Under the pieces are notes generated by a model. That model was given only the letters and a program-made list of their open reading frames with translations. It did no database searches and was not told the origin of the DNA. DNA of 64,000 nt from Halobellus inordinatus (GTDB taxonomy: Archaea > Halobacteriota > Halobacteria > Halobacteriales > Haloferacaceae): positions 124,001 through 188,000 of the forward strand of contig NZ_JANHAV010000003.1 of the NCBI RefSeq assembly GCF_024464655.1, read 5' to 3'. Position numbers and translations under genes: made by a program. This document shows positions 1-64,000 of this stretch, piece after piece; the stretch's first letter is position 1; each line of letters begins with the position of its first letter.

Positions 1-1
1 C

Positions 2-502
2 GCCGACGAAAACGTCGTGCTCGATCTTATGATCCACGACATCGACATCGTCACTACCCTCTCTGGAGATACTGTTTCGGCGTTGAACGCCATTGGGACC
101 ACCGACAGGTCGGACCACTGTGACCATGCAATCGCCCAATTTAGCTTCGAGAACGGGCCAGTCGCAACAGTCACTGCGTCACAGGTGACGAGTGGTAAGA
201 TCCGGACGCTAAGTGCGACGACACGTGACGCTTACATCACGCTCGATTATCAGGAGCAGTCGATTACTCTCCAACGGCGGGGCCAGGAGACGACTACGAC
301 CGTCTTTGATCAAGCCGGATATCGAACCGAAACCATCACTGAATCACCATACGTTCGAACCCGTGAGCCACTCAAACAGGAACTCGAACACTTCCTCTCC
401 TGCGTGCGCGAGCGACGCACCCCCCGAACCGATGGCGAATCCGGACTTGAGGCTGTCCGACTGGCAAGCGAAATCACCGACGCGATCAAAAACGGAGTAT
501 AG
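2..502 (+). CDS. Gfo/Idh/MocA-family oxidoreductase, C-terminal part
   Basis: The gene is cut by the window start, and 166 residues are visible in an open frame that runs into the edge. The visible part begins with a V-L-D-L-x-I-H-D-x-D stretch. In Gfo/Idh/MocA NAD(P)-dependent sugar dehydrogenases this is the substrate-side helix carrying the conserved His-Asp pair. A beta-rich stretch follows and the protein ends with helices like the family C-terminus. The N-terminal Rossmann fold lies outside the window. Such enzymes often make the UDP-sugar acids or keto-sugars used by surface-glycan clusters, which fits the neighbours. The substrate is unknown. Confidence 0.8.
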   Translation, partial: ADENVVLDLMIHDIDIVTTLSGDTVSALNAIGTTDRSDHCDHAIAQFSFENGPVATVTASQVTSGKIRTLSATTRDAYITLDYQEQSITLQRRGQETTTTVFDQAGYRTETITESPYVRTREPLKQELEHFLSCVRERRTPRTDGESGLEAVRLASEITDAIKNGV

Positions 503-518
503 GCCCGTCAGCACCTAC

Positions 519-1205
519 TTACAGCGAATCGAGGAGCGCTATCGCCTCTTTCGGTCCAACATTCATCACGGCATCGACGAACGACATATACGGCTCGAAG
601 CCATCGAACCGCTGTCGGTACGTCGGGTGCTCGAAGTCCTGGTACTCAACCGCGACGCCGATTTCTTTGAAGCTCTCGTGTTGCATATAGCCGTCAGCAC
701 CCATTCCTGAGAGGTACACGTCTGCGTCAACCTGGTCACAGAGTTCGGCCAGCCTTTCCGCCCCGGTACTCTCAGTGTCCAGTTCAGAGGAGTGGACAAA
801 CGAGTACTCGATCCCAACGCGGTCGCAAATACCTTTGAGCAGGTGGACGTTCAGCGCGTCAAGGGAAGCCCACTCACGGTCGTACGTCTCCTCCAGGAAT
901 GATGCTAGTGATTCAAACTCGTTCGCGTTCGCGTAATTCTGCTGGAAGCTCTTCCAGTGTTCTTCACGCCAGTCGCCGTTCCCCGCAATCTCGACCTCGT
1001 TTATCGGCACACTGGTGTCTCCGACCGGAACGCTCAGCCAGCTCCAGCCGTCCGGAGTCTTGATTTTGTTGCGGTTAATCCAGCTCCCAGAGCTGTACTC
1101 CACGTCGTCAAGCACCACGAACACGTCGCTCTCGTGGATTTTGTGGAAGTAGCCGATCCACGGGAGGTAGTTCGGCTGATGAGCTGCGACAATCTTCCGT
1201 GTCAT
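519..1205 (-). CDS. WbqC-like family protein
   Basis: This 228-residue protein has the WbqC-family N-terminus, with H-Q-P-N-Y-L-P-W-x-G-Y-F at residues 9-20 and a D-D-V/x-Y motif shortly after. WbqC-like proteins are found in O-antigen and surface-polysaccharide clusters, but no biochemical role is firmly established. The start overlaps the stop of the upstream phosphodiesterase-like gene by one base (TGATG), so the two are almost certainly co-transcribed and translationally coupled. The length is normal for the family. Confidence 0.85.
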   Translation of the reverse strand: MTRKIVAAHQPNYLPWIGYFHKIHESDVFVVLDDVEYSSGSWINRNKIKTPDGWSWLSVPVGDTSVPINEVEIAGNGDWREEHWKSFQQNYANANEFESLASFLEETYDREWASLDALNVHLLKGICDRVGIEYSFVHSSELDTESTGAERLAELCDQVDADVYLSGMGADGYMQHESFKEIGVAVEYQDFEHPTYRQRFDGFEPYMSFVDAVMNVGPKEAIALLDSL

Positions 1206-2830
1206 CAGAGGTATCCGAGGTCTTCGAGGCGGTCTTTCACGCTGTCAGCGTCCCGCTCGCTGTCGTTGGCTCTGGCTTGTTCGACTGCACGCTCGTAGGT
1301 CACGTCCTCGCTGAGCTCGTCGGAGAACAGTTCGTGGGCGACTCGGCCGTCCATATCTTCAGGAACCGGAAGTCCAAGGTAGTGCAGGATCGTCGGCGTG
1401 ATATCCGCAAGTCCGAGATCGAGTTCGCTTGCGGTGTCGTCGACGCCTGGGCCCGCGATCCCGACAATGCCTGGGCCGTCTTCGATTCCCGTCACGAATG
1501 GCATACCCTCCCAGTCGTTCGTGGAGATGATGTTGTCTTTCTCCAGTTCGAACGCGTAGCCGAACGGGTAGTAGCCCTCGGAGAGCGATAGCAGTACGTC
1601 GGGTGCCTTGTCGACGTATGGTCCCTCGAAGAGTTCTTTGCGCGTGTGGACCGCCTCAACGATGTTCTCGTCGGTATCGGGGTCGCGAATCTCCGCGAGG
1701 TCGGCAGTCAGTCGTTTGATGACGTTTTCACGCTCCTCGGATGGGACCGAGCCCTCGGGCTCTCGACCTTCCTCGTTGACGTAAATGGCACCGCGCTTCC
1801 CCATCGCGTACGCTTCTGTCTGCTCCCAGTCGACTTTCCCGAAGATGTACTCGACGCGATCATCGAGCATCTCTTCGATGTCCTCATCGACGGCCTCGCG
1901 CTCTCCCTCTCGGAACGTTAGATATCCCTCCTCGCTCAACCACTTATTGACGTGTAGAATCCTCTCGAGGGAGCGCATACCGTGGTCCGAAACGACGGAT
2001 ACCAGTGGTTCGGTTCCGTTGACCCGTTCGAACTTGTCGATGATCTGTGCGAGCTTGTCGTCTAGGTTTACAAAGAGATCCACCAATACGTCCGAGAACT
2101 GCTCCAAGTCTTCCTCGGACTCGTTTCCGGTGAACGGGTGCGACTGGTCATGGAAGTGCCAGTAGTAGTGGGAAAGACGGTCCGGTGCGACGAAGACTGC
2201 GAAGTAGACGTCAACGTCAGCGCTTCGTTCGAGCGAGTACAGTACTAACTCCATCCGGGCATCGACGACATCTTTCATCTCTGCAACGAACTCGTCCTTC
2301 TCGGCGTCTTTGCCCTCGTCCAAGTCGATACGATACCGGTCGATTTCTTCGAAGTCGTCAAGGAAATCAGACGGGTGACAGAACCCATCCGAGTCAACGG
2401 ATGGTGTAAGCATCCCCGTTACCTCGAACTCGTCGACCTTCGCGGCGGGGTACGTTACTGGAACGTTGATCTGACCGATTGAGCGGTCGTTCCGAGTCAG
2501 AATCTCGCCCAACTCCTCGCCATCTCTGTCAGTCGCATTGATCGGTTCCCGGAAGTAGGTCCCCTCGCGGAAGTCGTTCGCGTAAAAATCGTAGACGCCG
2601 TGCTTGCCGGCGTTCTTCCCTGTAAGAAACGTTGACCACGCACACGAACTCATAATGTACGGTACGGTGTGGAGTGGTCCAAAGTAGCCGTCGTCGGCGA
2701 TTCCCGCCAGTGTCGGCAACTCACCGTCTTCAATCAATTCTTCAACAAGAGTGTGGGGCGCACCGTCCCAGCCGACGAGAAGGACACTCCGATTGGTGTC
2801 GTCTGATTGCCCAGTCGTACTCGACGTCAT
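1205..2830 (-). CDS. Alkaline-phosphatase-superfamily phosphodiesterase-like enzyme
   Basis: A 541-residue type I phosphodiesterase/nucleotide pyrophosphatase-like protein. The first metal-ligand motif G-W-D-G is at residues 20-23. The nucleophile region S-S-C-A-W-S-T-F-L-T-G places Ser61 where the superfamily has its Thr/Ser/Cys nucleophile. An S-D-H-G metal motif lies in the middle. There is no signal peptide, so it is predicted cytoplasmic. It ends in L-E-D-L-G-Y-L, a tail shared with three other proteins of this cluster. Relatives in archaeal glycan clusters have no settled substrate. A TATA-like A/T box (reverse strand, near 2862-2869) precedes it, and WbqC follows with a one-base overlap. 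Confidence 0.85.
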   Translation of the reverse strand: MTSSTTGQSDDTNRSVLLVGWDGAPHTLVEELIEDGELPTLAGIADDGYFGPLHTVPYIMSSCAWSTFLTGKNAGKHGVYDFYANDFREGTYFREPINATDRDGEELGEILTRNDRSIGQINVPVTYPAAKVDEFEVTGMLTPSVDSDGFCHPSDFLDDFEEIDRYRIDLDEGKDAEKDEFVAEMKDVVDARMELVLYSLERSADVDVYFAVFVAPDRLSHYYWHFHDQSHPFTGNESEEDLEQFSDVLVDLFVNLDDKLAQIIDKFERVNGTEPLVSVVSDHGMRSLERILHVNKWLSEEGYLTFREGEREAVDEDIEEMLDDRVEYIFGKVDWEQTEAYAMGKRGAIYVNEEGREPEGSVPSEERENVIKRLTADLAEIRDPDTDENIVEAVHTRKELFEGPYVDKAPDVLLSLSEGYYPFGYAFELEKDNIISTNDWEGMPFVTGIEDGPGIVGIAGPGVDDTASELDLGLADITPTILHYLGLPVPEDMDGRVAHELFSDELSEDVTYERAVEQARANDSERDADSVKDRLEDLGYL

Positions 2831-2944
2831 CGTATGGTCCTCAGTTCCCTCTCTCCCGGATAAATAGCTTGTGCTGTCGAATTCTCTATCATTCTCGGAG
2901 TTACTGACGGATTTATACTCTTCGGGGAGGAAGGTACCTGGTGA

Positions 2945-3676
2945 ATGACAAGCTACACTTACGAGTGGTACCGGGACTTTCTACTAGATCTCCGTGACCG
3001 CGGGTACGACTTCATCAAGTATCGCGAACGGCCCGCGGCAGAGCCGTGGGTACTGCTCCGTCACGACGTGGACTACGATCCGGAGAAGGCACTCGAAATT
3101 GCGGAAATAGAGCACGAAATGGACATCTCTTCGACATTTTTTGTACTCGTGACCGCCGACTTCTACAATGCCCTATCGGAGAGCGTCGGCGAGACGTTCC
3201 GGAAAATCGATAGGCTCGGCCACGATATCGGTCTCCACTTCGACACGGGTCGATACTGGGAGGCAGAGCCCAACCCGCAGGAACTACAGACGAGAGTTCG
3301 ATCCGAGCAAACGGCGTTGCGGGCTCTGGGCGAGTTCGACATTGTCGAGACGATCGCGTTTCATAACCCTCCATCGTGGACGCTCGACCGACAGTTCGAC
3401 GGAATCGAAAGCACGTACGAACCGGAGTTCTTCGGAGACATCAAGTACGAGTCAGACTCACTCCACCGCTGGCGTGAGGAGCCTCCGCTGCAGGACGGAA
3501 AGCCGTCTCGCTTACAGATCCTCACTCACCCGGTTCTGTGGGGGGAAAGAGACGAATGCCTCGAGCACCGAATCATATCTGCGCAGAGGCGGTTACTTGA
3601 CCGAGCGGACAAGTGCGTAGTCGAACGGTCGAACATCAAGTGGGATCCCACGAATTTGACAGACGTGGCTCGTTGA
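2945..3676 (+). CDS. Polysaccharide-deacetylase-like (NodB homology) protein
   Basis: A 243-residue protein with NodB-type landmarks: R-H-D-V-D-Y-D (Asp41/Asp43), G-L-H-F-D (His98) and H-N-P-P-S-W (His140). In carbohydrate esterase family 4 these positions supply the catalytic Asp and the metal-binding Asp and histidines. There is no signal peptide, so a cytosolic substrate such as a nucleotide- or lipid-linked N-acetyl sugar is plausible. A TATA-like ATTTATAC (about 2909-2916) and a GGAGG-like sequence 15-20 bases before the ATG support the start. It is transcribed divergently from the phosphodiesterase-like gene. The substrate is an inference from family and context. Confidence 0.75.
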   Translation: MTSYTYEWYRDFLLDLRDRGYDFIKYRERPAAEPWVLLRHDVDYDPEKALEIAEIEHEMDISSTFFVLVTADFYNALSESVGETFRKIDRLGHDIGLHFDTGRYWEAEPNPQELQTRVRSEQTALRALGEFDIVETIAFHNPPSWTLDRQFDGIESTYEPEFFGDIKYESDSLHRWREEPPLQDGKPSRLQILTHPVLWGERDECLEHRIISAQRRLLDRADKCVVERSNIKWDPTNLTDVAR

Positions 3677-3722
3677 TAGACGCCGTCGCGACGAGGCAGT
3701 CTTCACACGACCTCACTCGGAC

Positions 3723-4988
3723 TCACTCTCCGGAAAAGACCTTTATATACCGGGTGTCAATCGTTCCGTCCTCGGATTCGAAGTTTATTTTGAGCGTGTG
3801 CGATCCGCTCTTTTCTGGTGCGTAGGTGATCGGTTCACGAATCCAACCGTCGACGGTACGCGTTCGATCAAGGCAAGTCTCACCGTCGAAGATCGCGTGA
3901 ATTCGGACCTCTCGCTGGTCGTGGTGTGAGCACGCAACCGCCACTGTGGTCCCGCTGTCGCCGAGGGGGACGTTAGTCTCAAAGTCGAACGCTCCGTTCG
4001 CTCCCCGGAGACTCGTATAGAGCCACTGCGGGAAGTCGCTCGGCGTTCCGAACGCGTCACCAACCGCGAGGTCGTACCGTTCGGCGAAGTCGTCCGCCCA
4101 CATCGGCGGGTGCCCGTCGACCTGCACCCGTTCCAAGCGAACGGCGCCGTCGCCCGTGCCGACGAGAACGCCACGGCCGTCGTCGATCGCGAGTATCTCG
4201 CCGGGATGCACCGATTTCGTCTCCCCTTCGACCATCGCGGTCGACCAGAGCAGCACCTGCTCCCCTTCGAAGAAGGTGAACGCGCCGGGGTATGGACGAG
4301 TGAGCGCACGCACCCAGTCGTGGATGAACGTCGCGGGGCGCGACCAGTCGACGAGACCGTCGTCGGGAGTGCGTTGTGGCAGGTACGTCGCCTCGGCGTA
4401 GGTCTGGGGGGACGCCTCAACGGTTCCGTCACGAAGCGCCGGGAGTGCTTCGTCGAGCAGTCTACACGAGGTGTCTGTCACCTTGTTGTACAGCGTCTCG
4501 ATGTCGTCCCTGGGTTCGATCTCCAGACGCTCCTGCGCGATGATGTCGCCGTGGTCGACTTCGGGTACGAAGTAGAACAGCGACACCCCGACGTGGTTGT
4601 CGAGGATCAACTGCCAATTGACCGGAGCACCTCCTTTTCCCTTCGGGAGGTCGCTGGCATGAATTCCGACGAACCCGTCGGTCGGAACGTCGAGTATGTC
4701 TTCCGAAACAATCTGGGTCCAGCCACAGCACAGGCCGAGATCAGGGGCGGCTGAGTCAATGAACTCCCGTGTCTCGCTCTCGTTGATGTCGTCCGTTCGG
4801 TGTAGCGGGACATCGTACTTGTCGCAGACATCATCGAACCGTTCCCGATCAATCGCTCGCGACGGTGATCCTTCACTTCGCGTGACGACGCCGGCGACGT
4901 TCCACCCAGCGTCAAGTAGATGTCGCAGTATCCATCGTGAATGCCCTCTGTTTCCGACGAATAGGAGGCGAAATCCGTCTGGTTGCAT
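3723..4988 (-). CDS. Methionyl-tRNA formyltransferase-like sugar N-formyltransferase
   Basis: 421 residues from the ATG at 4988. A GTG 21 bases upstream keeps the frame open, but a TATA-like CTATACTT at about 5010-5018 fits a leaderless start at 4988. The N-terminal half is a formyltransferase domain, with V-G-x-R-G-H-S near the start, G-I-H-A-S-D-L-P at about 108-115 (His110) and V-D-H-G-D-I at about 144-149 (Asp145). A C-terminal Fmt-type domain and a further beta-rich module of roughly 110 residues follow. The Asn that usually lies two residues before the His is Gly here. Archaea do not formylate initiator Met-tRNA, so N-formylation of an amino sugar is the likelier role. The exact substrate is unknown. 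Confidence 0.75.
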   Translation of the reverse strand: MQPDGFRLLFVGNRGHSRWILRHLLDAGWNVAGVVTRSEGSPSRAIDRERFDDVCDKYDVPLHRTDDINESETREFIDSAAPDLGLCCGWTQIVSEDILDVPTDGFVGIHASDLPKGKGGAPVNWQLILDNHVGVSLFYFVPEVDHGDIIAQERLEIEPRDDIETLYNKVTDTSCRLLDEALPALRDGTVEASPQTYAEATYLPQRTPDDGLVDWSRPATFIHDWVRALTRPYPGAFTFFEGEQVLLWSTAMVEGETKSVHPGEILAIDDGRGVLVGTGDGAVRLERVQVDGHPPMWADDFAERYDLAVGDAFGTPSDFPQWLYTSLRGANGAFDFETNVPLGDSGTTVAVACSHHDQREVRIHAIFDGETCLDRTRTVDGWIREPITYAPEKSGSHTLKINFESEDGTIDTRYIKVFSGE

Positions 4989-5065
4989 ACTCCGACGTTC
5001 CGACTTCACCCAAGTATAGACTCCGATGCTCCTTGCGGTTCAGTGGGACGCTGGCTCGGGAGTGA

Positions 5066-6022
5066 TCAGTTGCGTCGCCGCTGGTAGTTCTTCGTCACCA
5101 TCCTGTCCGTGGTCCAGTGTCGGTACTTCGACTTGTGGTCCGCCGGTATCGTGACCTGCGAGCGGTAGTCACCTGCGTCAAGATCAATGTGGTCGAACCA
5201 GTGGTTCAGGTCGCGGTCGATCATTTCTGAGAGCCGTTTGGTCGGAGAGGCGAACTCAACCTCAAGTTCCTTCCTGATGTTCTCGTCTATTCCCTCCTCG
5301 TACGCGGACTTGTTCTCGAACAGGCTCCGGAGTACTGGATAAACCGGACTCACGGCGGACCGAAGCCATATCGGGGCGTCGTGAACGAACCAGCCTTTGA
5401 TCTCGTCGTACAGGGCTGGTCCACGGTATCGTGCCTGATTGACACGCTCGTCAATGATATCGGGTTGGTAGCCGGGATCGACGCCGATGAATTCGTAGAT
5501 CGATTCGATGAACGCGGCGTTGTCTTCGACGAAGTCGTCGAAAAGGAATATCTCGACCTGCTCTTCGGAGAGCGCCGTCTGCCAACGTTCGACGTGATTC
5601 ACGTAGTATCCCGGTCGAATGAACACTTCGTAGGCCTGATCGACAAAGAAGATGTCGTCGAAGTCGAAGTTGAGCCACCCGCTCTGGGTGTCGTGCCACC
5701 ACTGCGAGAACGCTCGGTCGATCGGATTCCGGAGCGTGAACATAACTTTGACGTCAGGAAAGTCCTCGGCCACGCGTTTCGGAGCAGACTCGTTGTTGAT
5801 GTATCCTGGAGATGATTCCCCGACGATCTGATCTGGGTCGGCCTCAGCGAAGACAGAGCGGTACCAGTCTGATCCCTGATGATACTTGGTGTTGAAGTAA
5901 TTTACCGGTTTGAGGTCCGGAACGTGGATCTGCGGGTGCTCTTTCAGTGCCTCGTAGACCCAGGACGACCCCGATTTGCTCGGCCCGCCGTATATGAAGT
6001 CTGGAGCAGCTCCTGTACTCAT
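5066..6022 (-). CDS. PAPS-dependent sulfotransferase
   Basis: 318 residues from the ATG at 6022. A GTG at 6052 is possible, but an A/T box at about 6048-6060 fits a near-leaderless transcript from 6022. The 5'-phosphosulfate-binding loop is S-K-S-G-S-S-W (residues 15-21). The 3'-phosphate-binding segment is L-R-N-P-I-D-R-A-F-S (Arg98 and Ser106). Both mark the PAPS sulfotransferase fold. No transmembrane segment is evident, so a cytosolic enzyme acting on a nucleotide- or dolichol-linked glycan is likely. The donor enzymes Sat and CysC are encoded about 6.5 kb away. It is divergent from the polytopic membrane gene at 6150. Confidence 0.88.
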   Translation of the reverse strand: MSTGAAPDFIYGGPSKSGSSWVYEALKEHPQIHVPDLKPVNYFNTKYHQGSDWYRSVFAEADPDQIVGESSPGYINNESAPKRVAEDFPDVKVMFTLRNPIDRAFSQWWHDTQSGWLNFDFDDIFFVDQAYEVFIRPGYYVNHVERWQTALSEEQVEIFLFDDFVEDNAAFIESIYEFIGVDPGYQPDIIDERVNQARYRGPALYDEIKGWFVHDAPIWLRSAVSPVYPVLRSLFENKSAYEEGIDENIRKELEVEFASPTKRLSEMIDRDLNHWFDHIDLDAGDYRSQVTIPADHKSKYRHWTTDRMVTKNYQRRRN

Positions 6023-6149
6023 TGTCTGTACGAAGATTGATGTAGCACTCAAAAGTTTCTCTCTATTCTCGCGACGAGACCGACAGAGACTGACTTAGAC
6101 GGCGTTCCAGCACCATTAAATAACGGTGAGAGCAATCCACCGACGATCG

Positions 6150-7736
6150 ATGGTCGAGTTGTCGACGTTGTTCACGCTCTCGCTCGTCGTCGGGACGCTC
6201 ATCGTCGTACGGTCGCTGTACAGGGTGCTGGTACCGGCCGGTGCAGCGGGCGACGCGTACGGGCAGATGTTGCAGATCCAGGACATCAAGGATTCGGGTC
6301 ACCGCCGTCCCGACGAACCCTCTCCGGTCGTGACGAGTGGTCACTACGCCTACCCGTACTTCGTTCTCTGGCTCCTCTCGTACCTTCCCCGCTCGCTGCT
6401 TGTTCGAACCGAACGGTACTTCAGCGCAATTATGGATCTCGTGTTCGTCGTGGTAATCGCGGCGCTGGTGCCGCTCGAACTGCTCTCTGTATCCCAGTTG
6501 TCGTTCGCCATCCTCTTGCTGGTCGCAACGCCTCAGTTTATGCGGCCAGACCTAGCGCACGGCCAGGGATTGAGTTCGAGAAAGCCCGGGCAAGTCCTCA
6601 CTACTGCGAGCATCTTCGCGTTCGTCCTCTGGGTGGACACCGGATGGCTCGGTTGGCTCGCGACGAGCGTAGTGCTCGGCGGGCTAATGTGTCTCTCTAG
6701 CAAGTTCAGTCTTCAAGCGTACCTGTTCGTCATCGTCGGCTTCTCGATCGTGCTCTCACCGATCGCACTCTTTCTTGTCCCGGGATCAATCCTGGTTGCC
6801 GCTGTCCTCTCCGGCGGCCGATATCTTCGGATCCTCCGTGGACACGCCGAGCACGTGTATGACTACGCGGTTCGAAAGCAGTACAAGATGTTCGATCACT
6901 CGTTCCCGAACCCCATTGGATGGGCCCGTAGAGTGGTCGGTGTCCGATCGATTGACGACGTGCTAGAACTGTTCAACGACAGTCGATTCCTCAGACCGTT
7001 TATCGACAATCCGTTCGTGATCGCGGTCGTCGCTGCCCTGGTCGCAACGACGCTCTCGGAGCCCGCGATAACGACGCTGGACGGCGTCCGCGTGTGGATC
7101 GTCGCCTGCCTGTTCGCGTTCGTCCTGACGTCGCTCCCACATTTGCTCTTTTTCGGGCAGGCCGAACGCTATCTGGAGTACATCTTCCTACCGAGTGTGC
7201 TGCTCGTCGTCGAGGGGCTCTCGACGTTCGGGGCCTGGTACACGTGGCTCATCGGCGTGTTAATCGCAGGTGGCCTCGCCGTCGAAGTCGTCTACGTGTG
7301 GGCATACAAGAATATCTTCCACTCTCCCGACCGTCAGGAGAAACTGGACGGTGTAATCAAGTTCCTTAAAAGTCGGGACGCTGGTGTCGTCGTCGCACAT
7401 CCGACTTACATCTCCCGCGAAGTCGCTTGGAGAACGCCACACAAGGTCGTCGAGTTCATCGGCGGCAATGCGACGACGACCGAGCGAAGCGTGGAGGAAC
7501 TGAACCGGCTGTTCCCCGACCAGTTTAGTTTCGTCACAAACGATGTGGACTGGCTCGCGACGGCGTTCGACCCGGACTGGGTCGTCTTCGATCTAGAGAA
7601 ACTGGCGGAAATGGACCGGCCGACTGACGACCTCGAACAGCCGTCGGCCGATCCGTCGTTCTCCAACGACCGCTTCGCAGTGTATCCGTTCGAGGTGCTC
7701 GTATCGGCCGCCGGGACGACGGCGACCAACGAGTGA
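6150..7736 (+). CDS. Polytopic membrane protein, possible GT-C-type glycosyltransferase
   Basis: 528 residues from the ATG at 6150. A GTG at 6126 is too close to the TATA-like ATTAAATAAC (6115-6124) to be transcribed, while 6150 fits a leaderless start. The N-terminal helix is followed by G-A-A-G-D-A-Y-G-Q-M, an acidic residue in the first outer loop as in GT-C transferases. About ten or eleven further hydrophobic segments follow, and a soluble C-terminal domain of about 150 residues starts near residue 385. Overall shape resembles polyprenol-phosphate-sugar-dependent transferases, but I recognise no diagnostic motif. It stands first in a set with the AlkP-type enzyme and the flippase. Confidence 0.6.
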   Translation: MVELSTLFTLSLVVGTLIVVRSLYRVLVPAGAAGDAYGQMLQIQDIKDSGHRRPDEPSPVVTSGHYAYPYFVLWLLSYLPRSLLVRTERYFSAIMDLVFVVVIAALVPLELLSVSQLSFAILLLVATPQFMRPDLAHGQGLSSRKPGQVLTTASIFAFVLWVDTGWLGWLATSVVLGGLMCLSSKFSLQAYLFVIVGFSIVLSPIALFLVPGSILVAAVLSGGRYLRILRGHAEHVYDYAVRKQYKMFDHSFPNPIGWARRVVGVRSIDDVLELFNDSRFLRPFIDNPFVIAVVAALVATTLSEPAITTLDGVRVWIVACLFAFVLTSLPHLLFFGQAERYLEYIFLPSVLLVVEGLSTFGAWYTWLIGVLIAGGLAVEVVYVWAYKNIFHSPDRQEKLDGVIKFLKSRDAGVVVAHPTYISREVAWRTPHKVVEFIGGNATTTERSVEELNRLFPDQFSFVTNDVDWLATAFDPDWVVFDLEKLAEMDRPTDDLEQPSADPSFSNDRFAVYPFEVLVSAAGTTATNE

Positions 7737-7791
7737 TCGCTTACGTATCGAAAACATATAGAGACGTCTGCGTCTTGTAAGGGAACAAAGA

Positions 7792-9177
7792 ATGACTCGC
7801 CGCCCGAACGTCGTCTGGATAACGCTGGATAGCGTCCGTCAGGACCACACGTCGATGGCAGGATATCGGCGGGATACGACCCCCCACTTGGAACGTATCG
7901 GGAACGGGTCGGCGAGTCAGTCGTTCTCGAACGCTTTTTCGCAGGGAATCTGGACTCTCGCTTCGTCGGCTTCGATCCTGACCGGCACCTACCCCTCACA
8001 CCACCGGGTCGGGTTCGACAGCGAACGTCTCGGGGACGAACTCCGGACTGTCGCAGAGCTGTTCAAAGACGAGGGATATCACACCGCTTGCCTCTCGCGG
8101 AACACGCATCTGAGCTCGGCGACGAATCTCGACCGTGGATTCGACGACTTCAAGTGGATCGCATCGTCGACGCTACTGCGTGAGGCCGGGGTTAAGACAA
8201 CACTTAAGTACCTCCTGAATATCCGCCGTCATTCGGCCGGATTGACGCGGGATCCAGCGAAGCACGCGACGCCGTTCGTGATGAACGACCTCGCAAAGGA
8301 TATGCTGGACCGCTACGGGTCGCAGTCCGAACCTTTCTTCTTCTATCTTCACTACAACGAACCCCACCGACCGTACTACCCACCGCTCCCGTTTCTCAAC
8401 CGCTACACGGAGGACATCGAGATGTCGCCGAAGGAAGCAGCCGACTTCGCAATGTGGATGCACTACAATCTCCACGAGGCGGTCGCGAACGGCTGTGACT
8501 TCACCGACGAACAGTGGGAGGCTCTCTTTGCGATGTATGACGCGGAGATAGCGTACACTGACGAGTGCATCGGACGTCTGTACGACTATGTCCAGTCGCT
8601 CGACCTGAACGACACGATATTTGTCGTCACGGCGGATCACGGCGAACTGTTCGGAGAGGGCGGGATGCTCGCCCACAAGGTCCTCCTCGACGACGCGCTG
8701 ATCAACGTACCGCTGGTCCTTGACGGATTGGATCTCGATGCCGAGGACTTCGTGCAACACGTCGACATTATGCAGACTATCCTCGAACGGATCGGCGCCG
8801 ACACGACGCAGTTGCAGGGCGTCAGTCTCGACTCGTCGACCCGTGACCACGTGATCACCCAGCGGGGGGCTGCAGAGTTCGACCCGTTCCTCGAAGCGAA
8901 CCCAGACTTCGACGTGTCGCGCTATCACGAACCGCCGCTCAGTTGTCTGCGAACGAGGAAGTTCAAGTATCAACGGAGCGCTGACGGTGAGGATCTCTAT
9001 CACCTTCCAGACGAATCGGCGGACGTCGCCGAGATGTATCCGGAAGTTCACGACGAACTACGGTCACGACTGGAGGTGTGGCTTGAAACTGATGGGGCGC
9101 CCGTGTCGACAGTCGCGGAAGCAGAGTTCACCGACGCGATGAAACGACAGCTCCGAGACCTCGGGTATGTCGAGTAA
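7792..9177 (+). CDS. Sulfatase-like AlkP-superfamily hydrolase or transferase with Thr nucleophile
   Basis: A 461-residue protein with a sulfatase-type fold. The first metal motif is W-I-T-L-D-S-V-R-x-D (Asp13), and T-A-D-H-G-E-L is at about 280. The nucleophile segment W-T-L-A-S-S-A-S-I-L-T-G puts Thr55 where true sulfatases carry the Cys or Ser that becomes formylglycine, and the following Pro/Arg pair is also absent. It is therefore probably not a classical sulfatase. A phosphoester hydrolase, or a transferase as in LtaS/EptA-like enzymes, is more likely. No signal peptide or transmembrane segment is visible. It ends in L-R-D-L-G-Y-V-E, and the flippase ATG follows two bases after its stop. 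Confidence 0.85.
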   Translation: MTRRPNVVWITLDSVRQDHTSMAGYRRDTTPHLERIGNGSASQSFSNAFSQGIWTLASSASILTGTYPSHHRVGFDSERLGDELRTVAELFKDEGYHTACLSRNTHLSSATNLDRGFDDFKWIASSTLLREAGVKTTLKYLLNIRRHSAGLTRDPAKHATPFVMNDLAKDMLDRYGSQSEPFFFYLHYNEPHRPYYPPLPFLNRYTEDIEMSPKEAADFAMWMHYNLHEAVANGCDFTDEQWEALFAMYDAEIAYTDECIGRLYDYVQSLDLNDTIFVVTADHGELFGEGGMLAHKVLLDDALINVPLVLDGLDLDAEDFVQHVDIMQTILERIGADTTQLQGVSLDSSTRDHVITQRGAAEFDPFLEANPDFDVSRYHEPPLSCLRTRKFKYQRSADGEDLYHLPDESADVAEMYPEVHDELRSRLEVWLETDGAPVSTVAEAEFTDAMKRQLRDLGYVE

Positions 9178-9179
9178 CG

Positions 9180-10589
9180 ATGCGCCTGGCGAAGACGACG
9201 GTCGCGTACTTCCTCGCACAGGTCGGTAAGTCGCTCGCTGGATTCGTCGCGACGCTCTACATTGCACGGGTCCTCGGCCCGACCCCGCTCGGACAGTATG
9301 CGGTCGTTCTGGCGCTCTCGTTCTGGCTGGCGCTTCCGGCCGGTGCGATATCGAGTGCGATCAAGAAGCGCGTCAGCGAGGGCACCGATCAGGCCGAGTA
9401 CCTCTGGACAGGTGTCGGAATGAGCGTTACGATTGCCCTACTGTTCGCCGTCGTCATCGTAGCGTTTCGTCCGTACGTCAACGACTACATCGGAACGGAT
9501 GTCGCCCTGCTATTGGGAGTACTGATCGTCTCGAAGTCGCTCTTCCAGACGACGTCTACGGGGCTCCACGGTCTCAGGATGGTCGCAAAAGGTGGATACA
9601 CCCAATTCATCGAGCGTCTCCTCCGGACGGGACTCCAGATCTTTCTCATCTGGTTGAGTTTCGAGGTGTTCGGTCTGGTCCTCGGTCACATACTGTCGCT
9701 CGCTGCAGCGACGGTCGTCGCAGTCCTCTGGTCGACCGTCGGGGTCTCCCTCCCGAGCGTCGATCACGCAAAGGACCTCTACTCGTACGCGAAGTACGCT
9801 TGGCTCAGTTCCCTCAAGGGACGCGCTTTCAGTTGGATCGACACGATCGTCCTCGCACTGTTCGTCTCGTCGTCGCTCATCGGGATCTACGAGGTCGCGT
9901 GGTCGCTGGCGTCGATGTTCGCACTCGTCAGCATCTCGATCCACCAGACCCTGTTCCCGGAGTTCAGCGACTTGGAGACGGACGGTAACTTCGACCAGAT
10001 CCACCACTACCTGAACGAAGGGTTGGTCTTCATTGGCGTGTTCGCGATACCGGGATTGTTCGGCGGAACGGTCATTGGTTCACGAGTGCTCGAAATATAC
10101 GGAAGCGAGTTCAGCAAGGGAAGTCTCGTGTTGGTAGTGTTGATCGCAGCCCGACTCCTCGCCGCGTACGAACAGCAATTCCTGAGTGTTATCAACGCGA
10201 TCGACCGGCCGGATGTCGCATTCCGTATCAACGGGCTGTTCGTCGTGGCTAACGTCTCGCTCAATCTCGGACTCGTATACCTCTACAGTTGGATAGGCGC
10301 TGCTGTCGCGACGCTCATCTCGGTCGTCATCACTACTGTCGCGGGCTATATCGCCCTTACCAAACTCATTGGCCGGCCGGACGTTCCATACCCAGAAATC
10401 GCACAAGAGATAATCGCGGCACTCGTGATGGTAGGAGCAGTTATCCTGATCGAACCGACAGCCCCAGAGTCGGTCGCAGGGACGGTCGCCCTCGTCTTGC
10501 TCGGTGCTGGAGTCTACGGAACTATACTCGTCGCGATCTCTTCTCGGATCCGGCAGAAGACCCGATCTGTCGTCGTTTCGCTCGTATAG
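9180..10589 (+). CDS. Wzx/AglR-like polysaccharide flippase
   Basis: 469 residues with about 12-14 hydrophobic helices and the N-terminal pattern of polysaccharide-biosynthesis flippases (MOP superfamily: F-L-A-Q-V-G-K-S ... Y-I-A-R-V-L-G-P-x-x-L-G-Q-Y). Such proteins move lipid-linked oligosaccharides across the membrane; AglR is the candidate haloarchaeal dolichol-phosphate-sugar flippase. The gene starts two bases after the sulfatase-like gene, so the two share a transcript. It is convergent with the next gene, with only four bases between them. The lipid-linked cargo is presumably the glycan modified by this cluster. Confidence 0.88.
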   Translation: MRLAKTTVAYFLAQVGKSLAGFVATLYIARVLGPTPLGQYAVVLALSFWLALPAGAISSAIKKRVSEGTDQAEYLWTGVGMSVTIALLFAVVIVAFRPYVNDYIGTDVALLLGVLIVSKSLFQTTSTGLHGLRMVAKGGYTQFIERLLRTGLQIFLIWLSFEVFGLVLGHILSLAAATVVAVLWSTVGVSLPSVDHAKDLYSYAKYAWLSSLKGRAFSWIDTIVLALFVSSSLIGIYEVAWSLASMFALVSISIHQTLFPEFSDLETDGNFDQIHHYLNEGLVFIGVFAIPGLFGGTVIGSRVLEIYGSEFSKGSLVLVVLIAARLLAAYEQQFLSVINAIDRPDVAFRINGLFVVANVSLNLGLVYLYSWIGAAVATLISVVITTVAGYIALTKLIGRPDVPYPEIAQEIIAALVMVGAVILIEPTAPESVAGTVALVLLGAGVYGTILVAISSRIRQKTRSVVVSLV

Positions 10590-10593
10590 GGCC

Positions 10594-11571
10594 TCATATG
10601 TAGCCGAGGTCCTCAAGTTGGCCTTTTACTCGCGCGGATTGTTTTGCGTCTCGCTCTCGGTTGATGTCCCGCGGTGCGGGTACGTGTCGGCCGTCCGAAA
10701 GTGCCGCTTCGATCGTCTCGCGTAGGTCAAGGACACTTTCAATACCATCTACGAGCGCCGGATCGGTACTCGCCACCATCGCGGTGTCGGTGTGGAGGCC
10801 ATCCTGAAGCCCATGGTCACTCACCAGTAGAAGTTCATCGTCATCATCAAGGTCTTCAACAAGATCCGCGACAGCTCCGTCAACCACGTCGTACGCGGTT
10901 TCCTGTAATCCGGGCCAGTCGTAGGTGATATGACCGATCAGGTCAAGGCCACTTGTGTACCCGAAGACGAGTTCGTGCTGGCTCGAATAGTGCGCAGCCC
11001 TGGTACGAGCTGTCCGAACCATAATCATTTCTACGCACTGATCGTAGAAGGCCAGCGGATCGGCCGAACTGTGGCCGCCGGTCGCGTCAGGGTCGCGTTC
11101 GAACAAGTCTCCCATCGACTTCCGCAACTCGTGTTCTCTGTCCGTCTCGTCGGTGTCAGTGACGTAGTTCGGAACACCGATGGCCGTGGCTTCGTGTCCG
11201 TCGAATACTGTCGAGAGGTTATGCTCGCTGTAGTACGTCGCAGGGGTCCGGAACGCATCTTGGTCAGTCGTGTTGAGTAGCCACATTCCGATCTTTGTGC
11301 GTACGGATTTCGGCAGGAAACCCTCCGCAAGATCGCTCGCGAGGTTCAACCACTGGTTGTCCCACGCGACGCCGTCTTCGATGACAAGTCCGTGCTCATC
11401 AGGATGAAGTCCAGTGATGATCGTTGGCCACAGCTCGTGCGTGTTTGGTTCACCAGATGCGCTGATAATCGTTTCAATCGATCGATGACTATCCAGTGTG
11501 AGATGTGGGTGACGATCTGGTTCGACGAGATCGGGGTCCATTGCGTCGATCCCGAAGACGATTAGAGTCAT
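10594..11571 (-). CDS. Small alkaline-phosphatase-superfamily protein
   Basis: A 325-residue AlkP-superfamily protein. F-G-I-D-A-M-D (Asp9) is the first metal motif. T-H-E-L-W-P-T-I-I-T-G places Thr44 at the nucleophile position, and L-V-S-D-H-G is the late metal motif. It ends in Q-L-E-D-L-G-Y-I, the tail shared with the other two AlkP-type proteins and the APS kinase here. There is no signal peptide. A two-module phosphatase of this kind in a glycan cluster could act on sugar phosphates or nucleotide sugars, but the sequence does not say which. It lies next to the PHP phosphoesterase gene, with the same orientation and a 32-base gap. Confidence 0.8.
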   Translation of the reverse strand: MTLIVFGIDAMDPDLVEPDRHPHLTLDSHRSIETIISASGEPNTHELWPTIITGLHPDEHGLVIEDGVAWDNQWLNLASDLAEGFLPKSVRTKIGMWLLNTTDQDAFRTPATYYSEHNLSTVFDGHEATAIGVPNYVTDTDETDREHELRKSMGDLFERDPDATGGHSSADPLAFYDQCVEMIMVRTARTRAAHYSSQHELVFGYTSGLDLIGHITYDWPGLQETAYDVVDGAVADLVEDLDDDDELLLVSDHGLQDGLHTDTAMVASTDPALVDGIESVLDLRETIEAALSDGRHVPAPRDINRERDAKQSARVKGQLEDLGYI

Positions 11572-11603
11572 AGGAAAGTATAGACAAACCCTTCGTTTAT
11601 CCG

Positions 11604-12464
11604 TTACGCAGCGCGGTCTTCCAGTGCTGCCAGTTCGTCAGCCGGAATCTGTACCTCTCCAAGTCTGAACTTGCCGGATTCTGGGCCGTGACAGTCGGAA
11701 CCTCCTGTTTTCAAGAGACCATACCGCTCGGCGAGTGCAGCAGCGTCCTCCTCTGTGATATCGGCATACTGGTCACTCGTCTCAGATCCGTATGGGTACC
11801 AGACTTCAATCCCGTCAAGCCCAGCATTGGCGAGTGTCTCAACCATCTGCTCAACAGTGGAAGTATCGCTCCGGATCCGTCCCGGATGTGCGAGCGAACA
11901 GACACCACCCGACCCGTGGATCGTCTCAACCACTTCCTTGTAATCGAGTCGTTCCATCGGAACGAACGCCTCGCCTTCCTTGGCTAAATACTGCTCAAAC
12001 GCCTCACCAATCGAATCAACGACCCCTCGTTCAATGAGAACCTCTGCGAGATGGGGACGACCGAGATTCCCCTCAACCTCGGCGTCCAGTGCCTCGTAGC
12101 AGAGGTCAAGGTCTGCAACGACCGAGAGGTTCTTCACTAGTTTACGATTACGTTCAATTCGGAAACCACGGGCTCGTTCAAGCATCGTCTGAAGTTTCGA
12201 ATCATTGGGATCGACAAAATATCCAAGAATTTCGATCTTCGTATCGAAGAGGTCGGCGCGGACTTCGACACCGGTGATAACTTGGATGTCCTGCCGAGTC
12301 GTACTCCTTGTTTCGAACCACTCGTCAATGACATCGTGATCCGTGATCGCGATTGCTTCCAGTCCTCGGTCTGCTGCAATCGCAACGCGCTGACCCACAC
12401 CGATCGTCCCATCTGAGGCGGGAGTGTGCATGTGTAGATCAGCAGCTCCGTCACTGTGACTCAT
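11604..12464 (-). CDS. PHP-domain phosphoesterase, TrpH/YciV type; candidate PAP phosphatase
   Basis: 286 residues from the ATG at 12464. An in-frame ATG at 12569 lies beyond the promoter and inside the divergent sat gene. Motifs of the PHP fold are D-L-H-M-H-T (His11, His13), I-T-D-H-D, G-V-E-V, a late A-H-P-G-R and G-S-D-C-H-G near the end. In the TrpH/YciV group, members are known to hydrolyse 3',5'-bisphosphonucleotides such as pAp and short RNA ends. Sulfotransferases release 3'-phosphoadenosine 5'-phosphate, and this gene shares its promoter region with sat-cysC. I therefore infer a PAP-clearing role, analogous to CysQ. The family assignment is firm; the substrate is inference. Confidence 0.82.
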   Translation of the reverse strand: MSHSDGAADLHMHTPASDGTIGVGQRVAIAADRGLEAIAITDHDVIDEWFETRSTTRQDIQVITGVEVRADLFDTKIEILGYFVDPNDSKLQTMLERARGFRIERNRKLVKNLSVVADLDLCYEALDAEVEGNLGRPHLAEVLIERGVVDSIGEAFEQYLAKEGEAFVPMERLDYKEVVETIHGSGGVCSLAHPGRIRSDTSTVEQMVETLANAGLDGIEVWYPYGSETSDQYADITEEDAAALAERYGLLKTGGSDCHGPESGKFRLGEVQIPADELAALEDRAA

Positions 12465-12489
12465 TTGAGTTTGATTATAAGCGAATGAT

Positions 12490-12495
12490 TTTAAA
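12490..12495. promoter_or_regulatory. Shared TATA element between the PHP gene and sat
   Basis: A self-complementary TTTAAA inside a longer A/T run lies 27-28 bases from the ATG of sat on one side and 28-29 bases from the ATG of the PHP gene on the other. Archaeal TATA boxes sit about 25-28 bases before the transcription start, so both genes could be leaderless and driven from the same box. A second A/T patch (12472-12481) is nearer the PHP gene but too close for a start at 12464. Confidence 0.55.
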
Positions 12496-12519
12496 TAGTG
12501 GCATTGAGCATCCACCCAT

Positions 12520-13689
12520 ATGATTGAGCCGCACGGAGGCCGATTGGTCGACAAGGTCGTCGGCGACAAGTATGCCGACCAGTTGCGGAACGAAGTGGGT
12601 AGGGGGCCTCGAATTGATCTGAATGTGAGTCAATATCAAGACGCTATCAACATCGCGACCGGGCGGTTTAGTCCGATAGATGGCTACCTCACACAAAACG
12701 ATTTCCTGAAGGTTGTTCACGATATGACGCTCGAGAATGGCGTCACGTGGCCCTTGCCGATCACGCTCGACGTTGACTCAACCGTTGCCGAAGATTTGAC
12801 ACCGGGAGAGAAGGCACTCCTTCGTAGTCCAGCAGAGGAACCGATTGGAGTTATTGACGTCGAGGAGGTGTACAAGCACAATAAAGATGACACCGTTGAG
12901 TATGTGTTCGGGACTGCTGATCAGGATCATCCCGGCGTCGCCAACTATCTTAATCAAGAGGACTTTCTCGTCGGTGGTCCGATCTATCTTTTCGATGAGC
13001 ACCGCTACAACAGTCGCGACCTCCTCCCCGCAGAATCCCGCGTTCTATTTAGCCACCGCGACTGGGAGACTGTCGCAGGATTTCAGACACGAAATGCACC
13101 ACATCGAGCGCATGAATACATCCAAAAGTCTGCACTCGAACAGACTGACGGTCTCCTGATCCAGCCGAAACTCGGTGACAAGAAAGTCGACGATTATCGC
13201 GACGATACGATCCTCGGTGCATACGAGACACTCATAGAAGAGTACTACCGAGAGGGTATGGTCGCGCTATCAGTGTTCCCCAGTCAGATGCGCTATGCGG
13301 GACCCCGTGAAGCGATCTTCGATGCAATCGTCCGCAAGAATCAAGGGTGTACGCACTTCGTCGTCGGTCGCGACCACGCTGGTGTTGGCGACTACTATCA
13401 CGAATTCGGAGCACAGCGCATCTTCGGTGATATCGCTGATATCGGCATCGAGCCACTGTTCTACGACTATTCATTCTACTGTCACTCCTGTGATGGAATG
13501 ACCTCCGAGAAGATTTGTCCCCACGGGAGTGAAGAGCAAGTCCACCCGAGCGGGAGCAGGATCCGCTCACTTATCGGGGAGGGCAAACAACCATCGGCAA
13601 AGATGATGCGTCCGGAAGTCGCGTCGTACGTAATGGACGCGGACGAACCTTTCGTCACAGAGGATGCTCCGGTTGGAGGCGTACAATGA
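12520..13689 (+). CDS. sat: Sulfate adenylyltransferase (ATP sulfurylase)
   Basis: 389 residues, normal for the monofunctional archaeal/bacterial enzyme, which makes adenylyl sulfate (APS) and pyrophosphate from sulfate and ATP. The active-site segment Q-T-R-N-A-P-H-R-A-H-E is at 189-199, with the H-x-x-H pair at 195/198. V-G-R-D-H-A-G-V-G is at about 282-290. Cys321, Cys324 and Cys333 form the zinc-knuckle-like motif of the archaeal-type proteins. The APS kinase start overlaps the stop (ATGA), so the two enzymes are translationally coupled. No APS/PAPS reductase or sulfite reductase is nearby, which points to sulfation rather than cysteine synthesis. Confidence 0.95.
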   Translation: MIEPHGGRLVDKVVGDKYADQLRNEVGRGPRIDLNVSQYQDAINIATGRFSPIDGYLTQNDFLKVVHDMTLENGVTWPLPITLDVDSTVAEDLTPGEKALLRSPAEEPIGVIDVEEVYKHNKDDTVEYVFGTADQDHPGVANYLNQEDFLVGGPIYLFDEHRYNSRDLLPAESRVLFSHRDWETVAGFQTRNAPHRAHEYIQKSALEQTDGLLIQPKLGDKKVDDYRDDTILGAYETLIEEYYREGMVALSVFPSQMRYAGPREAIFDAIVRKNQGCTHFVVGRDHAGVGDYYHEFGAQRIFGDIADIGIEPLFYDYSFYCHSCDGMTSEKICPHGSEEQVHPSGSRIRSLIGEGKQPSAKMMRPEVASYVMDADEPFVTEDAPVGGVQ

Positions 13690-14318
13690 CGTTCACGCTG
13701 TGGTTTATGGGTCGTCCTGCTGCCGGAAAATCAACGCTTGCGAGTCAGATAGAGGCATACCTTCGCGACCAAGGCATCCAAGTCGAGAATCTCGACGGTG
13801 ACGAGATCCGTAAGAACCTGCACCCAGATCTAGGATTCTCTCGTGAAGACCGTGAGATCAACAACCGTCGGACGGCGTTCATCGCCAAGTTGCTGAACAG
13901 AAACGGGATTGCGACGGTGACGGGAATGATCACGCCATTCCGTGATTCACAAGCAATGGCGCGAGACATTGTAGAACCGGATGGAGATTTTGTTCTTATA
14001 TACGTGAAGTGCTCTGTTGACGAAGCAGCACGGCGAGACCCAAAAAACCTCTACGAAGAGGCTAGAGCGGGCAACATTGAGAAGTTCACTGGCATTAATC
14101 ACCCATTTCAGGAACCGCATAATCCGGATGTCATCGTCGACACAGAACAGAACACCGTTGATGAGAACCTTGAGCATATCAAACAGCAATTGCACAAGCG
14201 GGGCCTCCTCAACGGTGATTCCGAAGGAGACTACGGCGTCGATATGGATTGGCAACAAGAACAAGAGGTACTGGATCGGCTACGGTCTCTCGGCTACATC
14301 GAGGACAGCAGGGAGTAG
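13686..14318 (+). CDS. cysC: Adenylylsulfate kinase
   Basis: 210 residues. It phosphorylates APS at the 3' position to give PAPS. The P-loop is G-R-P-A-A-G-K-S-T (9-17). The D-G-D-E-I-R and N-L-H-P-D-L-G-F-S segments (38-52) bind APS, and F-T-G-I-N-H-P-F is the conserved lid region. The catalytic core ends near residue 175. A family-atypical tail of about 30 residues finishes with L-D-R-L-R-S-L-G-Y-I-E, matching the last residues of the three AlkP-type enzymes of the cluster. It overlaps sat by four bases. Confidence 0.93.
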   Translation: MTFTLWFMGRPAAGKSTLASQIEAYLRDQGIQVENLDGDEIRKNLHPDLGFSREDREINNRRTAFIAKLLNRNGIATVTGMITPFRDSQAMARDIVEPDGDFVLIYVKCSVDEAARRDPKNLYEEARAGNIEKFTGINHPFQEPHNPDVIVDTEQNTVDENLEHIKQQLHKRGLLNGDSEGDYGVDMDWQQEQEVLDRLRSLGYIEDSRE

Positions 14319-14770
14319 GCAGCACTGAGAGATAGTAAGCCTCGGTCAATGCCGCCCAACTGCGGCACCAAACTGCACTTTGAGTTCGACTCGACCGCAG
14401 AAATCACTTTGTAAGGGTAATTCCCGTCAATACACGATCTACCTTGTCAGTGTTTGCGCTCATAGTTGAAGCGCAACCACTGTCTCTCCGTTGCTGACCA
14501 CATCTGAGACATCCGGTAACTACTCTCGCCGACGTCAGCGTACCCGACTCCATCACCATTGAAGGGTATCAATGGAGGGGGCGAATACGACGAGCAACTT
14601 CGTCCAATTCAGCAAACAACTCGTTGTGACCTACCTATTCCATATTTCCATTTCCCTCTTGTGGCGTAGATTATTGTGCCGTGTTGGTGGGTGTCATAGA
14701 ACGAGTAGCACACCAAAAAGCAGGGTGAACGCTGAGGTGGATAAGTTCAGCGACCCTGCAAGATGAGAGC
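14319..14770. other. Gene-free stretch with an IS-end copy and a palindrome
   Basis: I see no convincing gene. A short open frame from 14572 has no haloarchaeal codon pattern. GTGTCATAGAA at 14691-14701 is a second copy of the terminal repeat of the IS that begins at 14771, in the same orientation. Between them lies an interrupted palindrome (14720-14759): GCAGGGT pairs with ACCCTGC, and CGCTGA with TCAGCG. This may be a solo end or remnant of a related element. Confidence 0.5.
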
Positions 14771-15830
14771 GTGTCATAGAAAGCCTCCCGTGGGAGGCCG
14801 CAGGGTTTGGAAACTGTGTCCACCAGCTCCAACGCCCTGCAAGACGTAGCTTCGGTAGACGACTTCTTGAATGCGGCGGCTACCGAGACACTACCGCTGT
14901 TCGAACACCTTGAGTTCGAGTTTCTACTGGAATACGACGTGTTCGCCCCCTCAAAGCGGGGGCGAACACGAGTCCACTCGCCACCAGATCTCTTTCGTGG
15001 CTTTCTGCACTGCTACTACGAGGATGTCTACGGCACACGTCCAGGTACACGGGAACTTCAGAACGGTCTCGTATGGTACTACTGCGGACTCGACAAACCG
15101 CCATCCAGAGACACGGTTGACCGCTTTCTCACCGACCTCGAACACGTTGTTGACGATGTCTTCGACAGGCTCGTCAAGCAGGCCGCCGCCCGCGGCCTGC
15201 TCGACTCCACGTATTCTATCGACTCGACCCACGTCGAAGCGATCCAATACAACGACGCTGCCTCGTGGAACTACGATCCAACAGCCGAGGAGTACTACTA
15301 CGGCTTCGGCTGTACGATTGTCTCAACCGGCGCAAAGATCCCGATAGCGGTTGAATTCACACAGACCAAACAAGCGGATCAAGAGACGGCGATGCGCGTC
15401 ACGCGTGACGCGCTCGCCGTCGCCAAGCCGATTTGGATGCTTGGAGACAGCGCCTACGACACGCTCGACTGGCACGACCACCAGCTGGCCGCAAGGGTCG
15501 TGCCAGTCGCCCCAGACAACGCGTGAAACACCGACGATCCGAAAGACATCGAGTACAGGGTCGAAGACCGCATCGAACAACACAGCGAGGACGTGCAGCT
15601 GAAGCAGTCCACGTTGGATGAGACGTACAACCGCCGTACTGGAGTCGAACGAACCAACGAATCAGTGAAGGACTGCGGCCTCGGGCGAGCGCACGCCCGA
15701 GGCCGCGTTCACGCACGAGCACAGGTGTTCCTCGCTCTGTGCCTTCGTCTCGTCGTCGCAATCACCAACTACGAACGCGGAGACAATCCGGGAAGCACGG
15801 TTATCACGGTGCACAAGAGTTCTATGACAC
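14771..15830 (+). mobile_element. Insertion sequence with 11-bp perfect terminal inverted repeats
   Basis: GTGTCATAGAA at 14771-14781 and its exact reverse complement at 15820-15830 bound a 1060-bp unit around a DDE transposase gene. No target-site duplication is obvious in the flanks (left ..GATGAGAGC, right CCTCTATGAT..), so one end may have been rearranged. The transposase carries a stop codon, so the element is probably immobile unless helped by a related copy. Confidence 0.75.
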
Positions 15831-15865
15831 CCTCTATGATTTTGGAAAGTCATACATGCTACTAG
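14807..15865 (+). pseudogene. DDE transposase (IS4/IS5-like haloarchaeal type), interrupted by an in-frame stop
   Basis: The frame opens with TTG at 14807 and runs 239 codons to a TGA at 15524-15526, then stays open in the same frame to 15865. Both halves read as one transposase, with catalytic Asp in Y-S-I-D-S-T-H-V and L-G-D-S-A-Y-D before the stop, and the third acidic residue in G-V-E-R-T-N after it. Relatives I recall have an Arg at the stop position, so one CGA-to-TGA change would explain it. The frame also reads through the right terminal repeat, suggesting the native stop codon is lost as well. Confidence 0.85.
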
Positions 15866-15882
15866 GGCATTATCAGGAAACA

Positions 15883-17028
15883 ATGGATAATGAAGATGGT
15901 CTAACTCGACGTCAAATTCTAGCTGCAGGTGGCGCTGGTATTGGAACAGCATCAGCAACCGCTGTTGGTGCTGAAGTTTTAACTGATGGATGTTTGCGCT
16001 GTACCCCAGAAGCGATAATACAGGGCATATTAGACCCATGCCGAAAACGAGATAATATCGGAATATTAGACGAATTTCAGACTGTTCCGCACAGGAAACA
16101 TCCTGAAAATCCGGTTGTTAGTGGATCGTCAATCTATTCTACCCAATCATACCCACCTAGCGTTATTCGTGTAAATGGAACCTATTTTGCAATAGTTAAA
16201 TCGTATCCAGCATTAGTATTGTTTTCGAGTGATGATGGAATCAGTTGGAAAGAGGAACGAGTGATTGTACAAAATGACAAATCTTGGCGAAACAAGAAGG
16301 TAAGTTCACCCTTGGTTCGTTTTGATCCAAATAGTGACCACTATCATCTCTTTTTTTCAGCCCGTAGTTCTAATTCGTGGTCTATAGGCCATTTATCGAC
16401 AGATGAATTGACTGATAAGGAGGTGAATGTTGATAGTATATTGTATACTTCTGAAGAATTCCGGCAGGAAATGGGAGACGAAACTGTAGAAAAAGTAGTC
16501 TTATCAGATGTTATATGTGATGACAATAGGTTCGTTTATTATGGCACGACAAAACACAGTAACGGAAGCTGGAAAGTTTGGATTGGATTTGGCGAAGAAT
16601 GGGATGATATAAACCCTAATAAATATATATTTGATAGTTCGCATAATGCTGTATTTGGTGATATTATTCAGACACCAAATGTTGTCAAAATCGCAGGAAA
16701 GTTCTTCATGTCATATACTGCTGGAATAAGCTCTGACGTCATTGGGGAACGACAGGTATATTTGGCAGTTGGTGACAGTTATGATTCTTTTGAACCAACT
16801 AAACAGATACTTGTTCCCTATGGAACGTGTGGGTCTTGGGATGAACGTAGGACGTATGGTTCCCAATGGCTAAAGACGCAGGATGGCTCGTACACTAATC
16901 CAGAAATAGTTGAAGGGATGATAAGATTGTACTATTCCGGGCATGATTTGGGAACTAATGGAATAATCGGGAATATGGGTAAAACCGGTCTTGTGGAGTA
17001 TGATATAGAATATTTTGAAAAGTACTGA
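15883..17028 (+). CDS. Tat-exported protein, probable five-bladed beta-propeller (GH43/GH32-like)
   Basis: 381 residues from the ATG at 15883. The start is chosen because a Tat signal follows at once: L-T-R-R-Q-I-L, then an Ala/Gly-rich hydrophobic stretch. There is no clear lipobox. The mature part has repeated propeller-like strands, such as Y-P-P-S-V-I-R-V-N-G-T-Y, S-S-D-D-G-I-S-W and F-F-S-A-R-S, as in glycoside hydrolase families 43 and 32 and related sugar-binding propellers. The acidic active-site set cannot be assigned with confidence. The gene is clearly AT-rich compared with its neighbours, uses codons such as ATA and TTA freely, and sits between an IS and transposase remnants. That suggests recent acquisition. 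It may process or bind an extracellular glycan. Confidence 0.65.
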   Translation: MDNEDGLTRRQILAAGGAGIGTASATAVGAEVLTDGCLRCTPEAIIQGILDPCRKRDNIGILDEFQTVPHRKHPENPVVSGSSIYSTQSYPPSVIRVNGTYFAIVKSYPALVLFSSDDGISWKEERVIVQNDKSWRNKKVSSPLVRFDPNSDHYHLFFSARSSNSWSIGHLSTDELTDKEVNVDSILYTSEEFRQEMGDETVEKVVLSDVICDDNRFVYYGTTKHSNGSWKVWIGFGEEWDDINPNKYIFDSSHNAVFGDIIQTPNVVKIAGKFFMSYTAGISSDVIGERQVYLAVGDSYDSFEPTKQILVPYGTCGSWDERRTYGSQWLKTQDGSYTNPEIVEGMIRLYYSGHDLGTNGIIGNMGKTGLVEYDIEYFEKY

Positions 17029-17449
17029 CCGAATATTCTAATCCGGAATCCCATCTTGTACTGATGCATCTTGGTTATCTTGGCCAGTACATATATTGGA
17101 TGTATGTTACCTTGTTGAACGCGAGACAGCGACGGGGGAGGACCAATTGTTTGTGGTCTCACGCTTCCAGAGGCGCATTCTTGCAATCAGAAGGTGTAGT
17201 AGCCGTCACTCACGGCGGTTGTCGAAGGGTCAAAACTGTGGTATCTTGCTTCGTTGTTTCGGTGACGACGGCGATGCTTCGCCTGGATACGTCCGGAGAA
17301 GGAAGCAGTCGGAGAGCCTGAGTGATATGCGTAAGAGCTGAATACAGCACTGAAACGAGTGAGACCCAGTGAGCGAATAGAGGTGTTTCACTCGGAGCGG
17401 GGAGTCTGCACCACACCCTGCTGCATATTCAATTGTTTCAGTGATCACT
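17029..17449. other. Non-coding stretch between acquired gene and IS remnant
   Basis: I see no supported gene. The first 80 bases are AT-rich like the preceding gene, and composition then returns to the genomic level, so a boundary of the acquired segment may lie near 17110-17130. Several short open frames here have no recognisable product. Confidence 0.4.
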
Positions 17450-17990
17450 CTAACTCGCCGCCTGCGTCAGGTTATGCACGATGTACTTGCGTGTCAGCTC
17501 CCAGAACTGGCCGTGCCATCTCCGGGAGCGGATCTTCTCGCGTCGTCTTCCTCCAACTGTGAGATGCCTGTCTTACTCATCCAGCGTTGGTTGCAGTCCT
17601 CGTTCATCCGGGCATTTTGGTCCTTCTGCAACGGTGTTTGTTCACTGTGCTTGATCAGTGGTCGCGTTGAGTTGGAGCGACACTCCTTCACGGAAATCGC
17701 TCCACAAGTACATCAGCCGACAACACGTCCCGGTCTTGCGCGTTTCGGCGGAAGACCTGCATCCCGGTGTAGCCGTCCCACGCCTTCTGCGTCGTGTAAT
17801 GGACGTCCTTTATCGCCAGAGAATTCACATCGATCAAGATCGTTGTCTTCAGTCTCACGGAGACTCTTCTCCAGTACGACACGGTACAGAATCAACGCGA
17901 TCTGCACCCACTCGGCGTACCCGTCCACGTCGGACGGCGCAGCGGATACGTTCGGATTGTTAACGTGCTATTTGGCAGATCACGGCACAT
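17450..17990 (-). pseudogene. Degraded IS5-like transposase remnant
   Basis: Pieces of one haloarchaeal IS5-type transposase lie in order on the minus strand but in different frames. An E-W-V-Q-I-A-L-I-L-Y-R segment is near 17900. A V-H-Y-T-T-Q-K-A-W-D-G-Y segment with R-R-N-A-Q-D is near 17720-17800. R-P-L-I-K-H-S-E and M-N-E-D-C-N-Q-R-W-M are near 17570-17660. A C-terminal F-W-E-L-T-R-K-Y-I-V-H-N-L ends at a TAG at 17450-17452. Frameshifts and missing catalytic segments show it is dead. The 5' boundary is approximate. Confidence 0.7.
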
Positions 17991-18285
17991 TCGAGCGAGC
18001 CGTCTGAGCGATGTCCCATCGCCAGACGGCGTCCATTCCCGGTTAGCTTGACGGAATCTTCCTGGGAAAGCGTCTGAAACTCCCGTCAATCAGTGGCAAA
18101 ACAAGGCAAGTAGTATTCATCGGACTGAATCAGTCCGTCGAGGCGCCGTACTGTGTGAAATCGAGCGATGAGGAACTCTGGGAAATGAGGGGTTTCGGTT
18201 CATTGAGGTCCTGTTCGGATGAAAATCGGTCGTGAACCACGGCGATTCAGTATTACTGTGAGTATTATCTAAAGACGGATGCTTA

Positions 18286-18703
18286 CAGCCCATAGAGGAT
18301 CACGACCCGGATTACGTTGCAGTTGGCGAGACCGTAATCCAGTTGAATAGCCTGCTCTACTGGCTGTTTACGGCGATCGACCCCGACACGAACTGCCCGC
18401 TACACGTGCGACTGTTCCCGGCCCGAACCTTTGCTCTCACCAAGATTTTCTTCGCGGAACTCCATAGGAAACATCTCGTCGGCGAGGTGATTTTCCTAGT
18501 CGACGGATCGTCGTGGCCGCAGGCGGTCTGCCATCGCCACTCACCTCCGATTCCAACACGTCACCCACGGGAATCGGAATACCGTCAAACGCGTCTTCCA
18601 AGAACTGAAACGCCAGACTGGAGCCATCTCCAATCACTTTAGATACCCGCCTGAAACCGCAGAAACGTGGCTCAAGCATTTTCCGTCCGCTTCAATCAGC
18701 TAA
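18286..18703 (+). pseudogene. IS6-like transposase remnant, 5' truncated and frameshifted
   Basis: From about 18301 the frame reads D-P-D-Y-V-A-V-G-E-T-V, then a Y-W-L-F-T-A-I-D-P-D-T-N segment and F-L-V-D-G, as in haloarchaeal IS6/IS240-type transposases. A frameshift near 18525-18550 moves the rest (H-G-N-R-N-T-V-K-R-V-F-Q-E-L-K-R) to another frame, ending at a TAA near 18703. The first catalytic Asp of the usual V-D-E-T motif is Gly, and the N-terminal third is missing. No terminal repeats are recognisable, and the stretch 18000-18285 holds nothing I can name. Confidence 0.75.
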
Positions 18704-18805
18704 TCTGAGCAATGCCTTCGACTAGAGAGAGTTCTCATCAGGCCCCCAAATGGGCATATCTATTCCCCCCACCTAAGGATGAGACAGCGACGTCTTAACA
18801 AAAGG

Positions 18806-18811
18806 CTTATT
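18806..18811 (+). promoter_or_regulatory. Probable TATA element of aglB
   Basis: CTTATT about 30 bases before the ATG at 18839 is the best A/T element upstream. It supports a near-leaderless transcript from 18839 and argues against the earlier in-frame ATG at 18779. Confidence 0.4.
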
Positions 18812-18838
18812 CGCGCTTTCCGAAACATTCCGTCCATA

Positions 18839-21800
18839 ATGGGTTCGCGTAGCGAAACTGACGACGGAGGAGGTCAATCCGTCCTCGACATCGTCGAAGA
18901 CTGGTATCAGGTCCCTGCTCTCCTCCTCGTGGTAGTCGTAATGTTCGCCTTGCGGATGCAATCCTACTCCAACTTCATCCGCAACGGCGAGGTCTACTTC
19001 TCCGGAAACGACGCGTGGTATCACTTCCGAGAAGTGATGTACACAGTCAAACACTGGCCCTCTACGATCCCGTTCGATCCGTGGACATACTTCCCCTATG
19101 GAACGTTTGTCGGCCAGTTCGGGACGCTCTACGACCAGATCGTCGCAACTGTTGCACTAGTCTTAGGACTCGGCTCACCGAGTCAGGCACTCATTGGCAA
19201 GACGCTTCTTGTCGCCCCGGCAGTCGCTGGCGCGCTTGCAGCCGTCCCAGTATATTTCCTCGGCAAGCGACTCTCCGGTCGGTTCGCCGGTCTCTTCGGT
19301 GCAGTCGTCTTGATGCTCCTACCGGGAACGTTCCTCGGACGTACGCTCGCTGGGGTGGCCGACCACAACGCGGTCGAACCGCTTGCGATGGCGCTGGCCA
19401 TCCTCGGATTCGTTATCGCTCTCCAGAAGGCCGAGTCGACGATGCCCGTTTGGGAGGTCGTCAGGGAAGAAATTCTCGAAAGCCGCGATCTCGATACTCT
19501 GAAAGAACCGCTGAAGTGGGGTCTCCTCGCTGGGTTGCTTACCGGACTCTATATCTGGACCTGGCCGCCAGGCGTGATTCTCGTGGGTATCATCGGCGTC
19601 TTTGCCCTCGTGAAAATCCCAAGCGACGTCGTCAACGACCGTACGCCCGAGCCAACGGCATTCGTCCTCGTGGCGAGTATGCTTGTTGTGACTGTAATGT
19701 CGCTCATCGTCGTGGAAGATGGTGGGTTCAGTACAACGATCCCCTCTTTGCTCCAGCCTGCGTCCGCACTGAGCGTCACTGTCGCTGCAATCGTACTCTC
19801 GTGGCTCGCGCGGGTCTGGGAAGAGTCCGATCTCGACGCATCTCTCTATCCCGCGGCAGTCGGTGGCATCTTCGTCGTCGGACTCGGTATTCTCGCTGTC
19901 CTCCCCTTCGGTCTCATTGACCTCATCGCGACGAACCTCCTGCGTATCGTAGGGTTCTCTGCCGGAGCGACCGCCCGAACCATCGGCGAAGCTCAACCGT
20001 TCATCGCACAGTCGACTCTCCAGCGCTACGGCGTTGGTGCCGCTGGCCGGATCTCTCTCGAATACGGTCTCACTTTCTTCACCGGACTCGTGGCAGCAGT
20101 CTGGCTGCACACGAAGCCACTCCTCAAGGAAGGAACCACGCGAGCGTACGGCTATATCGCTGGATCGCTCGCGATCATCGCGCTCGTCTTCCTCGTTCCT
20201 CCGCTTCTCGGCGGAATCGAAAGCGTCACAGGCATTAATCAACAGGTTGCTGGACTCCTCATCGTCTCGGCGCTTATCATCGGCGCGACCTTCGTCACCG
20301 ACTACGACGCCGACAAACTGTTCCTGATCGTCTGGGCGGCGTTTATCACTTCAATGGCGTTCACCCAGGTGCGCTTCAATTACTACCTCGCTATCACCGT
20401 CGCCGTCTTCAACGCCTTCCTCTTCGGTGAGATTCTCGGATGGCTCAACCTCCGCACGTCGGCGCGCGAAGCAGTCAACGACATCGACGGCTATCAGGTG
20501 CTCGCGATCGTCGCGACAGTTCTGCTCATCCTCGGACCAGCGCTCACGGTTCCGATCGCCGTCGGCGACACGCAGACCTCGCCGGCCTGGCAGTCCGCGC
20601 AGAACAACGGCCCGGGAGCAGTCACCGTCTGGGACGGCTCCCTCGAATGGATGCAGAATAACACCCCCGCGGAGGGTAATCTCGGCGGCGCAGGCAACGC
20701 CGATCAGATGGAGTACTACGGCACCTACCAGCGGACAGACGACTTCGAGTATCCCGACGGCGCCTACGGCGTGATGTCGTGGTGGGACTACGGCCACTGG
20801 ATCACGGTCCAAGGCGAACGCATTCCGAACGCCAACCCGTTCCAGGAAGGGGCAGGTACGGCGGCTAACTTCCTTCTCGCACCCAACGAGACGCAGTCAC
20901 AGGATGCTCTCGCCTCCCAGAGCACTGAAGGCGAGAACACCCGCTACGTGATGGTCGACTGGCAGATGGCGACGCCCGGATCGAAGTTCGGCGCGCCGAC
21001 GGTCTTCTACGACGCAGAGGAGAACGTCTCTCGGCAGGACTTCCTGCAGACGATGTACCGCTTCGACGACTCGAACGACGGGCAGTTCGTCGGCAACTTC
21101 CAACTCCGCACGCAGCGCTTCTACAACAGTACGATGACGCGGCTGTACTACTACCACGGGAGCGCGCGGCAGCCCTCGCCAGTCGTCGTCGACTGGGAGC
21201 CGCGACAGGTCCAGACGAACGCCGGCGACGCGGTCACCGTGCCCGCCAATCCGCAGGGCAACAGCACGTTCATCAAGACCTTCGACAATATGAGCGCCGC
21301 GCGCGAGTACGTTGAGAACGATCCGACCTCCCAGATCGGTGGGGTCGGCTCGTTCCCGAGCGAGCGCGTCGAAGCGCTCGATCACTACCGGCTCGCTCAC
21401 GTGAGCGATACGTCGGCCGGACAGTCGATCCTCCGGACCACCGGCCGCGACGCACAGGTCGCCGGGATCAACCCGCAGGTAACCGTGCCGAGCAGCCCGG
21501 CGTGGCTGAAGACCTTCGAGCGCGTCCCCGGCGCGACAGTCCAGGGAAGCGGAGCGCCCTCGGACACGACGGTTACCGCGAGCACCGAACTCCGCATCCC
21601 GACGACGAACTCGACGTTCACCTACACGCAGCAGGTGGAAACGAACGCGGACGGCGAGTTCACGATGACGCTGCCGTACTCGACGACCGGCTACGACGAG
21701 TACGGTCCCGAGAACGGCTACACGAACGTCAGCGTGCGCGCGACGGGCCCGTACACGCTCTCGACGCCCGCGACGTTCGACAACGGGACGATCACCAGCT

Positions 21801-22045
21801 ACCAGGCGAACCTCTCGGTCTCGGAAGGTCAGGTCAACGGTGACCAGGACGGCACGCTGAGCGTCGAACTCGAAGAGAACGCTCAAGAGCTGAACATCGG
21901 CGGCTCGTCCGATTCCAGCTCGTCTTCGGGCGACTCCAGCGGTACGAGCGAATCGGGCACTGACAGCACGTCCGGCGACTCGACCGCGACGCAGTCCTCG
22001 CTGAGCGCGTCGACAATCGAAAGCGACGCAGCGCGCGCGTACTGA
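18839..22045 (+). CDS. aglB: Oligosaccharyltransferase AglB (STT3 family)
   Basis: 1068 residues from the ATG at 18839; 20 further N-terminal residues are possible but lie over the promoter. AglB moves the lipid-linked glycan to Asn of N-x-S/T sequons on the outer face of the membrane. The first external loop carries G-N-D-A-W-Y-H (56-62; metal-binding Asp). About 13 transmembrane helices follow, then the soluble catalytic domain with S-W-W-D-Y-G-H-W, the W-W-D-Y-G motif at about 648-652. The C-terminal beta-domains end in a Ser/Gly/Thr/Asp-rich tail of about 50 residues, which looks like a spacer. It stands alone after transposase remnants, about 4.5 kb from the glycan cluster. Confidence 0.95.
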   Translation: MGSRSETDDGGGQSVLDIVEDWYQVPALLLVVVVMFALRMQSYSNFIRNGEVYFSGNDAWYHFREVMYTVKHWPSTIPFDPWTYFPYGTFVGQFGTLYDQIVATVALVLGLGSPSQALIGKTLLVAPAVAGALAAVPVYFLGKRLSGRFAGLFGAVVLMLLPGTFLGRTLAGVADHNAVEPLAMALAILGFVIALQKAESTMPVWEVVREEILESRDLDTLKEPLKWGLLAGLLTGLYIWTWPPGVILVGIIGVFALVKIPSDVVNDRTPEPTAFVLVASMLVVTVMSLIVVEDGGFSTTIPSLLQPASALSVTVAAIVLSWLARVWEESDLDASLYPAAVGGIFVVGLGILAVLPFGLIDLIATNLLRIVGFSAGATARTIGEAQPFIAQSTLQRYGVGAAGRISLEYGLTFFTGLVAAVWLHTKPLLKEGTTRAYGYIAGSLAIIALVFLVPPLLGGIESVTGINQQVAGLLIVSALIIGATFVTDYDADKLFLIVWAAFITSMAFTQVRFNYYLAITVAVFNAFLFGEILGWLNLRTSAREAVNDIDGYQVLAIVATVLLILGPALTVPIAVGDTQTSPAWQSAQNNGPGAVTVWDGSLEWMQNNTPAEGNLGGAGNADQMEYYGTYQRTDDFEYPDGAYGVMSWWDYGHWITVQGERIPNANPFQEGAGTAANFLLAPNETQSQDALASQSTEGENTRYVMVDWQMATPGSKFGAPTVFYDAEENVSRQDFLQTMYRFDDSNDGQFVGNFQLRTQRFYNSTMTRLYYYHGSARQPSPVVVDWEPRQVQTNAGDAVTVPANPQGNSTFIKTFDNMSAAREYVENDPTSQIGGVGSFPSERVEALDHYRLAHVSDTSAGQSILRTTGRDAQVAGINPQVTVPSSPAWLKTFERVPGATVQGSGAPSDTTVTASTELRIPTTNSTFTYTQQVETNADGEFTMTLPYSTTGYDEYGPENGYTNVSVRATGPYTLSTPATFDNGTITSYQANLSVSEGQVNGDQDGTLSVELEENAQELNIGGSSDSSSSSGDSSGTSESGTDSTSGDSTATQSSLSASTIESDAARAY

Positions 22046-22280
22046 GTCGCCGCAGATCAGCAGTAGATCACTTTTTTCGCTCTATTCGACGGATACCAGT
22101 CACGGTTGTCGCAGGAGGTACGTGTAGACGTTCACTCACCTCGTACATCTCCGCAGAGTCACGTGGTTCTGCCATAGACGGTTTCATCATCACTACCTGA
22201 TCTTATCCGCTAAATTCCACCAGTAATAGAACCACCACAAGTATTAATAACTCAACCAGCGTAGTTACTAATACACAAGA

Positions 22281-23162
22281 GTGACTGGAGACCAACTGCA
22301 CGCCACAGACCACGGGTCGCACAGCGCCGCACAGAACTCGGGCTGGATCGTCGGCGGCATCGGACTGGCCGCGTTGCTCGTTCTCTCGGGAGCGGCAGCA
22401 CTCGCCGACGTCTCTTGGAAGCTCATCGCGATTTCCTGGACGGCGTTCGCCGCGATGGCGATCGGCGCGCCGCTCGGTGCCCGCGCGGTGAGATCCGAAC
22501 ACCTGCTGGAGCCGGTCTGGGGATACGGCCTCGCGAGCGGCGCGATGGTGACGAGCGCCGCGCTGTTCCTGATTCCACAGGCACTGAGTCAACACGGCCA
22601 ACTCGGCAGTCTCGGGATCGCACTCGGCTTCCTCGGCGGCTACGTCGGACACACCGTCGGCCACCGCTTCGCGCACCTCGACCTCCCGATCGACCGCACG
22701 GCGTCGGAGCTGACTGTCCACGCGCTCTCGGCCGGCGCCATCATCGGCGCAATTTACACGGCGATGCCGTCGCTCACCTCGGTGCTCGGTCTCGCGCTCG
22801 TCTCGCACAAAGCGCCCGCCGGCTACGCGGCCGCGCGGCGACTGGCCGAACGCGGCCGGTCGGTCGCGACGCTGCTGCTCCCGGCGGCAGCCGTCGGCCT
22901 CGTCGCACTCCCGGTCGGCATCCTGGGCCTCTCGCCGACGAGCGGGTTCCGTGGATTGTTCTTCGGCGTTGCTGCCGGGGTCTTCCTCCACGTCGCGGTC
23001 GACCTGCTGCCGGAGTGTTCGACGGGCAGTGAGACGTGTCCTGTCGACGCGGACTACGACGGCGACATTCACCAACTCCAGGACCGCCTCCGAAATCACG
23101 CGGCGCTGAGCGCCGTTCTCGGGGCTGTGGCCGTCGTGGCTGCGTGGGCGCTGGTCGTCTAA
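22281..23162 (+). CDS. ZIP-family divalent metal transporter
   Basis: 293 residues with a GTG start and about eight hydrophobic helices. The ZIP signatures are T-V-H-A-L-S-A-G-A in helix four and L-V-S-H-K-A-P-A-G in helix five, with F-L-H-V-A-V-D-L-L-P-E later. The His-rich N-terminus (H-A-T-D-H-G-S-H) could bind metal. The usual E of H-K-x-P-E-G is Ala here. ZIP proteins bring Zn2+, Fe2+ or Mn2+ into the cytoplasm. The convergent neighbour is an iron-type binding lipoprotein, so ferrous iron is a reasonable but unproven cargo. Confidence 0.8.
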   Translation: MTGDQLHATDHGSHSAAQNSGWIVGGIGLAALLVLSGAAALADVSWKLIAISWTAFAAMAIGAPLGARAVRSEHLLEPVWGYGLASGAMVTSAALFLIPQALSQHGQLGSLGIALGFLGGYVGHTVGHRFAHLDLPIDRTASELTVHALSAGAIIGAIYTAMPSLTSVLGLALVSHKAPAGYAAARRLAERGRSVATLLLPAAAVGLVALPVGILGLSPTSGFRGLFFGVAAGVFLHVAVDLLPECSTGSETCPVDADYDGDIHQLQDRLRNHAALSAVLGAVAVVAAWALVV

Positions 23163-23250
23163 GCAATCGGTCTCGCCGTCCCTCTATCCCTTACCTTACT
23201 ACGCACCCGCGTTCTCGCGTATTTTCACGCTGCAGAAAGGCAGACTCCCG

Positions 23251-24336
23251 CTACTCGACAGTCATCGACACGTCGCCCATCTCTCGGAACGCCGTCTCGT
23301 AGCCGTCGTGGCGAGCGACCTGCGGTGGGATCGTCGTCGTGATCGTCAGTTCGTCCCCGGATCTGAACTCAGCAACTGACGCGCCGTAGTGATACCCGAG
23401 GTCGGGGTCGAGCGTGCGCGTCAGTCGACTCTCGAATACCGTCTCGCCACCGCGCGTCAGCGTCGCTTCGAGGCCCATCATCGGGAGCACGAAGCGGTTG
23501 TACGGCGTCCGTGCGGAGACGTACAGGTACGGCTCCGAGCCGAAACGCTCGCTGTCGCCCGCGACGAGGAATGTCTGGAACACGGCGTCACCGAGGGTCG
23601 GCGCGCCGAGGTGCTGTCCGGGTAGTGAGTCGGCCGTCGGGGCTCGACCGGCCGGAACGCCGTCCATCTCCATCAGCATCGCCGCGTCGCGGACGCCGGC
23701 GTTCTTGGGGCGCATAATCGAGACGCTGTGCAGTTCGTCCGTCTCGAAGGTGAATGGGATCGTCACCGTCGCCGCTGACTCGAACGCGCCCGCGAAGCCG
23801 CCAGTTCGACGGAGCGAGACGCCCCCGACGTGGACGCGCGCCTCGTACTCGCCCTCGCCGTCGAGCGCGTAGTTCGCGCCGTAGTGAAAGCCCATCGTCT
23901 GCGAGAGCATCGGATAGGCGACCTCCTCGGTGACGAGTGTGCCGTCTGTATCCAGAATCTCGATCGTCACGCCCGAATCGAGCGGGAGGACGCGGCCGGT
24001 CTCGGTGTCCCACAGCGAGACCATCAGGTGGACGTCGTCGTCGGCTTCGACGACCGTCTTCGACGTCTCAGTTCCAGAGAGGGTCCAGAAGCGATGGGGG
24101 TACGAGTAGGTGAGCGCGACGCCGTAGCGGCCTGTGTTCGTCTTGCCGTAGGTTTCCATCCCTTCGATGACCGCCGGAACGTACACCGCGTCGGGGCGGT
24201 CCTCAGCGAGCGGGGGGTCACGCCAGGCGGATTGGCGCTGGAAGCCGAGCGTCTGCAGACAGCCGGCAGTGCCGAGAAGAGCGCCCGTCGCGACGCTGCC
24301 GAGGAGCGCGCGGCGGGTCGTGCGTGGTGGCGACAT
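23251..24336 (-). CDS. Tat-exported lipoprotein, P19/Tpd-like iron-binding repeats
   Basis: 361 residues. The N-terminus has the Tat motif T-T-R-R-A-L-L-G, a hydrophobic stretch and a lipobox ending G-T-A-G-C, so it is a membrane-anchored surface lipoprotein. Two related modules each contain an M/L-G-F/Y-H-Y-G-A segment (about 150-160 and 335-345), as in P19/Tpd-type periplasmic high-affinity iron/copper-binding proteins. The His of these segments is a candidate metal ligand. It is convergent with the ZIP transporter, 88 bases apart, so the pair may form an iron-uptake route. The family match is by motif only. Confidence 0.65.
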   Translation of the reverse strand: MSPPRTTRRALLGSVATGALLGTAGCLQTLGFQRQSAWRDPPLAEDRPDAVYVPAVIEGMETYGKTNTGRYGVALTYSYPHRFWTLSGTETSKTVVEADDDVHLMVSLWDTETGRVLPLDSGVTIEILDTDGTLVTEEVAYPMLSQTMGFHYGANYALDGEGEYEARVHVGGVSLRRTGGFAGAFESAATVTIPFTFETDELHSVSIMRPKNAGVRDAAMLMEMDGVPAGRAPTADSLPGQHLGAPTLGDAVFQTFLVAGDSERFGSEPYLYVSARTPYNRFVLPMMGLEATLTRGGETVFESRLTRTLDPDLGYHYGASVAEFRSGDELTITTTIPPQVARHDGYETAFREMGDVSMTVE

Positions 24337-24456
24337 CGTCTCCGTGTCGGGAGGTCGTCGCTCGACGCTGATGACGGTTCCGAAGGCGATGGATAGCGCC
24401 GGCTCCCCTGTTCGGGCGCGGTGGTGCCAGCAAGGCGCAGCCGCGGCTCCCGATAC

Positions 24457-24894
24457 TCACCGCATCTCCTCGCGAGTCAGCCACTCGTACTCCGCGTCGG
24501 CCCGCTTTCGTTCGTCTTCTCGAATCCCAGTGTAGTTACGGATCAGGTCCGTCGTCGAGACGACGCCGACGACGTCGAGGCCGTCGACCACGACCAGGCG
24601 GTGGACGCCGTGGTCGTCCATCTCCTCGGCCGCGCGACGGGCCGACGCGGACGGCCCGATGGTGACCAGCGGGGCGCTCGCCGCCGCCCTGACCGGAATC
24701 GACGAGAGCGGCTCGTCCGTCTGGTACGTCGCGTCGAGCACGTCGTGCTCTGTGATCATCGCGCCCGGGACGCCGTCGTCGGTGACGACCGCGCTCCCGA
24801 CGTCGTCGTCGAGCATCTTTCCGACGGCGTCTGCGAGCGACGCCCCGAGGTCTACTGTGACGACCGACGGCGAGAGGATGTCGCTGACGCGCAT
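24457..24894 (-). CDS. Tandem CBS-domain protein
   Basis: 145 residues from the ATG at 24894; an earlier in-frame ATG at 24948 gives a Pro/Arg-rich N-terminus unlike the family. Two CBS motifs cover nearly the whole protein. The first starts M-R-V-S-D-I-L-S-P-S-V-V and contains D-D-D-V-G-S-A-V-V. The second includes S-I-P-V-R-A-A-A-S and H-R-L-V-V-V-D-G. CBS pairs bind adenine nucleotides, and stand-alone pairs are regulatory modules whose partner is not shown by sequence. It lies 105 bases downstream of sucD in the same orientation. Confidence 0.85.
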   Translation of the reverse strand: MRVSDILSPSVVTVDLGASLADAVGKMLDDDVGSAVVTDDGVPGAMITEHDVLDATYQTDEPLSSIPVRAAASAPLVTIGPSASARRAAEEMDDHGVHRLVVVDGLDVVGVVSTTDLIRNYTGIREDERKRADAEYEWLTREEMR

Positions 24895-24999
24895 CACTCC
24901 ACGGTCGTGTGGGGGAGGATAAAGAATTTCCGTGCGACGAGGCGACAAATGCGAGGAGAGAGGCGAAACAGGAACGAGAAGATTGCCGCAGGTCGCCGT

Positions 25000-25869
25000 C
25001 TAGAGGAAGTCTTCGATGTGGTCGGCGACTTCGTTCGGCGTGTCGCCGACGGGGACGCCCGCGTCGTTGAGGGCGTTGATCTTCGACTCCGCGGTGCCGG
25101 TGCCCGACCCGGAGACGATCGCGCCCGCGTGGCCCATCCGCTTGCCCGGCGGGGCCGTCCGCCCGGCGATGAAGCCCGCAACGGGCGTGTCCATATTCTC
25201 GGCGATGAACTTCGCGGCCTGTTCTTCGTCCTCGCCGCCGATCTCACCGCACATCACGACCGCGTGCGTGTCGGGGTCGTTCTCGAACGCTTCGAGCGCG
25301 TCGACGAACGACGTGCCGATGATCGGGTCGCCGCCGATGCCGATGGCGGTGGTCTGGCCGATCCCTCGATCCGTGAGGTTCGAGACGACCTGGTAGGTCA
25401 GCGTCCCCGAGCGGGAGACGAGACCGACGTTTCCGGACTCGAAGATGTTGCCGGGGAGGATGCCGAGTTTGGCCTCGCCGGGCGTGATGATACCGGGACA
25501 GTTCGGGCCGATGAGGCGGGTGTCCGTCTCAGAAAGGCGCTTGTTCACTTTCGCCATATCCTGGGTCGGGATGCCCTCGGTGATGGCGACGACGAGGTCG
25601 AGGTCCGTGTCGAGCGCCTCGAAGACGGCGTCGCCGGCGAACGCCGGCGGGACGAACACGACGGACGCGTCGGCGTCCTCGGCTTCGACGGCCTGATCGA
25701 CCGTGTCGTAGACCGGGACGCCGGCGACTTCCTGACCGCCCTTGCCGGGGACCGCGCCCGCGACGACGTTCGTGCCGTACTCCATCATCTGCTCGGTGTG
25801 GAACTTGCCTTCCCCACCGGTGATTCCCTGTACCACAACGCGCGTGTCGTCGTCGACGAAGATGCTCAT
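25000..25869 (-). CDS. sucD: Succinate-CoA ligase, alpha subunit
   Basis: 289 residues. The alpha subunit binds CoA and carries the phosphorylated His. [10 protein letters not shown] is the N-terminal CoA-binding loop, G-P-N-C-P-G-I-I is central, and [11 protein letters not shown] holds the active-site His. The enzyme converts succinyl-CoA to succinate with nucleotide triphosphate formation in the citrate cycle. Its ATG overlaps the stop of sucC by four bases, so the subunits are made from one message. Confidence 0.96.
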
Positions 25870-27011
25870 TGGCTTGCCTCCTGTGCGTTTTCGACGGCCT
25901 GTTGAACCGCGTCTTCGAGCGTCGCCTCGACGTCGACGAGGTCGGTGTTGAGGATCTCCATCCCCTCTTCGGCGTTCGTGCCGGCGAGGCGGACGACGAC
26001 CTTCTTCGGGATCTCGTCGAACTGCCCGAGGGCCTCGTTGATACCTTTCGCGACCTCGTCACCGCGGGTGATCCCGCCGAAGATGTTGAACACGACGGCG
26101 TCGACGTTCTCGTCGGAGAACACCATATCCAGCGCGTTCGCGACGCGCTCTGCCTTCGCGCCGCCACCGATGTCGAGGAAGTTCGCGGGCTCGCCGCCGT
26201 AGTAGTCGACGAGGTCGAGCGTCGTCATCACGAGACCGGCGCCGTTACCGATGATGCCGACGTTGCCGGAGAGACGAACGTAGTCGAAGCCGTACTCGTT
26301 GGCCTTCTGTTCGAGTTCGTCTTCGGCGGCCTCGTCTTCCATCTCCGCGAGGTCCGGCTGTCGGAAGAGCGCGTCCTCGTCGATGTTCATCACGGCGTCG
26401 GCCGCGACGACTTCTCGATCCGAGGTGATCATCACGGGGTTGATCTCGATCTCGGAGGCGTCTTTCGACTCGTAGAGGTCATAGAGCGTCGAGAGGATGG
26501 AGGCGACGTCGCCGGCGACGTCCTTGGGAATGCCGGCGTCGTAGACGGCCTTCCGCGCCTGGTAGGGGTGCAGCCCGAACGCGGGGTCGATGTGCTCGCG
26601 TGCGATCGCTTCGGGCGTCTCTTCGGCGACCGACTCGATGTCGACGCCACCCTCGGTCGAGACCATCGCGACGGGCTCGCCCGCGCTGCGGTCCATCGTG
26701 ATTCCGACGTAGAGTTCGTTCTCGAAGTCGACGCCGGCCTCGACGAGGACCTTCTCGACGGTGTATCCCTTGAGGTCCATCCCGAGGATCTCTTCGGCGT
26801 ACTGTTCGGCCTCCTCCTCGGACGTCGCGATCTTGATGCCGCCGGCCTTCCCGCGGCCGCCGACGTGTACCTGTGCTTTGATCGCCGCCGGGAACCCGAT
26901 GTCCGCGACCGCCTCGACGACCTCGTCGACGGAGGTTGCGAGGTGAGACTCGGGCACCGGAATGCCGGCGTCGGCGAAGACATTCTTCGCCTGATACTCG
27001 TGTAAGCGCAT
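25866..27011 (-). CDS. sucC: Succinate-CoA ligase, beta subunit
   Basis: 381 residues with the family N-terminus M-R-L-H-E-Y-Q-A-K and an ATP-grasp domain containing [14 protein letters not shown]. The C-terminal CoA-ligase domain has [12 protein letters not shown]. The beta subunit supplies the nucleotide site of the heterotetramer. The gene is first in the sucC-sucD operon; the divergent quinone-reductase gene starts 230 bases away. Confidence 0.96.
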
Positions 27012-27240
27012 CGTCCGAGGGAGGGGCGTGCGCCCGCATAAATCCCGCCGATATCGATTCCTCGATGCGGCAGTTTTCGCGGCTACAGCGCGAGTTTACT
27101 CGGATTCGGGTATCACTACACGCACCGCTATCGCGACTCGCAATCGGGAGTGCATCTCGGAGGGCACGCGTTCATCTCGGAATGCACGCGTACGTCTGCT
27201 TCGGCTTCCTTTATCAACCTCCGTGTCAAATCGACGGCCG

Positions 27241-28197
27241 ATGCGCGCAGTCAGATTCCACGAACACGGCGGTCCCGAGGTACTGACAGTCGACGAAGTC
27301 GACGAACCCGAACCCGAACACGGTCAGGTCGTCGTCGACGTCGAGGCGGCCGGCGTGAACCCGGTCGACACGTACTTCCGCGAAGGAGCGTACCCGGTCC
27401 CACATCTCCCGTTCATCGGCGGCGGCGACCTCGCGGGCACCGTCGCAGAAGTCGGCCCGGGCGTCGAGCAGTTCGCCGTCGGCGACCGCGTCTTCGGCAC
27501 CGGCCTCGGCAACGGAATGCCGGGCTCGTACGCCGAAGCCGCTGCCGCGCCCGCAGACTACCTCGCGCACCTGCCCGAGGAGATCGACTTCGAGGCGGCC
27601 GCCGCGCTAGGTACCGTCAGCGCGACCGCCTGGCAGGCACTCGTCCACCACGCGCAGGCCGAGCCCACCGAGAACGTTCTCGTCCACGGCGGCAGTGGCG
27701 GCGTCGGCCACGTCGCGATCCAGCTCGCAGAGACGATGGGCACGCACGTCCACGCGACGGCATCGCCCGAGCACTTCGAGACGCTCTCGGATCTCGGCGC
27801 GGAGCAGGTCTTCGACTACAGCCGCGACGACCTCGAAGACGCCGTCGTCGACGCCGGCGGCGCGGACGTGGTCGTCGACCTGCACATGGATCAGTATCTC
27901 CAGTTCAACGCTGACGTGGCGAACCCCGGCGCGCGGGTCATCGGCATCGGCAACGACACCGCCGAGGGCGGCTTCGACAACATCGGCGCCACGAAAGGCA
28001 AGGAGATCCAGTATCAGTTTATGTCGCTGTTCAACGCCGACGACATCGGCGCGGTGCTCGCGCGGGTCGCAGATCTGGCCGCGAGCGGCGAACTCGAAGC
28101 GATCGTCCACGAGACGTACGACTTCGAGGAAGCTGGCGAGGCCCAGCGCGCGGTCTTGGAGGACAGTTTCGTCGGCAAGCTCGTGTTAGTGCCGTAG
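27241..28197 (+). CDS. NADPH:quinone reductase (zeta-crystallin type, MDR family)
   Basis: 318 residues from the ATG at 27241. Upstream in-frame codons read as basic, non-haloarchaeal sequence and were excluded. M-R-A-V-R-F-H-E-H-G-G-P-E-V-L starts the GroES-like domain, and V-H-G-G-S-G-G-V-G-H-V-A is the NADPH-binding loop at about 145-156. No zinc-binding Cys cluster is present, as expected for quinone reductases rather than alcohol dehydrogenases. It probably reduces quinones or related enones in the cytosol. It is convergent with the next gene, four bases apart. Confidence 0.9.
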   Translation: MRAVRFHEHGGPEVLTVDEVDEPEPEHGQVVVDVEAAGVNPVDTYFREGAYPVPHLPFIGGGDLAGTVAEVGPGVEQFAVGDRVFGTGLGNGMPGSYAEAAAAPADYLAHLPEEIDFEAAAALGTVSATAWQALVHHAQAEPTENVLVHGGSGGVGHVAIQLAETMGTHVHATASPEHFETLSDLGAEQVFDYSRDDLEDAVVDAGGADVVVDLHMDQYLQFNADVANPGARVIGIGNDTAEGGFDNIGATKGKEIQYQFMSLFNADDIGAVLARVADLAASGELEAIVHETYDFEEAGEAQRAVLEDSFVGKLVLVP

Positions 28198-28201
28198 CCG
28201 G

Positions 28202-29608
28202 TCACACGCGCGAGAGGGCAGCCCAAGCGAGTGCCCCGACGGGAAGCAGAAAGAACGGCGCGAACACGAGCGAAAGGCCCCACGCCAGCGCGTCACTGAC
28301 GTCCGGCGTGAGGAACAGCCCGGCCGGAATCGCTAAGAAAAAGAGCAGCAGCACGCTCGCGGCGGCGATGACAGCCGGATCCCGTTCCGGACGCTCGGTC
28401 TGTCGGACTGGAAGATCTAGCTGCTCTACCGCTCGGTCGATGTCGCTCACGGGGCCGAGTCGCACGTCCCGATCGACCGACTCGACGTCCGCGATCGTGA
28501 GCGTTCCCGTGCCGAGCAGCCGGTCGGCGATCGCATTTCGAACCGCGAAGTCCGCTCCCGAATCGACCGACGCGATCCACTGTGGCGCCTCCAGCGCAGT
28601 GTCGTAGGCGACGAGGTCGTCGCCGCGGCGCTGGTACTCGACCGTCCCGTACCGGAGGAAGTAGCTGAGGACCCGAGCGGAAGCGAGCACGAGCACAGCC
28701 AGGAGCGCGACCGCGAGCCACAGGAAGTCACCGGCGACGATAGCGAGCACGAGAAAGACGAGCGTGAGGAACCCGACTCGGTTCACGAAGCCGAAGCCGA
28801 TGGCCCCGACGCCCCCGAGCAGCACCGCTCTGGCGTCGGCCGTGACTCGCCCGCTGACGTCCGCGTTCGGCAGGTCGAGTTCCGGGGGTGGTTCGCTATC
28901 TGTCCCGTCGTCGAAGAGCCGCTCGCGTAGTCGGAGGATCGGCGTCCCGACGTGTTCGACGTAGAACTGATACATCGACACCGCCGTCTTCGCCGCGACG
29001 ACGAGCGCGAGGATCAGGAGGCCGCTCGCGCGGCTCTCGGCGGCCGCGAGCAGGCCGACCGAGACGACGACGAGCGACAGTTGCGCGGGCGTCCGCACGA
29101 TCTCCTGTGCCGACACGTCGGCGTACTCGCCGTTCCCGATGTACTCGAAGACGAAATCGGACCCCTGTGCGATCACCAGCGCACCGATTCCGAGCGCCAG
29201 ATCGAGTGTGAGAACGATCGTCAGATTCGCCGAGAACCAATAGAGGGCGCTCAGTGGAACCACGGTGACGAGCCAGAATCCGAGTATCGAGAGTGCAAAG
29301 GGGAGATTTCGGGGATAGAGCGGCGGCCACGTCGGTCGAAACCGCCAGCCGCCACGTTTCTCCCGAAGTTCGTGAAGTGGTTCGATCTGTCCGGGGATCC
29401 CGGGCGAGCCGCGTTCGGCGAATAGGGCCTTCACCGCAGCCAGGACGACCGTACTGAAGGCCTCCACCCAGTAGGCGACAAGCAGCGCTGTGAGGTCCCA
29501 GCCCCAGGCACCGACGCCGACGAGCGGGAGGAGGTTCGCGCCGAGGAGGGCGACAGCACCGACGAGGAGGGTCGCCGGCGAATCAGAGCGGCCGGGGAGT
29601 CCGCGCAT
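28202..29608 (-). CDS. Polytopic membrane protein, DUF6498-like
   Basis: 468 residues with about ten hydrophobic segments and a soluble region near residues 330-410. The N-terminal part (W-D-L-T-A-L-L-V-A-Y-W-V-E) resembles DUF6498 membrane proteins, for which no function is established. Near the middle, acidic loops separate helices. A TATA-like GTATTTAA (reverse strand, about 29636-29645) supports the ATG at 29608. No enzymatic motif is visible. Confidence 0.6.
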   Translation of the reverse strand: MRGLPGRSDSPATLLVGAVALLGANLLPLVGVGAWGWDLTALLVAYWVEAFSTVVLAAVKALFAERGSPGIPGQIEPLHELREKRGGWRFRPTWPPLYPRNLPFALSILGFWLVTVVPLSALYWFSANLTIVLTLDLALGIGALVIAQGSDFVFEYIGNGEYADVSAQEIVRTPAQLSLVVVSVGLLAAAESRASGLLILALVVAAKTAVSMYQFYVEHVGTPILRLRERLFDDGTDSEPPPELDLPNADVSGRVTADARAVLLGGVGAIGFGFVNRVGFLTLVFLVLAIVAGDFLWLAVALLAVLVLASARVLSYFLRYGTVEYQRRGDDLVAYDTALEAPQWIASVDSGADFAVRNAIADRLLGTGTLTIADVESVDRDVRLGPVSDIDRAVEQLDLPVRQTERPERDPAVIAAASVLLLFFLAIPAGLFLTPDVSDALAWGLSLVFAPFFLLPVGALAWAALSRV

Positions 29609-29838
29609 TCGCGTGGTGGATTCAGTTTCGGACGGTAATTAAATACTGATCCGAAGCGGATCGAGTGAGGAAAGCGACGCCGTCCCGGATCCGACCGTCG
29701 GTCGCAGGCCGGCGGCGGAGCGGTGCGTACGTATGTACGAAAACGTTCTCTCTGAGACGATTGTGTACAATTTTCGGGTCGTTCCCGCCCGATAATCGCG
29801 TATCTTATCACCCGGTCGGCGACTAGCCCCGGCCAGCA

Positions 29839-31206
29839 ATGAGTGAACGAGAAACGTGGGCGACGCGCGCAGGGTTCATCCTCGCCGCCGTCGGCTCGGC
29901 GGTCGGCCTCGGGAACATCTGGCAGTTCCCCTTCAAGACCTCCGAGTACGGCGGGGCGACGTTCCTCGTCGTCTACCTCGTCGCCGCACTGGGTATCGGT
30001 CTCCCGGCGATGCTCGCGGAGTTCGTCGTCGGTCGGAGAAGCAGTCTGAACGCGATCGGCGCGTTCGAGGAACTGGGCCACCGGAACTGGAAGTGGGTCG
30101 GCGTCCTCGGCGTCGGCACCGGCTTCTGGATCCTGTCGTACTACAGCGTCGTCGGTGGGTGGGTCCTCCGCTACATCGGCGGCAGCGTCACCGGTGCGTA
30201 CTTCGCGGACCCCGCCGCCTACTTCGGCCAGATATCGGCAGGCGTCGACGCGCTCGCGCTCCACGCGCTGTTTATGATCCTCGTCGTCGCGATCGTCGCG
30301 GGCGGCGTCGAAGACGGGATCGAGAAGGCCACGAAGCTGATGGTCCCCAGCATCGTCGTCATCCTCGCCGTTCTCGGCGTCTGGGTGTTCACCCTGCCCG
30401 GCGCGGGACCGGGTTACACCTACTTCCTGTCGCCCGACGTCTCACAGCTCAGCCTGAGCGTCTCCTTCGACCCGCTGCCGTCGTTCAGTGGGCCGCTCAC
30501 GGATATCATTCCGTTCGCAGTGAGCCAGGCGTTCTTCTCGCTGTCGCTCGGGATGGGCGCGATGATCACCTACGCGTCGTACATCGGTGACGATCAGAGT
30601 CTCTTCGGCGACAGCATCACCGTCGTCGTGCTCAACAGCGCGGTCGGGATCCTCGCGGGCCTCGTCGTCATCCCGCTGCTGTTCGTCCAGGGCATCGAGC
30701 CCGGCAGCGGCGGCGCGGGCGCGCTGTTCGTCAGTCTCGCGACGGCGTTCGCCGAGCTTCCGGCCGGCCGACTCGTCGGCGTCGTCTTCTTCGCGGTCGT
30801 CCTCATCGCGGCGCTCTCCTCGGCGATCAGCCTGCTGGAGGTCGTCGTCTCCTACGCCGTCGACAACTACGGCGCGCGCCGTCCGCAGATCGCGGCGGTC
30901 CTCGGGGGGCTCATCTTCCTGCTCGGCATCCCCTCGGCCTGGGACACCGCCTGGCTCGGCTGGTTCGACACGCTGGCGTACCAACTGCTGCTCCCGCTGT
31001 CGGTGCTCGGCATCCTGCTCTTTGCGGGCTGGATCTACGGCCGTCCCGCAGTCGACGAACTCCTCTCCGGCTCGTCGCTGGGACTGGGCGTCGGGATGAC
31101 GTGGCTCTGGCTCGCGCGGACAGTCGTCATCCTCGGTGTGCTCCTCACGCTCGCGCTCGGCGTCCAGACGCTCTTCATCGACGGCGCGATCGTGCCGCCG
31201 CTGTAG
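29839..31206 (+). CDS. SNF-family sodium-dependent transporter
   Basis: 455 residues, about 11-12 helices. The N-terminus W-A-T-R-A-G-F-I-L-A-A-V-G-S-A-V-G-L-G-N carries the Na1/Na2 site region of neurotransmitter:sodium symporters (LeuT type), and W-Q-F-P-F follows. These use the Na+ gradient, large in halophiles, to take up amino acids or similar solutes. The substrate cannot be predicted. A second paralogue (32144-33577) lies in the same orientation, with a divergent RCK-type gene in between. Confidence 0.92.
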   Translation: MSERETWATRAGFILAAVGSAVGLGNIWQFPFKTSEYGGATFLVVYLVAALGIGLPAMLAEFVVGRRSSLNAIGAFEELGHRNWKWVGVLGVGTGFWILSYYSVVGGWVLRYIGGSVTGAYFADPAAYFGQISAGVDALALHALFMILVVAIVAGGVEDGIEKATKLMVPSIVVILAVLGVWVFTLPGAGPGYTYFLSPDVSQLSLSVSFDPLPSFSGPLTDIIPFAVSQAFFSLSLGMGAMITYASYIGDDQSLFGDSITVVVLNSAVGILAGLVVIPLLFVQGIEPGSGGAGALFVSLATAFAELPAGRLVGVVFFAVVLIAALSSAISLLEVVVSYAVDNYGARRPQIAAVLGGLIFLLGIPSAWDTAWLGWFDTLAYQLLLPLSVLGILLFAGWIYGRPAVDELLSGSSLGLGVGMTWLWLARTVVILGVLLTLALGVQTLFIDGAIVPPL

Positions 31207-31295
31207 GCTGGGTACTCCTCCGATCGCGAAAGGGCGACTCCGAAAACAGATTCGTGCGGTTCCCGCACTCTCGACGGCGGAGAAGCAGTTCCTGA

Positions 31296-31949
31296 CTACA
31301 CAGCGTCCTCACCGCGACACTGCGTGAGGACTTCTCCGACGACGTCGCGGTCGGCCGCGATGAGGTACCGTCGGCCACCGATCAGTTCTGTCGAGTGCTG
31401 GACGGCGACGTGACCGTCCGCCTCGGCGATGACCACGGAGCCTTCGGGGAGCGCAGTGGACACGACCTCGCCCGCGGCCGGCGCGTCGTAGTCGATCCGC
31501 ACGTCGAGCACTTCCAGTTCACCGGTGACCTCTTCCAGCGTGCGGACGTCGCTCTCCGACAGGGCGTTGACCGCCGCGCGGACGCTGGCGCGCTCGGGGA
31601 AGTAGACCTGATCGACGTACTCCTCGTACTCGTCGCCCGCGCCCTCTTCGATTCGGGCGACGGTTCGGAGCCCCGTCGCGTGGCGTTTCGCCGCCATACA
31701 GACGACGAGGTTCGTGTCTTGTTTGTCCGTCAGTGCGCCGACGGTGTCCGTCCGGTCGGTGATGGCCTCGCCCAGCACCGACGGCTTCGTCGCGTCACCT
31801 CTGATGACGTCGATGTCGTCGTCCCCGATGGCCCGCCCCGGGTCGGGATCGATGACCGTAACGTTCCACCCTCGGTCAGTAAAGTGCTGAGCCACGCGGT
31901 GGCCGACACGTCCGCTGCCTGCGATCACGATGTGATCAGCATCAGTCAT
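31296..31949 (-). CDS. TrkA-type potassium-channel/transporter regulatory protein
   Basis: 217 residues. The N-terminal TrkA-N (RCK) domain has I-V-I-A-G-S-G-R-V-G-H-R-V-A, the NAD(H)-binding glycine loop, followed by an acidic residue after the second strand. From about residue 135 a TrkA-C-like domain follows. Such proteins gate K+ transporters or other membrane partners in response to nucleotides. No TrkH or channel gene is adjacent, only two SNF symporters. TAAATAA at 31971-31977 (TTATTTA on the coding strand) lies 25 bases before the ATG, so the message is probably leaderless. Confidence 0.88.
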   Translation of the reverse strand: MTDADHIVIAGSGRVGHRVAQHFTDRGWNVTVIDPDPGRAIGDDDIDVIRGDATKPSVLGEAITDRTDTVGALTDKQDTNLVVCMAAKRHATGLRTVARIEEGAGDEYEEYVDQVYFPERASVRAAVNALSESDVRTLEEVTGELEVLDVRIDYDAPAAGEVVSTALPEGSVVIAEADGHVAVQHSTELIGGRRYLIAADRDVVGEVLTQCRGEDAV

Positions 31950-32143
31950 AGTTGTTCATTATGGTCGTGATAAATAAGTCTCCGCCCAACACACCGGCGG
32001 CCTCGGAGTCGTCGCGGCACCGACGATCGTTGGCGTCGCGCTCACCGCCGCGGGGCAAATTCCTCACGAATGACCGTGTTATCGGCCGAGGAGACGGATT
32101 CGGTCCGAAAACCACTTACTCGCGAGCAGGTGAGTGAGTGCCA

Positions 32144-33577
32144 ATGACACGTGAGACATGGGCGACACGCGCGGGGTTCATCCTCGCCGCCGCGGGTTCG
32201 GCGGTCGGCCTCGGGAACATCTGGCGCTTCCCGTGGGTGACAGCCGACAACGGTGGAAGCGCGTTTCTGATGGTGTATCTCGGTATCGTACTGCTCGTCG
32301 GCGTCCCGGGGCTGCTCGGGGAGTTCGTCGTCGGCCGACGCGGCAAGAAAAGTCCCGTTGGAGCCTTTCGGGATCTCTCGGGGTCGCGAGCGTGGGGGCT
32401 GTGGGGCGTCTTCTACGTCTTCACCGCGATCGCGCTCATCTCGTTCTACAGCGTCGTTGGCGGCTGGATCCTCCGGTACTTCGGCGAGAGCGCACTCGGC
32501 CTCGTCGGGAGTGAACCGGCGTACTTCGCCTCGCCCGGCCAGTACTTCGGTGGCGTGGCCGCCGGTCTCGACGCGCTCGGCTACCACCTGCTGTTTCTCG
32601 CGCTGACGGCGCTCGTCGTCTACGCGGGCGTCCGCCGCGGGATCGAACTCGGCACGAAGGTGATGATGCCCGCGGTGCTCGCACTGCTGATCGGGCTCGC
32701 CGTCTGGGCGGGGTCGCGCCCCGGTGCGGCCGAAGCGTACGCGTTCTATCTCAGCTTCGACCTCGCGACGATCCGCGCGAACTTCTTCGACGTGCTCGCG
32801 CCGGCTGCCGGACAGGCGCTCTTCACGCTCTCGCTCGGCGCGGGGACGATGATCACCTACGCCTCCTACATCGACGAGGATCGCTCGCTCCCCTTCGACG
32901 GGACGATCATCGCCGTCCTCAACACGCTCGTGGGTGTGCTCGCGGGCCTCGTCGTCTTCCCGCTGCTGTTCTCGCTCGGCGTCGATCCGTCACAGACTGC
33001 ACCCGGGCCGGGCGCGCTGTTCGTCGGCCTCGCTGGCGCGTTCTCCCAACTTCCCGCGGGCGCGCTCGTCGCGACGGCGTTCTTCGGCGTCGTCGTGCTC
33101 GCGGCGCTGTCGTCGTCGATCAGTATGCTCGAGATCCCCGTCTCGTTCCTCGTCGACGAGTACGGCTTCTCGCGACACCGCGCCGTGGCGCTCGTCACCG
33201 GTGCCGTGGTCGTGACGGGTGGGATCTGCGCGATCAACCCGACGATCGCGGGGACGGCAGTGTTCGGCTTCGTCGCCGGACCGCTCGTCGACACCCTCCT
33301 GACGCTCGGGCTGACCGCCGTGCTCGTCTTCGCCGGCTGGGTACTGGGCCGCGATGCGATCACCGAACTCCGCTCCGGCGCTGGCAGCGTCTCGCGCGCG
33401 CTCGCGACGCCGTGGCTGCTCGGTGCGGGCGTCGTCCTCCCGATCTTCCTGCTTTTCACCCTCCTGACGACCTTCGGCGTGGACGCCAGCCTCGGCTTCT
33501 GGCCGACGGTGCTCGTCGCGGTGTTCGTCGGCGCAGTGGCGTTCGTCGGACTCCGGACCGAGCGGTCGCTCGTCTGA
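32144..33577 (+). CDS. SNF-family sodium-dependent transporter, second paralogue
   Basis: 477 residues from the ATG at 32144; a GTG two codons earlier (32138) is possible, but the paralogue at 29839 also starts just before R-E-T-W-A-T-R-A-G. The same G-S-A-V-G-L-G-N-I-W-R-F-P sodium-site segment is present. It has the Trp-Arg-Phe-Pro form typical of the family, whereas the first paralogue has Trp-Gln. About 12 hydrophobic helices are predicted. The difference in binding-site residues suggests a different solute from the first copy. Confidence 0.92.
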   Translation: MTRETWATRAGFILAAAGSAVGLGNIWRFPWVTADNGGSAFLMVYLGIVLLVGVPGLLGEFVVGRRGKKSPVGAFRDLSGSRAWGLWGVFYVFTAIALISFYSVVGGWILRYFGESALGLVGSEPAYFASPGQYFGGVAAGLDALGYHLLFLALTALVVYAGVRRGIELGTKVMMPAVLALLIGLAVWAGSRPGAAEAYAFYLSFDLATIRANFFDVLAPAAGQALFTLSLGAGTMITYASYIDEDRSLPFDGTIIAVLNTLVGVLAGLVVFPLLFSLGVDPSQTAPGPGALFVGLAGAFSQLPAGALVATAFFGVVVLAALSSSISMLEIPVSFLVDEYGFSRHRAVALVTGAVVVTGGICAINPTIAGTAVFGFVAGPLVDTLLTLGLTAVLVFAGWVLGRDAITELRSGAGSVSRALATPWLLGAGVVLPIFLLFTLLTTFGVDASLGFWPTVLVAVFVGAVAFVGLRTERSLV

Positions 33578-33645
33578 CCTGACCGCAAGCGCGCGACGCA
33601 GCGCGGCAGTCGCGGTCCTGTTCACTTCGGTCCGCCGCTCGCGAT

Positions 33646-33843
33646 TTATTTTTCCAGCGTAATCGTCCGCCGTCGGATCGCACCGCAACTGGGGCAGATG
33701 TGCCGGTACTCGATCGTGCGACCGGTCGTCACGGCCTGCCACTCCCCGTCGATGTCGTCGTAGCCGCACTTCGGACAGACGAGGTCGACGTCGTTGTACT
33801 GCGACCGCAGGCGTTCGAAGGGTGATCGGTGTGCGCTAGCCAT
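33646..33843 (-). CDS. Small zinc-ribbon protein, HVO_0649-like
   Basis: 65 residues from the ATG at 33843. R-S-P-F-E-R-L-R-S is followed by C-P-K-C-G-Y and, near the end, C-P-S-C-G-A, so four cysteines form a zinc ribbon. It resembles the HVO_0649-type zinc-finger proteins conserved in haloarchaea, whose function is not known to me. An upstream in-frame ATG at 33882 would add 13 hydrophobic residues and is less likely. Confidence 0.75.
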   Translation of the reverse strand: MASAHRSPFERLRSQYNDVDLVCPKCGYDDIDGEWQAVTTGRTIEYRHICPSCGAIRRRTITLEK

Positions 33844-34002
33844 CGTGGTACTTGCTACCACGATTCCGAGCGCAATAAACATAATTATTTTTTATATGTT
33901 ATTTGAGAATGTCGACGTTCGACGAACCTTCCCTTGTCGGATTGCGGAAACCCTTTTGCCTCCCGTCGGTACGTACGTGACGATGATCGGAGGTGGTCCG
34001 AC

Positions 34003-35553
34003 GTGACGATGGAGGACCGTATCGAGGAGCTACGCGAGAAGCGCGAGCGAGCGCTCAAGGGCGGCGGCGAGGACCGCATCGAATCCCAACACGAGAAGGG
34101 GAAGATGACGGCCCGCGAGCGCATCGAGTACTTCCTCGACGACGGGACGTTTAACGAATTCGACCAGCTCCGGACCCACCGGAACCACAACTTCGGGATG
34201 GAGGAGACCCAACTCCCGGGCGACGGGGTCGTGACCGGCTACGGCGAGGTCGACGGACGAAAGACGTTCGTCTTCGCCCACGACTTCACCGTCTTCGGCG
34301 GCTCGCTCGGAGAAGTGTTCTCCGAGAAGATCACGAAGGTGATGGACAAAGCCGTCGAGGTCGGCGCGCCAGTCGTCGGGCTCAACGACTCCGCGGGGGC
34401 CCGCATTCAGGAGGGCGTCCAGTCGCTCGGCGGCTTCGGCGAGATATTCCGGCGGAACACGGAGGCCTCGGGCGTTGTGCCCCAGATTTCGGCGATTATG
34501 GGGCCCTGCGCCGGCGGCGCTGTCTACTCACCCGCGCTCACGGACTTCACGTTCATGGTGAAGGACACGAGCCACATGTTCATCACCGGTCCGGACGTGA
34601 TCAAGACCGTCACCGGTGAGGAAGTGAGCTTCGAGGAACTCGGCGGTGCAGTCACGCACGCCTCGACCTCGGGCGTCGCACACTTCGCCTGCGACACCGA
34701 GGAGGAAGCGCTCGACGACATCCGACGGCTGCTCTCGTATCTCCCCCCGAACAACGTCGAGGATCCGCCGCGTGTCGAACCGTGGGACGACCCCGAGCGC
34801 GCCGACGAGTCGCTGAACGAGGTCGTGCCCGATGAGCCTCGGAAACCGTACGATATGCACGACGTCATCGGCGGCGTCCTCGACGAGGACTCCTTCTTCG
34901 AGGTCCACGCGGGCTTCGCGAAGAACGTCCTCGTCGGCTTCGCCCGCCTCGACGGTCACTCGGTCGGCGTCATCGCGAACCAGCCGCGCGTCAACGCCGG
35001 CACGCTCGACATCGAGGCCTCCGAGAAGGCTTCGCGGTTCGTCCGCTTCTGTGATGGCTTCAACATCCCGATCGTCTCCTTCGTCGACGTGCCCGGGTTC
35101 CTCCCCGGCACCGACCAGGAACACAACGGGATCATCCGCCACGGCGCGAAGCTACTGTACGCCTACTCGGAGGCGACAGTGCCGCTCCTGACGGTGATCA
35201 CGCGAAAGGCCTACGGCGGCGCCTACGACGTGATGGCCTCGAAGCATCTGGGCGCGGACGTCAACTACGCGTGGCCGACGGCCGAGATCGCGGTGATGGG
35301 GCCGCAGGGCGCGGTCAACATCCTCTACAGCGACGAACTGGCGGCTGCGGACGATCCCGACGAGCGGCGCGACGAACTCATCGAGGAGTACCGAGAGGAG
35401 TTCGCGAATCCCTACACAGCGGCCGATCGCGGCTTTATCGACGCCGTCATCGAACCACCGGAGACGCGCGCGCGACTCGTCGCGGACCTGGAGATGCTCC
35501 GCTCGAAGCGCTCCTCGCTCCCCGAGAAGAAGCACGGCAACCTCCCGATCTGA
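34003..35553 (+). CDS. pccB: Acyl-CoA (probably propionyl-CoA) carboxylase, carboxyltransferase subunit
   Basis: 516 residues from a GTG at 34003, chosen because GGAGGTGG lies seven bases before it and [10 protein letters not shown] is the family N-terminus. It is a two-domain carboxyltransferase with a G-A-R-I-Q-E-G motif near 130 and [11 protein letters not shown] near 415. It moves CO2 from biotin to propionyl-CoA or acetyl-CoA. The next gene is the small PccX-like subunit, one base away, which points to the haloarchaeal propionyl-CoA carboxylase that feeds methylmalonyl-CoA. The biotin subunit is not in the window. Confidence 0.9.
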
Positions 35554-35554
35554 G

Positions 35555-35923
35555 ATGGTCGCCGACGATCCGACCGCCGACGACTCGGTTGCGGGTGATT
35601 CGACCGCCGACGACTCGGTTGGTGACGATTCGACCGGCACCGACCCGGTCGCCGACGTGCTCGACCGCCTCACGCTCCCGGACAGTGCGGACGAAGAAGA
35701 GGCCGCCGCGATCGCCGCCGCAGTTGCCGCTCACGTCGCCGACGGCGAGCGGGCCACCGCGGTCGCAGCCGCGGCAGCAGCCCAGTCGGGGCCGACGTGG
35801 ATCGGCGAGAAGTGGACCTTCGCAGGTCGCGTCGATGCCACGAGCGGACGTCGCGTGCGCCGCGTTCCCGACGGCGCACCGAAAGACAAGTGGACTGCGG
35901 CGGGACGCGCCGACCGGCTCTGA
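35555..35923 (+). CDS. pccX: PccX-like small subunit of acyl-CoA carboxylase
   Basis: 122 residues. The N-terminus is acidic with near-repeats of T-A-D-D-S-V, encoded by near-identical DNA repeats. A central Ala-rich helix (about 50-78) follows, then [11 protein letters not shown] and W-T-A-A-G-R near the end. Epsilon-like subunits of acyl-CoA carboxylases have this shape, and PccX is the third subunit described for Haloferax propionyl-CoA carboxylase. It begins one base after pccB. The assignment rests on position and C-terminal motifs. Confidence 0.75.
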
Positions 35924-36042
35924 GCGCGCGGCGCGTCGCTCTAGCTATTACGGGTTCGTCGCTACTAGCGTGTTGGACGTGCGAGAGAGGAGAGACGGCA
36001 GTCGCTCGCGATATCGACGACGTTCAGAAACAGGTCTCCGAC

Positions 36043-36243
36043 TTATGCCGAGGTGGAGGGCTGCGAGCCGCCCTTCTTGCGCGTGATGTAGCCCGCGATC
36101 CGGTTGCGGACGCCCTTCGACTCCACGTTGGTCAGCGTCGCGACGCTCTCTTTGTTCGTCTCGAAGTCCGTGTTGAACGCTTCCGGGTACTTCTCCAGCA
36201 GCAGCTTCCCGAGCTGTTTGACGTACTTGGGTTTGATCGCCAT
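36043..36243 (-). CDS. rps17e: 30S ribosomal protein S17e
   Basis: 66 residues, an archaeal/eukaryotic ribosomal protein. M-A-I-K-P-K-Y-V-K-Q-L-G starts the small helical S17e domain and G-V-R-N-R-I-A-G-Y-I-T-R follows. It is basic in contrast to nearby proteins, as expected for an rRNA binder. It stands between the carboxylase genes and the Lrp regulator, with the same orientation as the latter. Confidence 0.95.
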   Translation of the reverse strand: MAIKPKYVKQLGKLLLEKYPEAFNTDFETNKESVATLTNVESKGVRNRIAGYITRKKGGSQPSTSA

Positions 36244-36316
36244 ACTCCCCTGTTCCGCCAGCGCGCACTAAAACGATTCGTTCCGGCGCGACGTGGGGCG
36301 CTGTCGCGTCCAGATC

Positions 36317-36739
36317 TCACGGCGACCGGCCGAGGCGCTCGTCGAGGATGAGCCGCGTCTTCGTGTTCTTCACCTCGTCGAGCTCGCGCGCGCGAGTGAT
36401 GAGATCGTTCACCGCCTGGGTGTCGGCGGCGTCAACGACGAGGACGACGTCCTCTTCGCCGGAGACCTGCCAGACGAAGTCGACCTGGTCCCACTCTGTC
36501 ATCTGCTCTGTGATCTCGGTCGTGTCGACGTCGACTTTCACCGAGACCTCGATCATCGCTTTGATGTTTCCCGTCCGCGTCGAGATAGTGAACCGCTCGA
36601 TGACGCCGTCCTCCGTCAGGCGCTCGACTCGGTTGCGCACCGTCCCCTCGGATGTCCCGACCTGCGCTGCGATCTCCGTGTAGGGCGTTCGGGCGTCCCG
36701 GCGGAGAATATCGAGGATCTGGCGATCGAGATCGTCCAT
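36317..36739 (-). CDS. Lrp/AsnC-family transcriptional regulator
   Basis: 140 residues. The N-terminal winged helix starts D-D-L-D-R-Q-I-L-D-I-L and has the recognition segment G-T-S-E-G-T-V-R-N-R-V. A RAM-type ligand-binding domain follows (V-S-G-E-E-D-V-V-L-V-V). It is divergent from carA, and the 97 bases between them contain a TTACGAA inverted repeat. Regulation of itself and of carA by amino acids or by arginine/pyrimidine demand is therefore plausible. Confidence 0.92.
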   Translation of the reverse strand: MDDLDRQILDILRRDARTPYTEIAAQVGTSEGTVRNRVERLTEDGVIERFTISTRTGNIKAMIEVSVKVDVDTTEITEQMTEWDQVDFVWQVSGEEDVVLVVDAADTQAVNDLITRARELDEVKNTKTRLILDERLGRSP

Positions 36740-36770
36740 ACCCCCCAGACGCGCTCGGGGGGCTTACCGA

Positions 36771-36803
36771 TTACGAAATTCGTAACTGAGCTACGAAAGT
36801 AAC
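36771..36803. promoter_or_regulatory. Candidate Lrp operator between lrp-like gene and carA
   Basis: TTACGAA-A-TTCGTAA at 36771-36785 is a perfect inverted repeat with one central base. A second, weaker copy, CTACGAAAGTAAC, lies at 36791-36803, about two turns of DNA downstream. It ends next to the carA TATA element (ACTTATAC, about 36804-36811), so a bound regulator could block carA transcription. Lrp-type proteins bind such spaced palindromes. Confidence 0.6.
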
Positions 36804-36836
36804 ACTTATACCCCAGAATCACGTGCGTTTCTCGTA

Positions 36837-37901
36837 ATGTCGGACGCCTATCTGGCCCTGGAAGACGGCCGCGTTATCGAGGCCCGCGGTCGCGTGCCGG
36901 GGCGGACCCGCGGCGAGTTAGTGTTCACGACTGCGTACACCGGCTACGAGGAGAGCCTGACCGATCCCTCCTACGAGGAGCAGGTCCTGACGTTCTCGTA
37001 CCCGCTCATCGGCAACTACGGCGTCCGAGAAGAGCGATTCGAGTCCGACCGCGTCCACCCGCGCGCGGCGATCTCTCACGAGTTCACCGAGGACGTCGTC
37101 GAGTGGCTCGAAGACGAGAACGTCCCTGCCCTCGACCACATCGACACCCGTGACCTCGTCACGTCGATCCGCGAGGAGGGTGCGATGAAGTGCGGCATCG
37201 CCGTCGGCGAGGACGTGACGCCCGCGGACGCGGAAGCCGAACTCGAACAGTGCAAAGGGATGAGCGAGCACGTCGACATCGGCAAGCGCGTCTCGACGGC
37301 CGAACAGACGACCTACGGCGACGGCAACGTCGACGTCGCGCTCGTCGACTGCGGCGCGAAGATGTCGATCGTCGACTCGCTCGTCGAACGCAACGCGTCG
37401 GTCCACGTGCTCCCCTACGACACCACGAGCGAAGACCTCGCCGAGATCGACCCCGATCTCCTGTTCATCTCCAACGGCCCAGGCGACCCGGCGAACTTCG
37501 GGGCCGCACAGGAACTGGTCGAAGAGAACGTCGGCGAGGTCCCGATCGCGGGCATCTGTCTCGGCCAGCAGGTCGTCGCCCGCGCGCTCGGCGGCACCAC
37601 CGAGAAGATGGACTTCGGGCACCGCGGCGTGAACCAGCCCGTCCGCGACCTCGACTCCGGACAGGTCGTGATGACGACGCAGAACCACGGCTACACCGTC
37701 GGCGAACCCGGCGATCAACTCGACGTGAGGCAGGTCAACGTCAACGACGGCACCGCCGAGGGACTCGCGAACGACGAACTCGACGTGATTACCCGTCAGT
37801 ACCACCCCGAAGCCCACCCCGGCCCCCACGACTCGCTCGGCTTCTTCGATGACGTCCTCGCGATGGCCGGCGAGAGCCAGCACGTCGTCGCCGACGACTA
37901 A
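36837..37901 (+). CDS. carA: Carbamoyl-phosphate synthase, small (glutaminase) subunit
   Basis: 354 residues. An N-terminal CPSase domain (M-S-D-A-Y-L-A-L-E-D-G) is followed by a class I glutamine amidotransferase domain with the nucleophile in G-I-C-L-G-Q-Q and a late Y-H-P-E-A. It releases ammonia from glutamine for carbamoyl phosphate in arginine and pyrimidine synthesis. The large subunit carB is not in the window. TATA and a putative Lrp operator lie in the 97-base upstream gap. Confidence 0.95.
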   Translation: MSDAYLALEDGRVIEARGRVPGRTRGELVFTTAYTGYEESLTDPSYEEQVLTFSYPLIGNYGVREERFESDRVHPRAAISHEFTEDVVEWLEDENVPALDHIDTRDLVTSIREEGAMKCGIAVGEDVTPADAEAELEQCKGMSEHVDIGKRVSTAEQTTYGDGNVDVALVDCGAKMSIVDSLVERNASVHVLPYDTTSEDLAEIDPDLLFISNGPGDPANFGAAQELVEENVGEVPIAGICLGQQVVARALGGTTEKMDFGHRGVNQPVRDLDSGQVVMTTQNHGYTVGEPGDQLDVRQVNVNDGTAEGLANDELDVITRQYHPEAHPGPHDSLGFFDDVLAMAGESQHVVADD

Positions 37902-38051
37902 TCAGATAACCAACCACGACCGCCGCTTTTCCGCTCTTTTTACCCCGTTTCGCCGCCGTCTGTTCGCCCACCTGGAAAGTTCGGTATACCGTCACGTGCG
38001 AGCGCCAGCAAGACCCACGGATTTATGACGAAACGGACGGAGAACGATGCT

Positions 38052-39338
38052 ATGAGCCAACCGGAGATCGTCCAGGCCGCCCTCGCTGGCGAGGACGTGG
38101 TCGCGCGAGTCGACCTCGGCGGCGAGGACGAACTGTACGTGACGCCGACGCGGACGCTACTCTATCGCGCCGAAGGGCTGCTCTCCGACGAGTCGGTCGA
38201 GGAGTACTCTCACGACGCCGAGCGCATCACCGTCTCCGAGGGCCGCCGCAAGGCGAAGGTGACGCTGGACTACGGCCTCGACGGCCAGGAGACGATTTCG
38301 CTGCCCGCAAAGCGGCTCGAACGCGCGCTGCAGCCGATCGTCGAAGGCGTATTCAAAGCGAACGACGTCCTCGAAGACGACGAGCCGATGGAGCGCCTCT
38401 TCCGGTTCAGCGAGCTCACGATCGTCATCGCGGGCGAGCGCGTGGTGCGCCACATCGGCGCGAATCTCTGGGACGAGGACTTCGAGTCCTATCACTACAG
38501 CGACGTGAGAGACCTGGATTTCGAGGACGGCAGCGTAGCCACGTCGGTCGTGCTCACAGTCAATGGCCGCCAGGAGCGGTTCAAAGCCCCCAATGACGAC
38601 GCCCGCGCGGTTCGCGCAGCCCTGGAGACGACGCTGCTCTCGTATTGGGGCGTCGACTCGCTGGAGGAACTCCGTGCCGCCGCAGAATCCGACGAGGAGG
38701 AAGCCGAAAGCGACGTCGCAGACGGCGACCAGTCGGGTGAAGTCTCCTTCGGCAACGGTCCCGACCCACTGATCGCCGACCCCGCAGAGCCCGAAGAGTT
38801 ACCCGAAAACGCCACGCGATCCGGAGACGGCGCCGAAACCACACCAACCGATGCGGTCGCGTCCGGCGACAGCGCGGACCTCTCGACGGCACAGGCCGGC
38901 GCGACCGACGCCAGCGCAGACGGCGTCACCCAGCAGGTAGAACGCCCTACGCAGGAGACGACGACTGACACCGCCGAAAGCAGCGCCACGACGTCCGATT
39001 CCAGTACACAATCGACTGCCGAGAGCACCGAGGCGACCGACACGGCGTGGGCGAACGCTACTCGGGACCGCACACAGCCCGAGACGGCGGACGCCGACTC
39101 GACACAAGCGGGAAGCCACACGCAGAGCGCGGCGAGCGACGCGGGATCGAACGAGACGCCGTCGTCCAACGCCGGATTCGAGGGCTCGGGCTTTCAGTCT
39201 GCGACTCCTACTGTAGAGGAGCAACTCCGCGAGGAACTGGCTGAACTCCGAGAAACCGTCGAGAAACAGAACGAAGAGTTGCGCGCCCAGCGCGAACTGG
39301 TCGAACAGCTCATCGAAGAGCTCCGGCGCGGCCGCTAA
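38052..39338 (+). CDS. Conserved haloarchaeal protein, DUF7115-like
   Basis: 428 residues from the ATG at 38052; TATA-like GGATTTATGA (38015-38024) gives a leaderless transcript there and excludes the ATG at 38025. A folded N-terminal region of about 200 residues has two PH-like modules (L-L-Y-R-A-E-G-L-L-S; F-R-F-S-E-L-T-I-V-I). A long disordered stretch rich in Ser, Thr, Ala, Asp and Glu follows (about 210-390). The last 40 residues form a strong coiled coil (Q-L-R-E-E-L-A-E-L-R-E-T-V-E-K-Q). Similar haloarchaeal proteins carry the DUF7115 label. Function is unknown; the shape suggests a scaffold or adaptor. Confidence 0.65.
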   Translation: MSQPEIVQAALAGEDVVARVDLGGEDELYVTPTRTLLYRAEGLLSDESVEEYSHDAERITVSEGRRKAKVTLDYGLDGQETISLPAKRLERALQPIVEGVFKANDVLEDDEPMERLFRFSELTIVIAGERVVRHIGANLWDEDFESYHYSDVRDLDFEDGSVATSVVLTVNGRQERFKAPNDDARAVRAALETTLLSYWGVDSLEELRAAAESDEEEAESDVADGDQSGEVSFGNGPDPLIADPAEPEELPENATRSGDGAETTPTDAVASGDSADLSTAQAGATDASADGVTQQVERPTQETTTDTAESSATTSDSSTQSTAESTEATDTAWANATRDRTQPETADADSTQAGSHTQSAASDAGSNETPSSNAGFEGSGFQSATPTVEEQLREELAELRETVEKQNEELRAQRELVEQLIEELRRGR

Positions 39339-39339
39339 C

Positions 39340-39906
39340 CTACTCTCGACCGAGCACTTTTCGCACGCACGACGGGCCGAACGGGCCGAGTTCGCCGCTC
39401 TGGAACTGCACGAAGTGACCCGTCGAAAGGCTCGCTCCGCACCGCCGACACTCGTAGTCGCCCTCGCGCTCGACGACCTGTTGTTCGAAGCGAACGTAGG
39501 TCCCGCCACGACGCGTACGGATCCGCCCCTCGTCGCGCTCGATGACGCCGCGGAGTTCCGCAGTATCGAGGATCTCCCGCGTCAACGCCGGGTTCGTCGT
39601 CACTGTCTCGATGCGATCTACCGCCTCCGAGAGCGCGAGCGACTCCGCCTCGACGTGTGCGAGGAGGTCGACGCCGAGTTCGACGCGCTCGCTCTTGTCG
39701 AGATTGGCGACGCGTCCCACCGGCGCAGATCCACCTGTGTCATCAGTAGGGCCAGGGCTGTCGTCCCCAGATTCATTCGCACCGCCACTCTCTGCGCCGC
39801 CTTCCGCGCCGCGATTTGTGCCGCTGTCGGCTCCGCTATCTGTGTCGCTGTCGGCGCCGCTTCCGGCATCGAACGTCGAGAGATCCGATTGCTCGTCGTC
39901 GGCCAC
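39340..39906 (-). CDS. DUF5830-family protein with C-terminal zinc-binding region
   Basis: 188 residues with a GTG start. The first 65 residues are an acidic Ser/Gly/Asp linker. The conserved part starts near R-V-E-L-G-V-D-L-L and contains L-S-E-A-V-D-R-I-E-T-V-T-T and R-T-R-R-G-G. It ends with C-R-R-C-G-A-S-L-S-T-G-H and G-P-F-G-P-S-C, a three-Cys/His zinc-type site. The family is widespread in haloarchaea without a known function; a winged-helix DNA-binding role is possible. It is convergent with the previous gene, one base between stops. Confidence 0.75.
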   Translation of the reverse strand: MADDEQSDLSTFDAGSGADSDTDSGADSGTNRGAEGGAESGGANESGDDSPGPTDDTGGSAPVGRVANLDKSERVELGVDLLAHVEAESLALSEAVDRIETVTTNPALTREILDTAELRGVIERDEGRIRTRRGGTYVRFEQQVVEREGDYECRRCGASLSTGHFVQFQSGELGPFGPSCVRKVLGRE

Positions 39907-40041
39907 AGTTCACTCTGTATTCCGCGTGCGCGGGCATAACGTTTCACTGTCCCGCCGGAACGACGAACCCCCCGACCTTGCCCCCGCTCGATCACCGCCG
40001 GTCACTAACTGTTATCCCGACCCGGCGGCGACCTGCAAACG

Positions 40042-40716
40042 ATGGATCGGTCTCGATTGCGAGCGCGGGTGGTCGCCGGCGCAGCGCTGGTCGTCGTCGC
40101 GGCGGCCGCGCTCGTCACCTCGCCCGACGCGGTGCTCTCCCGAGCGGCGTGGCTCGTCGCCGATCCGGTACGGCTCGTTATCGTCACGATCGCACTGGCC
40201 GCCGTCCGACCGCTGCTCGCGTGGCCGACCACGCTCTTAGCAGTGCTCCTCGGCTACGGACTCGGGCCGTCGGGGTTCCCGCTCGCCCTCGCGCTGGTCA
40301 CGCTCACGAGCGTGCCACCGTATCTTCTCGCCCGCCGGTTCGGACGGACGGGCCGCGTCGCCGACGCGGGTGAGGCGTTCAGAGCGCGGACCGGTGACGT
40401 GCGGAGCGTCGTCGCGAGTCGGCTCGTCCCGGCCCCCTCAGACGTGGTCTCGGTCGCCGCGGGAATGGCCGGCGTCCCGCTGTGGGCGTTTCTGCTCGGC
40501 ACGGCGATCGGCGAGATTCCGTGGGTGATCGTCGGGATTCTCGCGGGGTCGTCGGCGGAGACGCTCGCGGCTGGTGACCTCGCGGGCGCGACCGACCTGC
40601 GGGTCGTCGTCGCCGCGATGCTGGTGGCCGTGCTCCTGCTCGGCCCGACGGTCTACGGGTGGTACGCGGATCAGCGCACGGGCGCCGATGGAGCGGTGTT
40701 TGGTGGAGATCAATAA
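40042..40716 (+). CDS. VTT-domain (TVP38/TMEM64, DedA-like) membrane protein
   Basis: 224 residues with about five hydrophobic segments. G-L-G-P-S-G-F-P-L-A-L-A and A-G-M-A-G-V-P-L-W-A-F-L-L-G-T-A-I-G-E-I-P-W match the conserved G-x-x-x-G and late loop motifs of the VTT/SNARE-associated family. Relatives act as lipid scramblases or in membrane transport; a specific role here is unknown. The upstream gene is divergent. Confidence 0.78.
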   Translation: MDRSRLRARVVAGAALVVVAAAALVTSPDAVLSRAAWLVADPVRLVIVTIALAAVRPLLAWPTTLLAVLLGYGLGPSGFPLALALVTLTSVPPYLLARRFGRTGRVADAGEAFRARTGDVRSVVASRLVPAPSDVVSVAAGMAGVPLWAFLLGTAIGEIPWVIVGILAGSSAETLAAGDLAGATDLRVVVAAMLVAVLLLGPTVYGWYADQRTGADGAVFGGDQ

Positions 40717-40810
40717 GACCGGAATACGGCCGGTTGTGCGATTGTGAGACACTCTCGCGGCCACCGGACTTGCGAAGGTTTAAGAACGTCATCGAACAAC
40801 GGAGAAGTGA

Positions 40811-40965
40811 GCCCGGGTGGCTTAGCTGGACATAGCGCCGCACTCATAGGGTTTCCTGAGATTCGGTGCGGTACGCCTTGGAAGCCTCCGCCGCTCCCCA
40901 CGGGGCCCGCCGAGCCTCGGACCTGGGATATGCGGAGATCGTGGGTTCGGAGCCCACCCCGGGCA
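40811..40965 (+). tRNA. tRNA-Met (CAU, elongator), with an 81-base intron
   Basis: GCCCGGG (40811-40817) pairs with CCCGGGC (40958-40964), and an A discriminator precedes CTTTT. The anticodon stem is CCGCA (40838-40842) with TGCGG (40931-40935), and the anticodon CAT is 40845-40847. The intron is 40849-40929, at the usual 37/38 site. A bulge-helix-bulge fits exactly: CTCA (40843-40846) pairs with TGGG (40924-40927), with three-base bulges TA^G and AT^A. GGT (40850-40852) pairs with ACC (40921-40923) to extend the intron stem. The T-loop reads TTCGGAG. Confidence 0.92.
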
Positions 40966-41559
40966 CTTTTCCTCAATCAAACGTCGTAGCAGCGCGTTTT
41001 CGAGTTTCGGATTTATATTCGCTACTAGCTTCGGCTTTTTGTGTTATCCCCTCTGAAGCGTCAGAGGATCGACCGACAGGTGCACTGAATCCGAAATGTG
41101 CCGAGTGCTGCCTATTCGCTATCATTCCTTCCGTAAGATGAGTTGCAGGGAGAGTGTCTAGTCTCAATGCCAGTCGATCGACAGTGCGCTGATGATGAGC
41201 ACTGACAGTTGACGACGTTTCGAAGCCGAGCGTAGACGTTGACGTCCCATTCGAATTAGGCATATCGTGCCAAGCTGTGCTGACGTTGCCGTCGTCGACG
41301 TGGGGTGCCAGTCAACACCGGGCGTGCGAAAGTTACGTACGTGCCGTCGACGTTCTACGCTGCGAAGTTAGCCTCGATTCTAGATCTGAGCAGACCGAGC
41401 AACCGGCGACGCTCTCCTCGAAGATTCCGAACTGTTGTTCTCAGCGCTGCGTACGTGAGGCATCATCCCAGTGCCGAGCACGAGCGAGATCGCACCGATC
41501 TACAAAGGAAGACAATATCTCGTGTCGGTGGACGTCGCTGTCGCTATCGGGTGTAGCGT
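40966..41559. other. Gene-free stretch between tRNA-Met and the S-layer gene
   Basis: Several short open frames on both strands have no recognisable product, no haloarchaeal acidic composition and no start signals. The T-run after the tRNA (40966-40975) is probably its terminator. An A/T patch at 41010-41020 could be a TATA box, but nothing sensible follows it. I see no IS ends or repeats. Confidence 0.4.
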
Positions 41560-41598
41560 CGAAAGAAATGAAAAATTGAAGGGCCGGACTAGGTCCGG
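41560..41598 (-). terminator. csg: Probable terminator of the S-layer glycoprotein gene
   Basis: Thirteen bases after the stop codon, CCGGAC (41584-41589) pairs with GTCCGG (41593-41598), followed on the coding strand by a T-rich run read from about 41580 down to 41562. A hairpin plus T-tract is unusually strong for an archaeal gene and fits a highly expressed one. Confidence 0.6.
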
Positions 41599-41610
41599 TA
41601 GTTCAGGTCG

Positions 41611-43989
41611 TTAGTTGTCGCGGCGGACCGCGAGCAGCGCAGCGGCGATGAGCGCCGTCAGCGCGACGACCACACCGAAGCCAGGCGTGCTGGTCGGCGT
41701 TTCAGTCGCGGGCTGCTCGGTCGTACCGGGAGCTTCCGTGGTGTCCGGAGCTTCCGTGGTGTCCGGAGCTTCCGTGGTGTCCGGAGCTTCCGTGGTGTCC
41801 GGAGCTTCCGTGGTGCCCGGTGCAGTCGTCTCGACCGCTTCGACGACTTCGCCGTCCTCCGTCGTGTCATCAATGAGATTGTTCTGAACGACGATTTCGT
41901 AGGTGTCACCGACGTTCTGCTCACTGAAGTCGAACGACGCGCTCCAGGTTCCGTCGGGCTGGATGACGGGCGACGCCGTCTTCAGGAAGCTCGGCGTGAC
42001 GCCATCATCGCTGCGGACGCGGACGTCGATTTCCGTGCCGGGTGCGATGTTGGACGTGCCGCTGACCGTCTGGTTGCTGGAAGCAGCAACGTCGAACGGT
42101 TCGTTGACGCTCACGTCCGGCTCAGCCGCCGTGAACGTAGCGAACGTTTCGGAGTTCTCGTCGTCCTCGAACTGATCCTCAGGAACGAAGTCGTAGCCGA
42201 GATCGTTCTTCAGGACCGTGAAGTTGGTTTCGAGGTCTGTGTCGTCGTCGGCCGGGAGATCGTCACCGTTGGCGAAGTTCACCTGTTCGGTGTTCACGAG
42301 AACGAAGTAAGTGTCGTTCTCGCCGTCAGCGATCACGGTCATATTATCGGACGAGTTGATGTCGAGAGCGCGCGCATCCTGGTTCGCACCGGGGTCGGCC
42401 TCTTCGATCGTCAGGTTGACCGGACCGGTCCGGTTGAGCTGCAGGAAGGCGTCGGTGACATCCTCGTCCTCGCGTGCGTTGAGCGCACCTTCGAAGCCGG
42501 AGGCAACGATCTGGTGGACCGCCCAGTCACCGACAGCGATCTCGGACGACTGGGTGATCTCGCCGTTCTCGAGAGCTTCGTTGATGTCTTCGAGTTCAGA
42601 GGGGTTGCTCAGCTCAGCAGAGCTTCCAGTCCACATCTGGATGGATTCCGTGTTGCGCTCTTCGAGGACGAGCGTTCCGACGCCGTCAGCGCCGCTGGAC
42701 GTGTCGGCAGCGGGGTCCTGTCCCGCGACGACCTCAAGCTCGTAGTCGCCAGCGTCGATCAGGTCAGAGACTGGAACGTCAACGTCCTGGTCGGTGACAC
42801 TGTCATCACTGTCATCGTCGACAGCGAAGGCATCACCGGTATTTTCAGTAAGCCGGTACGTGTTCAGGTAGAGCGTGACCTGACCGTCGCTGTCTTCGTC
42901 TTCGACGGTCGCGTTCGCGACGACGCCCTCGCTACCATCGGCTGCACCGACGGTAACGGTCGCGTAGTCGCTGTCCTGAAGGTCAAGCTGGATCTCGGCG
43001 ATGTCTCCACGCTGCTCGGAGACCGTGTTGTCAGCGAAGTCAGCTTCGTTGTCTGCTTCACTGATGGAGATAGTCGAGGATTCCGTCTCGACAGCCGACG
43101 CGTTGTCGGTCACGAGAACGGTGTAGTCGCCCGTTTCGTAATTGTTGGCGTCGAACGAGAAGTCGACCTCACCTTGGCCACCGATGGTGGTCGGGATCGT
43201 GGCGACTGTGTCACCGTCACCGGCATCGTCGATCAGTTCGATGGTAACGTCGCGGCCCGAGTCCTGAGCCGAGACCGTACCTTCGATTTCGTCGTCCTGC
43301 GTGACGTTCAGGTCGTCGATGCTGACACTCAGGCCGAGGTTACGAACCGTGAAGTTCGAGAGGCCATCGAAGTCGTACGTGTCGGTTTCGAGGTTGCCCG
43401 TGTCAACGTAGAAGACTTCACTGTTGTCTCCCGAGGAGAAGCTCTGGAAGTAGTCAGTGTCGTCGCCTTCAATCTCGAACGTTTCCGGGGGCGAGGAGGC
43501 GTCGTAGATAGCGACCGTCGTGCCCTGGTAGACGTTGCGGTCCTCAGAGAGCTCCGAGGTGTTGTACGACTCGGCTGCGAATGCAACCGAAACCGTGTCG
43601 CCACCTGCGGTAATGTTATCCGACAGTTCGACCTCAAGGTCGTTGGACTGGATCGCATTGCCGGACGTATTCAGGTAGACAGTGTCTCCGCCGTTGCCGA
43701 GACTACTGTCGCCGAAATCAATATTACCGGTCGTGATGTCGTCATCATCGTCCAGCAGAGTGAAGTTATCCTCGTCCAGCACGCTACTGTCGAGGTTTGC
43801 TCCATCTTCAAACGGTACTTCGATCACGTAGTTGGTGTCCGCAGTGCTGTCATTGTCGTAGTGAACAGCACCACCAGCGTACTCCGCAGCGGCCGCACTC
43901 CCCGAGAACGCCACGGTCCCAGCGAAGACGCTGAAGACCATAAGCGCCGCGAGGAACACCGCGCGGGACTTGTTTGTATTTCCTGTCAT
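41611..43989 (-). CDS. csg: S-layer (cell surface) glycoprotein
   Basis: 792 residues from the ATG at 43989. A Sec signal peptide (F-L-A-A-L-M-V-F-S-V-F-A-G then A-A-A-A) starts the mature protein near A-E-Y-A-G-G-A-V. Acidic Ig-like domains follow with about 16 N-x-S/T sequons (for example N-F-T, N-I-T, N-A-S, N-L-T, N-Q-T). A Thr-rich T-T-E-A-P-D tandem repeat forms the membrane-proximal spacer for O-glycans. The end is T-P-G-F-G, a hydrophobic helix and R-R-D-N. This is the PGF-CTERM signal cut and lipidated by archaeosortase ArtA. It forms the cell-wall lattice and is the chief expected AglB substrate. Earlier in-frame ATGs lie inside the 5' UTR. Confidence 0.92.
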   Translation of the reverse strand: MTGNTNKSRAVFLAALMVFSVFAGTVAFSGSAAAAEYAGGAVHYDNDSTADTNYVIEVPFEDGANLDSSVLDEDNFTLLDDDDDITTGNIDFGDSSLGNGGDTVYLNTSGNAIQSNDLEVELSDNITAGGDTVSVAFAAESYNTSELSEDRNVYQGTTVAIYDASSPPETFEIEGDDTDYFQSFSSGDNSEVFYVDTGNLETDTYDFDGLSNFTVRNLGLSVSIDDLNVTQDDEIEGTVSAQDSGRDVTIELIDDAGDGDTVATIPTTIGGQGEVDFSFDANNYETGDYTVLVTDNASAVETESSTISISEADNEADFADNTVSEQRGDIAEIQLDLQDSDYATVTVGAADGSEGVVANATVEDEDSDGQVTLYLNTYRLTENTGDAFAVDDDSDDSVTDQDVDVPVSDLIDAGDYELEVVAGQDPAADTSSGADGVGTLVLEERNTESIQMWTGSSAELSNPSELEDINEALENGEITQSSEIAVGDWAVHQIVASGFEGALNAREDEDVTDAFLQLNRTGPVNLTIEEADPGANQDARALDINSSDNMTVIADGENDTYFVLVNTEQVNFANGDDLPADDDTDLETNFTVLKNDLGYDFVPEDQFEDDENSETFATFTAAEPDVSVNEPFDVAASSNQTVSGTSNIAPGTEIDVRVRSDDGVTPSFLKTASPVIQPDGTWSASFDFSEQNVGDTYEIVVQNNLIDDTTEDGEVVEAVETTAPGTTEAPDTTEAPDTTEAPDTTEAPDTTEAPGTTEQPATETPTSTPGFGVVVALTALIAAALLAVRRDN
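41729..41818 (-). repeat. Five tandem 18-bp repeats in the S-layer gene
   Basis: Units of GGAGCTTCCGTGGTGTCC (plus-strand reading) start at 41729, 41747, 41765, 41783 and 41801; the last differs by one base. They encode T-T-E-A-P-D repeats in the Thr-rich spacer just before the membrane anchor. Near-identity of units suggests recent slippage, so copy number may vary between strains. Confidence 0.9.
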
Positions 43990-44131
43990 AGTTTGTTTGA
44001 TCTGCAATCGGCGACAACAGCTTTGCGCGCACCGGAACGCGAGTGCGTGTGTCCGATCGTACGGACGTGGCCCGCAGTACTCGCTGGTGCCACCATTGGT
44101 AGGGGTACGAGACAATCAAGTACCAGGTCCG

Positions 44132-44138
44132 GTAAATA
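44132..44138 (-). promoter_or_regulatory. csg: Probable TATA element of the S-layer gene
   Basis: AGTATTTACC on the coding strand lies about 145 bases before the ATG, implying a start near 44107 and a 5' UTR of about 115 bases. Haloarchaeal S-layer genes are known for long leaders of this size. No better A/T box lies nearer the gene. Confidence 0.5.
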
Positions 44139-44280
44139 CTTTGTGTAGTTGTCTGACGCTGAGCGGGCGCGAGAAGCTTCCTACCGCTGAAATTGTGTGG
44201 TAACGTCCCACACGACAATCGCGGCAGACGAAGCTACAGAACTACCAACGACTTTACCCCACGACGACCAACCCGGAGGT

Positions 44281-45225
44281 ATGGATTCCATCAATCGGAT
44301 GGCCATCGAACTCGTCGACGAGGCCATCGACTTCGCGGAGGAACTCCGCGTCGTGCCGCACGAATTGGAGTCGGGCGCGACAGTACTGGATTTCGGCGTC
44401 GACTCCCAGGCGGGCGTCGAAGCCGGAATGTTGCTCGCAGAGATCCAGACCGCTGGGCTTTCGACCGTCCAGACGCGGATGGACGACGTCGCGGGCGCGA
44501 CGACGCCGTACGTCGAACTCCAGACTGACCACCCTGCGCTGTCACTGCTCTGCTCGCAGAAAGCAGGCTGGGAACTCACGTTCGACGATCCGGCGTTCGA
44601 CGGCCTCGGGTCGGGGCCGGCCCGTGCGCTCGTCGCCGAAGAAGACGAATTCCACGCGCTGGACTACTTCGACGAGTTCGATTTGACCGTCCTCTCGGTC
44701 GAGAGCATCGACCTCCCGAGCGACCGTATCGCCGAGCACGTCGCCGAGACCGCCGGCGTCGAACCGAGCGGCGTCTTCCTCCCCACGTACGCGTCCGGCT
44801 CGACAGTCGGAAGCGTCACCGGGGCCGCGCGCGCCGCCGAACTCGCGATCTTCCGTCTCTTCGAGCTCGGCTACGACGTCCGCAACGTCCAGTCCGCGTT
44901 CGGCTCGGCACCGCTCGCGCCGGTGAGCTACGACGAGAGCGTCGCGATGGCGCGGACGAACGACGCGCTGGCGTACGGCGGCGAGGTCCACCTCACCGTG
45001 GCCGAGGACTTCGACGAGTTCGATCGAGTGCCCTCCAGCGCTCGCGAAGAGTACGGCACGCCCTTCGAGGAGATCTTCGCGGCCGCCGACTGGGACTTCT
45101 ACGACGTCCCGGAGACCGTCTTCGCGCCCGCGAAGGTCACGATCGACGTCGTCGACGGCCCGACGTACGTTCTCGGCGAAACCGACGAAGAACTGCTCGC
45201 GGAGTCGTTCGGTTACCGAACCTGA
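44281..45225 (+). CDS. mch: Methenyltetrahydromethanopterin cyclohydrolase
   Basis: 314 residues from the ATG at 44281; upstream in-frame sequence is not family-like. The N-terminus M-D-S-I-N-R-M-A-I-E-L-V and later segments (G-S-V-T-G-A-A-R-A-A-E-L; Y-G-G-E-V-H-L-T-V) match Mch. In methanogens it converts methenyl- to formyl-H4MPT; haloarchaea retain the gene although their main one-carbon carrier is folate-like, so the physiological pterin is uncertain. The next gene starts 21 bases downstream. Confidence 0.92.
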   Translation: MDSINRMAIELVDEAIDFAEELRVVPHELESGATVLDFGVDSQAGVEAGMLLAEIQTAGLSTVQTRMDDVAGATTPYVELQTDHPALSLLCSQKAGWELTFDDPAFDGLGSGPARALVAEEDEFHALDYFDEFDLTVLSVESIDLPSDRIAEHVAETAGVEPSGVFLPTYASGSTVGSVTGAARAAELAIFRLFELGYDVRNVQSAFGSAPLAPVSYDESVAMARTNDALAYGGEVHLTVAEDFDEFDRVPSSAREEYGTPFEEIFAAADWDFYDVPETVFAPAKVTIDVVDGPTYVLGETDEELLAESFGYRT

Positions 45226-45246
45226 TGGCGTGAACTGAGTACGCGT

Positions 45247-45738
45247 ATGAGATTCAAGCTCCTGCCGGACCCACCCGAATCGCTCGACCGCGTCGCGGAC
45301 GCCCAGCGTGCCGTCCCGCTCGTTCCCGGCTCCGAAGACGACTGCTGTGCCCGGCTGATGCGCCGCCTCGATTTCCCCACTCGCGACGTCGCGCGCACGT
45401 GGCTCACGTTCCTGCGCGCGCTCGAATTAGCCTCGGAGACGTCCTCGGGCTTCGTCCGGGAGTCGACCGAGCCGACGCCCGACCACCTCAGAACGGCGTT
45501 TCGAGAGCGCGTGTACGGCGCGCGAGAAGTCCTGGCGTCGCTGGATCCCGACGAGCCCCGGTCGATCGAGACGGTCTTCGATGGATTCGAAGACCGCGTG
45601 CCCGTCTGGGAGACCCACCGCGCGGCCGAGGACTGGCGCGACGTCTGGCGCGAGCGCGTCGAACGGATTCTGGGGTGGGCCGTGCTGTTGGATCTCGCCG
45701 CCGAACGCGACGGTGGTTACGTGCGCGCGCGAGAATAA
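45247..45738 (+). CDS. Conserved haloarchaeal protein of unknown function
   Basis: 163 residues, mostly helical, with no membrane segment. It starts M-R-F-K-L-L-P-D-P-P and contains D-D-C-C-A-R-L-M and several Trp/Arg-rich helices near the end (W-R-D-V-W-R-E-R-V). The composition is that of a native haloarchaeal protein. The gene is 21 bases behind mch in the same orientation, so co-transcription is likely. I recognise no domain. Confidence 0.7.
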   Translation: MRFKLLPDPPESLDRVADAQRAVPLVPGSEDDCCARLMRRLDFPTRDVARTWLTFLRALELASETSSGFVRESTEPTPDHLRTAFRERVYGAREVLASLDPDEPRSIETVFDGFEDRVPVWETHRAAEDWRDVWRERVERILGWAVLLDLAAERDGGYVRARE

Positions 45739-45768
45739 CTGGCGCCAGTAGGCGATGCCGTTCGCCGT

Positions 45769-47085
45769 CTACGTCGCAGACGGCGGCACGCCCGCGTCGG
45801 AATCGCCGCCCGCGACGCGGTCTGCGTCCTCGTTCTCTGTCCCGTACCGTTCCCGGAGCCGACGGATGCGCTCGGGAATCGGCGGGTGCGTGAGGTGGAA
45901 TGCGGCGTACGCCGGGTGTGGGAATGGATTACTCAAGTTTTCGCCCGCGAGCGTGCGCAACGCGCGCGTCATCGACGCAGCCCCACCCATCGTCTCCGCG
46001 GCGAAGTCGTCGGCCTCGCGCTCGTGTGCCAGTGAGAGCTGATTCGTGAGCGGCGCGGTCAGCGACAACACGGGGCCGGCGTACAGCAGCCCAATCCCGA
46101 GCGCGGCGTAGGTCTCCTGTGGGAGCGCGAACGCGGCGTACACCCACTGGGAGGTCGTCACCCACCAGAGGAACGCGAAGACGACAGCCATCTGCACGGC
46201 GGAGGCTGCCAGTTGCTTCCAGATGTGGGCTTTCTTCCAGTGGGCGAGTTCGTGTGCGAGCACCGCCTGGATCGCCTCGCGGTCCATCTGATCGACGAGC
46301 GTGTCGAAGAGGACGACGCGCTTTGCGCGCCCGAACCCGACGAAGTACGCGTTCGAGTGCGACGATCGGCGACTCGCGTCCATCTCGTAGACCTGCTCAC
46401 ACTCGAAGCCGGCGTGTTCGAAGACGTTCTCGACCGCGTCGCGGAGGTCGCCGTCTTCTATCGGCTCGAAGTCGTTGAAAAGCGGCGCGATAACGCGGGG
46501 GTAGACGATCATAAACAGCAGCGAGAAGCCGACGACCAGCCCCCAGCCGACGACGGGCCACAGCGTCGGGAGCGCGTCGACCGCGAGCAGAATCGCGCCG
46601 CCGACGAGGCCGCCGAGGACGAGCGCGACGACCGTCCCGACGGCCAGATCGCGAAGCCACAGCGCCGGCGTCTGGTTGTTGAAGTCGAAGCGCTCCTCGA
46701 CGACGAACGTCTCGTAGGCGTCGAACGGCGCGGACAGGAGCCGACCGGCGACGATTGCTCCAGCGAGGAGCAGCACGCCCTGAGCGACGCTCGGGAGGCC
46801 GGTTCGACTCAGCGCCGCGGCGACGTCGCCGTAGAGCCCGGAAACGACGACAGCGAGCACGACGAGGACGCCCAGCCACGACTGGATCTGCGAGAGGATC
46901 GTCTTCGAGCGCTGGTAGGCCAGCATCTCCTCGGGCTCGTCGACGTCGAGCGCCGAGCGAACCCACTCGACGGCGTCGCGGACGGCCGCCGCGCCGTGAC
47001 GGAGATTGAGATAGTCGAGGACCGTCTCGAGCACCTGGACGCCGCCGAGCAGGGCGACGAGTGCGAGCGCGGATAGCGAGACCAT
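45769..47085 (-). CDS. M48-family zinc metalloprotease (Ste24/CAAX-protease-like)
   Basis: 438 residues from the ATG at 47085; the extra in-frame N-terminus back to 47172 is basic and unlike the family. At least six hydrophobic helices surround a protease domain with V-L-A-H-E-L-A-H-W (His278, Glu279, His282) and a later E-R-E-A-D-D-F-A, the third zinc ligand. Length and layout match Ste24 prenyl-protein proteases more than the shorter HtpX. It probably handles membrane-protein quality control or peptide clipping; archaeal substrates are unknown. Confidence 0.9.
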   Translation of the reverse strand: MVSLSALALVALLGGVQVLETVLDYLNLRHGAAAVRDAVEWVRSALDVDEPEEMLAYQRSKTILSQIQSWLGVLVVLAVVVSGLYGDVAAALSRTGLPSVAQGVLLLAGAIVAGRLLSAPFDAYETFVVEERFDFNNQTPALWLRDLAVGTVVALVLGGLVGGAILLAVDALPTLWPVVGWGLVVGFSLLFMIVYPRVIAPLFNDFEPIEDGDLRDAVENVFEHAGFECEQVYEMDASRRSSHSNAYFVGFGRAKRVVLFDTLVDQMDREAIQAVLAHELAHWKKAHIWKQLAASAVQMAVVFAFLWWVTTSQWVYAAFALPQETYAALGIGLLYAGPVLSLTAPLTNQLSLAHEREADDFAAETMGGAASMTRALRTLAGENLSNPFPHPAYAAFHLTHPPIPERIRRLRERYGTENEDADRVAGGDSDAGVPPSAT

Positions 47086-47160
47086 ACGAATTCCTGGGGC
47101 GTCGTGGGACTTCAACCTCGCGGGCGGGAGAGGGGAGCAGAGAGAAAGAGGACTGATAGT

Positions 47161-47232
47161 GATTACTCTCACTGTTTACCGCCGAGCGCCACTCTCGGAG
47201 GCGATGGTCGGCGGTAAGAGACGAGAGTAATC
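47161..47232. repeat. Nested 72-bp interrupted palindrome
   Basis: GATTACTCTC (47161-47170) mirrors GAGAGTAATC (47223-47232), and TTACCGCCGA (47176-47185) mirrors TCGGCGGTAA (47208-47217), with asymmetric 5-base spacers. The core around 47187-47204 can also pair (CGCC with GGCG). It lies between the GTPase gene and the protease gene, which read in the same direction. Confidence 0.8.
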
Positions 47233-47248
47233 ATTATGAGCGTCAGTC

Positions 47249-47268
47249 GGTCGAACGACCGTTCGACC
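47249..47268 (-). terminator. Hairpin directly after the GTPase stop codon
   Basis: GGTCGAAC (47249-47256) and GTTCGACC (47261-47268) form an eight-base stem with a four-base loop, ending one base from the stop codon. No T-run follows, so termination is uncertain; it may protect the 3' end of the message. Confidence 0.4.
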
Positions 47269-47269
47269 C

Positions 47270-48880
47270 TCACTCACCGACGTCGACGACGGTCCCAACG
47301 CCCTTCGACTGTCCCTCGCGGAACACGAACCGCTGGCCTTCCTCGACCAGGTAGGGGCGGAACTTGAACTCGACCGTCGCCGTTCCCGTATCGCCCGGGA
47401 GGAGTTGACCGCCTTCGGGGTGGAAGATGACCGCCTCACTCGCCGTCTCTAGGTGGACGACTGGCTCGTAGCCCTCGCGGATGCGGGTGGGATGATTCAG
47501 CACCATCACTTCCGCCTCGAACGAGCGGACTGACGGCGGGTCGGCGTCGCCCGGCAGCAGCGCCATTCCGCGCTCCATCTCCTCCTCGCGGACGCCTTTA
47601 AGCGCGATACCGACGATGCGTCCCGCCTTTGCCCGATCGACGCGGTGGTGGTGCATCTCGATCGAGCGGACCTCGACCTCGCGGAAGGAGCCGTCCGGCA
47701 TCGGCCCCAGCAGCAGTTCGTCGCCCACCTCGACGGAGCCCGAGTTGACCGTCCCGGAGGCGACCGCGCCGACGCCGGTCACGGAGTACGTCCGGTCGAC
47801 GTACATCCGGAAGTCCCCGCGGGTGTCGGTCGCCGTCTTCGGCAGGCGCTCGAACATCGCGTCGAGGTCGTCGAGGCCGTCCATCGTCACCGCGCTCGTC
47901 CGCAGGATCGGGACGACCGAGTCGCTCAGTTCCTCGACGGCGGCTTCGACGCCGTGTCGGTCGACGCGGAGCGGCGTCCGTCCGACGTCCCGGAGCATCC
48001 GTTCGACCTCGCGTTCGACCTCCTCGAAGCGGTCGTCGGTCACGGCGTCGGCTTTGGTGATCGCGACGACGGTGGGAAGTTCCATCGCGAGCAGGATGCC
48101 GAGGTGCTCGCGCGTCGTCTTCGTCGGGCCGTCGTCGGCGGCGACGACGACGAGTCCGTAGTCGAGGCGCTGGCCGACGAGCCCGCGGATCGTCGTCCGG
48201 AGCCAGGGCTCGTGGCCCACGGTATCGACGAATGAGACGAGCCGGTCGGCCTCCTCGACCACGCGTGCGCGGTCGGATTTGCGGTGGGGGTTGTCCATAT
48301 GGACCGCGCCGTCGTCGGTGAAGCCGTAGACGGCGTACGAGAGGTCCGCCGAGAGCCCGCGCTCGACTTCGTGCGGCTGGACGTCGAGGAAGCCGCGCGT
48401 CTGGCCCTGTCCGTCGTCGGCGGTCCCGGTGACCAGCGACCCCACGAGCGTCGACTTGCCGTGGTCGACGTGACCCGCGGTCCCGACGACGATGTGGTCG
48501 TCGTCGACGTCGAGCATCCCCCCTTCCTGGACGGTCGCGACGCCGACGAGGCCGCGCTCGCCGTCGTCACCGACGCCCCACGTCTCGACGTCTCCGATGT
48601 GGGCGTCCGCCTCCTCGGCGAGGATCGAGAGGACGTCCATCGATTCGGAGAAGGCTTCTGGCGGAATGCCGGCGATGCCGCCGTCGTCGGTGACGCCGAC
48701 GACGTACGTCGCCGTGCCGTCGCCGGAGAGCACCCGGTGGCGCAGTTGTGCCGCGAGGCTCTCCAGTCGGCCGTCGGCGAGATGCAACTCCCGTGAGAGT
48801 CGCTCTTTGAACTCGACGCTTCCGCCCTCCTCCTCGCCGCGCTCGAGGGCCGACTCCAGTACGGCCCGATCAGCGCTCAT
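47270..48880 (-). CDS. GTPBP1/GTPBP2-like translational GTPase
   Basis: 536 residues. An N-terminal region of about 130 residues precedes the GTPase domain, with G-T-A-G-H-V-D-H-G-K-S-T (G1), D-T-V-G-H-E-P-W (G3) and T-K-A-D (G4). Two EF-Tu-type beta-barrels follow. This layout is that of archaeal GTPBP1-like proteins, relatives of EF-1A, which in eukaryotes help rescue stalled ribosomes and degrade mRNA. The archaeal role is not settled. The protease gene follows 185 bases downstream behind two inverted repeats. Confidence 0.88.
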   Translation of the reverse strand: MSADRAVLESALERGEEEGGSVEFKERLSRELHLADGRLESLAAQLRHRVLSGDGTATYVVGVTDDGGIAGIPPEAFSESMDVLSILAEEADAHIGDVETWGVGDDGERGLVGVATVQEGGMLDVDDDHIVVGTAGHVDHGKSTLVGSLVTGTADDGQGQTRGFLDVQPHEVERGLSADLSYAVYGFTDDGAVHMDNPHRKSDRARVVEEADRLVSFVDTVGHEPWLRTTIRGLVGQRLDYGLVVVAADDGPTKTTREHLGILLAMELPTVVAITKADAVTDDRFEEVEREVERMLRDVGRTPLRVDRHGVEAAVEELSDSVVPILRTSAVTMDGLDDLDAMFERLPKTATDTRGDFRMYVDRTYSVTGVGAVASGTVNSGSVEVGDELLLGPMPDGSFREVEVRSIEMHHHRVDRAKAGRIVGIALKGVREEEMERGMALLPGDADPPSVRSFEAEVMVLNHPTRIREGYEPVVHLETASEAVIFHPEGGQLLPGDTGTATVEFKFRPYLVEEGQRFVFREGQSKGVGTVVDVGE

Positions 48881-49024
48881 AGCCGCGGATAGGGAACGAT
48901 CCGCTAAAACCCTTTTCGTGGTGTGGGTTCCCGTGTCACAGTAGCGGTACCGAACAGCGTGTAGCGGTCTGGACGCGTGCTCTGTGGCTTATCGGCCGAG
49001 AGCGAGAGTGGCGAAGACGCCCTT

Positions 49025-49594
49025 TCACTCCGTGAGGCGCTCGTACGCGCGGTTCACGCGCTTGAACTGCTCTTCGTCGCCGGAGTCGGTGTCGGGGTGG
49101 ACGGCCTTCACCCGCTCGCGGTAGGCGGCGCGCACGTCCGCTTCGTCTGCGCCGGGGTCGAGACCCAATGTGCGGTAGGCCTCGGCGAGCGTCGGCTCGT
49201 TCGGGTCTCGCCGGGGTCCCGCAGTTCGGCGACCACGGCCGTCAGCCGCACGCTGGCCGCGTCCGCTCGCTCGCCGGTTCCCGCCTGCGCGGCGTCCGTT
49301 CTCGGCCCCAGCCGCGCGTCTCCCCGGGCCGAAGCCCTGGAAGTCACGCGGGCCACGGGACGCCGCGTTCGGCCCTCCTCGTCCGGGGCCGGATCCGGGT
49401 CCGGCTTCGACGGTACGGCGGAGCCGGTCGCGAAGACGGCCGCTCGCGTGGTACCACAGGAGGTACGTCGCGATTCCGAACGGAACTGCCAAGAGCAGCA
49501 GAAACGGCTGATAGACGAACGCGAGGACGGTCAAGAGAACCGTCGTCCCCGCGAACACCGCTGCAATGCCGATGACGAGTCCGTCCCTGTCCAC
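49025..49594 (-). CDS. Membrane-anchored J-domain protein with Arg/Gly-rich linker
   Basis: 189 residues with a GTG start. Two hydrophobic helices (about 7-50) come first. Then follows a linker of about 75 residues rich in Gly, Arg, Ala and Pro. A C-terminal J-domain starts A-Y-R-T-L-G-L-D-P-G-A-D and has the H-P-D motif. J-domains stimulate DnaK/Hsp70; the anchor would place DnaK work at the membrane. The strongly basic linker stands out in an acidic proteome. Confidence 0.85.
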   Translation of the reverse strand: MDRDGLVIGIAAVFAGTTVLLTVLAFVYQPFLLLLAVPFGIATYLLWYHASGRLRDRLRRTVEAGPGSGPGRGGPNAASRGPRDFQGFGPGRRAAGAENGRRAGGNRRASGRGQRAADGRGRRTAGPRRDPNEPTLAEAYRTLGLDPGADEADVRAAYRERVKAVHPDTDSGDEEQFKRVNRAYERLTE

Positions 49595-49693
49595 GCGTGA
49601 ACGCAGGGCTCGGAGAACCGTAAGCGTCCCGGCACCCCGTGGCGATTTCGCCGAGACGACAGATCAATTACGGCTGTCGGGAAACAGCAGATT

Positions 49694-50161
49694 ATGATTT
49701 CACTCGAAGAGACCTATATCGAGAACCGCGTGCTCGTCCAGCCGAGCAACACCAACAACCACGAGATCGCACACGGCGGCAACGTCGTCAAGTGGATGGA
49801 CGAGGTCGGCGCGATGTCGGCGATGCGGTTCGCCGGGCAGACCTGCGTCACAGCCCATATGGAGAGCGTCGACTTCCACGAGCCGATTCCGCGCGGGAAC
49901 GCCGCGCTCATCGAGGCGTACGCTTACGAGGCGGGGTCGACGAGCGTGAATATTCACTTACGCGTCTTCAGTGAAGACCCGCTGTCGGGTGAGTGCAAAC
50001 TCACGACGGAGTCACACTTCGTCTACGTCGCGATCGACGAGGACGGCAATCCCGTCTCCGTCCCGGATCTCGAAGTCACCACCGAACGGGGAGAGACGCT
50101 CAAAGCCGTCGCGCTCGGCGAGGAGACGCCCCAGCCGATCGAAGAGCAGTGGAGCGATTAG
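49694..50161 (+). CDS. Acyl-CoA thioesterase (hot-dog fold)
   Basis: 155 residues, one hot-dog domain. N-N-H-E-I-A-H-G-G-N-V-V-K-W-M-D is the acyl-CoA hydrolase signature with the helix that covers the acyl chain. It should hydrolyse medium- or long-chain acyl-CoA to fatty acid and CoA in the cytosol. It is divergent from the J-domain gene and convergent with the SDR gene. Confidence 0.9.
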   Translation: MISLEETYIENRVLVQPSNTNNHEIAHGGNVVKWMDEVGAMSAMRFAGQTCVTAHMESVDFHEPIPRGNAALIEAYAYEAGSTSVNIHLRVFSEDPLSGECKLTTESHFVYVAIDEDGNPVSVPDLEVTTERGETLKAVALGEETPQPIEEQWSD

Positions 50162-50193
50162 TCGGTAATTCCTGAAAAGCGGGAGACGCGACG

Positions 50194-50958
50194 CTACCGT
50201 GCCAAATAACCGCCGTCGACGCCGAGTGCCTCGCCGGTGACGAACGACGCCTCGTCGTCACAGAGCCAGCACACGGCGTCCGCGACCTCCTGAGGCGTTC
50301 CGAGGCGATTCATCGGGTGGAGCTGTTCGATCTGCTCTCGCATATCCGGGTCGGACGTAAGGCCCGCCGCTTCCAGAAGCGGCGTCTCGATGAATCCGGG
50401 GCAGACCGCGTTGACGCGAACGCCCGTCTCGCCGTTCTCCAGTGCGGCCGTCTTCGTCAGGCCGAGCAGGCCGTGCTTCGCGGCGGCGTAGCCCGAGGAG
50501 TTCTTGAACCCGACGTGCCCCAGGATCGAGGCGTTGTTCACGACTACGCCACCGGTCTCCTGTTCTTGCATCTGTGCGATCTCGTATTTCATACAGTTGA
50601 ACACGCCAACGAGGTTGACGTCGATGACGCCCTGCCACTCCTCGGGGTCGTGGTCGGTGACGGCGGCACTCGGGCCGCTGATTCCGGCGTTGTTGAAGGC
50701 GTAATCGAGTCGGCCGTAGGTGTCGACCGCGACGTCGACCATCGCTTCGGTCGCGTCCGTGTCCGTGACGTCGGTCTCGACGAAGCACGCCTCGCCGCCG
50801 GCTTCTTCGATCTCTGAGACCGTCTCCTCGCCACCCTCGACGTCGACGTCGGCGACGACGACACGCGCACCGCGGTCGGCGAACTCGATCGCAGTCGTCC
50901 GTCCGATTCCCGATCCGCCGCCGGTGACGACCGCAACTCCGTCGGTAAACGAACCCAT
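50194..50958 (-). CDS. Short-chain dehydrogenase/reductase
   Basis: 254 residues, classical SDR. T-G-G-G-S-G-I-G is the dinucleotide-binding loop at about 12-19, N-N-A-G at about 89, and a catalytic Ser with Y-A-A-A-K-H-G at about 157-163. An acidic residue after the second strand (V-A-D-V-D) favours NAD(H). The substrate is open; 3-oxoacyl reductase or sugar dehydrogenase activity is typical for the group. Confidence 0.9.
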   Translation of the reverse strand: MGSFTDGVAVVTGGGSGIGRTTAIEFADRGARVVVADVDVEGGEETVSEIEEAGGEACFVETDVTDTDATEAMVDVAVDTYGRLDYAFNNAGISGPSAAVTDHDPEEWQGVIDVNLVGVFNCMKYEIAQMQEQETGGVVVNNASILGHVGFKNSSGYAAAKHGLLGLTKTAALENGETGVRVNAVCPGFIETPLLEAAGLTSDPDMREQIEQLHPMNRLGTPQEVADAVCWLCDDEASFVTGEALGVDGGYLAR

Positions 50959-51048
50959 ATCGAAACGTCACAGTAATCGATCAAAAGCGTAGCGACGGAG
51001 GGGCACCATCATACAAAGGTAAAGTGCCTTTGCCGCCGATGTACCGAT

Positions 51049-51534
51049 ATGGGCAATCAGGATATCGACGACGTGGACAAGGCTATCCTGTATGCGTTAC
51101 AGGAAGACGCCCGAAATATGTCGTCCGGCGACATCGCAGAGCGAACCGGTACCTCCGACAGCACGGTCCGAAAGCGCATCCAACGTCTCGAAACCGACGA
51201 GATCGTCAAGGGATACAGCGCCGAAGTGGACTACCAGCGGTCGGGCTACCCGCTCCGGATGTTGCTGTTCTGCACCGCCTCGATCGCCGAGCGCGGCGAA
51301 CTCATCGACGAGATCCTGGAGATCGACGGGGTCGTATCGGTCCAAGAGTTGGTCACCGGCGAGCAGAACCTCCTCGTGACGGTCGTCGGAGAGTCCGACA
51401 GCGACATCACGCCCGTCGCACAGAAACTGCTGGATATGGGACTGACGGTCGCCGACGAAGTCCTCGTGCGGAGTCATCAGACCACGCCGTTCGGGAAGTT
51501 CGACCCCGAGACGCACGCAGAAAACGGTCACTAG
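51049..51534 (+). CDS. Lrp/AsnC-family transcriptional regulator
   Basis: 161 residues. The winged helix begins D-D-V-D-K-A-I-L-Y-A-L-Q-E-D-A-R-N and contains G-T-S-D-S-T-V-R-K-R-I. A RAM domain follows (Q-E-L-V-T-G-E-Q-N-L-L-V). It is divergent from the SDR gene and lies 364 bases upstream of the dabB-dabA pair in the same orientation, so it is a candidate regulator of either. Confidence 0.9.
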   Translation: MGNQDIDDVDKAILYALQEDARNMSSGDIAERTGTSDSTVRKRIQRLETDEIVKGYSAEVDYQRSGYPLRMLLFCTASIAERGELIDEILEIDGVVSVQELVTGEQNLLVTVVGESDSDITPVAQKLLDMGLTVADEVLVRSHQTTPFGKFDPETHAENGH

Positions 51535-51898
51535 CGGAGCATCCGACAGATCGAACAGAAGTGTCCGACTCCACGCTGTAAGCGACCGACCTGTTCGCGA
51601 CGAGGACAGCGTCCGGCATTCTCGGTGTGCAAGGTTGCTCGTCGGTATTCGAACGTTCTGCTGGATCTACCTCTTTCGACTGGCTACTGATGCGTACCGC
51701 GAGCCACGTATCCGCTAGCCGAGCCTGTGTGCCATACAATACCATCACGTTCTATAATTTTATTTTTCCGAACAGAATGGGAAGATAGATAGATTTAACA
51801 ACCGATCTGTTCGTACAGTTGGGTAGGACGACCGAATGCTGTGATCGGTGTGTGGGACGCACGCCGTCGTCGCAGTGGTCGGTCACAGACACCAAACG
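51535..51898 (+). promoter_or_regulatory. Upstream region of dabB with AT-rich promoter
   Basis: No gene is seen here. An AT-rich tract at 51752-51770 and GATTTAAC at 51792-51799 stand out; the second is a good TATA element, giving a start near 51822 and a 5' UTR of about 75 bases before the dabB ATG. The region between 51540 and 51740 holds nothing recognisable. Confidence 0.4.
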
Positions 51899-53392
51899 AT
51901 GACCGGACAAGAGCAGTCGACGACCGTGGGACAGCTTTCGACGCCGACGAACGGCGATTCACGCGTGCCGGCGACGTTGACGCGGCTCGTGTGGGTCCTA
52001 TGGATTGTGAGCCTGGGTGTGCTCGCCGTCCGGTTCCGAGGCGGCGGAGGCTGGGAGATCGCGGGTCTCGTGGCTGTCGACGGCTTGACGGCCGTGATGT
52101 GGGCGACGGTGACGTTCTTCAGCGGGATCGTCCACAGCTACTCGCGGCGCTATATGGCCGGGAGCCGGAGGATCGACCGGTTCTTCGGGCGCGTGTTCGC
52201 CTTCACACTGGCCGTGATGCTGCTGGTCGCAGCCGACCACCTCGCGCTGTTCGGGCTCGCGTGGCTCGCGATGGGGCTCCTAATGGCCGACCTGATCGGA
52301 CACGTCGAGGGCTGGCCCCAGGCCCAGGCCGCAGCCTCACTCGCGCGCCGGTACTTCCTCGCGAGCAGCGCCTTGCTCACGATCGCGCTCGCGACACTGT
52401 GGTGGGACACGGGTGCGACGACGATCTCAGGGTTCGCATCGAGCGTCGCCGGCGCGTCGCCTACGGTCGTGCTGTTCGCCGCCGGCGCACTCCTGCTGGC
52501 GGCGATGGTCCAGTCCGCGCTCGTCCCGTTTCACACGTGGCTGCTCGCGTCGATGACGGGACCGACGCCCGCCTCGGCGCTGATGCACGCCGGCTTCGTC
52601 AACGCCGGCGGCGTGCTACTGGTTCGCTTCGCGCCGGTGGTGACGGCCGACGCGGGAGTGATGCTCGCGGTCGTCCTCGTCGGCGCGGCGAGCGCGCTCC
52701 TGGGAAAGCTTCTCAGAACGGTGCAGACAGACGCCAAGGGCAAACTCGGCTGCTCGACGGTCGGCCAGATGGGCTTTATGATTATGCAGGCCGGCCTGGG
52801 ATTCTTCGGGGCCGCCATCACCCACCTCATCCTCCACGGGTTCTACAAGGCGTATCAGTTCCTCTCGTCGGGCGGTGAGGTCGAACACGAGAGCCCGACG
52901 AAGACGAAGGCAAAGCAGTCCGGATCTGTCGGTCTCGCCGGCGTCGCCGTGATCGTGCTCACCGCGCTCGCGGGCGGCGCGGTGTTCGCCGGACTCACTG
53001 GAAAGGGCACGCAACTGGACAGCGGCGTCCTGCTCGTGGGGCTCGTCGTCCTGACGGTGATGCACGCCACCCGCGACGTGGTCACGCAGACCTCGCTTCC
53101 GACCCTGGTACGGTACGGCGCGGTTCCGCTGGTCGCGTTGCCCGCGATCGCAATCTACGCCACGGTCTACGGCGTGATCGAGGGCTTGCTCTCCGGCCTC
53201 CCCGCGATCGGACAGCCAGCGGAGTTGACGCTCGCCTACGGACTCGTCGGCGCCGCGTTCCTCGCCGTCTACCTCGCGATCGAGACCGGCGTCTACCGCC
53301 GCAGCCAGCGCCTGTACGTCGCGCTGTTGAACGCGACGCAGCCGCCCACGGACACCCTGTTGACGACGACGGAGGACTACAATGAGTACTGA
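51899..53392 (+). CDS. dabB: DabB, NuoL-like membrane subunit of the DAB inorganic-carbon pump
   Basis: 497 residues from the ATG at 51899; the in-frame codons upstream are basic and follow the TATA element. About 13 hydrophobic helices carry the proton-channel pattern of complex I antiporter subunits (F-F-S-G-I-V-H-S-Y-S-R-R-Y-M and later H-T-W-L-L-A-S-M-T-G-P-T-P-A-S-A-L-M-H-A-G). Because dabA overlaps its end by 11 bases and no other complex I gene is near, it is the cation-driven half of DAB, not respiratory NuoL. Confidence 0.88.
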   Translation: MTGQEQSTTVGQLSTPTNGDSRVPATLTRLVWVLWIVSLGVLAVRFRGGGGWEIAGLVAVDGLTAVMWATVTFFSGIVHSYSRRYMAGSRRIDRFFGRVFAFTLAVMLLVAADHLALFGLAWLAMGLLMADLIGHVEGWPQAQAAASLARRYFLASSALLTIALATLWWDTGATTISGFASSVAGASPTVVLFAAGALLLAAMVQSALVPFHTWLLASMTGPTPASALMHAGFVNAGGVLLVRFAPVVTADAGVMLAVVLVGAASALLGKLLRTVQTDAKGKLGCSTVGQMGFMIMQAGLGFFGAAITHLILHGFYKAYQFLSSGGEVEHESPTKTKAKQSGSVGLAGVAVIVLTALAGGAVFAGLTGKGTQLDSGVLLVGLVVLTVMHATRDVVTQTSLPTLVRYGAVPLVALPAIAIYATVYGVIEGLLSGLPAIGQPAELTLAYGLVGAAFLAVYLAIETGVYRRSQRLYVALLNATQPPTDTLLTTTEDYNEY

Positions 53393-55823
53393 ATCCGCCA
53401 TCGAAGAGAGCATCGACGCAGCGGCCGAATCGGTCGGCGCGGTCTGGCCACTCCACTCGTTCGTGACCGCGAACCCGCTCTCTGGGTTCGAGGACCGGCC
53501 GTTTCACGAGGCCGTCGCTGACGCCGAGGAACTGCTCGGCGGCGGCGGATACCCGAGCGCCGAGACGTTCCGCCGCGCGTGGGAAGGCGGCCAGATCGAC
53601 CCCGAGATCCTGCGGGACCAACTGAGTGCCAACGGCTACGACGCCGATCCCGAGGCGGCGCTCGACCGCATCGAAGCCGGGGGCGCGAGCGACTCGACTG
53701 CCGCGCGGTCGCCGGCCGCAGAGCAGGTCGATGCGGTCCTGACGAAGTGGCTGTCCGCGTTCCTCGATCAGGGACGCGCCGAGTGGCCGATGCCGAACCG
53801 CGAGCAGGGGTTTTACGACGCGTTCCGGACGGTGGCGCCACACGACGGCGACGTCCCCGGAAACGAGACCATCGCCGACCTCCCCGAACAGCCGGTCGAC
53901 GCGATCAGGACCCGGCTCTCTGAGTATCCGGTCGGCGAGTGGCAGGACATCTTCGAGTTCCAGTTGACCGCGCTCCCCGGCTGGACGGGGTTCATCAAGC
54001 AGCGCGCGGCCGACAACGACGCCTGGCAGTCGACGTATCCGATCACGCTGTCGGGATACCTGGCAGTGCGCCTGACGCTGGCAGACCTGTTCGGTGCGCC
54101 GCTCGCCCCCGAGGAAGCCCCGGGCGACGCCGACCGGAGTGCAAAAACAGCCGACGGCACCGTCCCGCTCCCCGAGGTCTGGCTGAGCGCGTGGGAGGCG
54201 ACCTACCGCGCGGAACTGGTCGACTCGCTCACCGACGCGAGCGCGTCGGTCGCGGCGGACTCAGGGTCGGACCGCCCGGACGCCCAGTTCGTCTTCTGCA
54301 TCGACACGCGCTCGGAGATTATCCGCCGGCACATCGAGGCGACCGGCGACTACGAGACCCACGGCTACGCCGGCTTCTTCGGGATTCCGATGCGGTATTC
54401 GGGGTACGACTCCGACGTGACCGTGGACGCCTGCCCGCCGATCGTCGACGCGGAGCATCACATCGACGATCGTCCAGCGGCGGACTGCAACGAGAATCAT
54501 CACCGCACGTACGACCGCTGGAACACCGCGCTCACGACCGCGGAGAAAGCAATGAAGAGCGTGAAATCGAACGCCGCGACGGCGTTCAGTTTCGTCGAGA
54601 GCACGGGAGCGGGCTACGGACTGGCGCTGGCCACCCGGACGCTCCTCCCGGCGCGCGTCTACGACCTCGCCGACGCCACCGACGAGCGTCTCCCGGGCGA
54701 CCACGAGGTCTGTGAGCCGTCGGTGGATCACCATCCGGGTGCCGACGACGAGCTGCCGCAGGGACTCACCCTCGAGGAGAAAGTCGAGTACGCCGCGGCG
54801 GCGTTCGAGTTGACGGGCTGGGAGCAGTTCGCCCGCGTCGTCGTCTTCGCGGGTCACGCCAGCCACACGACGAACAATCCGTTCGGTTCGAGTCTCGACT
54901 GTGGGGCCTGCGCCGGCAACCCCGGCGGGCCGAACGCGCGCGTCCTCGCGACCATCTGTAACGACGAGGCGGTCAGAGAGAAACTCCGCGAGCGCGGGAT
55001 CGACGTGCCCGAGGACACCGTCTTCGTCGCGGGCGAACACAACACGACGACCGACGAGGTGGAGCTGTACGACGGGAGCGTCCCAGAGACGCACGAAGAC
55101 GACGTCGAACAGCTCCGTGCCGACCTCGCGACCGCGCGCGCCGGTGCGGCTGCCGAACGGGCCGGCGATATGGGAGGCGAGACCGAGACAGGGGTCCGCG
55201 AGACCGAGCGCCGCGCGGCCGACTGGGCGGAGACGCGTCCGGAGTGGGGGCTGGCCGGCAACGCGGGGTTCGTCATCGGCCCCAGAGAACTCACCGACGA
55301 CCTCGACCTGGACGGCCGTTCGTTCCTCCACTCCTACGACTGGCGGACCGATGACGACGGCGACGCCCTCGAAGCCATCCTGACCGGCCCGATGGTCGTC
55401 ACCCAGTGGATCAACGCGCAGTACTACTTCGCGACGGTCGACAACGCGGTCTACGGCAGCGGCTCGAAGGTGACGCACAACCCCGTCGGAAACATCGGCG
55501 TCTACCAGGGCAACGGCGGCGATCTGATGACCGGTCTCCCCCTGCAGTCGCTGACGAGCGCGGACGACGAGCCGTACCACCAGCCGCTCCGTCTCTCGAC
55601 GGTCATCCACGCGCCCGTCGAACGCGTGACCGCCGTCGTAGCCGAACACGAAAACCTGGCCGGCCTGCTGGACAACGACTGGCTCTCGCTGACGGTCGTC
55701 GATCCCACGCAGGACCACCGCGCGCTCCACTACACGGGCGATCTCAACTGGACGCCGCTCACGGAACAGGCCCGGACAGAAGCCCCGAAGCCGGCGGCGA
55801 CTTCCACAGTCGCCGACGACTGA
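53382..55823 (+). CDS. dabA: DabA, zinc-containing subunit of the DAB inorganic-carbon pump (DUF2309)
   Basis: 813 residues, full length for the family. It is a beta-carbonic-anhydrase-like protein that hydrates CO2 vectorially with DabB to accumulate bicarbonate. Zinc ligands are Cys306 and Asp308 in F-C-I-D-T-R-S-E, His492 in A-G-H-A-S-H, and Cys507 in S-L-D-C-G-A-C-A-G; Arg310 is the conserved partner. It is peripheral to the membrane and needs DabB. Overlap with dabB shows co-translation. In a heterotroph it probably feeds carboxylases and anaplerosis. Confidence 0.92.
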   Translation: MSTESAIEESIDAAAESVGAVWPLHSFVTANPLSGFEDRPFHEAVADAEELLGGGGYPSAETFRRAWEGGQIDPEILRDQLSANGYDADPEAALDRIEAGGASDSTAARSPAAEQVDAVLTKWLSAFLDQGRAEWPMPNREQGFYDAFRTVAPHDGDVPGNETIADLPEQPVDAIRTRLSEYPVGEWQDIFEFQLTALPGWTGFIKQRAADNDAWQSTYPITLSGYLAVRLTLADLFGAPLAPEEAPGDADRSAKTADGTVPLPEVWLSAWEATYRAELVDSLTDASASVAADSGSDRPDAQFVFCIDTRSEIIRRHIEATGDYETHGYAGFFGIPMRYSGYDSDVTVDACPPIVDAEHHIDDRPAADCNENHHRTYDRWNTALTTAEKAMKSVKSNAATAFSFVESTGAGYGLALATRTLLPARVYDLADATDERLPGDHEVCEPSVDHHPGADDELPQGLTLEEKVEYAAAAFELTGWEQFARVVVFAGHASHTTNNPFGSSLDCGACAGNPGGPNARVLATICNDEAVREKLRERGIDVPEDTVFVAGEHNTTTDEVELYDGSVPETHEDDVEQLRADLATARAGAAAERAGDMGGETETGVRETERRAADWAETRPEWGLAGNAGFVIGPRELTDDLDLDGRSFLHSYDWRTDDDGDALEAILTGPMVVTQWINAQYYFATVDNAVYGSGSKVTHNPVGNIGVYQGNGGDLMTGLPLQSLTSADDEPYHQPLRLSTVIHAPVERVTAVVAEHENLAGLLDNDWLSLTVVDPTQDHRALHYTGDLNWTPLTEQARTEAPKPAATSTVADD

Positions 55824-56011
55824 GCGGCCTCAGCGCCAAATCGTATCGCGGCTACCGGTTTATACACAAGCAAGGAGAATACCTGACCCTTTAGAGTCAG
55901 GATGAATCCGACAACTCCTACACAATCCACCGTCGATAGCAAGGCCGGATATTCCACGCCAACCGACACTATTAACAAAACAACATTCATAACCAGTTAT
56001 GAAGCCAGAAA

Positions 56012-57286
56012 ATGAGTCGTACCGTCCGAACATTCGAGGCCACCATCACGAACCAGCAACAGGTTCGTGACGACCTCGACCAACTCGGATGGGCCGCCTC
56101 AAAACTCTGGAATGTCGGTCGCTATTACGCACAAGAACAGTGGGATGATACGGGCGAAATCCCCGATGACGGGGAACTCAAAGCCGAACTCAAAGGCCAC
56201 GAACGCTACACGGACTTGCATTCTCAATCCAGTCAGCGCGTTCTCGAAGAACTCGCTGAAGCGTTCAACGGCTGGTTCGGCAAGCGTCGGAACGGCGACG
56301 ACCGTGCTCGACCGCCCGGCTACCGCAAAAACGGAGACTCCCACCCGCGTTCAACGGTGTCGTTCAAAGCGGCTGGCTTCAAGCACGACGCTCAGTTCAC
56401 CCGCGTTCGCCTCTCGAAAGGTCGCAACCTCAAAGAACACCGTTCAGATTTCATTCTGTGCGAGTACCAGACTCGCCCGGATATTGACCTGACTGAGTGG
56501 GACATTCAACAGGTTCGCGCCGTCTACAAACGGGACGAGTGGCGGCTTCAATTCGTCTGTCGCACTACCATCGACCCGGAATCACCGGGCGACGACGTGG
56601 CTGGTGTTGACCTCGGGATATGCAACTTTGCGGCCGTCTCGTTCGGCGGTGAATCTGTGTTGTATCCCGGTGGCGCACTGAAAGAGGACGAGTACTACCT
56701 CACGAAAAAGAAAGCCAAATGCGACGATTCCTCATCCTGTGAAGCCACTCGTCTTGACCGGAAACGGGCTGGTCGGCGGACACACTTCTTGCACGCGCTC
56801 TCGAAATCCATCGTGAATGAGTGTGTCGAACGGGGTGTCGGTACGCTTGTCGTTGGCGATCTTGGCGGGATCCGTGAGGACGACGAGAACGGTGAACCTC
56901 AGAATTGGGGCGACCACGGAAATCTCGACTTGCACGGGTGGGCATTCGACCGCTTCACGACGCTACTCGACTACAAAGCGGAAGCGGAAGGCATTGACCT
57001 TGAGTTGGTGTCCGAACGCGATACGTCGAAGTCGTGTTCGGCGTGCGGCCACACAGATGACAACCAGCGAGTTGAACGTGGGCTGTACGTGTGTGAGAAG
57101 TGCGATACGGTTGCGAACGCTGATGTAAATGGTGCGGAGAATATTCGGCAAAAGGTACTCCCAAGTCTCGCCACGGATGGCGGTGATAGGGATAACGGCT
57201 GGTTGGCACAGCCAGCGGTTCACCTGTTCGACCGTAGTGAGGGCCGTTTCGCCCCACGAGAACAGGTTGTGAACCGCGAACCGTAA
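56012..57286 (+). CDS. tnpB: RNA-guided endonuclease TnpB
   Basis: 424 residues, apparently intact. The N-terminal helix-turn-helix and wedge-like part are followed by the RuvC nuclease. G-V-D-L-G-I-C-N-F-A carries the first Asp, V-V-G-D-L-G-G-I-R-E-D the middle acidic residue, and N-A-D-V-N-G-A-E-N the last Asp. A zinc ribbon (C-S-A-C-G and C-E-K-C) lies between the last two. TnpB uses an RNA from the element's right end to cut DNA at empty donor sites and so keeps the element. It can also act on other sites. Confidence 0.93.
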   Translation: MSRTVRTFEATITNQQQVRDDLDQLGWAASKLWNVGRYYAQEQWDDTGEIPDDGELKAELKGHERYTDLHSQSSQRVLEELAEAFNGWFGKRRNGDDRARPPGYRKNGDSHPRSTVSFKAAGFKHDAQFTRVRLSKGRNLKEHRSDFILCEYQTRPDIDLTEWDIQQVRAVYKRDEWRLQFVCRTTIDPESPGDDVAGVDLGICNFAAVSFGGESVLYPGGALKEDEYYLTKKKAKCDDSSSCEATRLDRKRAGRRTHFLHALSKSIVNECVERGVGTLVVGDLGGIREDDENGEPQNWGDHGNLDLHGWAFDRFTTLLDYKAEAEGIDLELVSERDTSKSCSACGHTDDNQRVERGLYVCEKCDTVANADVNGAENIRQKVLPSLATDGGDRDNGWLAQPAVHLFDRSEGRFAPREQVVNREP

Positions 57287-57348
57287 TATCCCAACTCAGC
57301 GGTGCGGTGCCGTGGGATTCCCGCGTCTTCAGGCGCGGGAGGATGTCA
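57287..57348 (+). ncRNA. Putative guide-RNA scaffold 3' part (omega RNA) of TnpB
   Basis: The stretch after the tnpB stop, including the hairpin at 57319-57340, should form the 3' end of the TnpB guide-RNA scaffold, as known for the family. The guide would then be the flank starting about 57349 (CTCGCCCGCGACATC...). This is inferred by position and family knowledge, not by expression data. Confidence 0.5.
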
Positions 57349-57410
57349 ATCTCGCCCGCGACATCGACCGAATCAGTATCTTCAACACCGACCACGCCAA
57401 AATCGCGGGT

Positions 57411-57578
57411 ATGAGTCTCGAACGCGAGTACGACTGCCCCGAGTGTGGCAACACGGAGTTCTGGAAGACGGCGTCGATGGAACTGCACCTCGGAACGAAG
57501 ACGAAGTGGCGTTGCAGCGAGTGTGGCTACGGCTTCATCGAGATCAACGGTATCAGTACTGCAAAAGCGGACGCGTAG
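57411..57578 (+). CDS. Small zinc-ribbon protein
   Basis: 55 residues from the ATG at 57411. M-S-L-E-R-E-Y-D-C-P-E-C-G-N and W-R-C-S-E-C-G-Y-G-F give a four-Cys zinc ribbon, with L-H-L-G-T-K-T-K-W between. Haloarchaea encode many such proteins; function is unknown. The frame is open upstream to the TnpB element, which ends about 60 bases before the ATG. The element may have replaced the promoter. Confidence 0.75.
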   Translation: MSLEREYDCPECGNTEFWKTASMELHLGTKTKWRCSECGYGFIEINGISTAKADA

Positions 57579-57599
57579 GCCGCTTGCCGACTGCGAGTT

Positions 57600-59021
57600 C
57601 TATTCCTCGTCGCCGAGTGCGTGCCAGGAGAGCCGCGGGTTTCGCGCGGCCGCAGCCTGGTCGATTCGCCGCGCCGTCGTCTTCGACGGCGCACTCTCGA
57701 CGTCCTCGATCGAGTCGGCCATCGCGGCGTTGAACGCGGCCGCGAGGTCGTCGAGCGAGGCGCGGCTCTCGGCCTCGGTCGGCTCGGTGAGCATCGCCTC
57801 GGGAACGAACTCGGGCCACTTCGTCGTCGGCGGGTGGACGCCGTAATCGAGCATCCGCTTTGCCACGTCGGCGGCGTCCCGATCTCCCGCGGTCGCGGCG
57901 AACTCGTGATGGAACGGCTCGTAGGGGATCTCGTAGTCGATCTGTTCGGCGAGGTAGTTCGCGTTCAGGACCGCCTTCGCGGAGGCGTCTTCGAGCCCCT
58001 CGTCGCCGAGGCGCGCGATGTACGCGTAGGCCTTCACGAGCACGAGCCAGTTGCCCTGATAGCCGTGGACCTTGCCGATGGTCTGTTCGGGTTCGCAGAG
58101 TTCGTACCCGCCCTCTGTCTCGCAGACCCGCGGGCTCGGAAGGAACTCCACGAGGTCGTCGACGACGCCGACCGGACCGGCTCCGGGACCGCCGCCACCG
58201 TGCGGCGTCGCGAACGTCTTGTGCACGTTGTAGTGCATCACGTCGAAGCCCATATCGCCCGGTCGAGCGCGGCCGAGCAGCGCGTTGAGGTTCGCGCCGT
58301 CATAGTAGAGCAGACCGCCGGCGTCGTGGACGATATCGGCGATCTCGACGATGTCGCGCTCGAACAGGCCAACCGTGTTGGGGTTCGTGAGCATCAGCGC
58401 CGCCGTGTCCTCGGAGACGGCCGCCTCCAGTGCGTCGAGGTCGACGCGGCCGTCCTCGCCCGAGGGCAGTTCGACGACGTCGTAGCCCGCCATCGCGGCG
58501 CTCGCGAAGTTGGTGCCGTGAGCCGACGCGGGGACAATCACTTCGGAACGGTCGTCGTCGCGAGACTCGTGGTACGCCTTCGCGACGAGGATGCCGGTGA
58601 ACTCCCCGGCCGCGCCCGCGGGGGGCTGCAGCGTCACCGCGTCCATCCCGCCGATGCGCGCTAAGTAGTCCTGCAGGCCGTGGAGGACTTCGAGCGTCCC
58701 CTGCAGGCTCGCTTCGGATCGGTCGGGGTGAACAGCGCCGTTGGGGTCGGCCGCGACGTCCTCGGTGAACGATGGATTGTACTTCATCGTGCACGACCCG
58801 AGGGGGTACGGACCGCTCTCGACGCTCCAGTTCATCTGCGAGAGCCGCGTGTAGTGCCGAGCGATCTCGGGTTCTGAGAGGCCCGGCAGTTCGAGGCTGT
58901 CGCGCGTCAGGTCGTCGGGCAGCGGCGACTGTTCGTCGACGTCGACGCTCGTCGTGTCCTTTTCGGAAAGCAGCGGTTCGTACCGTTCGTCGTCGCCGTA
59001 GCGTGCCTGATCGTGATTCAT
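57600..59021 (-). CDS. gcvPB: Glycine dehydrogenase (decarboxylating), subunit 2
   Basis: 473 residues from the ATG at 59021; in-frame codons upstream overlap gcvPA and read basic. The PLP lysine lies in M-H-Y-N-V-H-K-T-F-A-T-P-H-G-G-G. G-S-C-T-M-K-Y-N-P is the conserved N-terminal motif. With GcvPA it forms P-protein, which decarboxylates glycine and loads the aminomethyl group on GcvH. It overlaps the gcvPA stop by one base (TAATG) and is last in the operon. Confidence 0.95.
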   Translation of the reverse strand: MNHDQARYGDDERYEPLLSEKDTTSVDVDEQSPLPDDLTRDSLELPGLSEPEIARHYTRLSQMNWSVESGPYPLGSCTMKYNPSFTEDVAADPNGAVHPDRSEASLQGTLEVLHGLQDYLARIGGMDAVTLQPPAGAAGEFTGILVAKAYHESRDDDRSEVIVPASAHGTNFASAAMAGYDVVELPSGEDGRVDLDALEAAVSEDTAALMLTNPNTVGLFERDIVEIADIVHDAGGLLYYDGANLNALLGRARPGDMGFDVMHYNVHKTFATPHGGGGPGAGPVGVVDDLVEFLPSPRVCETEGGYELCEPEQTIGKVHGYQGNWLVLVKAYAYIARLGDEGLEDASAKAVLNANYLAEQIDYEIPYEPFHHEFAATAGDRDAADVAKRMLDYGVHPPTTKWPEFVPEAMLTEPTEAESRASLDDLAAAFNAAMADSIEDVESAPSKTTARRIDQAAAARNPRLSWHALGDEE

Positions 59022-60367
59022 TATAGCGCCTCCTCGAACGCCGCCACGAGGGCGTCCGTCGCTGCGGCGTTCACGTCCGTGACGCACACCTGCAGTCGGT
59101 GGTCGTCGACGACGTGGACCGCGAACCCGCTCGCTTCGAGGTCGTTCGCGATGGCGGACGCAGGCTGATCGGTCCGCACGAGGAACTCCCTGAAGTGGTG
59201 ACGGTCGTGGACGGGGGCTTTGACCCCTCGAAGTTCGCTCAGTCGCTCGGCGAGCGACTGCGCCTCACGAACACACTGGCTCGCGAGGTCGACGAGTCCG
59301 TCGGGACCCAGCCACGCGAGGTGCATCGCCGTTCGCAGCGCCACCCACGCCTGATTGGTACAGATGTTCGAGGTCGCGCGCTCCTTGCGGATGTGCTGTT
59401 CGCGCGTCTGCAGCGTCAGCGTGTACGCGCGCTTGCCCGCGGCGTCCTCGCCCGCGCCGACGAGTCGGCCGGGCACCTGTCGGAGGAACGCCTCGCGCGT
59501 GGCGAACAGACCGAGACCCATCCCGTAGGCCGTCGGCAGTCCCAGCGCGTCGGCCTCGCCGACGACGACGTCGGCACCGACGCTCGCCGGTTCGGTGAGC
59601 AGGCCGAGCGCGACGACGTCCGAACCGAGACAGAACAGCGCCTCGACGTCGTCTGCGACGTCGCCAACGTCTGCGAGTCGGGATTCGATCGTCCCGTGGA
59701 CGGTCGGGTTCTCCGCGTAGATCATCGCCGTCTCCTCGTCGGCGGCCGCAGCGAGCGCCTCAACGTCGACGGTACCGTCGGCCATCGGATACGTGTGGAC
59801 CGTGAGGTCGGTGCCGTCGACGTAGTTTTCGAGGACGGCGCGCTTGTTCTCGTGGAGGATCTCCGGGACGAGCACGCGCGTCCCCGACGCCTGTCGGACG
59901 CGCCCGGCGAGCCGTGCGGCCTCACCGAGCGCGGTCGCGGCGTCGTACATCGAACAGTTCGCGATCGGCAGGCCGGTCAGTTCGACGACGAGCGACTGGT
60001 ACTCGAAGAGCGCCTGGAGGAATCCCTGCGTGATCTCGGGTTGATACTGCGTGTACGACGTCAGGAACTCCGATCGCTCGGAGAGTTCGTCGATCAGCGA
60101 CGGCACGTAGTGGGTGTGGTGGTCGCGGCCGAGGAACTCCGTCAGATCGGCGTTCTTCGCGAGCGTCGACGACAGTTCCGCGCGGAGTTCGCGCTCGCTC
60201 CGCGATTCGATCCCCAGCTCGTCCTCGAAGCGGACCTCCGCCGGGACGTCGAACAACTCGGCCTCGCTTTCGAGGCCGATCGCGTTCAGCATCGCGGCCG
60301 TGTCTTCGGGCGTGTGCGGTGCGTAGGGACTTCCCTGGGCGCGTTCGTGTCGGTTGTGATTGCTCAT
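59021..60367 (-). CDS. gcvPA: Glycine dehydrogenase (decarboxylating), subunit 1
   Basis: 448 residues, the N-terminal half of P-protein in two-subunit form. [10 protein letters not shown] and [11 protein letters not shown] are family signatures, with S-N-I-C-T-N-Q-A near residue 345. It pairs with GcvPB in the glycine cleavage system. The gap to gcvH is 55 bases and to gcvPB minus one, so all four gcv genes are one operon. The lipoamide dehydrogenase (L-protein) gene is not in the window. Confidence 0.95.
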
Positions 60368-60422
60368 CGGTGTTCTCCGTTGTGGACAGCAACCGCGATC
60401 GCAGTCACGTTCACAGTCGCCC

Positions 60423-60803
60423 TCACTCGGTCTGCTCGCGGTACTCGTCGGCCGAGAGCAACGCGTCGAAGTCCGCGTCGTCCGCGCGGTCGACTTTGAG
60501 CATCCACCCCTCGCCGTAGGGGTCTTCGTTCACCAGTTCCGGGCGGTCGAACAGTTCCTCGTTGACCTCGGTGACGGTGCCCGAAATCGGGGCATAGAGG
60601 TCCGAGACGGCTTTAATCGACTCGACCACGCCGAACTCTTCGCCCTGGGCGATGTCGTCGCCGACCTCGGGCAGTTCGACGAAGACGACGTCGCCCAGTT
60701 CGTCCTGTGCGAAGTCGGTGATGCCGATCGTGACGGTCTCGCCGTCGGTGGTTGCGTACTCGTGCGATTCCTGGTACTTGCGGTCTTCGGGTGTTTCGAA
60801 CAT
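60423..60803 (-). CDS. gcvH: Glycine cleavage system H protein
   Basis: 126 residues. The lipoylated lysine is Lys64 in [13 protein letters not shown] protein shuttles the aminomethyl intermediate among P-, T- and L-proteins. The start overlaps the gcvT stop by one base (TAATG). The length is normal and the residues around the lipoyl site are intact. Confidence 0.97.
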
Positions 60804-61897
60804 TAGTTGTCCTCGATGAATGGTGTGGATACGACTTCCGCTCGTTTCTCCTGGTCGCGAACGACGACACTGAGTTCGGTGCCGGGGTCTGCGAGGGTTG
60901 TCGGGAGGTAGCCCAGCGCGATCGCCTCTCCCAGGGTGGGACTCATCGTCCCGCTGGTCACGTGCCCGACGACCTCGCCGTCGGCGACGATCTCGTGGCC
61001 GTGCCGGGCGATCCCGCGCTCGCGGAGGATCAGCCCGACGAACGTCTCGGTGACGCCCTCGCGTTCGATCTCGGCGAGCGCGTCGCGGCCGACGAAGTCG
61101 GTGTCGAGGTCGACAGTCCAGCCGACGCCGGCCTCGTAGGGGTTGCGTGGCTCCTCGACGGGATCGAAGTCCTGCCCCGAGAGGAGAAAGCCCATCTCGG
61201 TACGAAGGGTGTCACGACAGCCCAGGCCACAGGGCGTTACGTCGCCTTCGAACGCCGACCAGACGGTCTCGGCGTCGTCACTCGGACACAGGATCTCGTA
61301 CCCGTCCTCGCCGGTGTAGCCCGTCCGCGACACCCACGAGCGGACGCCGTCGATGTCGGCGTAGGTGGCCTCGCCCCACGAGAGCGGCGTCACGTCGACG
61401 TCGGTCGCGGTGTCGACGACGTCCGGGGCGTCGGGTCCCTGGACGGCGAGCATCGCCCACGCGTCGGTCTCGTTTCGGACCTCCGCGTCGAGGTCCCACT
61501 CGTCCCGGTGGTCGACCCATCGCCGATACGCCTCCTCGTCGTGGCCCGCATTCGGGACGAACAGGTAGCGCGTCGTCTCCTCGTCGGGCAACCGATAGAC
61601 GATCGTATCGTCGACGATCGTCCCCGATTCGTCGGTGAGCATCGCGTACTGGGAGTCTCCGGGCGCGAGCGCGCTCACGTCGTTGGAGGTGAGCCGTTGC
61701 ATCAGCGCCGTTGCATCCGAGCCGGTGACGACGATTTCGCCCATATGCGAAACGTCGAAGATCCCGACCGATTCGCGGACGGCGGCGTGTTCCGCCCGAA
61801 TCGAGTCGAATTCGACCGGCATATCCCATCCGCCGAACTCCGTGAACGTCGCATCTGCGGCGTACACGTCGTACAGCGGTGGCTTCCGATGGGCCAT
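60803..61897 (-). CDS. gcvT: Glycine cleavage system aminomethyltransferase (T protein)
   Basis: 364 residues from the ATG at 61897; codons further upstream run through the promoter. [12 protein letters not shown] is followed by [10 protein letters not shown] and S-H-M-G-E, the folate-binding T-protein pattern. It transfers the methylene group to the C1 carrier and releases ammonia. First gene of the operon gcvT-gcvH-gcvPA-gcvPB, preceded by an excellent TATA box. Confidence 0.95.
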
Positions 61898-61958
61898 ACT
61901 GATGGCTTGGTTTGGTACAAGAAATGTTTTGGTATGCTCTGTGGCCGCTAGCAGCGTC

Positions 61959-61970
61959 ATAAATTTTATA
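61959..61970 (-). promoter_or_regulatory. TATA box of the gcv operon
   Basis: TATAAAATTTAT on the coding strand, preceded by CGCGG, lies 62 bases before the gcvT ATG. A transcription start near 61935-61938 and a 5' UTR of about 40 bases follow. The leader is too short for a glycine riboswitch, and none is seen. Confidence 0.65.
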
Positions 61971-62107
61971 CCGCGATATGAAAATGTCGGATTCTCTGGC
62001 AAGCGTATAATCACGGCTCGCCGAGCCGCTTCGCCAGGTCGGCACTGAACGTGGGGGTATGTGTTGCTGGGAGGCTGCATCGAGACGGATACGGGGAGTT
62101 TCGCTCC

Positions 62108-63646
62108 TCACAAACCGACCGAATTCCGCTGCTGGCCGTTATCCGTGAGCTCTCGCACGGTTTCAGAAATCGCGTCGATGCTCTCTCCCTGTTGGTCGAC
62201 CGCATCCGCGACGTCCTGGATCTTGGTCTCTATACGTTCGGCGCGGTGACTCGCTTCGTCGATCGTCGCTGCGAGTTCCTCGGTGCTCGCTGCCTGATCG
62301 TCGGTCGCGTCTGCGACCTCGGAAATGCCGCTCGACGTCTCGGAGACCGCCTCGGCGATGTTGTCCAGTTTCGCCATCGCGGCGCCGACGCTGTCGACGC
62401 CGGTGTCGATTCGGTCGGTCGTCGTATCGAGGCTGGCGACCGTCTCTTGGGTGTCAGCCTGGATCTCGTCGATCATCGTTTCGATCCGACCGGCCTGCGT
62501 CTGTGACTCCTCGGCCAGCGATTTCACCTCGTCGGCGACGACCGCGAATCCGTCACCGGCCTCACCCGCCCGCGCGGCCTCGATCGACGCGTTCAGCGCG
62601 AGGATGTTCGTCCGATCGGCGATATCGTTGATCACCTCGACGATCTCGTCTATCTCTTCGACGCGCGCTTTGAGCTGTTCGACGTCGTCGCTGACCTCGT
62701 CTGCAGCCTCGCCGACGTCGTCCATTACGTCCATCGCGTCCGCGGCCGACTCGCGGCCCTCCGTGGCCAGCGTCTCGGCGCGCTCGCTGGTCGTCGCGAC
62801 CTGGTTCGCGGTCGACGCCACCTCCTCGATGGTGGCGCTGAGGTTCGAGACTTCACCCGAGACCTCTGTCATACTCTCGGACTGTTCGACGGTGACCTCG
62901 CGGATCTCGTGAGCGCACTCGGAGACGTCGTCAGACGCCTCCCGCAGCGCACTGACGGACGCGTCGACGTCACGGGCGACAGACTGCTGCCGATCGAGTT
63001 CCCGCTCGATCCGTTCGGTGTAGGAGTGCAGATACGTGTCCATCGCGACCTGTTGGTCGAGATTGATGAGCTTGAGGACCGAGAGCGTCCGGTCGACGAC
63101 GGTGTCAATGGCATCTTCGACTGCTTCCTCGACAGCAGACGCCGAGTCGTGCCCGTTCCGCGCAGCGGCCGTGGGCTCGTCGACCGCCGCGCGTACGCTC
63201 GATTTCACTTCGTCCGCGATTCCCTGCAGTATCCCCTCGTAGTAGATGGCGTACGCCCCGAGGTAGATTTTCGGTCCGAGATCGAGCATATCGTGGATCT
63301 TCCCGATCCGAGCCCGCCGATCAAAGTACGAGCGACCGTACTCTCCCCGTCCGAGTCCTTTTAAGTACTCGATCTGACTTTTCTTGAGAGCTTCGACCGA
63401 TTTCGAGGACGACTCGAGTATCGCGACCGACTCCGAGTACGCTTGAATGTGATCGTAGAAGTCGTCGACGAGGTCCTCGGCGATGTCGTCGAGAACCGGC
63501 GCCGTCTGTTCGAGGTTCTGGCAGTCAGCCTCGTCGAACTGCGTGAAGTCCTTTCGCCAGTTGATCTCGCCGTCGTCGATACCGATCTTCTCGGTTAATC
63601 GCTGCCCGTCCACCTGCCCCCGCTCTTGCTTGGTGATTGTCCCCAT
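62108..63646 (-). CDS. hemAT: HemAT-type globin-coupled aerotaxis transducer
   Basis: 512 residues with no transmembrane segment or HAMP pair. The N-terminal globin-coupled sensor domain (about 1-200) has the proximal-heme His118 in R-I-G-K-I-H-D-M-L-D. A signalling domain follows, with the chemoreceptor hairpin R-T-N-I-L-A-L-N-A-S-I-E-A-A-R-A-G near 345-360. Such proteins bind oxygen through heme and steer CheA-driven motility. TTATAAA at 63671-63677 lies about 28 bases before the ATG, so the message is probably leaderless. Confidence 0.93.
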   Translation of the reverse strand: MGTITKQERGQVDGQRLTEKIGIDDGEINWRKDFTQFDEADCQNLEQTAPVLDDIAEDLVDDFYDHIQAYSESVAILESSSKSVEALKKSQIEYLKGLGRGEYGRSYFDRRARIGKIHDMLDLGPKIYLGAYAIYYEGILQGIADEVKSSVRAAVDEPTAAARNGHDSASAVEEAVEDAIDTVVDRTLSVLKLINLDQQVAMDTYLHSYTERIERELDRQQSVARDVDASVSALREASDDVSECAHEIREVTVEQSESMTEVSGEVSNLSATIEEVASTANQVATTSERAETLATEGRESAADAMDVMDDVGEAADEVSDDVEQLKARVEEIDEIVEVINDIADRTNILALNASIEAARAGEAGDGFAVVADEVKSLAEESQTQAGRIETMIDEIQADTQETVASLDTTTDRIDTGVDSVGAAMAKLDNIAEAVSETSSGISEVADATDDQAASTEELAATIDEASHRAERIETKIQDVADAVDQQGESIDAISETVRELTDNGQQRNSVGL

Positions 63647-63803
63647 ATCGCAAATGAAAATACTAAGATATTATAAACTCTATTTCTTGTTATCAACATT
63701 GAATATACAGTGTGTTTAAATATCAGCGGTCGGATCGTGGAGGGGGAAAGAACGGAGAACGATTCCGTTGGCGTGAGAGTACCGCAGTCGAAGTAGCCGT
63801 TGC

Positions 63804-64000
63804 TTATGCATACGCCTCGAACTCCTCGCCGAAGAGGAGAAAGTAGCCCGTGCCGACGACGCCGATTGCGGCGGCGATGGTGAACGCGACCTCCGGACTC
63901 ACGAACTCCCAGAGGTACCCGCCGAGGGCGGCGCTAGGGATGACGATCGTATTCCGGAGCAGGTAGTACGTACCAGTGACTCGCCCTCCAGCCCCCTGCT
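63804..64000 (-). CDS. MFS-type transporter, C-terminal end
   Basis: The last 65 codons of a gene that starts beyond the window, ending at a TAA (63804-63806). The visible part reads G-R-V-T-G-T-Y-Y-L-L-R-N-T, then I-P-S-A-A-L-G-G-Y-L-W-E and a final hydrophobic helix ending F-G-E-E-F-E-A-Y-A. This matches the last two helices of major-facilitator transporters. The cargo cannot be told. Confidence 0.75.
   Translation of the reverse strand, partial: QGAGGRVTGTYYLLRNTIVIPSAALGGYLWEFVSPEVAFTIAAAIGVVGTGYFLLFGEEFEAYA

Follow-up and report, generated by a model that had tools for sequence, protein, structure and literature searches.

The 64,000-nucleotide stretch of the Halobellus inordinatus genome analysed here (the window) encodes, at 11604..12464 on the minus strand, a 286-residue PHP-fold phosphoesterase of the TrpH / RNase AM / Cv1693 type. 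This protein, P0001, is probably a sulfation-dedicated PAP 3'-phosphatase that removes PAP for a PAPS-dependent sulfation module. The reading is based on a predicted fold, a conserved substrate site and a recurrent linkage to the genes that make the sulfate donor; from these we infer that PAP is the in vivo substrate and that the cell benefits from its removal. Since the known biochemistry of the fold comprises both pAp and 5'-phosphorylated RNA, the substrate is not fixed by sequence alone.

P0001 would act as a metal-dependent phosphatase within a self-contained module. Sat would make APS and CysC would make PAPS, from which sulfotransferases of the surrounding glycan cluster would transfer sulfate, releasing PAP. 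PAP is a toxic leftover of sulfation. Removal of its 3'-phosphate by the PHP enzyme, giving AMP and Pi, would free the sulfotransferase from product inhibition and protect RNA turnover.

Family and predicted fold of P0001

The open reading frame starts with an ATG at 12464 and its stop codon ends at 11604. The protein matches the Pfam families PHP (PF02811, 4.9e-10) and PHP_C (8.4e-5), and its best NCBIfam models are the 3',5'-nucleoside bisphosphate phosphatase NF041577 (1.9e-45) and RNase RNM NF047791 (5.3e-42). The scores on these models, 155.2 bits against a curated cut-off of 400 and 144 bits against one of 375, lie far under the equivalog cut-offs; they therefore support the group but not orthology, and P0001 is not classed as an NF041577 equivalog. 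Its sequence relatives in the PDB are 3e0f/3o0f, Vibrio cholerae RNase AM (9etk), Cv1693 (2yb1) and Escherichia coli RNase AM (7ug9). An AlphaFold2 model with a mean pLDDT of 90.7 was compared using Foldseek, which returned TM-scores of 0.81 to 3e0f and 0.77 to both 9etk and 2yb1, with 7ug9 also among the top matches. The motifs and the modelled fold, with its inserted helical domain, are those of the TrpH/RNase AM/Cv1693 subgroup of PHP proteins, to which P0001 can be assigned on these grounds; the TrpH/YciV-type motifs noted in the first-pass annotation are thus borne out by the profile searches.

A conserved pAp site with one altered metal ligand

To compare active sites we took the residues given for E. 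coli RNase AM, together with the overlay on the Cv1693-AMP complex (PMC9410882), and placed them on P0001 through a fresh alignment to the E. coli protein. In this alignment 14 of the 15 tabulated metal- and substrate-site residues are retained. They include the metal and motif residues H11, H13, D18, H43, E67, H193, D257 and H259, the 5'-phosphate arginines R102, R105 and R136 (E. coli 107, 110 and 141), the base-stacking F156 (Phe161) and R196 (Arg201), which contacts the reaction phosphate. All of these are invariant in 11 of 11 close homologues, P0001 included. In Cv1693, pAp is held by three arginines and a phenylalanine, the same set that is kept in P0001 (PMC9410882). The position of the phosphate-contacting arginine is occupied by tyrosine in homologues of 40-42% identity that are unlinked to CysC, and is mixed in other bacterial relatives, with leucine and threonine commonest.

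The trinuclear metal site of the E. coli enzyme is formed by His13, Asp20, His45, Glu72, His83, His198, Asp255 and His257 (PMC9410882), and the single change among these ligands is at His83, which is Glu78 in P0001 and glutamate in all 11 close homologues. Glutamate also occupies this position in 3 of 79 bacterial relatives. Glutamate is able to ligate metal. The substitution is a real departure from the metal site of the characterised enzymes and counts against the proposed activity.

The locus encodes PAPS synthesis within a glycan cluster

Divergent from the PHP gene lies sat (12520..13689, plus strand), encoding an ATP sulfurylase (PF01747, 1.7e-79; PUA_2, 1.2e-47; NF003166 above its cut-off). 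It overlaps by 4 bp with cysC (13686..14318, plus strand), which encodes an APS kinase (PF01583, 1.3e-52; TIGR00455 above its cut-off) with a C-terminal tail ending RLRSLGYIEDSRE. The divergent starts of the PHP gene and sat are 55 bp apart, and the two genes share the intergenic region between them (12465..12519), which the first-pass annotation took as a common promoter region; such a role is plausible from the sequence. It contains a near-palindromic TTTTAAAT at 12489-12496, about 27 bp from the PHP start codon and equally from that of sat, and given this spacing a single TATA-like element could plausibly drive two leaderless transcripts. A DDE transposase ORF (PF01609; 14807-15526, plus strand) lies a short way downstream of cysC and is a possible route of module mobility.

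On its other side, the PHP gene is followed after 32 bp on the same strand by a gene for an alkaline-phosphatase-superfamily protein (Phosphodiest; 10594..11571, minus strand; PF01663, 3.7e-12), relatives of which occur at two other sat-cysC loci, L154 and L030. Further genes encode a polysaccharide flippase (9180..10589, plus strand; PF01943, 3.3e-15), a sulfatase-like protein of the same AlkP superfamily (7792..9177, plus strand; PF00884, 5.6e-38) and a PAPS-type sulfotransferase (Sulfotransfer_1; 5066..6052, minus strand; PF00685, 7.9e-16), the presumed source of PAP. The presence of an AglB oligosaccharyltransferase (18779..22045, plus strand; PF02516, 3.2e-25; AglB_core-like, AglB_L1) identifies this as a cluster for N-glycosylation. 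In the aglB cluster of Halobacterium, proteins of the AlkP superfamily are required for N-glycan sulfation, as established by deletion and heterologous expression (PMC11980604).

The PHP subtype is rare and accompanies sat-cysC

We defined the subtype as proteins at least 53% identical to P0001 and searched 394 haloarchaeal genomes, of which only 7 carry it; searches across the whole family extended this to 11 genes from 10 genomes, and the plasmid records searched contained distant homologues only. Some TrpH-type PHP match is present in 380 of the 394. The ubiquitous type is about 34% identical to P0001, and the H. inordinatus genome has its own copy (PHP2) on another contig. About 28 of the 394 have a genuine CysC (E <= 1e-36), chiefly of two forms, one of ~210 residues with adjacent sat and the other a fusion type of ~290 residues.

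A survey of how often such PHP genes adjoin sat-cysC, suggested by the first-pass annotation, placed every subtype gene in genomes with the sat-cysC type of CysC (8 of 8) no more than 5 kb away from it. Four arrangements occur. The layout is divergent in the window, G021 and G374 and convergent in G078 and for both copies of G466. The genes are co-directional in G339 (SAT-CysC-PHP, with a gap of ~43 bp), while in G241 the PHP gene is placed downstream within a longer run of co-directional genes, which include those for a glycosyltransferase, a flippase, a sulfotransferase and a deacetylase. At the level of genomes the co-occurrence is 6/7 against 9/394 (hypergeometric 1e-10, uncorrected for kinship). 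The neighbourhood is not due to chance and, as gene order varies while the partnership is constant, function is favoured over shared descent of one arrangement. The two G466 copies belong to separate sat-cysC-PHP modules ~0.8 Mb apart on one contig (G466:C1; L153 and L154), and L154, like the window, also contains AglB and the two genes of the AlkP superfamily.

The association has exceptions on both sides. Three sat-cysC loci have no such PHP gene nearby (L028-L030, in G180, G303 and G221), and three subtype genes are found in genomes with no detected CysC (G200, G441 and G446, with G441 73% and G446 82% complete). The G441 and G446 copies are the closest to P0001 in the tree.

Alternative activities for P0001

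In RNase AM the same fold functions in RNA 5'-end decay, and P0001, which has the fold and site of that enzyme, could be an RNase AM-like 5'-3' exoribonuclease or a phosphoesterase of short RNAs, in which case its position beside sat-cysC would reflect a loose clustering of surface-glycan genes. The TM-score of 0.77 to 9etk and the closeness of the RNase RNM score (144 bits) to that of the bisphosphatase model (155) agree with such an enzyme, and because RNase AM and Cv1693 have a common AMP site (PMC9410882) the two activities are inseparable by sequence. What makes a ribonuclease unlikely is the distribution, as neither rarity (7/394) nor a tie to CysC in several gene orders would be expected of a general RNase, and the ubiquitous TrpH-type protein (380/394 for any match, and 34% identical in the same genome) is available for the RNA role. 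The copies without CysC could instead point to a glycan-pathway phosphoesterase acting on sugar- or lipid-linked phosphate, which would travel with surface-polysaccharide clusters and have sat-cysC as a frequent but non-functional partner: the G200 gene belongs to a glycan cluster that includes sulfatase-like genes, and those of G441 and G446 are flanked by sugar-nucleotidyltransferase-like and phosphomannomutase-like genes, as judged from their sequences. Most copies, however, adjoin sat-cysC itself and not other glycan genes, and the nucleotide-binding Arg/Phe set is invariant; we regard this function as distinctly unlikely.

P0001 might also act on PAPS, returning it to APS as a 3'-phosphatase and so holding back the donor pool. 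PAPS and PAP differ at the 5' end only, and the shared divergent promoter region would permit co-regulation. However, the 5'-phosphate pocket is buried in the comparison of RNase AM with Cv1693 (PMC9410882), which suits PAP over the bulkier PAPS, and the futile cycle would be costly, leaving very little room for this activity.

Other candidates for PAP removal

The preferred function, hydrolysis of PAP, had been put forward as a substitute for CysQ. Family membership, the pAp-binding site, the recurrent link to sat-cysC that persists through rearrangement, the independent PHP-CysC pairings in other lineages and the lack of a true CysQ all speak for the PAP phosphatase itself, but "in place of" is too strong. 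CysQ (TIGR01331) was absent above the cut-off of 228.8 bits from all 40 haloarchaea searched with this model, this genome included. Two IMPase-fold genes score 96.3 and 52.9 bits, the former being the best match to the CysQ model in the genome; both lie elsewhere, in agreement with the earlier observation that no CysQ-type gene is nearby. Such sub-cut-off genes occur in haloarchaea both with and without CysC. The genome also encodes five DHH proteins of 404-641 residues, namely a HAN nuclease, an archaeal RecJ, two proteins with an N-terminal TrkA-N-like region and one with an N-terminal membrane-like segment, none of which matches the NCBIfam pAp-phosphatase models. IMPase-fold or DHH proteins could hydrolyse PAP in this genome, three sat-cysC loci are without the PHP gene, and three copies of it occur where no CysC was detected; replacement of CysQ is hence no more than a possibility.

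An argument for replacement drawn from the window alone was rejected, as L028-L030 and the three copies without CysC must count. We also considered complementarity in copy number between PHP and IMPase-fold genes. CysQ-model matches number five each in G180 and G303, which are without the PHP gene, and one or two in genomes with it; G221 has a single match and n=3, and the idea was dropped.

Other PHP lineages are found beside CysC

A separate haloarchaeal PHP lineage, TrpH-type but of another branch, adjoins 5 of 20 loci that encode the fusion form of CysC, whose operon comprises a Sulfotransfer_3 protein, the APS kinase fused to a nucleotidyltransferase-like domain and a YqcI/YcgG protein. 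At the position of RNase AM His143 this branch has histidine, and PHP2 of H. inordinatus has asparagine. In bacteria, a CysC-PHP operon arises independently. A Zixibacteriota MAG and four genomes related to it have the PHP gene directly after cysC, overlapping or abutting it, and these are all five of the genomes that carry this CysC. Of 79 bacterial TrpH-type loci from the genome-wide scan in which the MAG was found, some on short contigs, that of the MAG alone had a CysC at a distance of 10 kb or less, and adjacency is therefore not the default of this family.

In a quick tree the three CysC-linked PHP groups stand apart, and the starred branches require the "CysC-linked" label to have changed four times or more. 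We tentatively suggest, at somewhat below even chances, that recruitment of PHP-fold PAP phosphatases has occurred three times or more, in two haloarchaeal lineages and one bacterial, to provide dedicated scavengers of the by-product of CysC-sulfotransferase modules. They would form a third fold besides CysQ/FIG and DHH by which the sulfation cycle is closed, with a His-to-Glu metal site in the haloarchaeal sat-cysC branch.

The homologues of 40-42% identity from the same genus (G014, G315, G318, G487 and G489; L022-L024, L161 and L162) were set aside as a separate branch. No CysC was found at E <= 1e-10 in G487 or G489, and only weak matches in G014, G315 and G318. In L022 the gene is located between those for an RPE65-like oxygenase and a Schlafen-group-3 helicase-domain protein, with neighbours of the same sizes in L023 and L024, and a different role for this branch is likely.

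The CysC fusion itself, at L032:9343-10203 (minus strand) and 19 related haloarchaeal loci (L031, L033-L050), is an APS kinase with a C-terminal NMN-adenylyltransferase-like domain (CTP_transf_like, HIGH-type), and its gene is usually in an operon with those for the YqcI/YcgG protein and the Sulfotransfer_3 protein, of 407 residues. The 20-kb stretches around these loci showed no sat. The fusion may be a PAPS synthase that works without sat, or it may phosphorylate a different nucleotide-activated group; the Campylobacter enzymes Cj1415-Cj1418, which make CDP-phosphoramidate 3'-phosphate, offer a comparison.

Relation to known PAP phosphatases

The closest biochemical precedent is Cv1693, the Chromobacterium violaceum 3',5'-nucleotide bisphosphate phosphatase (PDB 2yb1/2yb4), which hydrolyses pAp (PMC8268124). 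It has in common with P0001 the PHP fold (TM 0.77), the Arg/Phe pAp pocket and the phosphate-contacting arginine, and differs in sequence (27% identity) and in one metal-ligand histidine, the counterpart of Glu78, with the remaining metal ligands kept. RNase AM (rnm/yciV/trpH; E. coli and V. cholerae; 7ug9, 9etk) likewise has the same fold and, apart from His83, the same tabulated site residues, but its genomic context is different and haloarchaea have a separate, ubiquitous PHP protein. Cv1693 is not known to be dedicated to sulfation. CysQ/Hal2 of the FIG superfamily catalyses the reaction proposed for P0001 (PAP to AMP and Pi), at the same position in the pathway, with an unrelated fold.

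A PAP phosphatase other than CysQ has archaeal precedent. The gene for the methanogen DHH-type enzyme MtPAPP is near those for ATPS and APSK, and its activity was confirmed by assay (PMC10322725). Like the activity proposed for P0001, MtPAPP (Methanothermococcus thermolithotrophicus) and PyapApase (Pyrococcus yayanosii) represent archaeal non-CysQ PAP phosphatases, but their DHH/DHHA1 fold is unrelated to PHP. Hydrolysis of PAP by a PHP fold is already known in bacteria. The apparent novelty lies in a PHP enzyme dedicated to archaeal sulfation, in its having been recruited repeatedly and in the variant metal site; we found no description of this in the literature searched, most subscription journals being outside its scope.

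Several haloarchaea are known to have sulfated surface glycans. If P0001 has the proposed activity, a candidate with the donor-making genes attached would close the haloarchaeal sulfation cycle and bring another fold to archaeal PAP removal, and a PHP gene beside CysC would be a genomic marker by which PAPS-dependent sulfation modules could be recognised in both archaea and bacteria. The study of Halobacterium N-glycan sulfotransferases is silent on PAPS and on the removal of PAP; in it, expression of the Halobacterium AlkP-type sulfotransferases in Haloferax volcanii led to sulfation of the host's N-glycan (PMC11980604). In our control set, CysC was not found in H. volcanii at E <= 1e-10.

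A common C-terminal tail

The tail of CysC in the window (13686-14318) has the form EExxIxxRLxxLGY(L/M/I), which also occurs in L016-L018, L020, L028-L030, L064, L139-L143, L153 and L154 and is shared by haloarchaeal CysC proteins and those of the bacterial CysC-PHP operons. It resembles the tails of two other products of the same cluster, the sulfatase-like protein (LRDLGYVE) and the AlkP-superfamily protein (LEDLGYI), and may possibly be a shared docking or stability tag.
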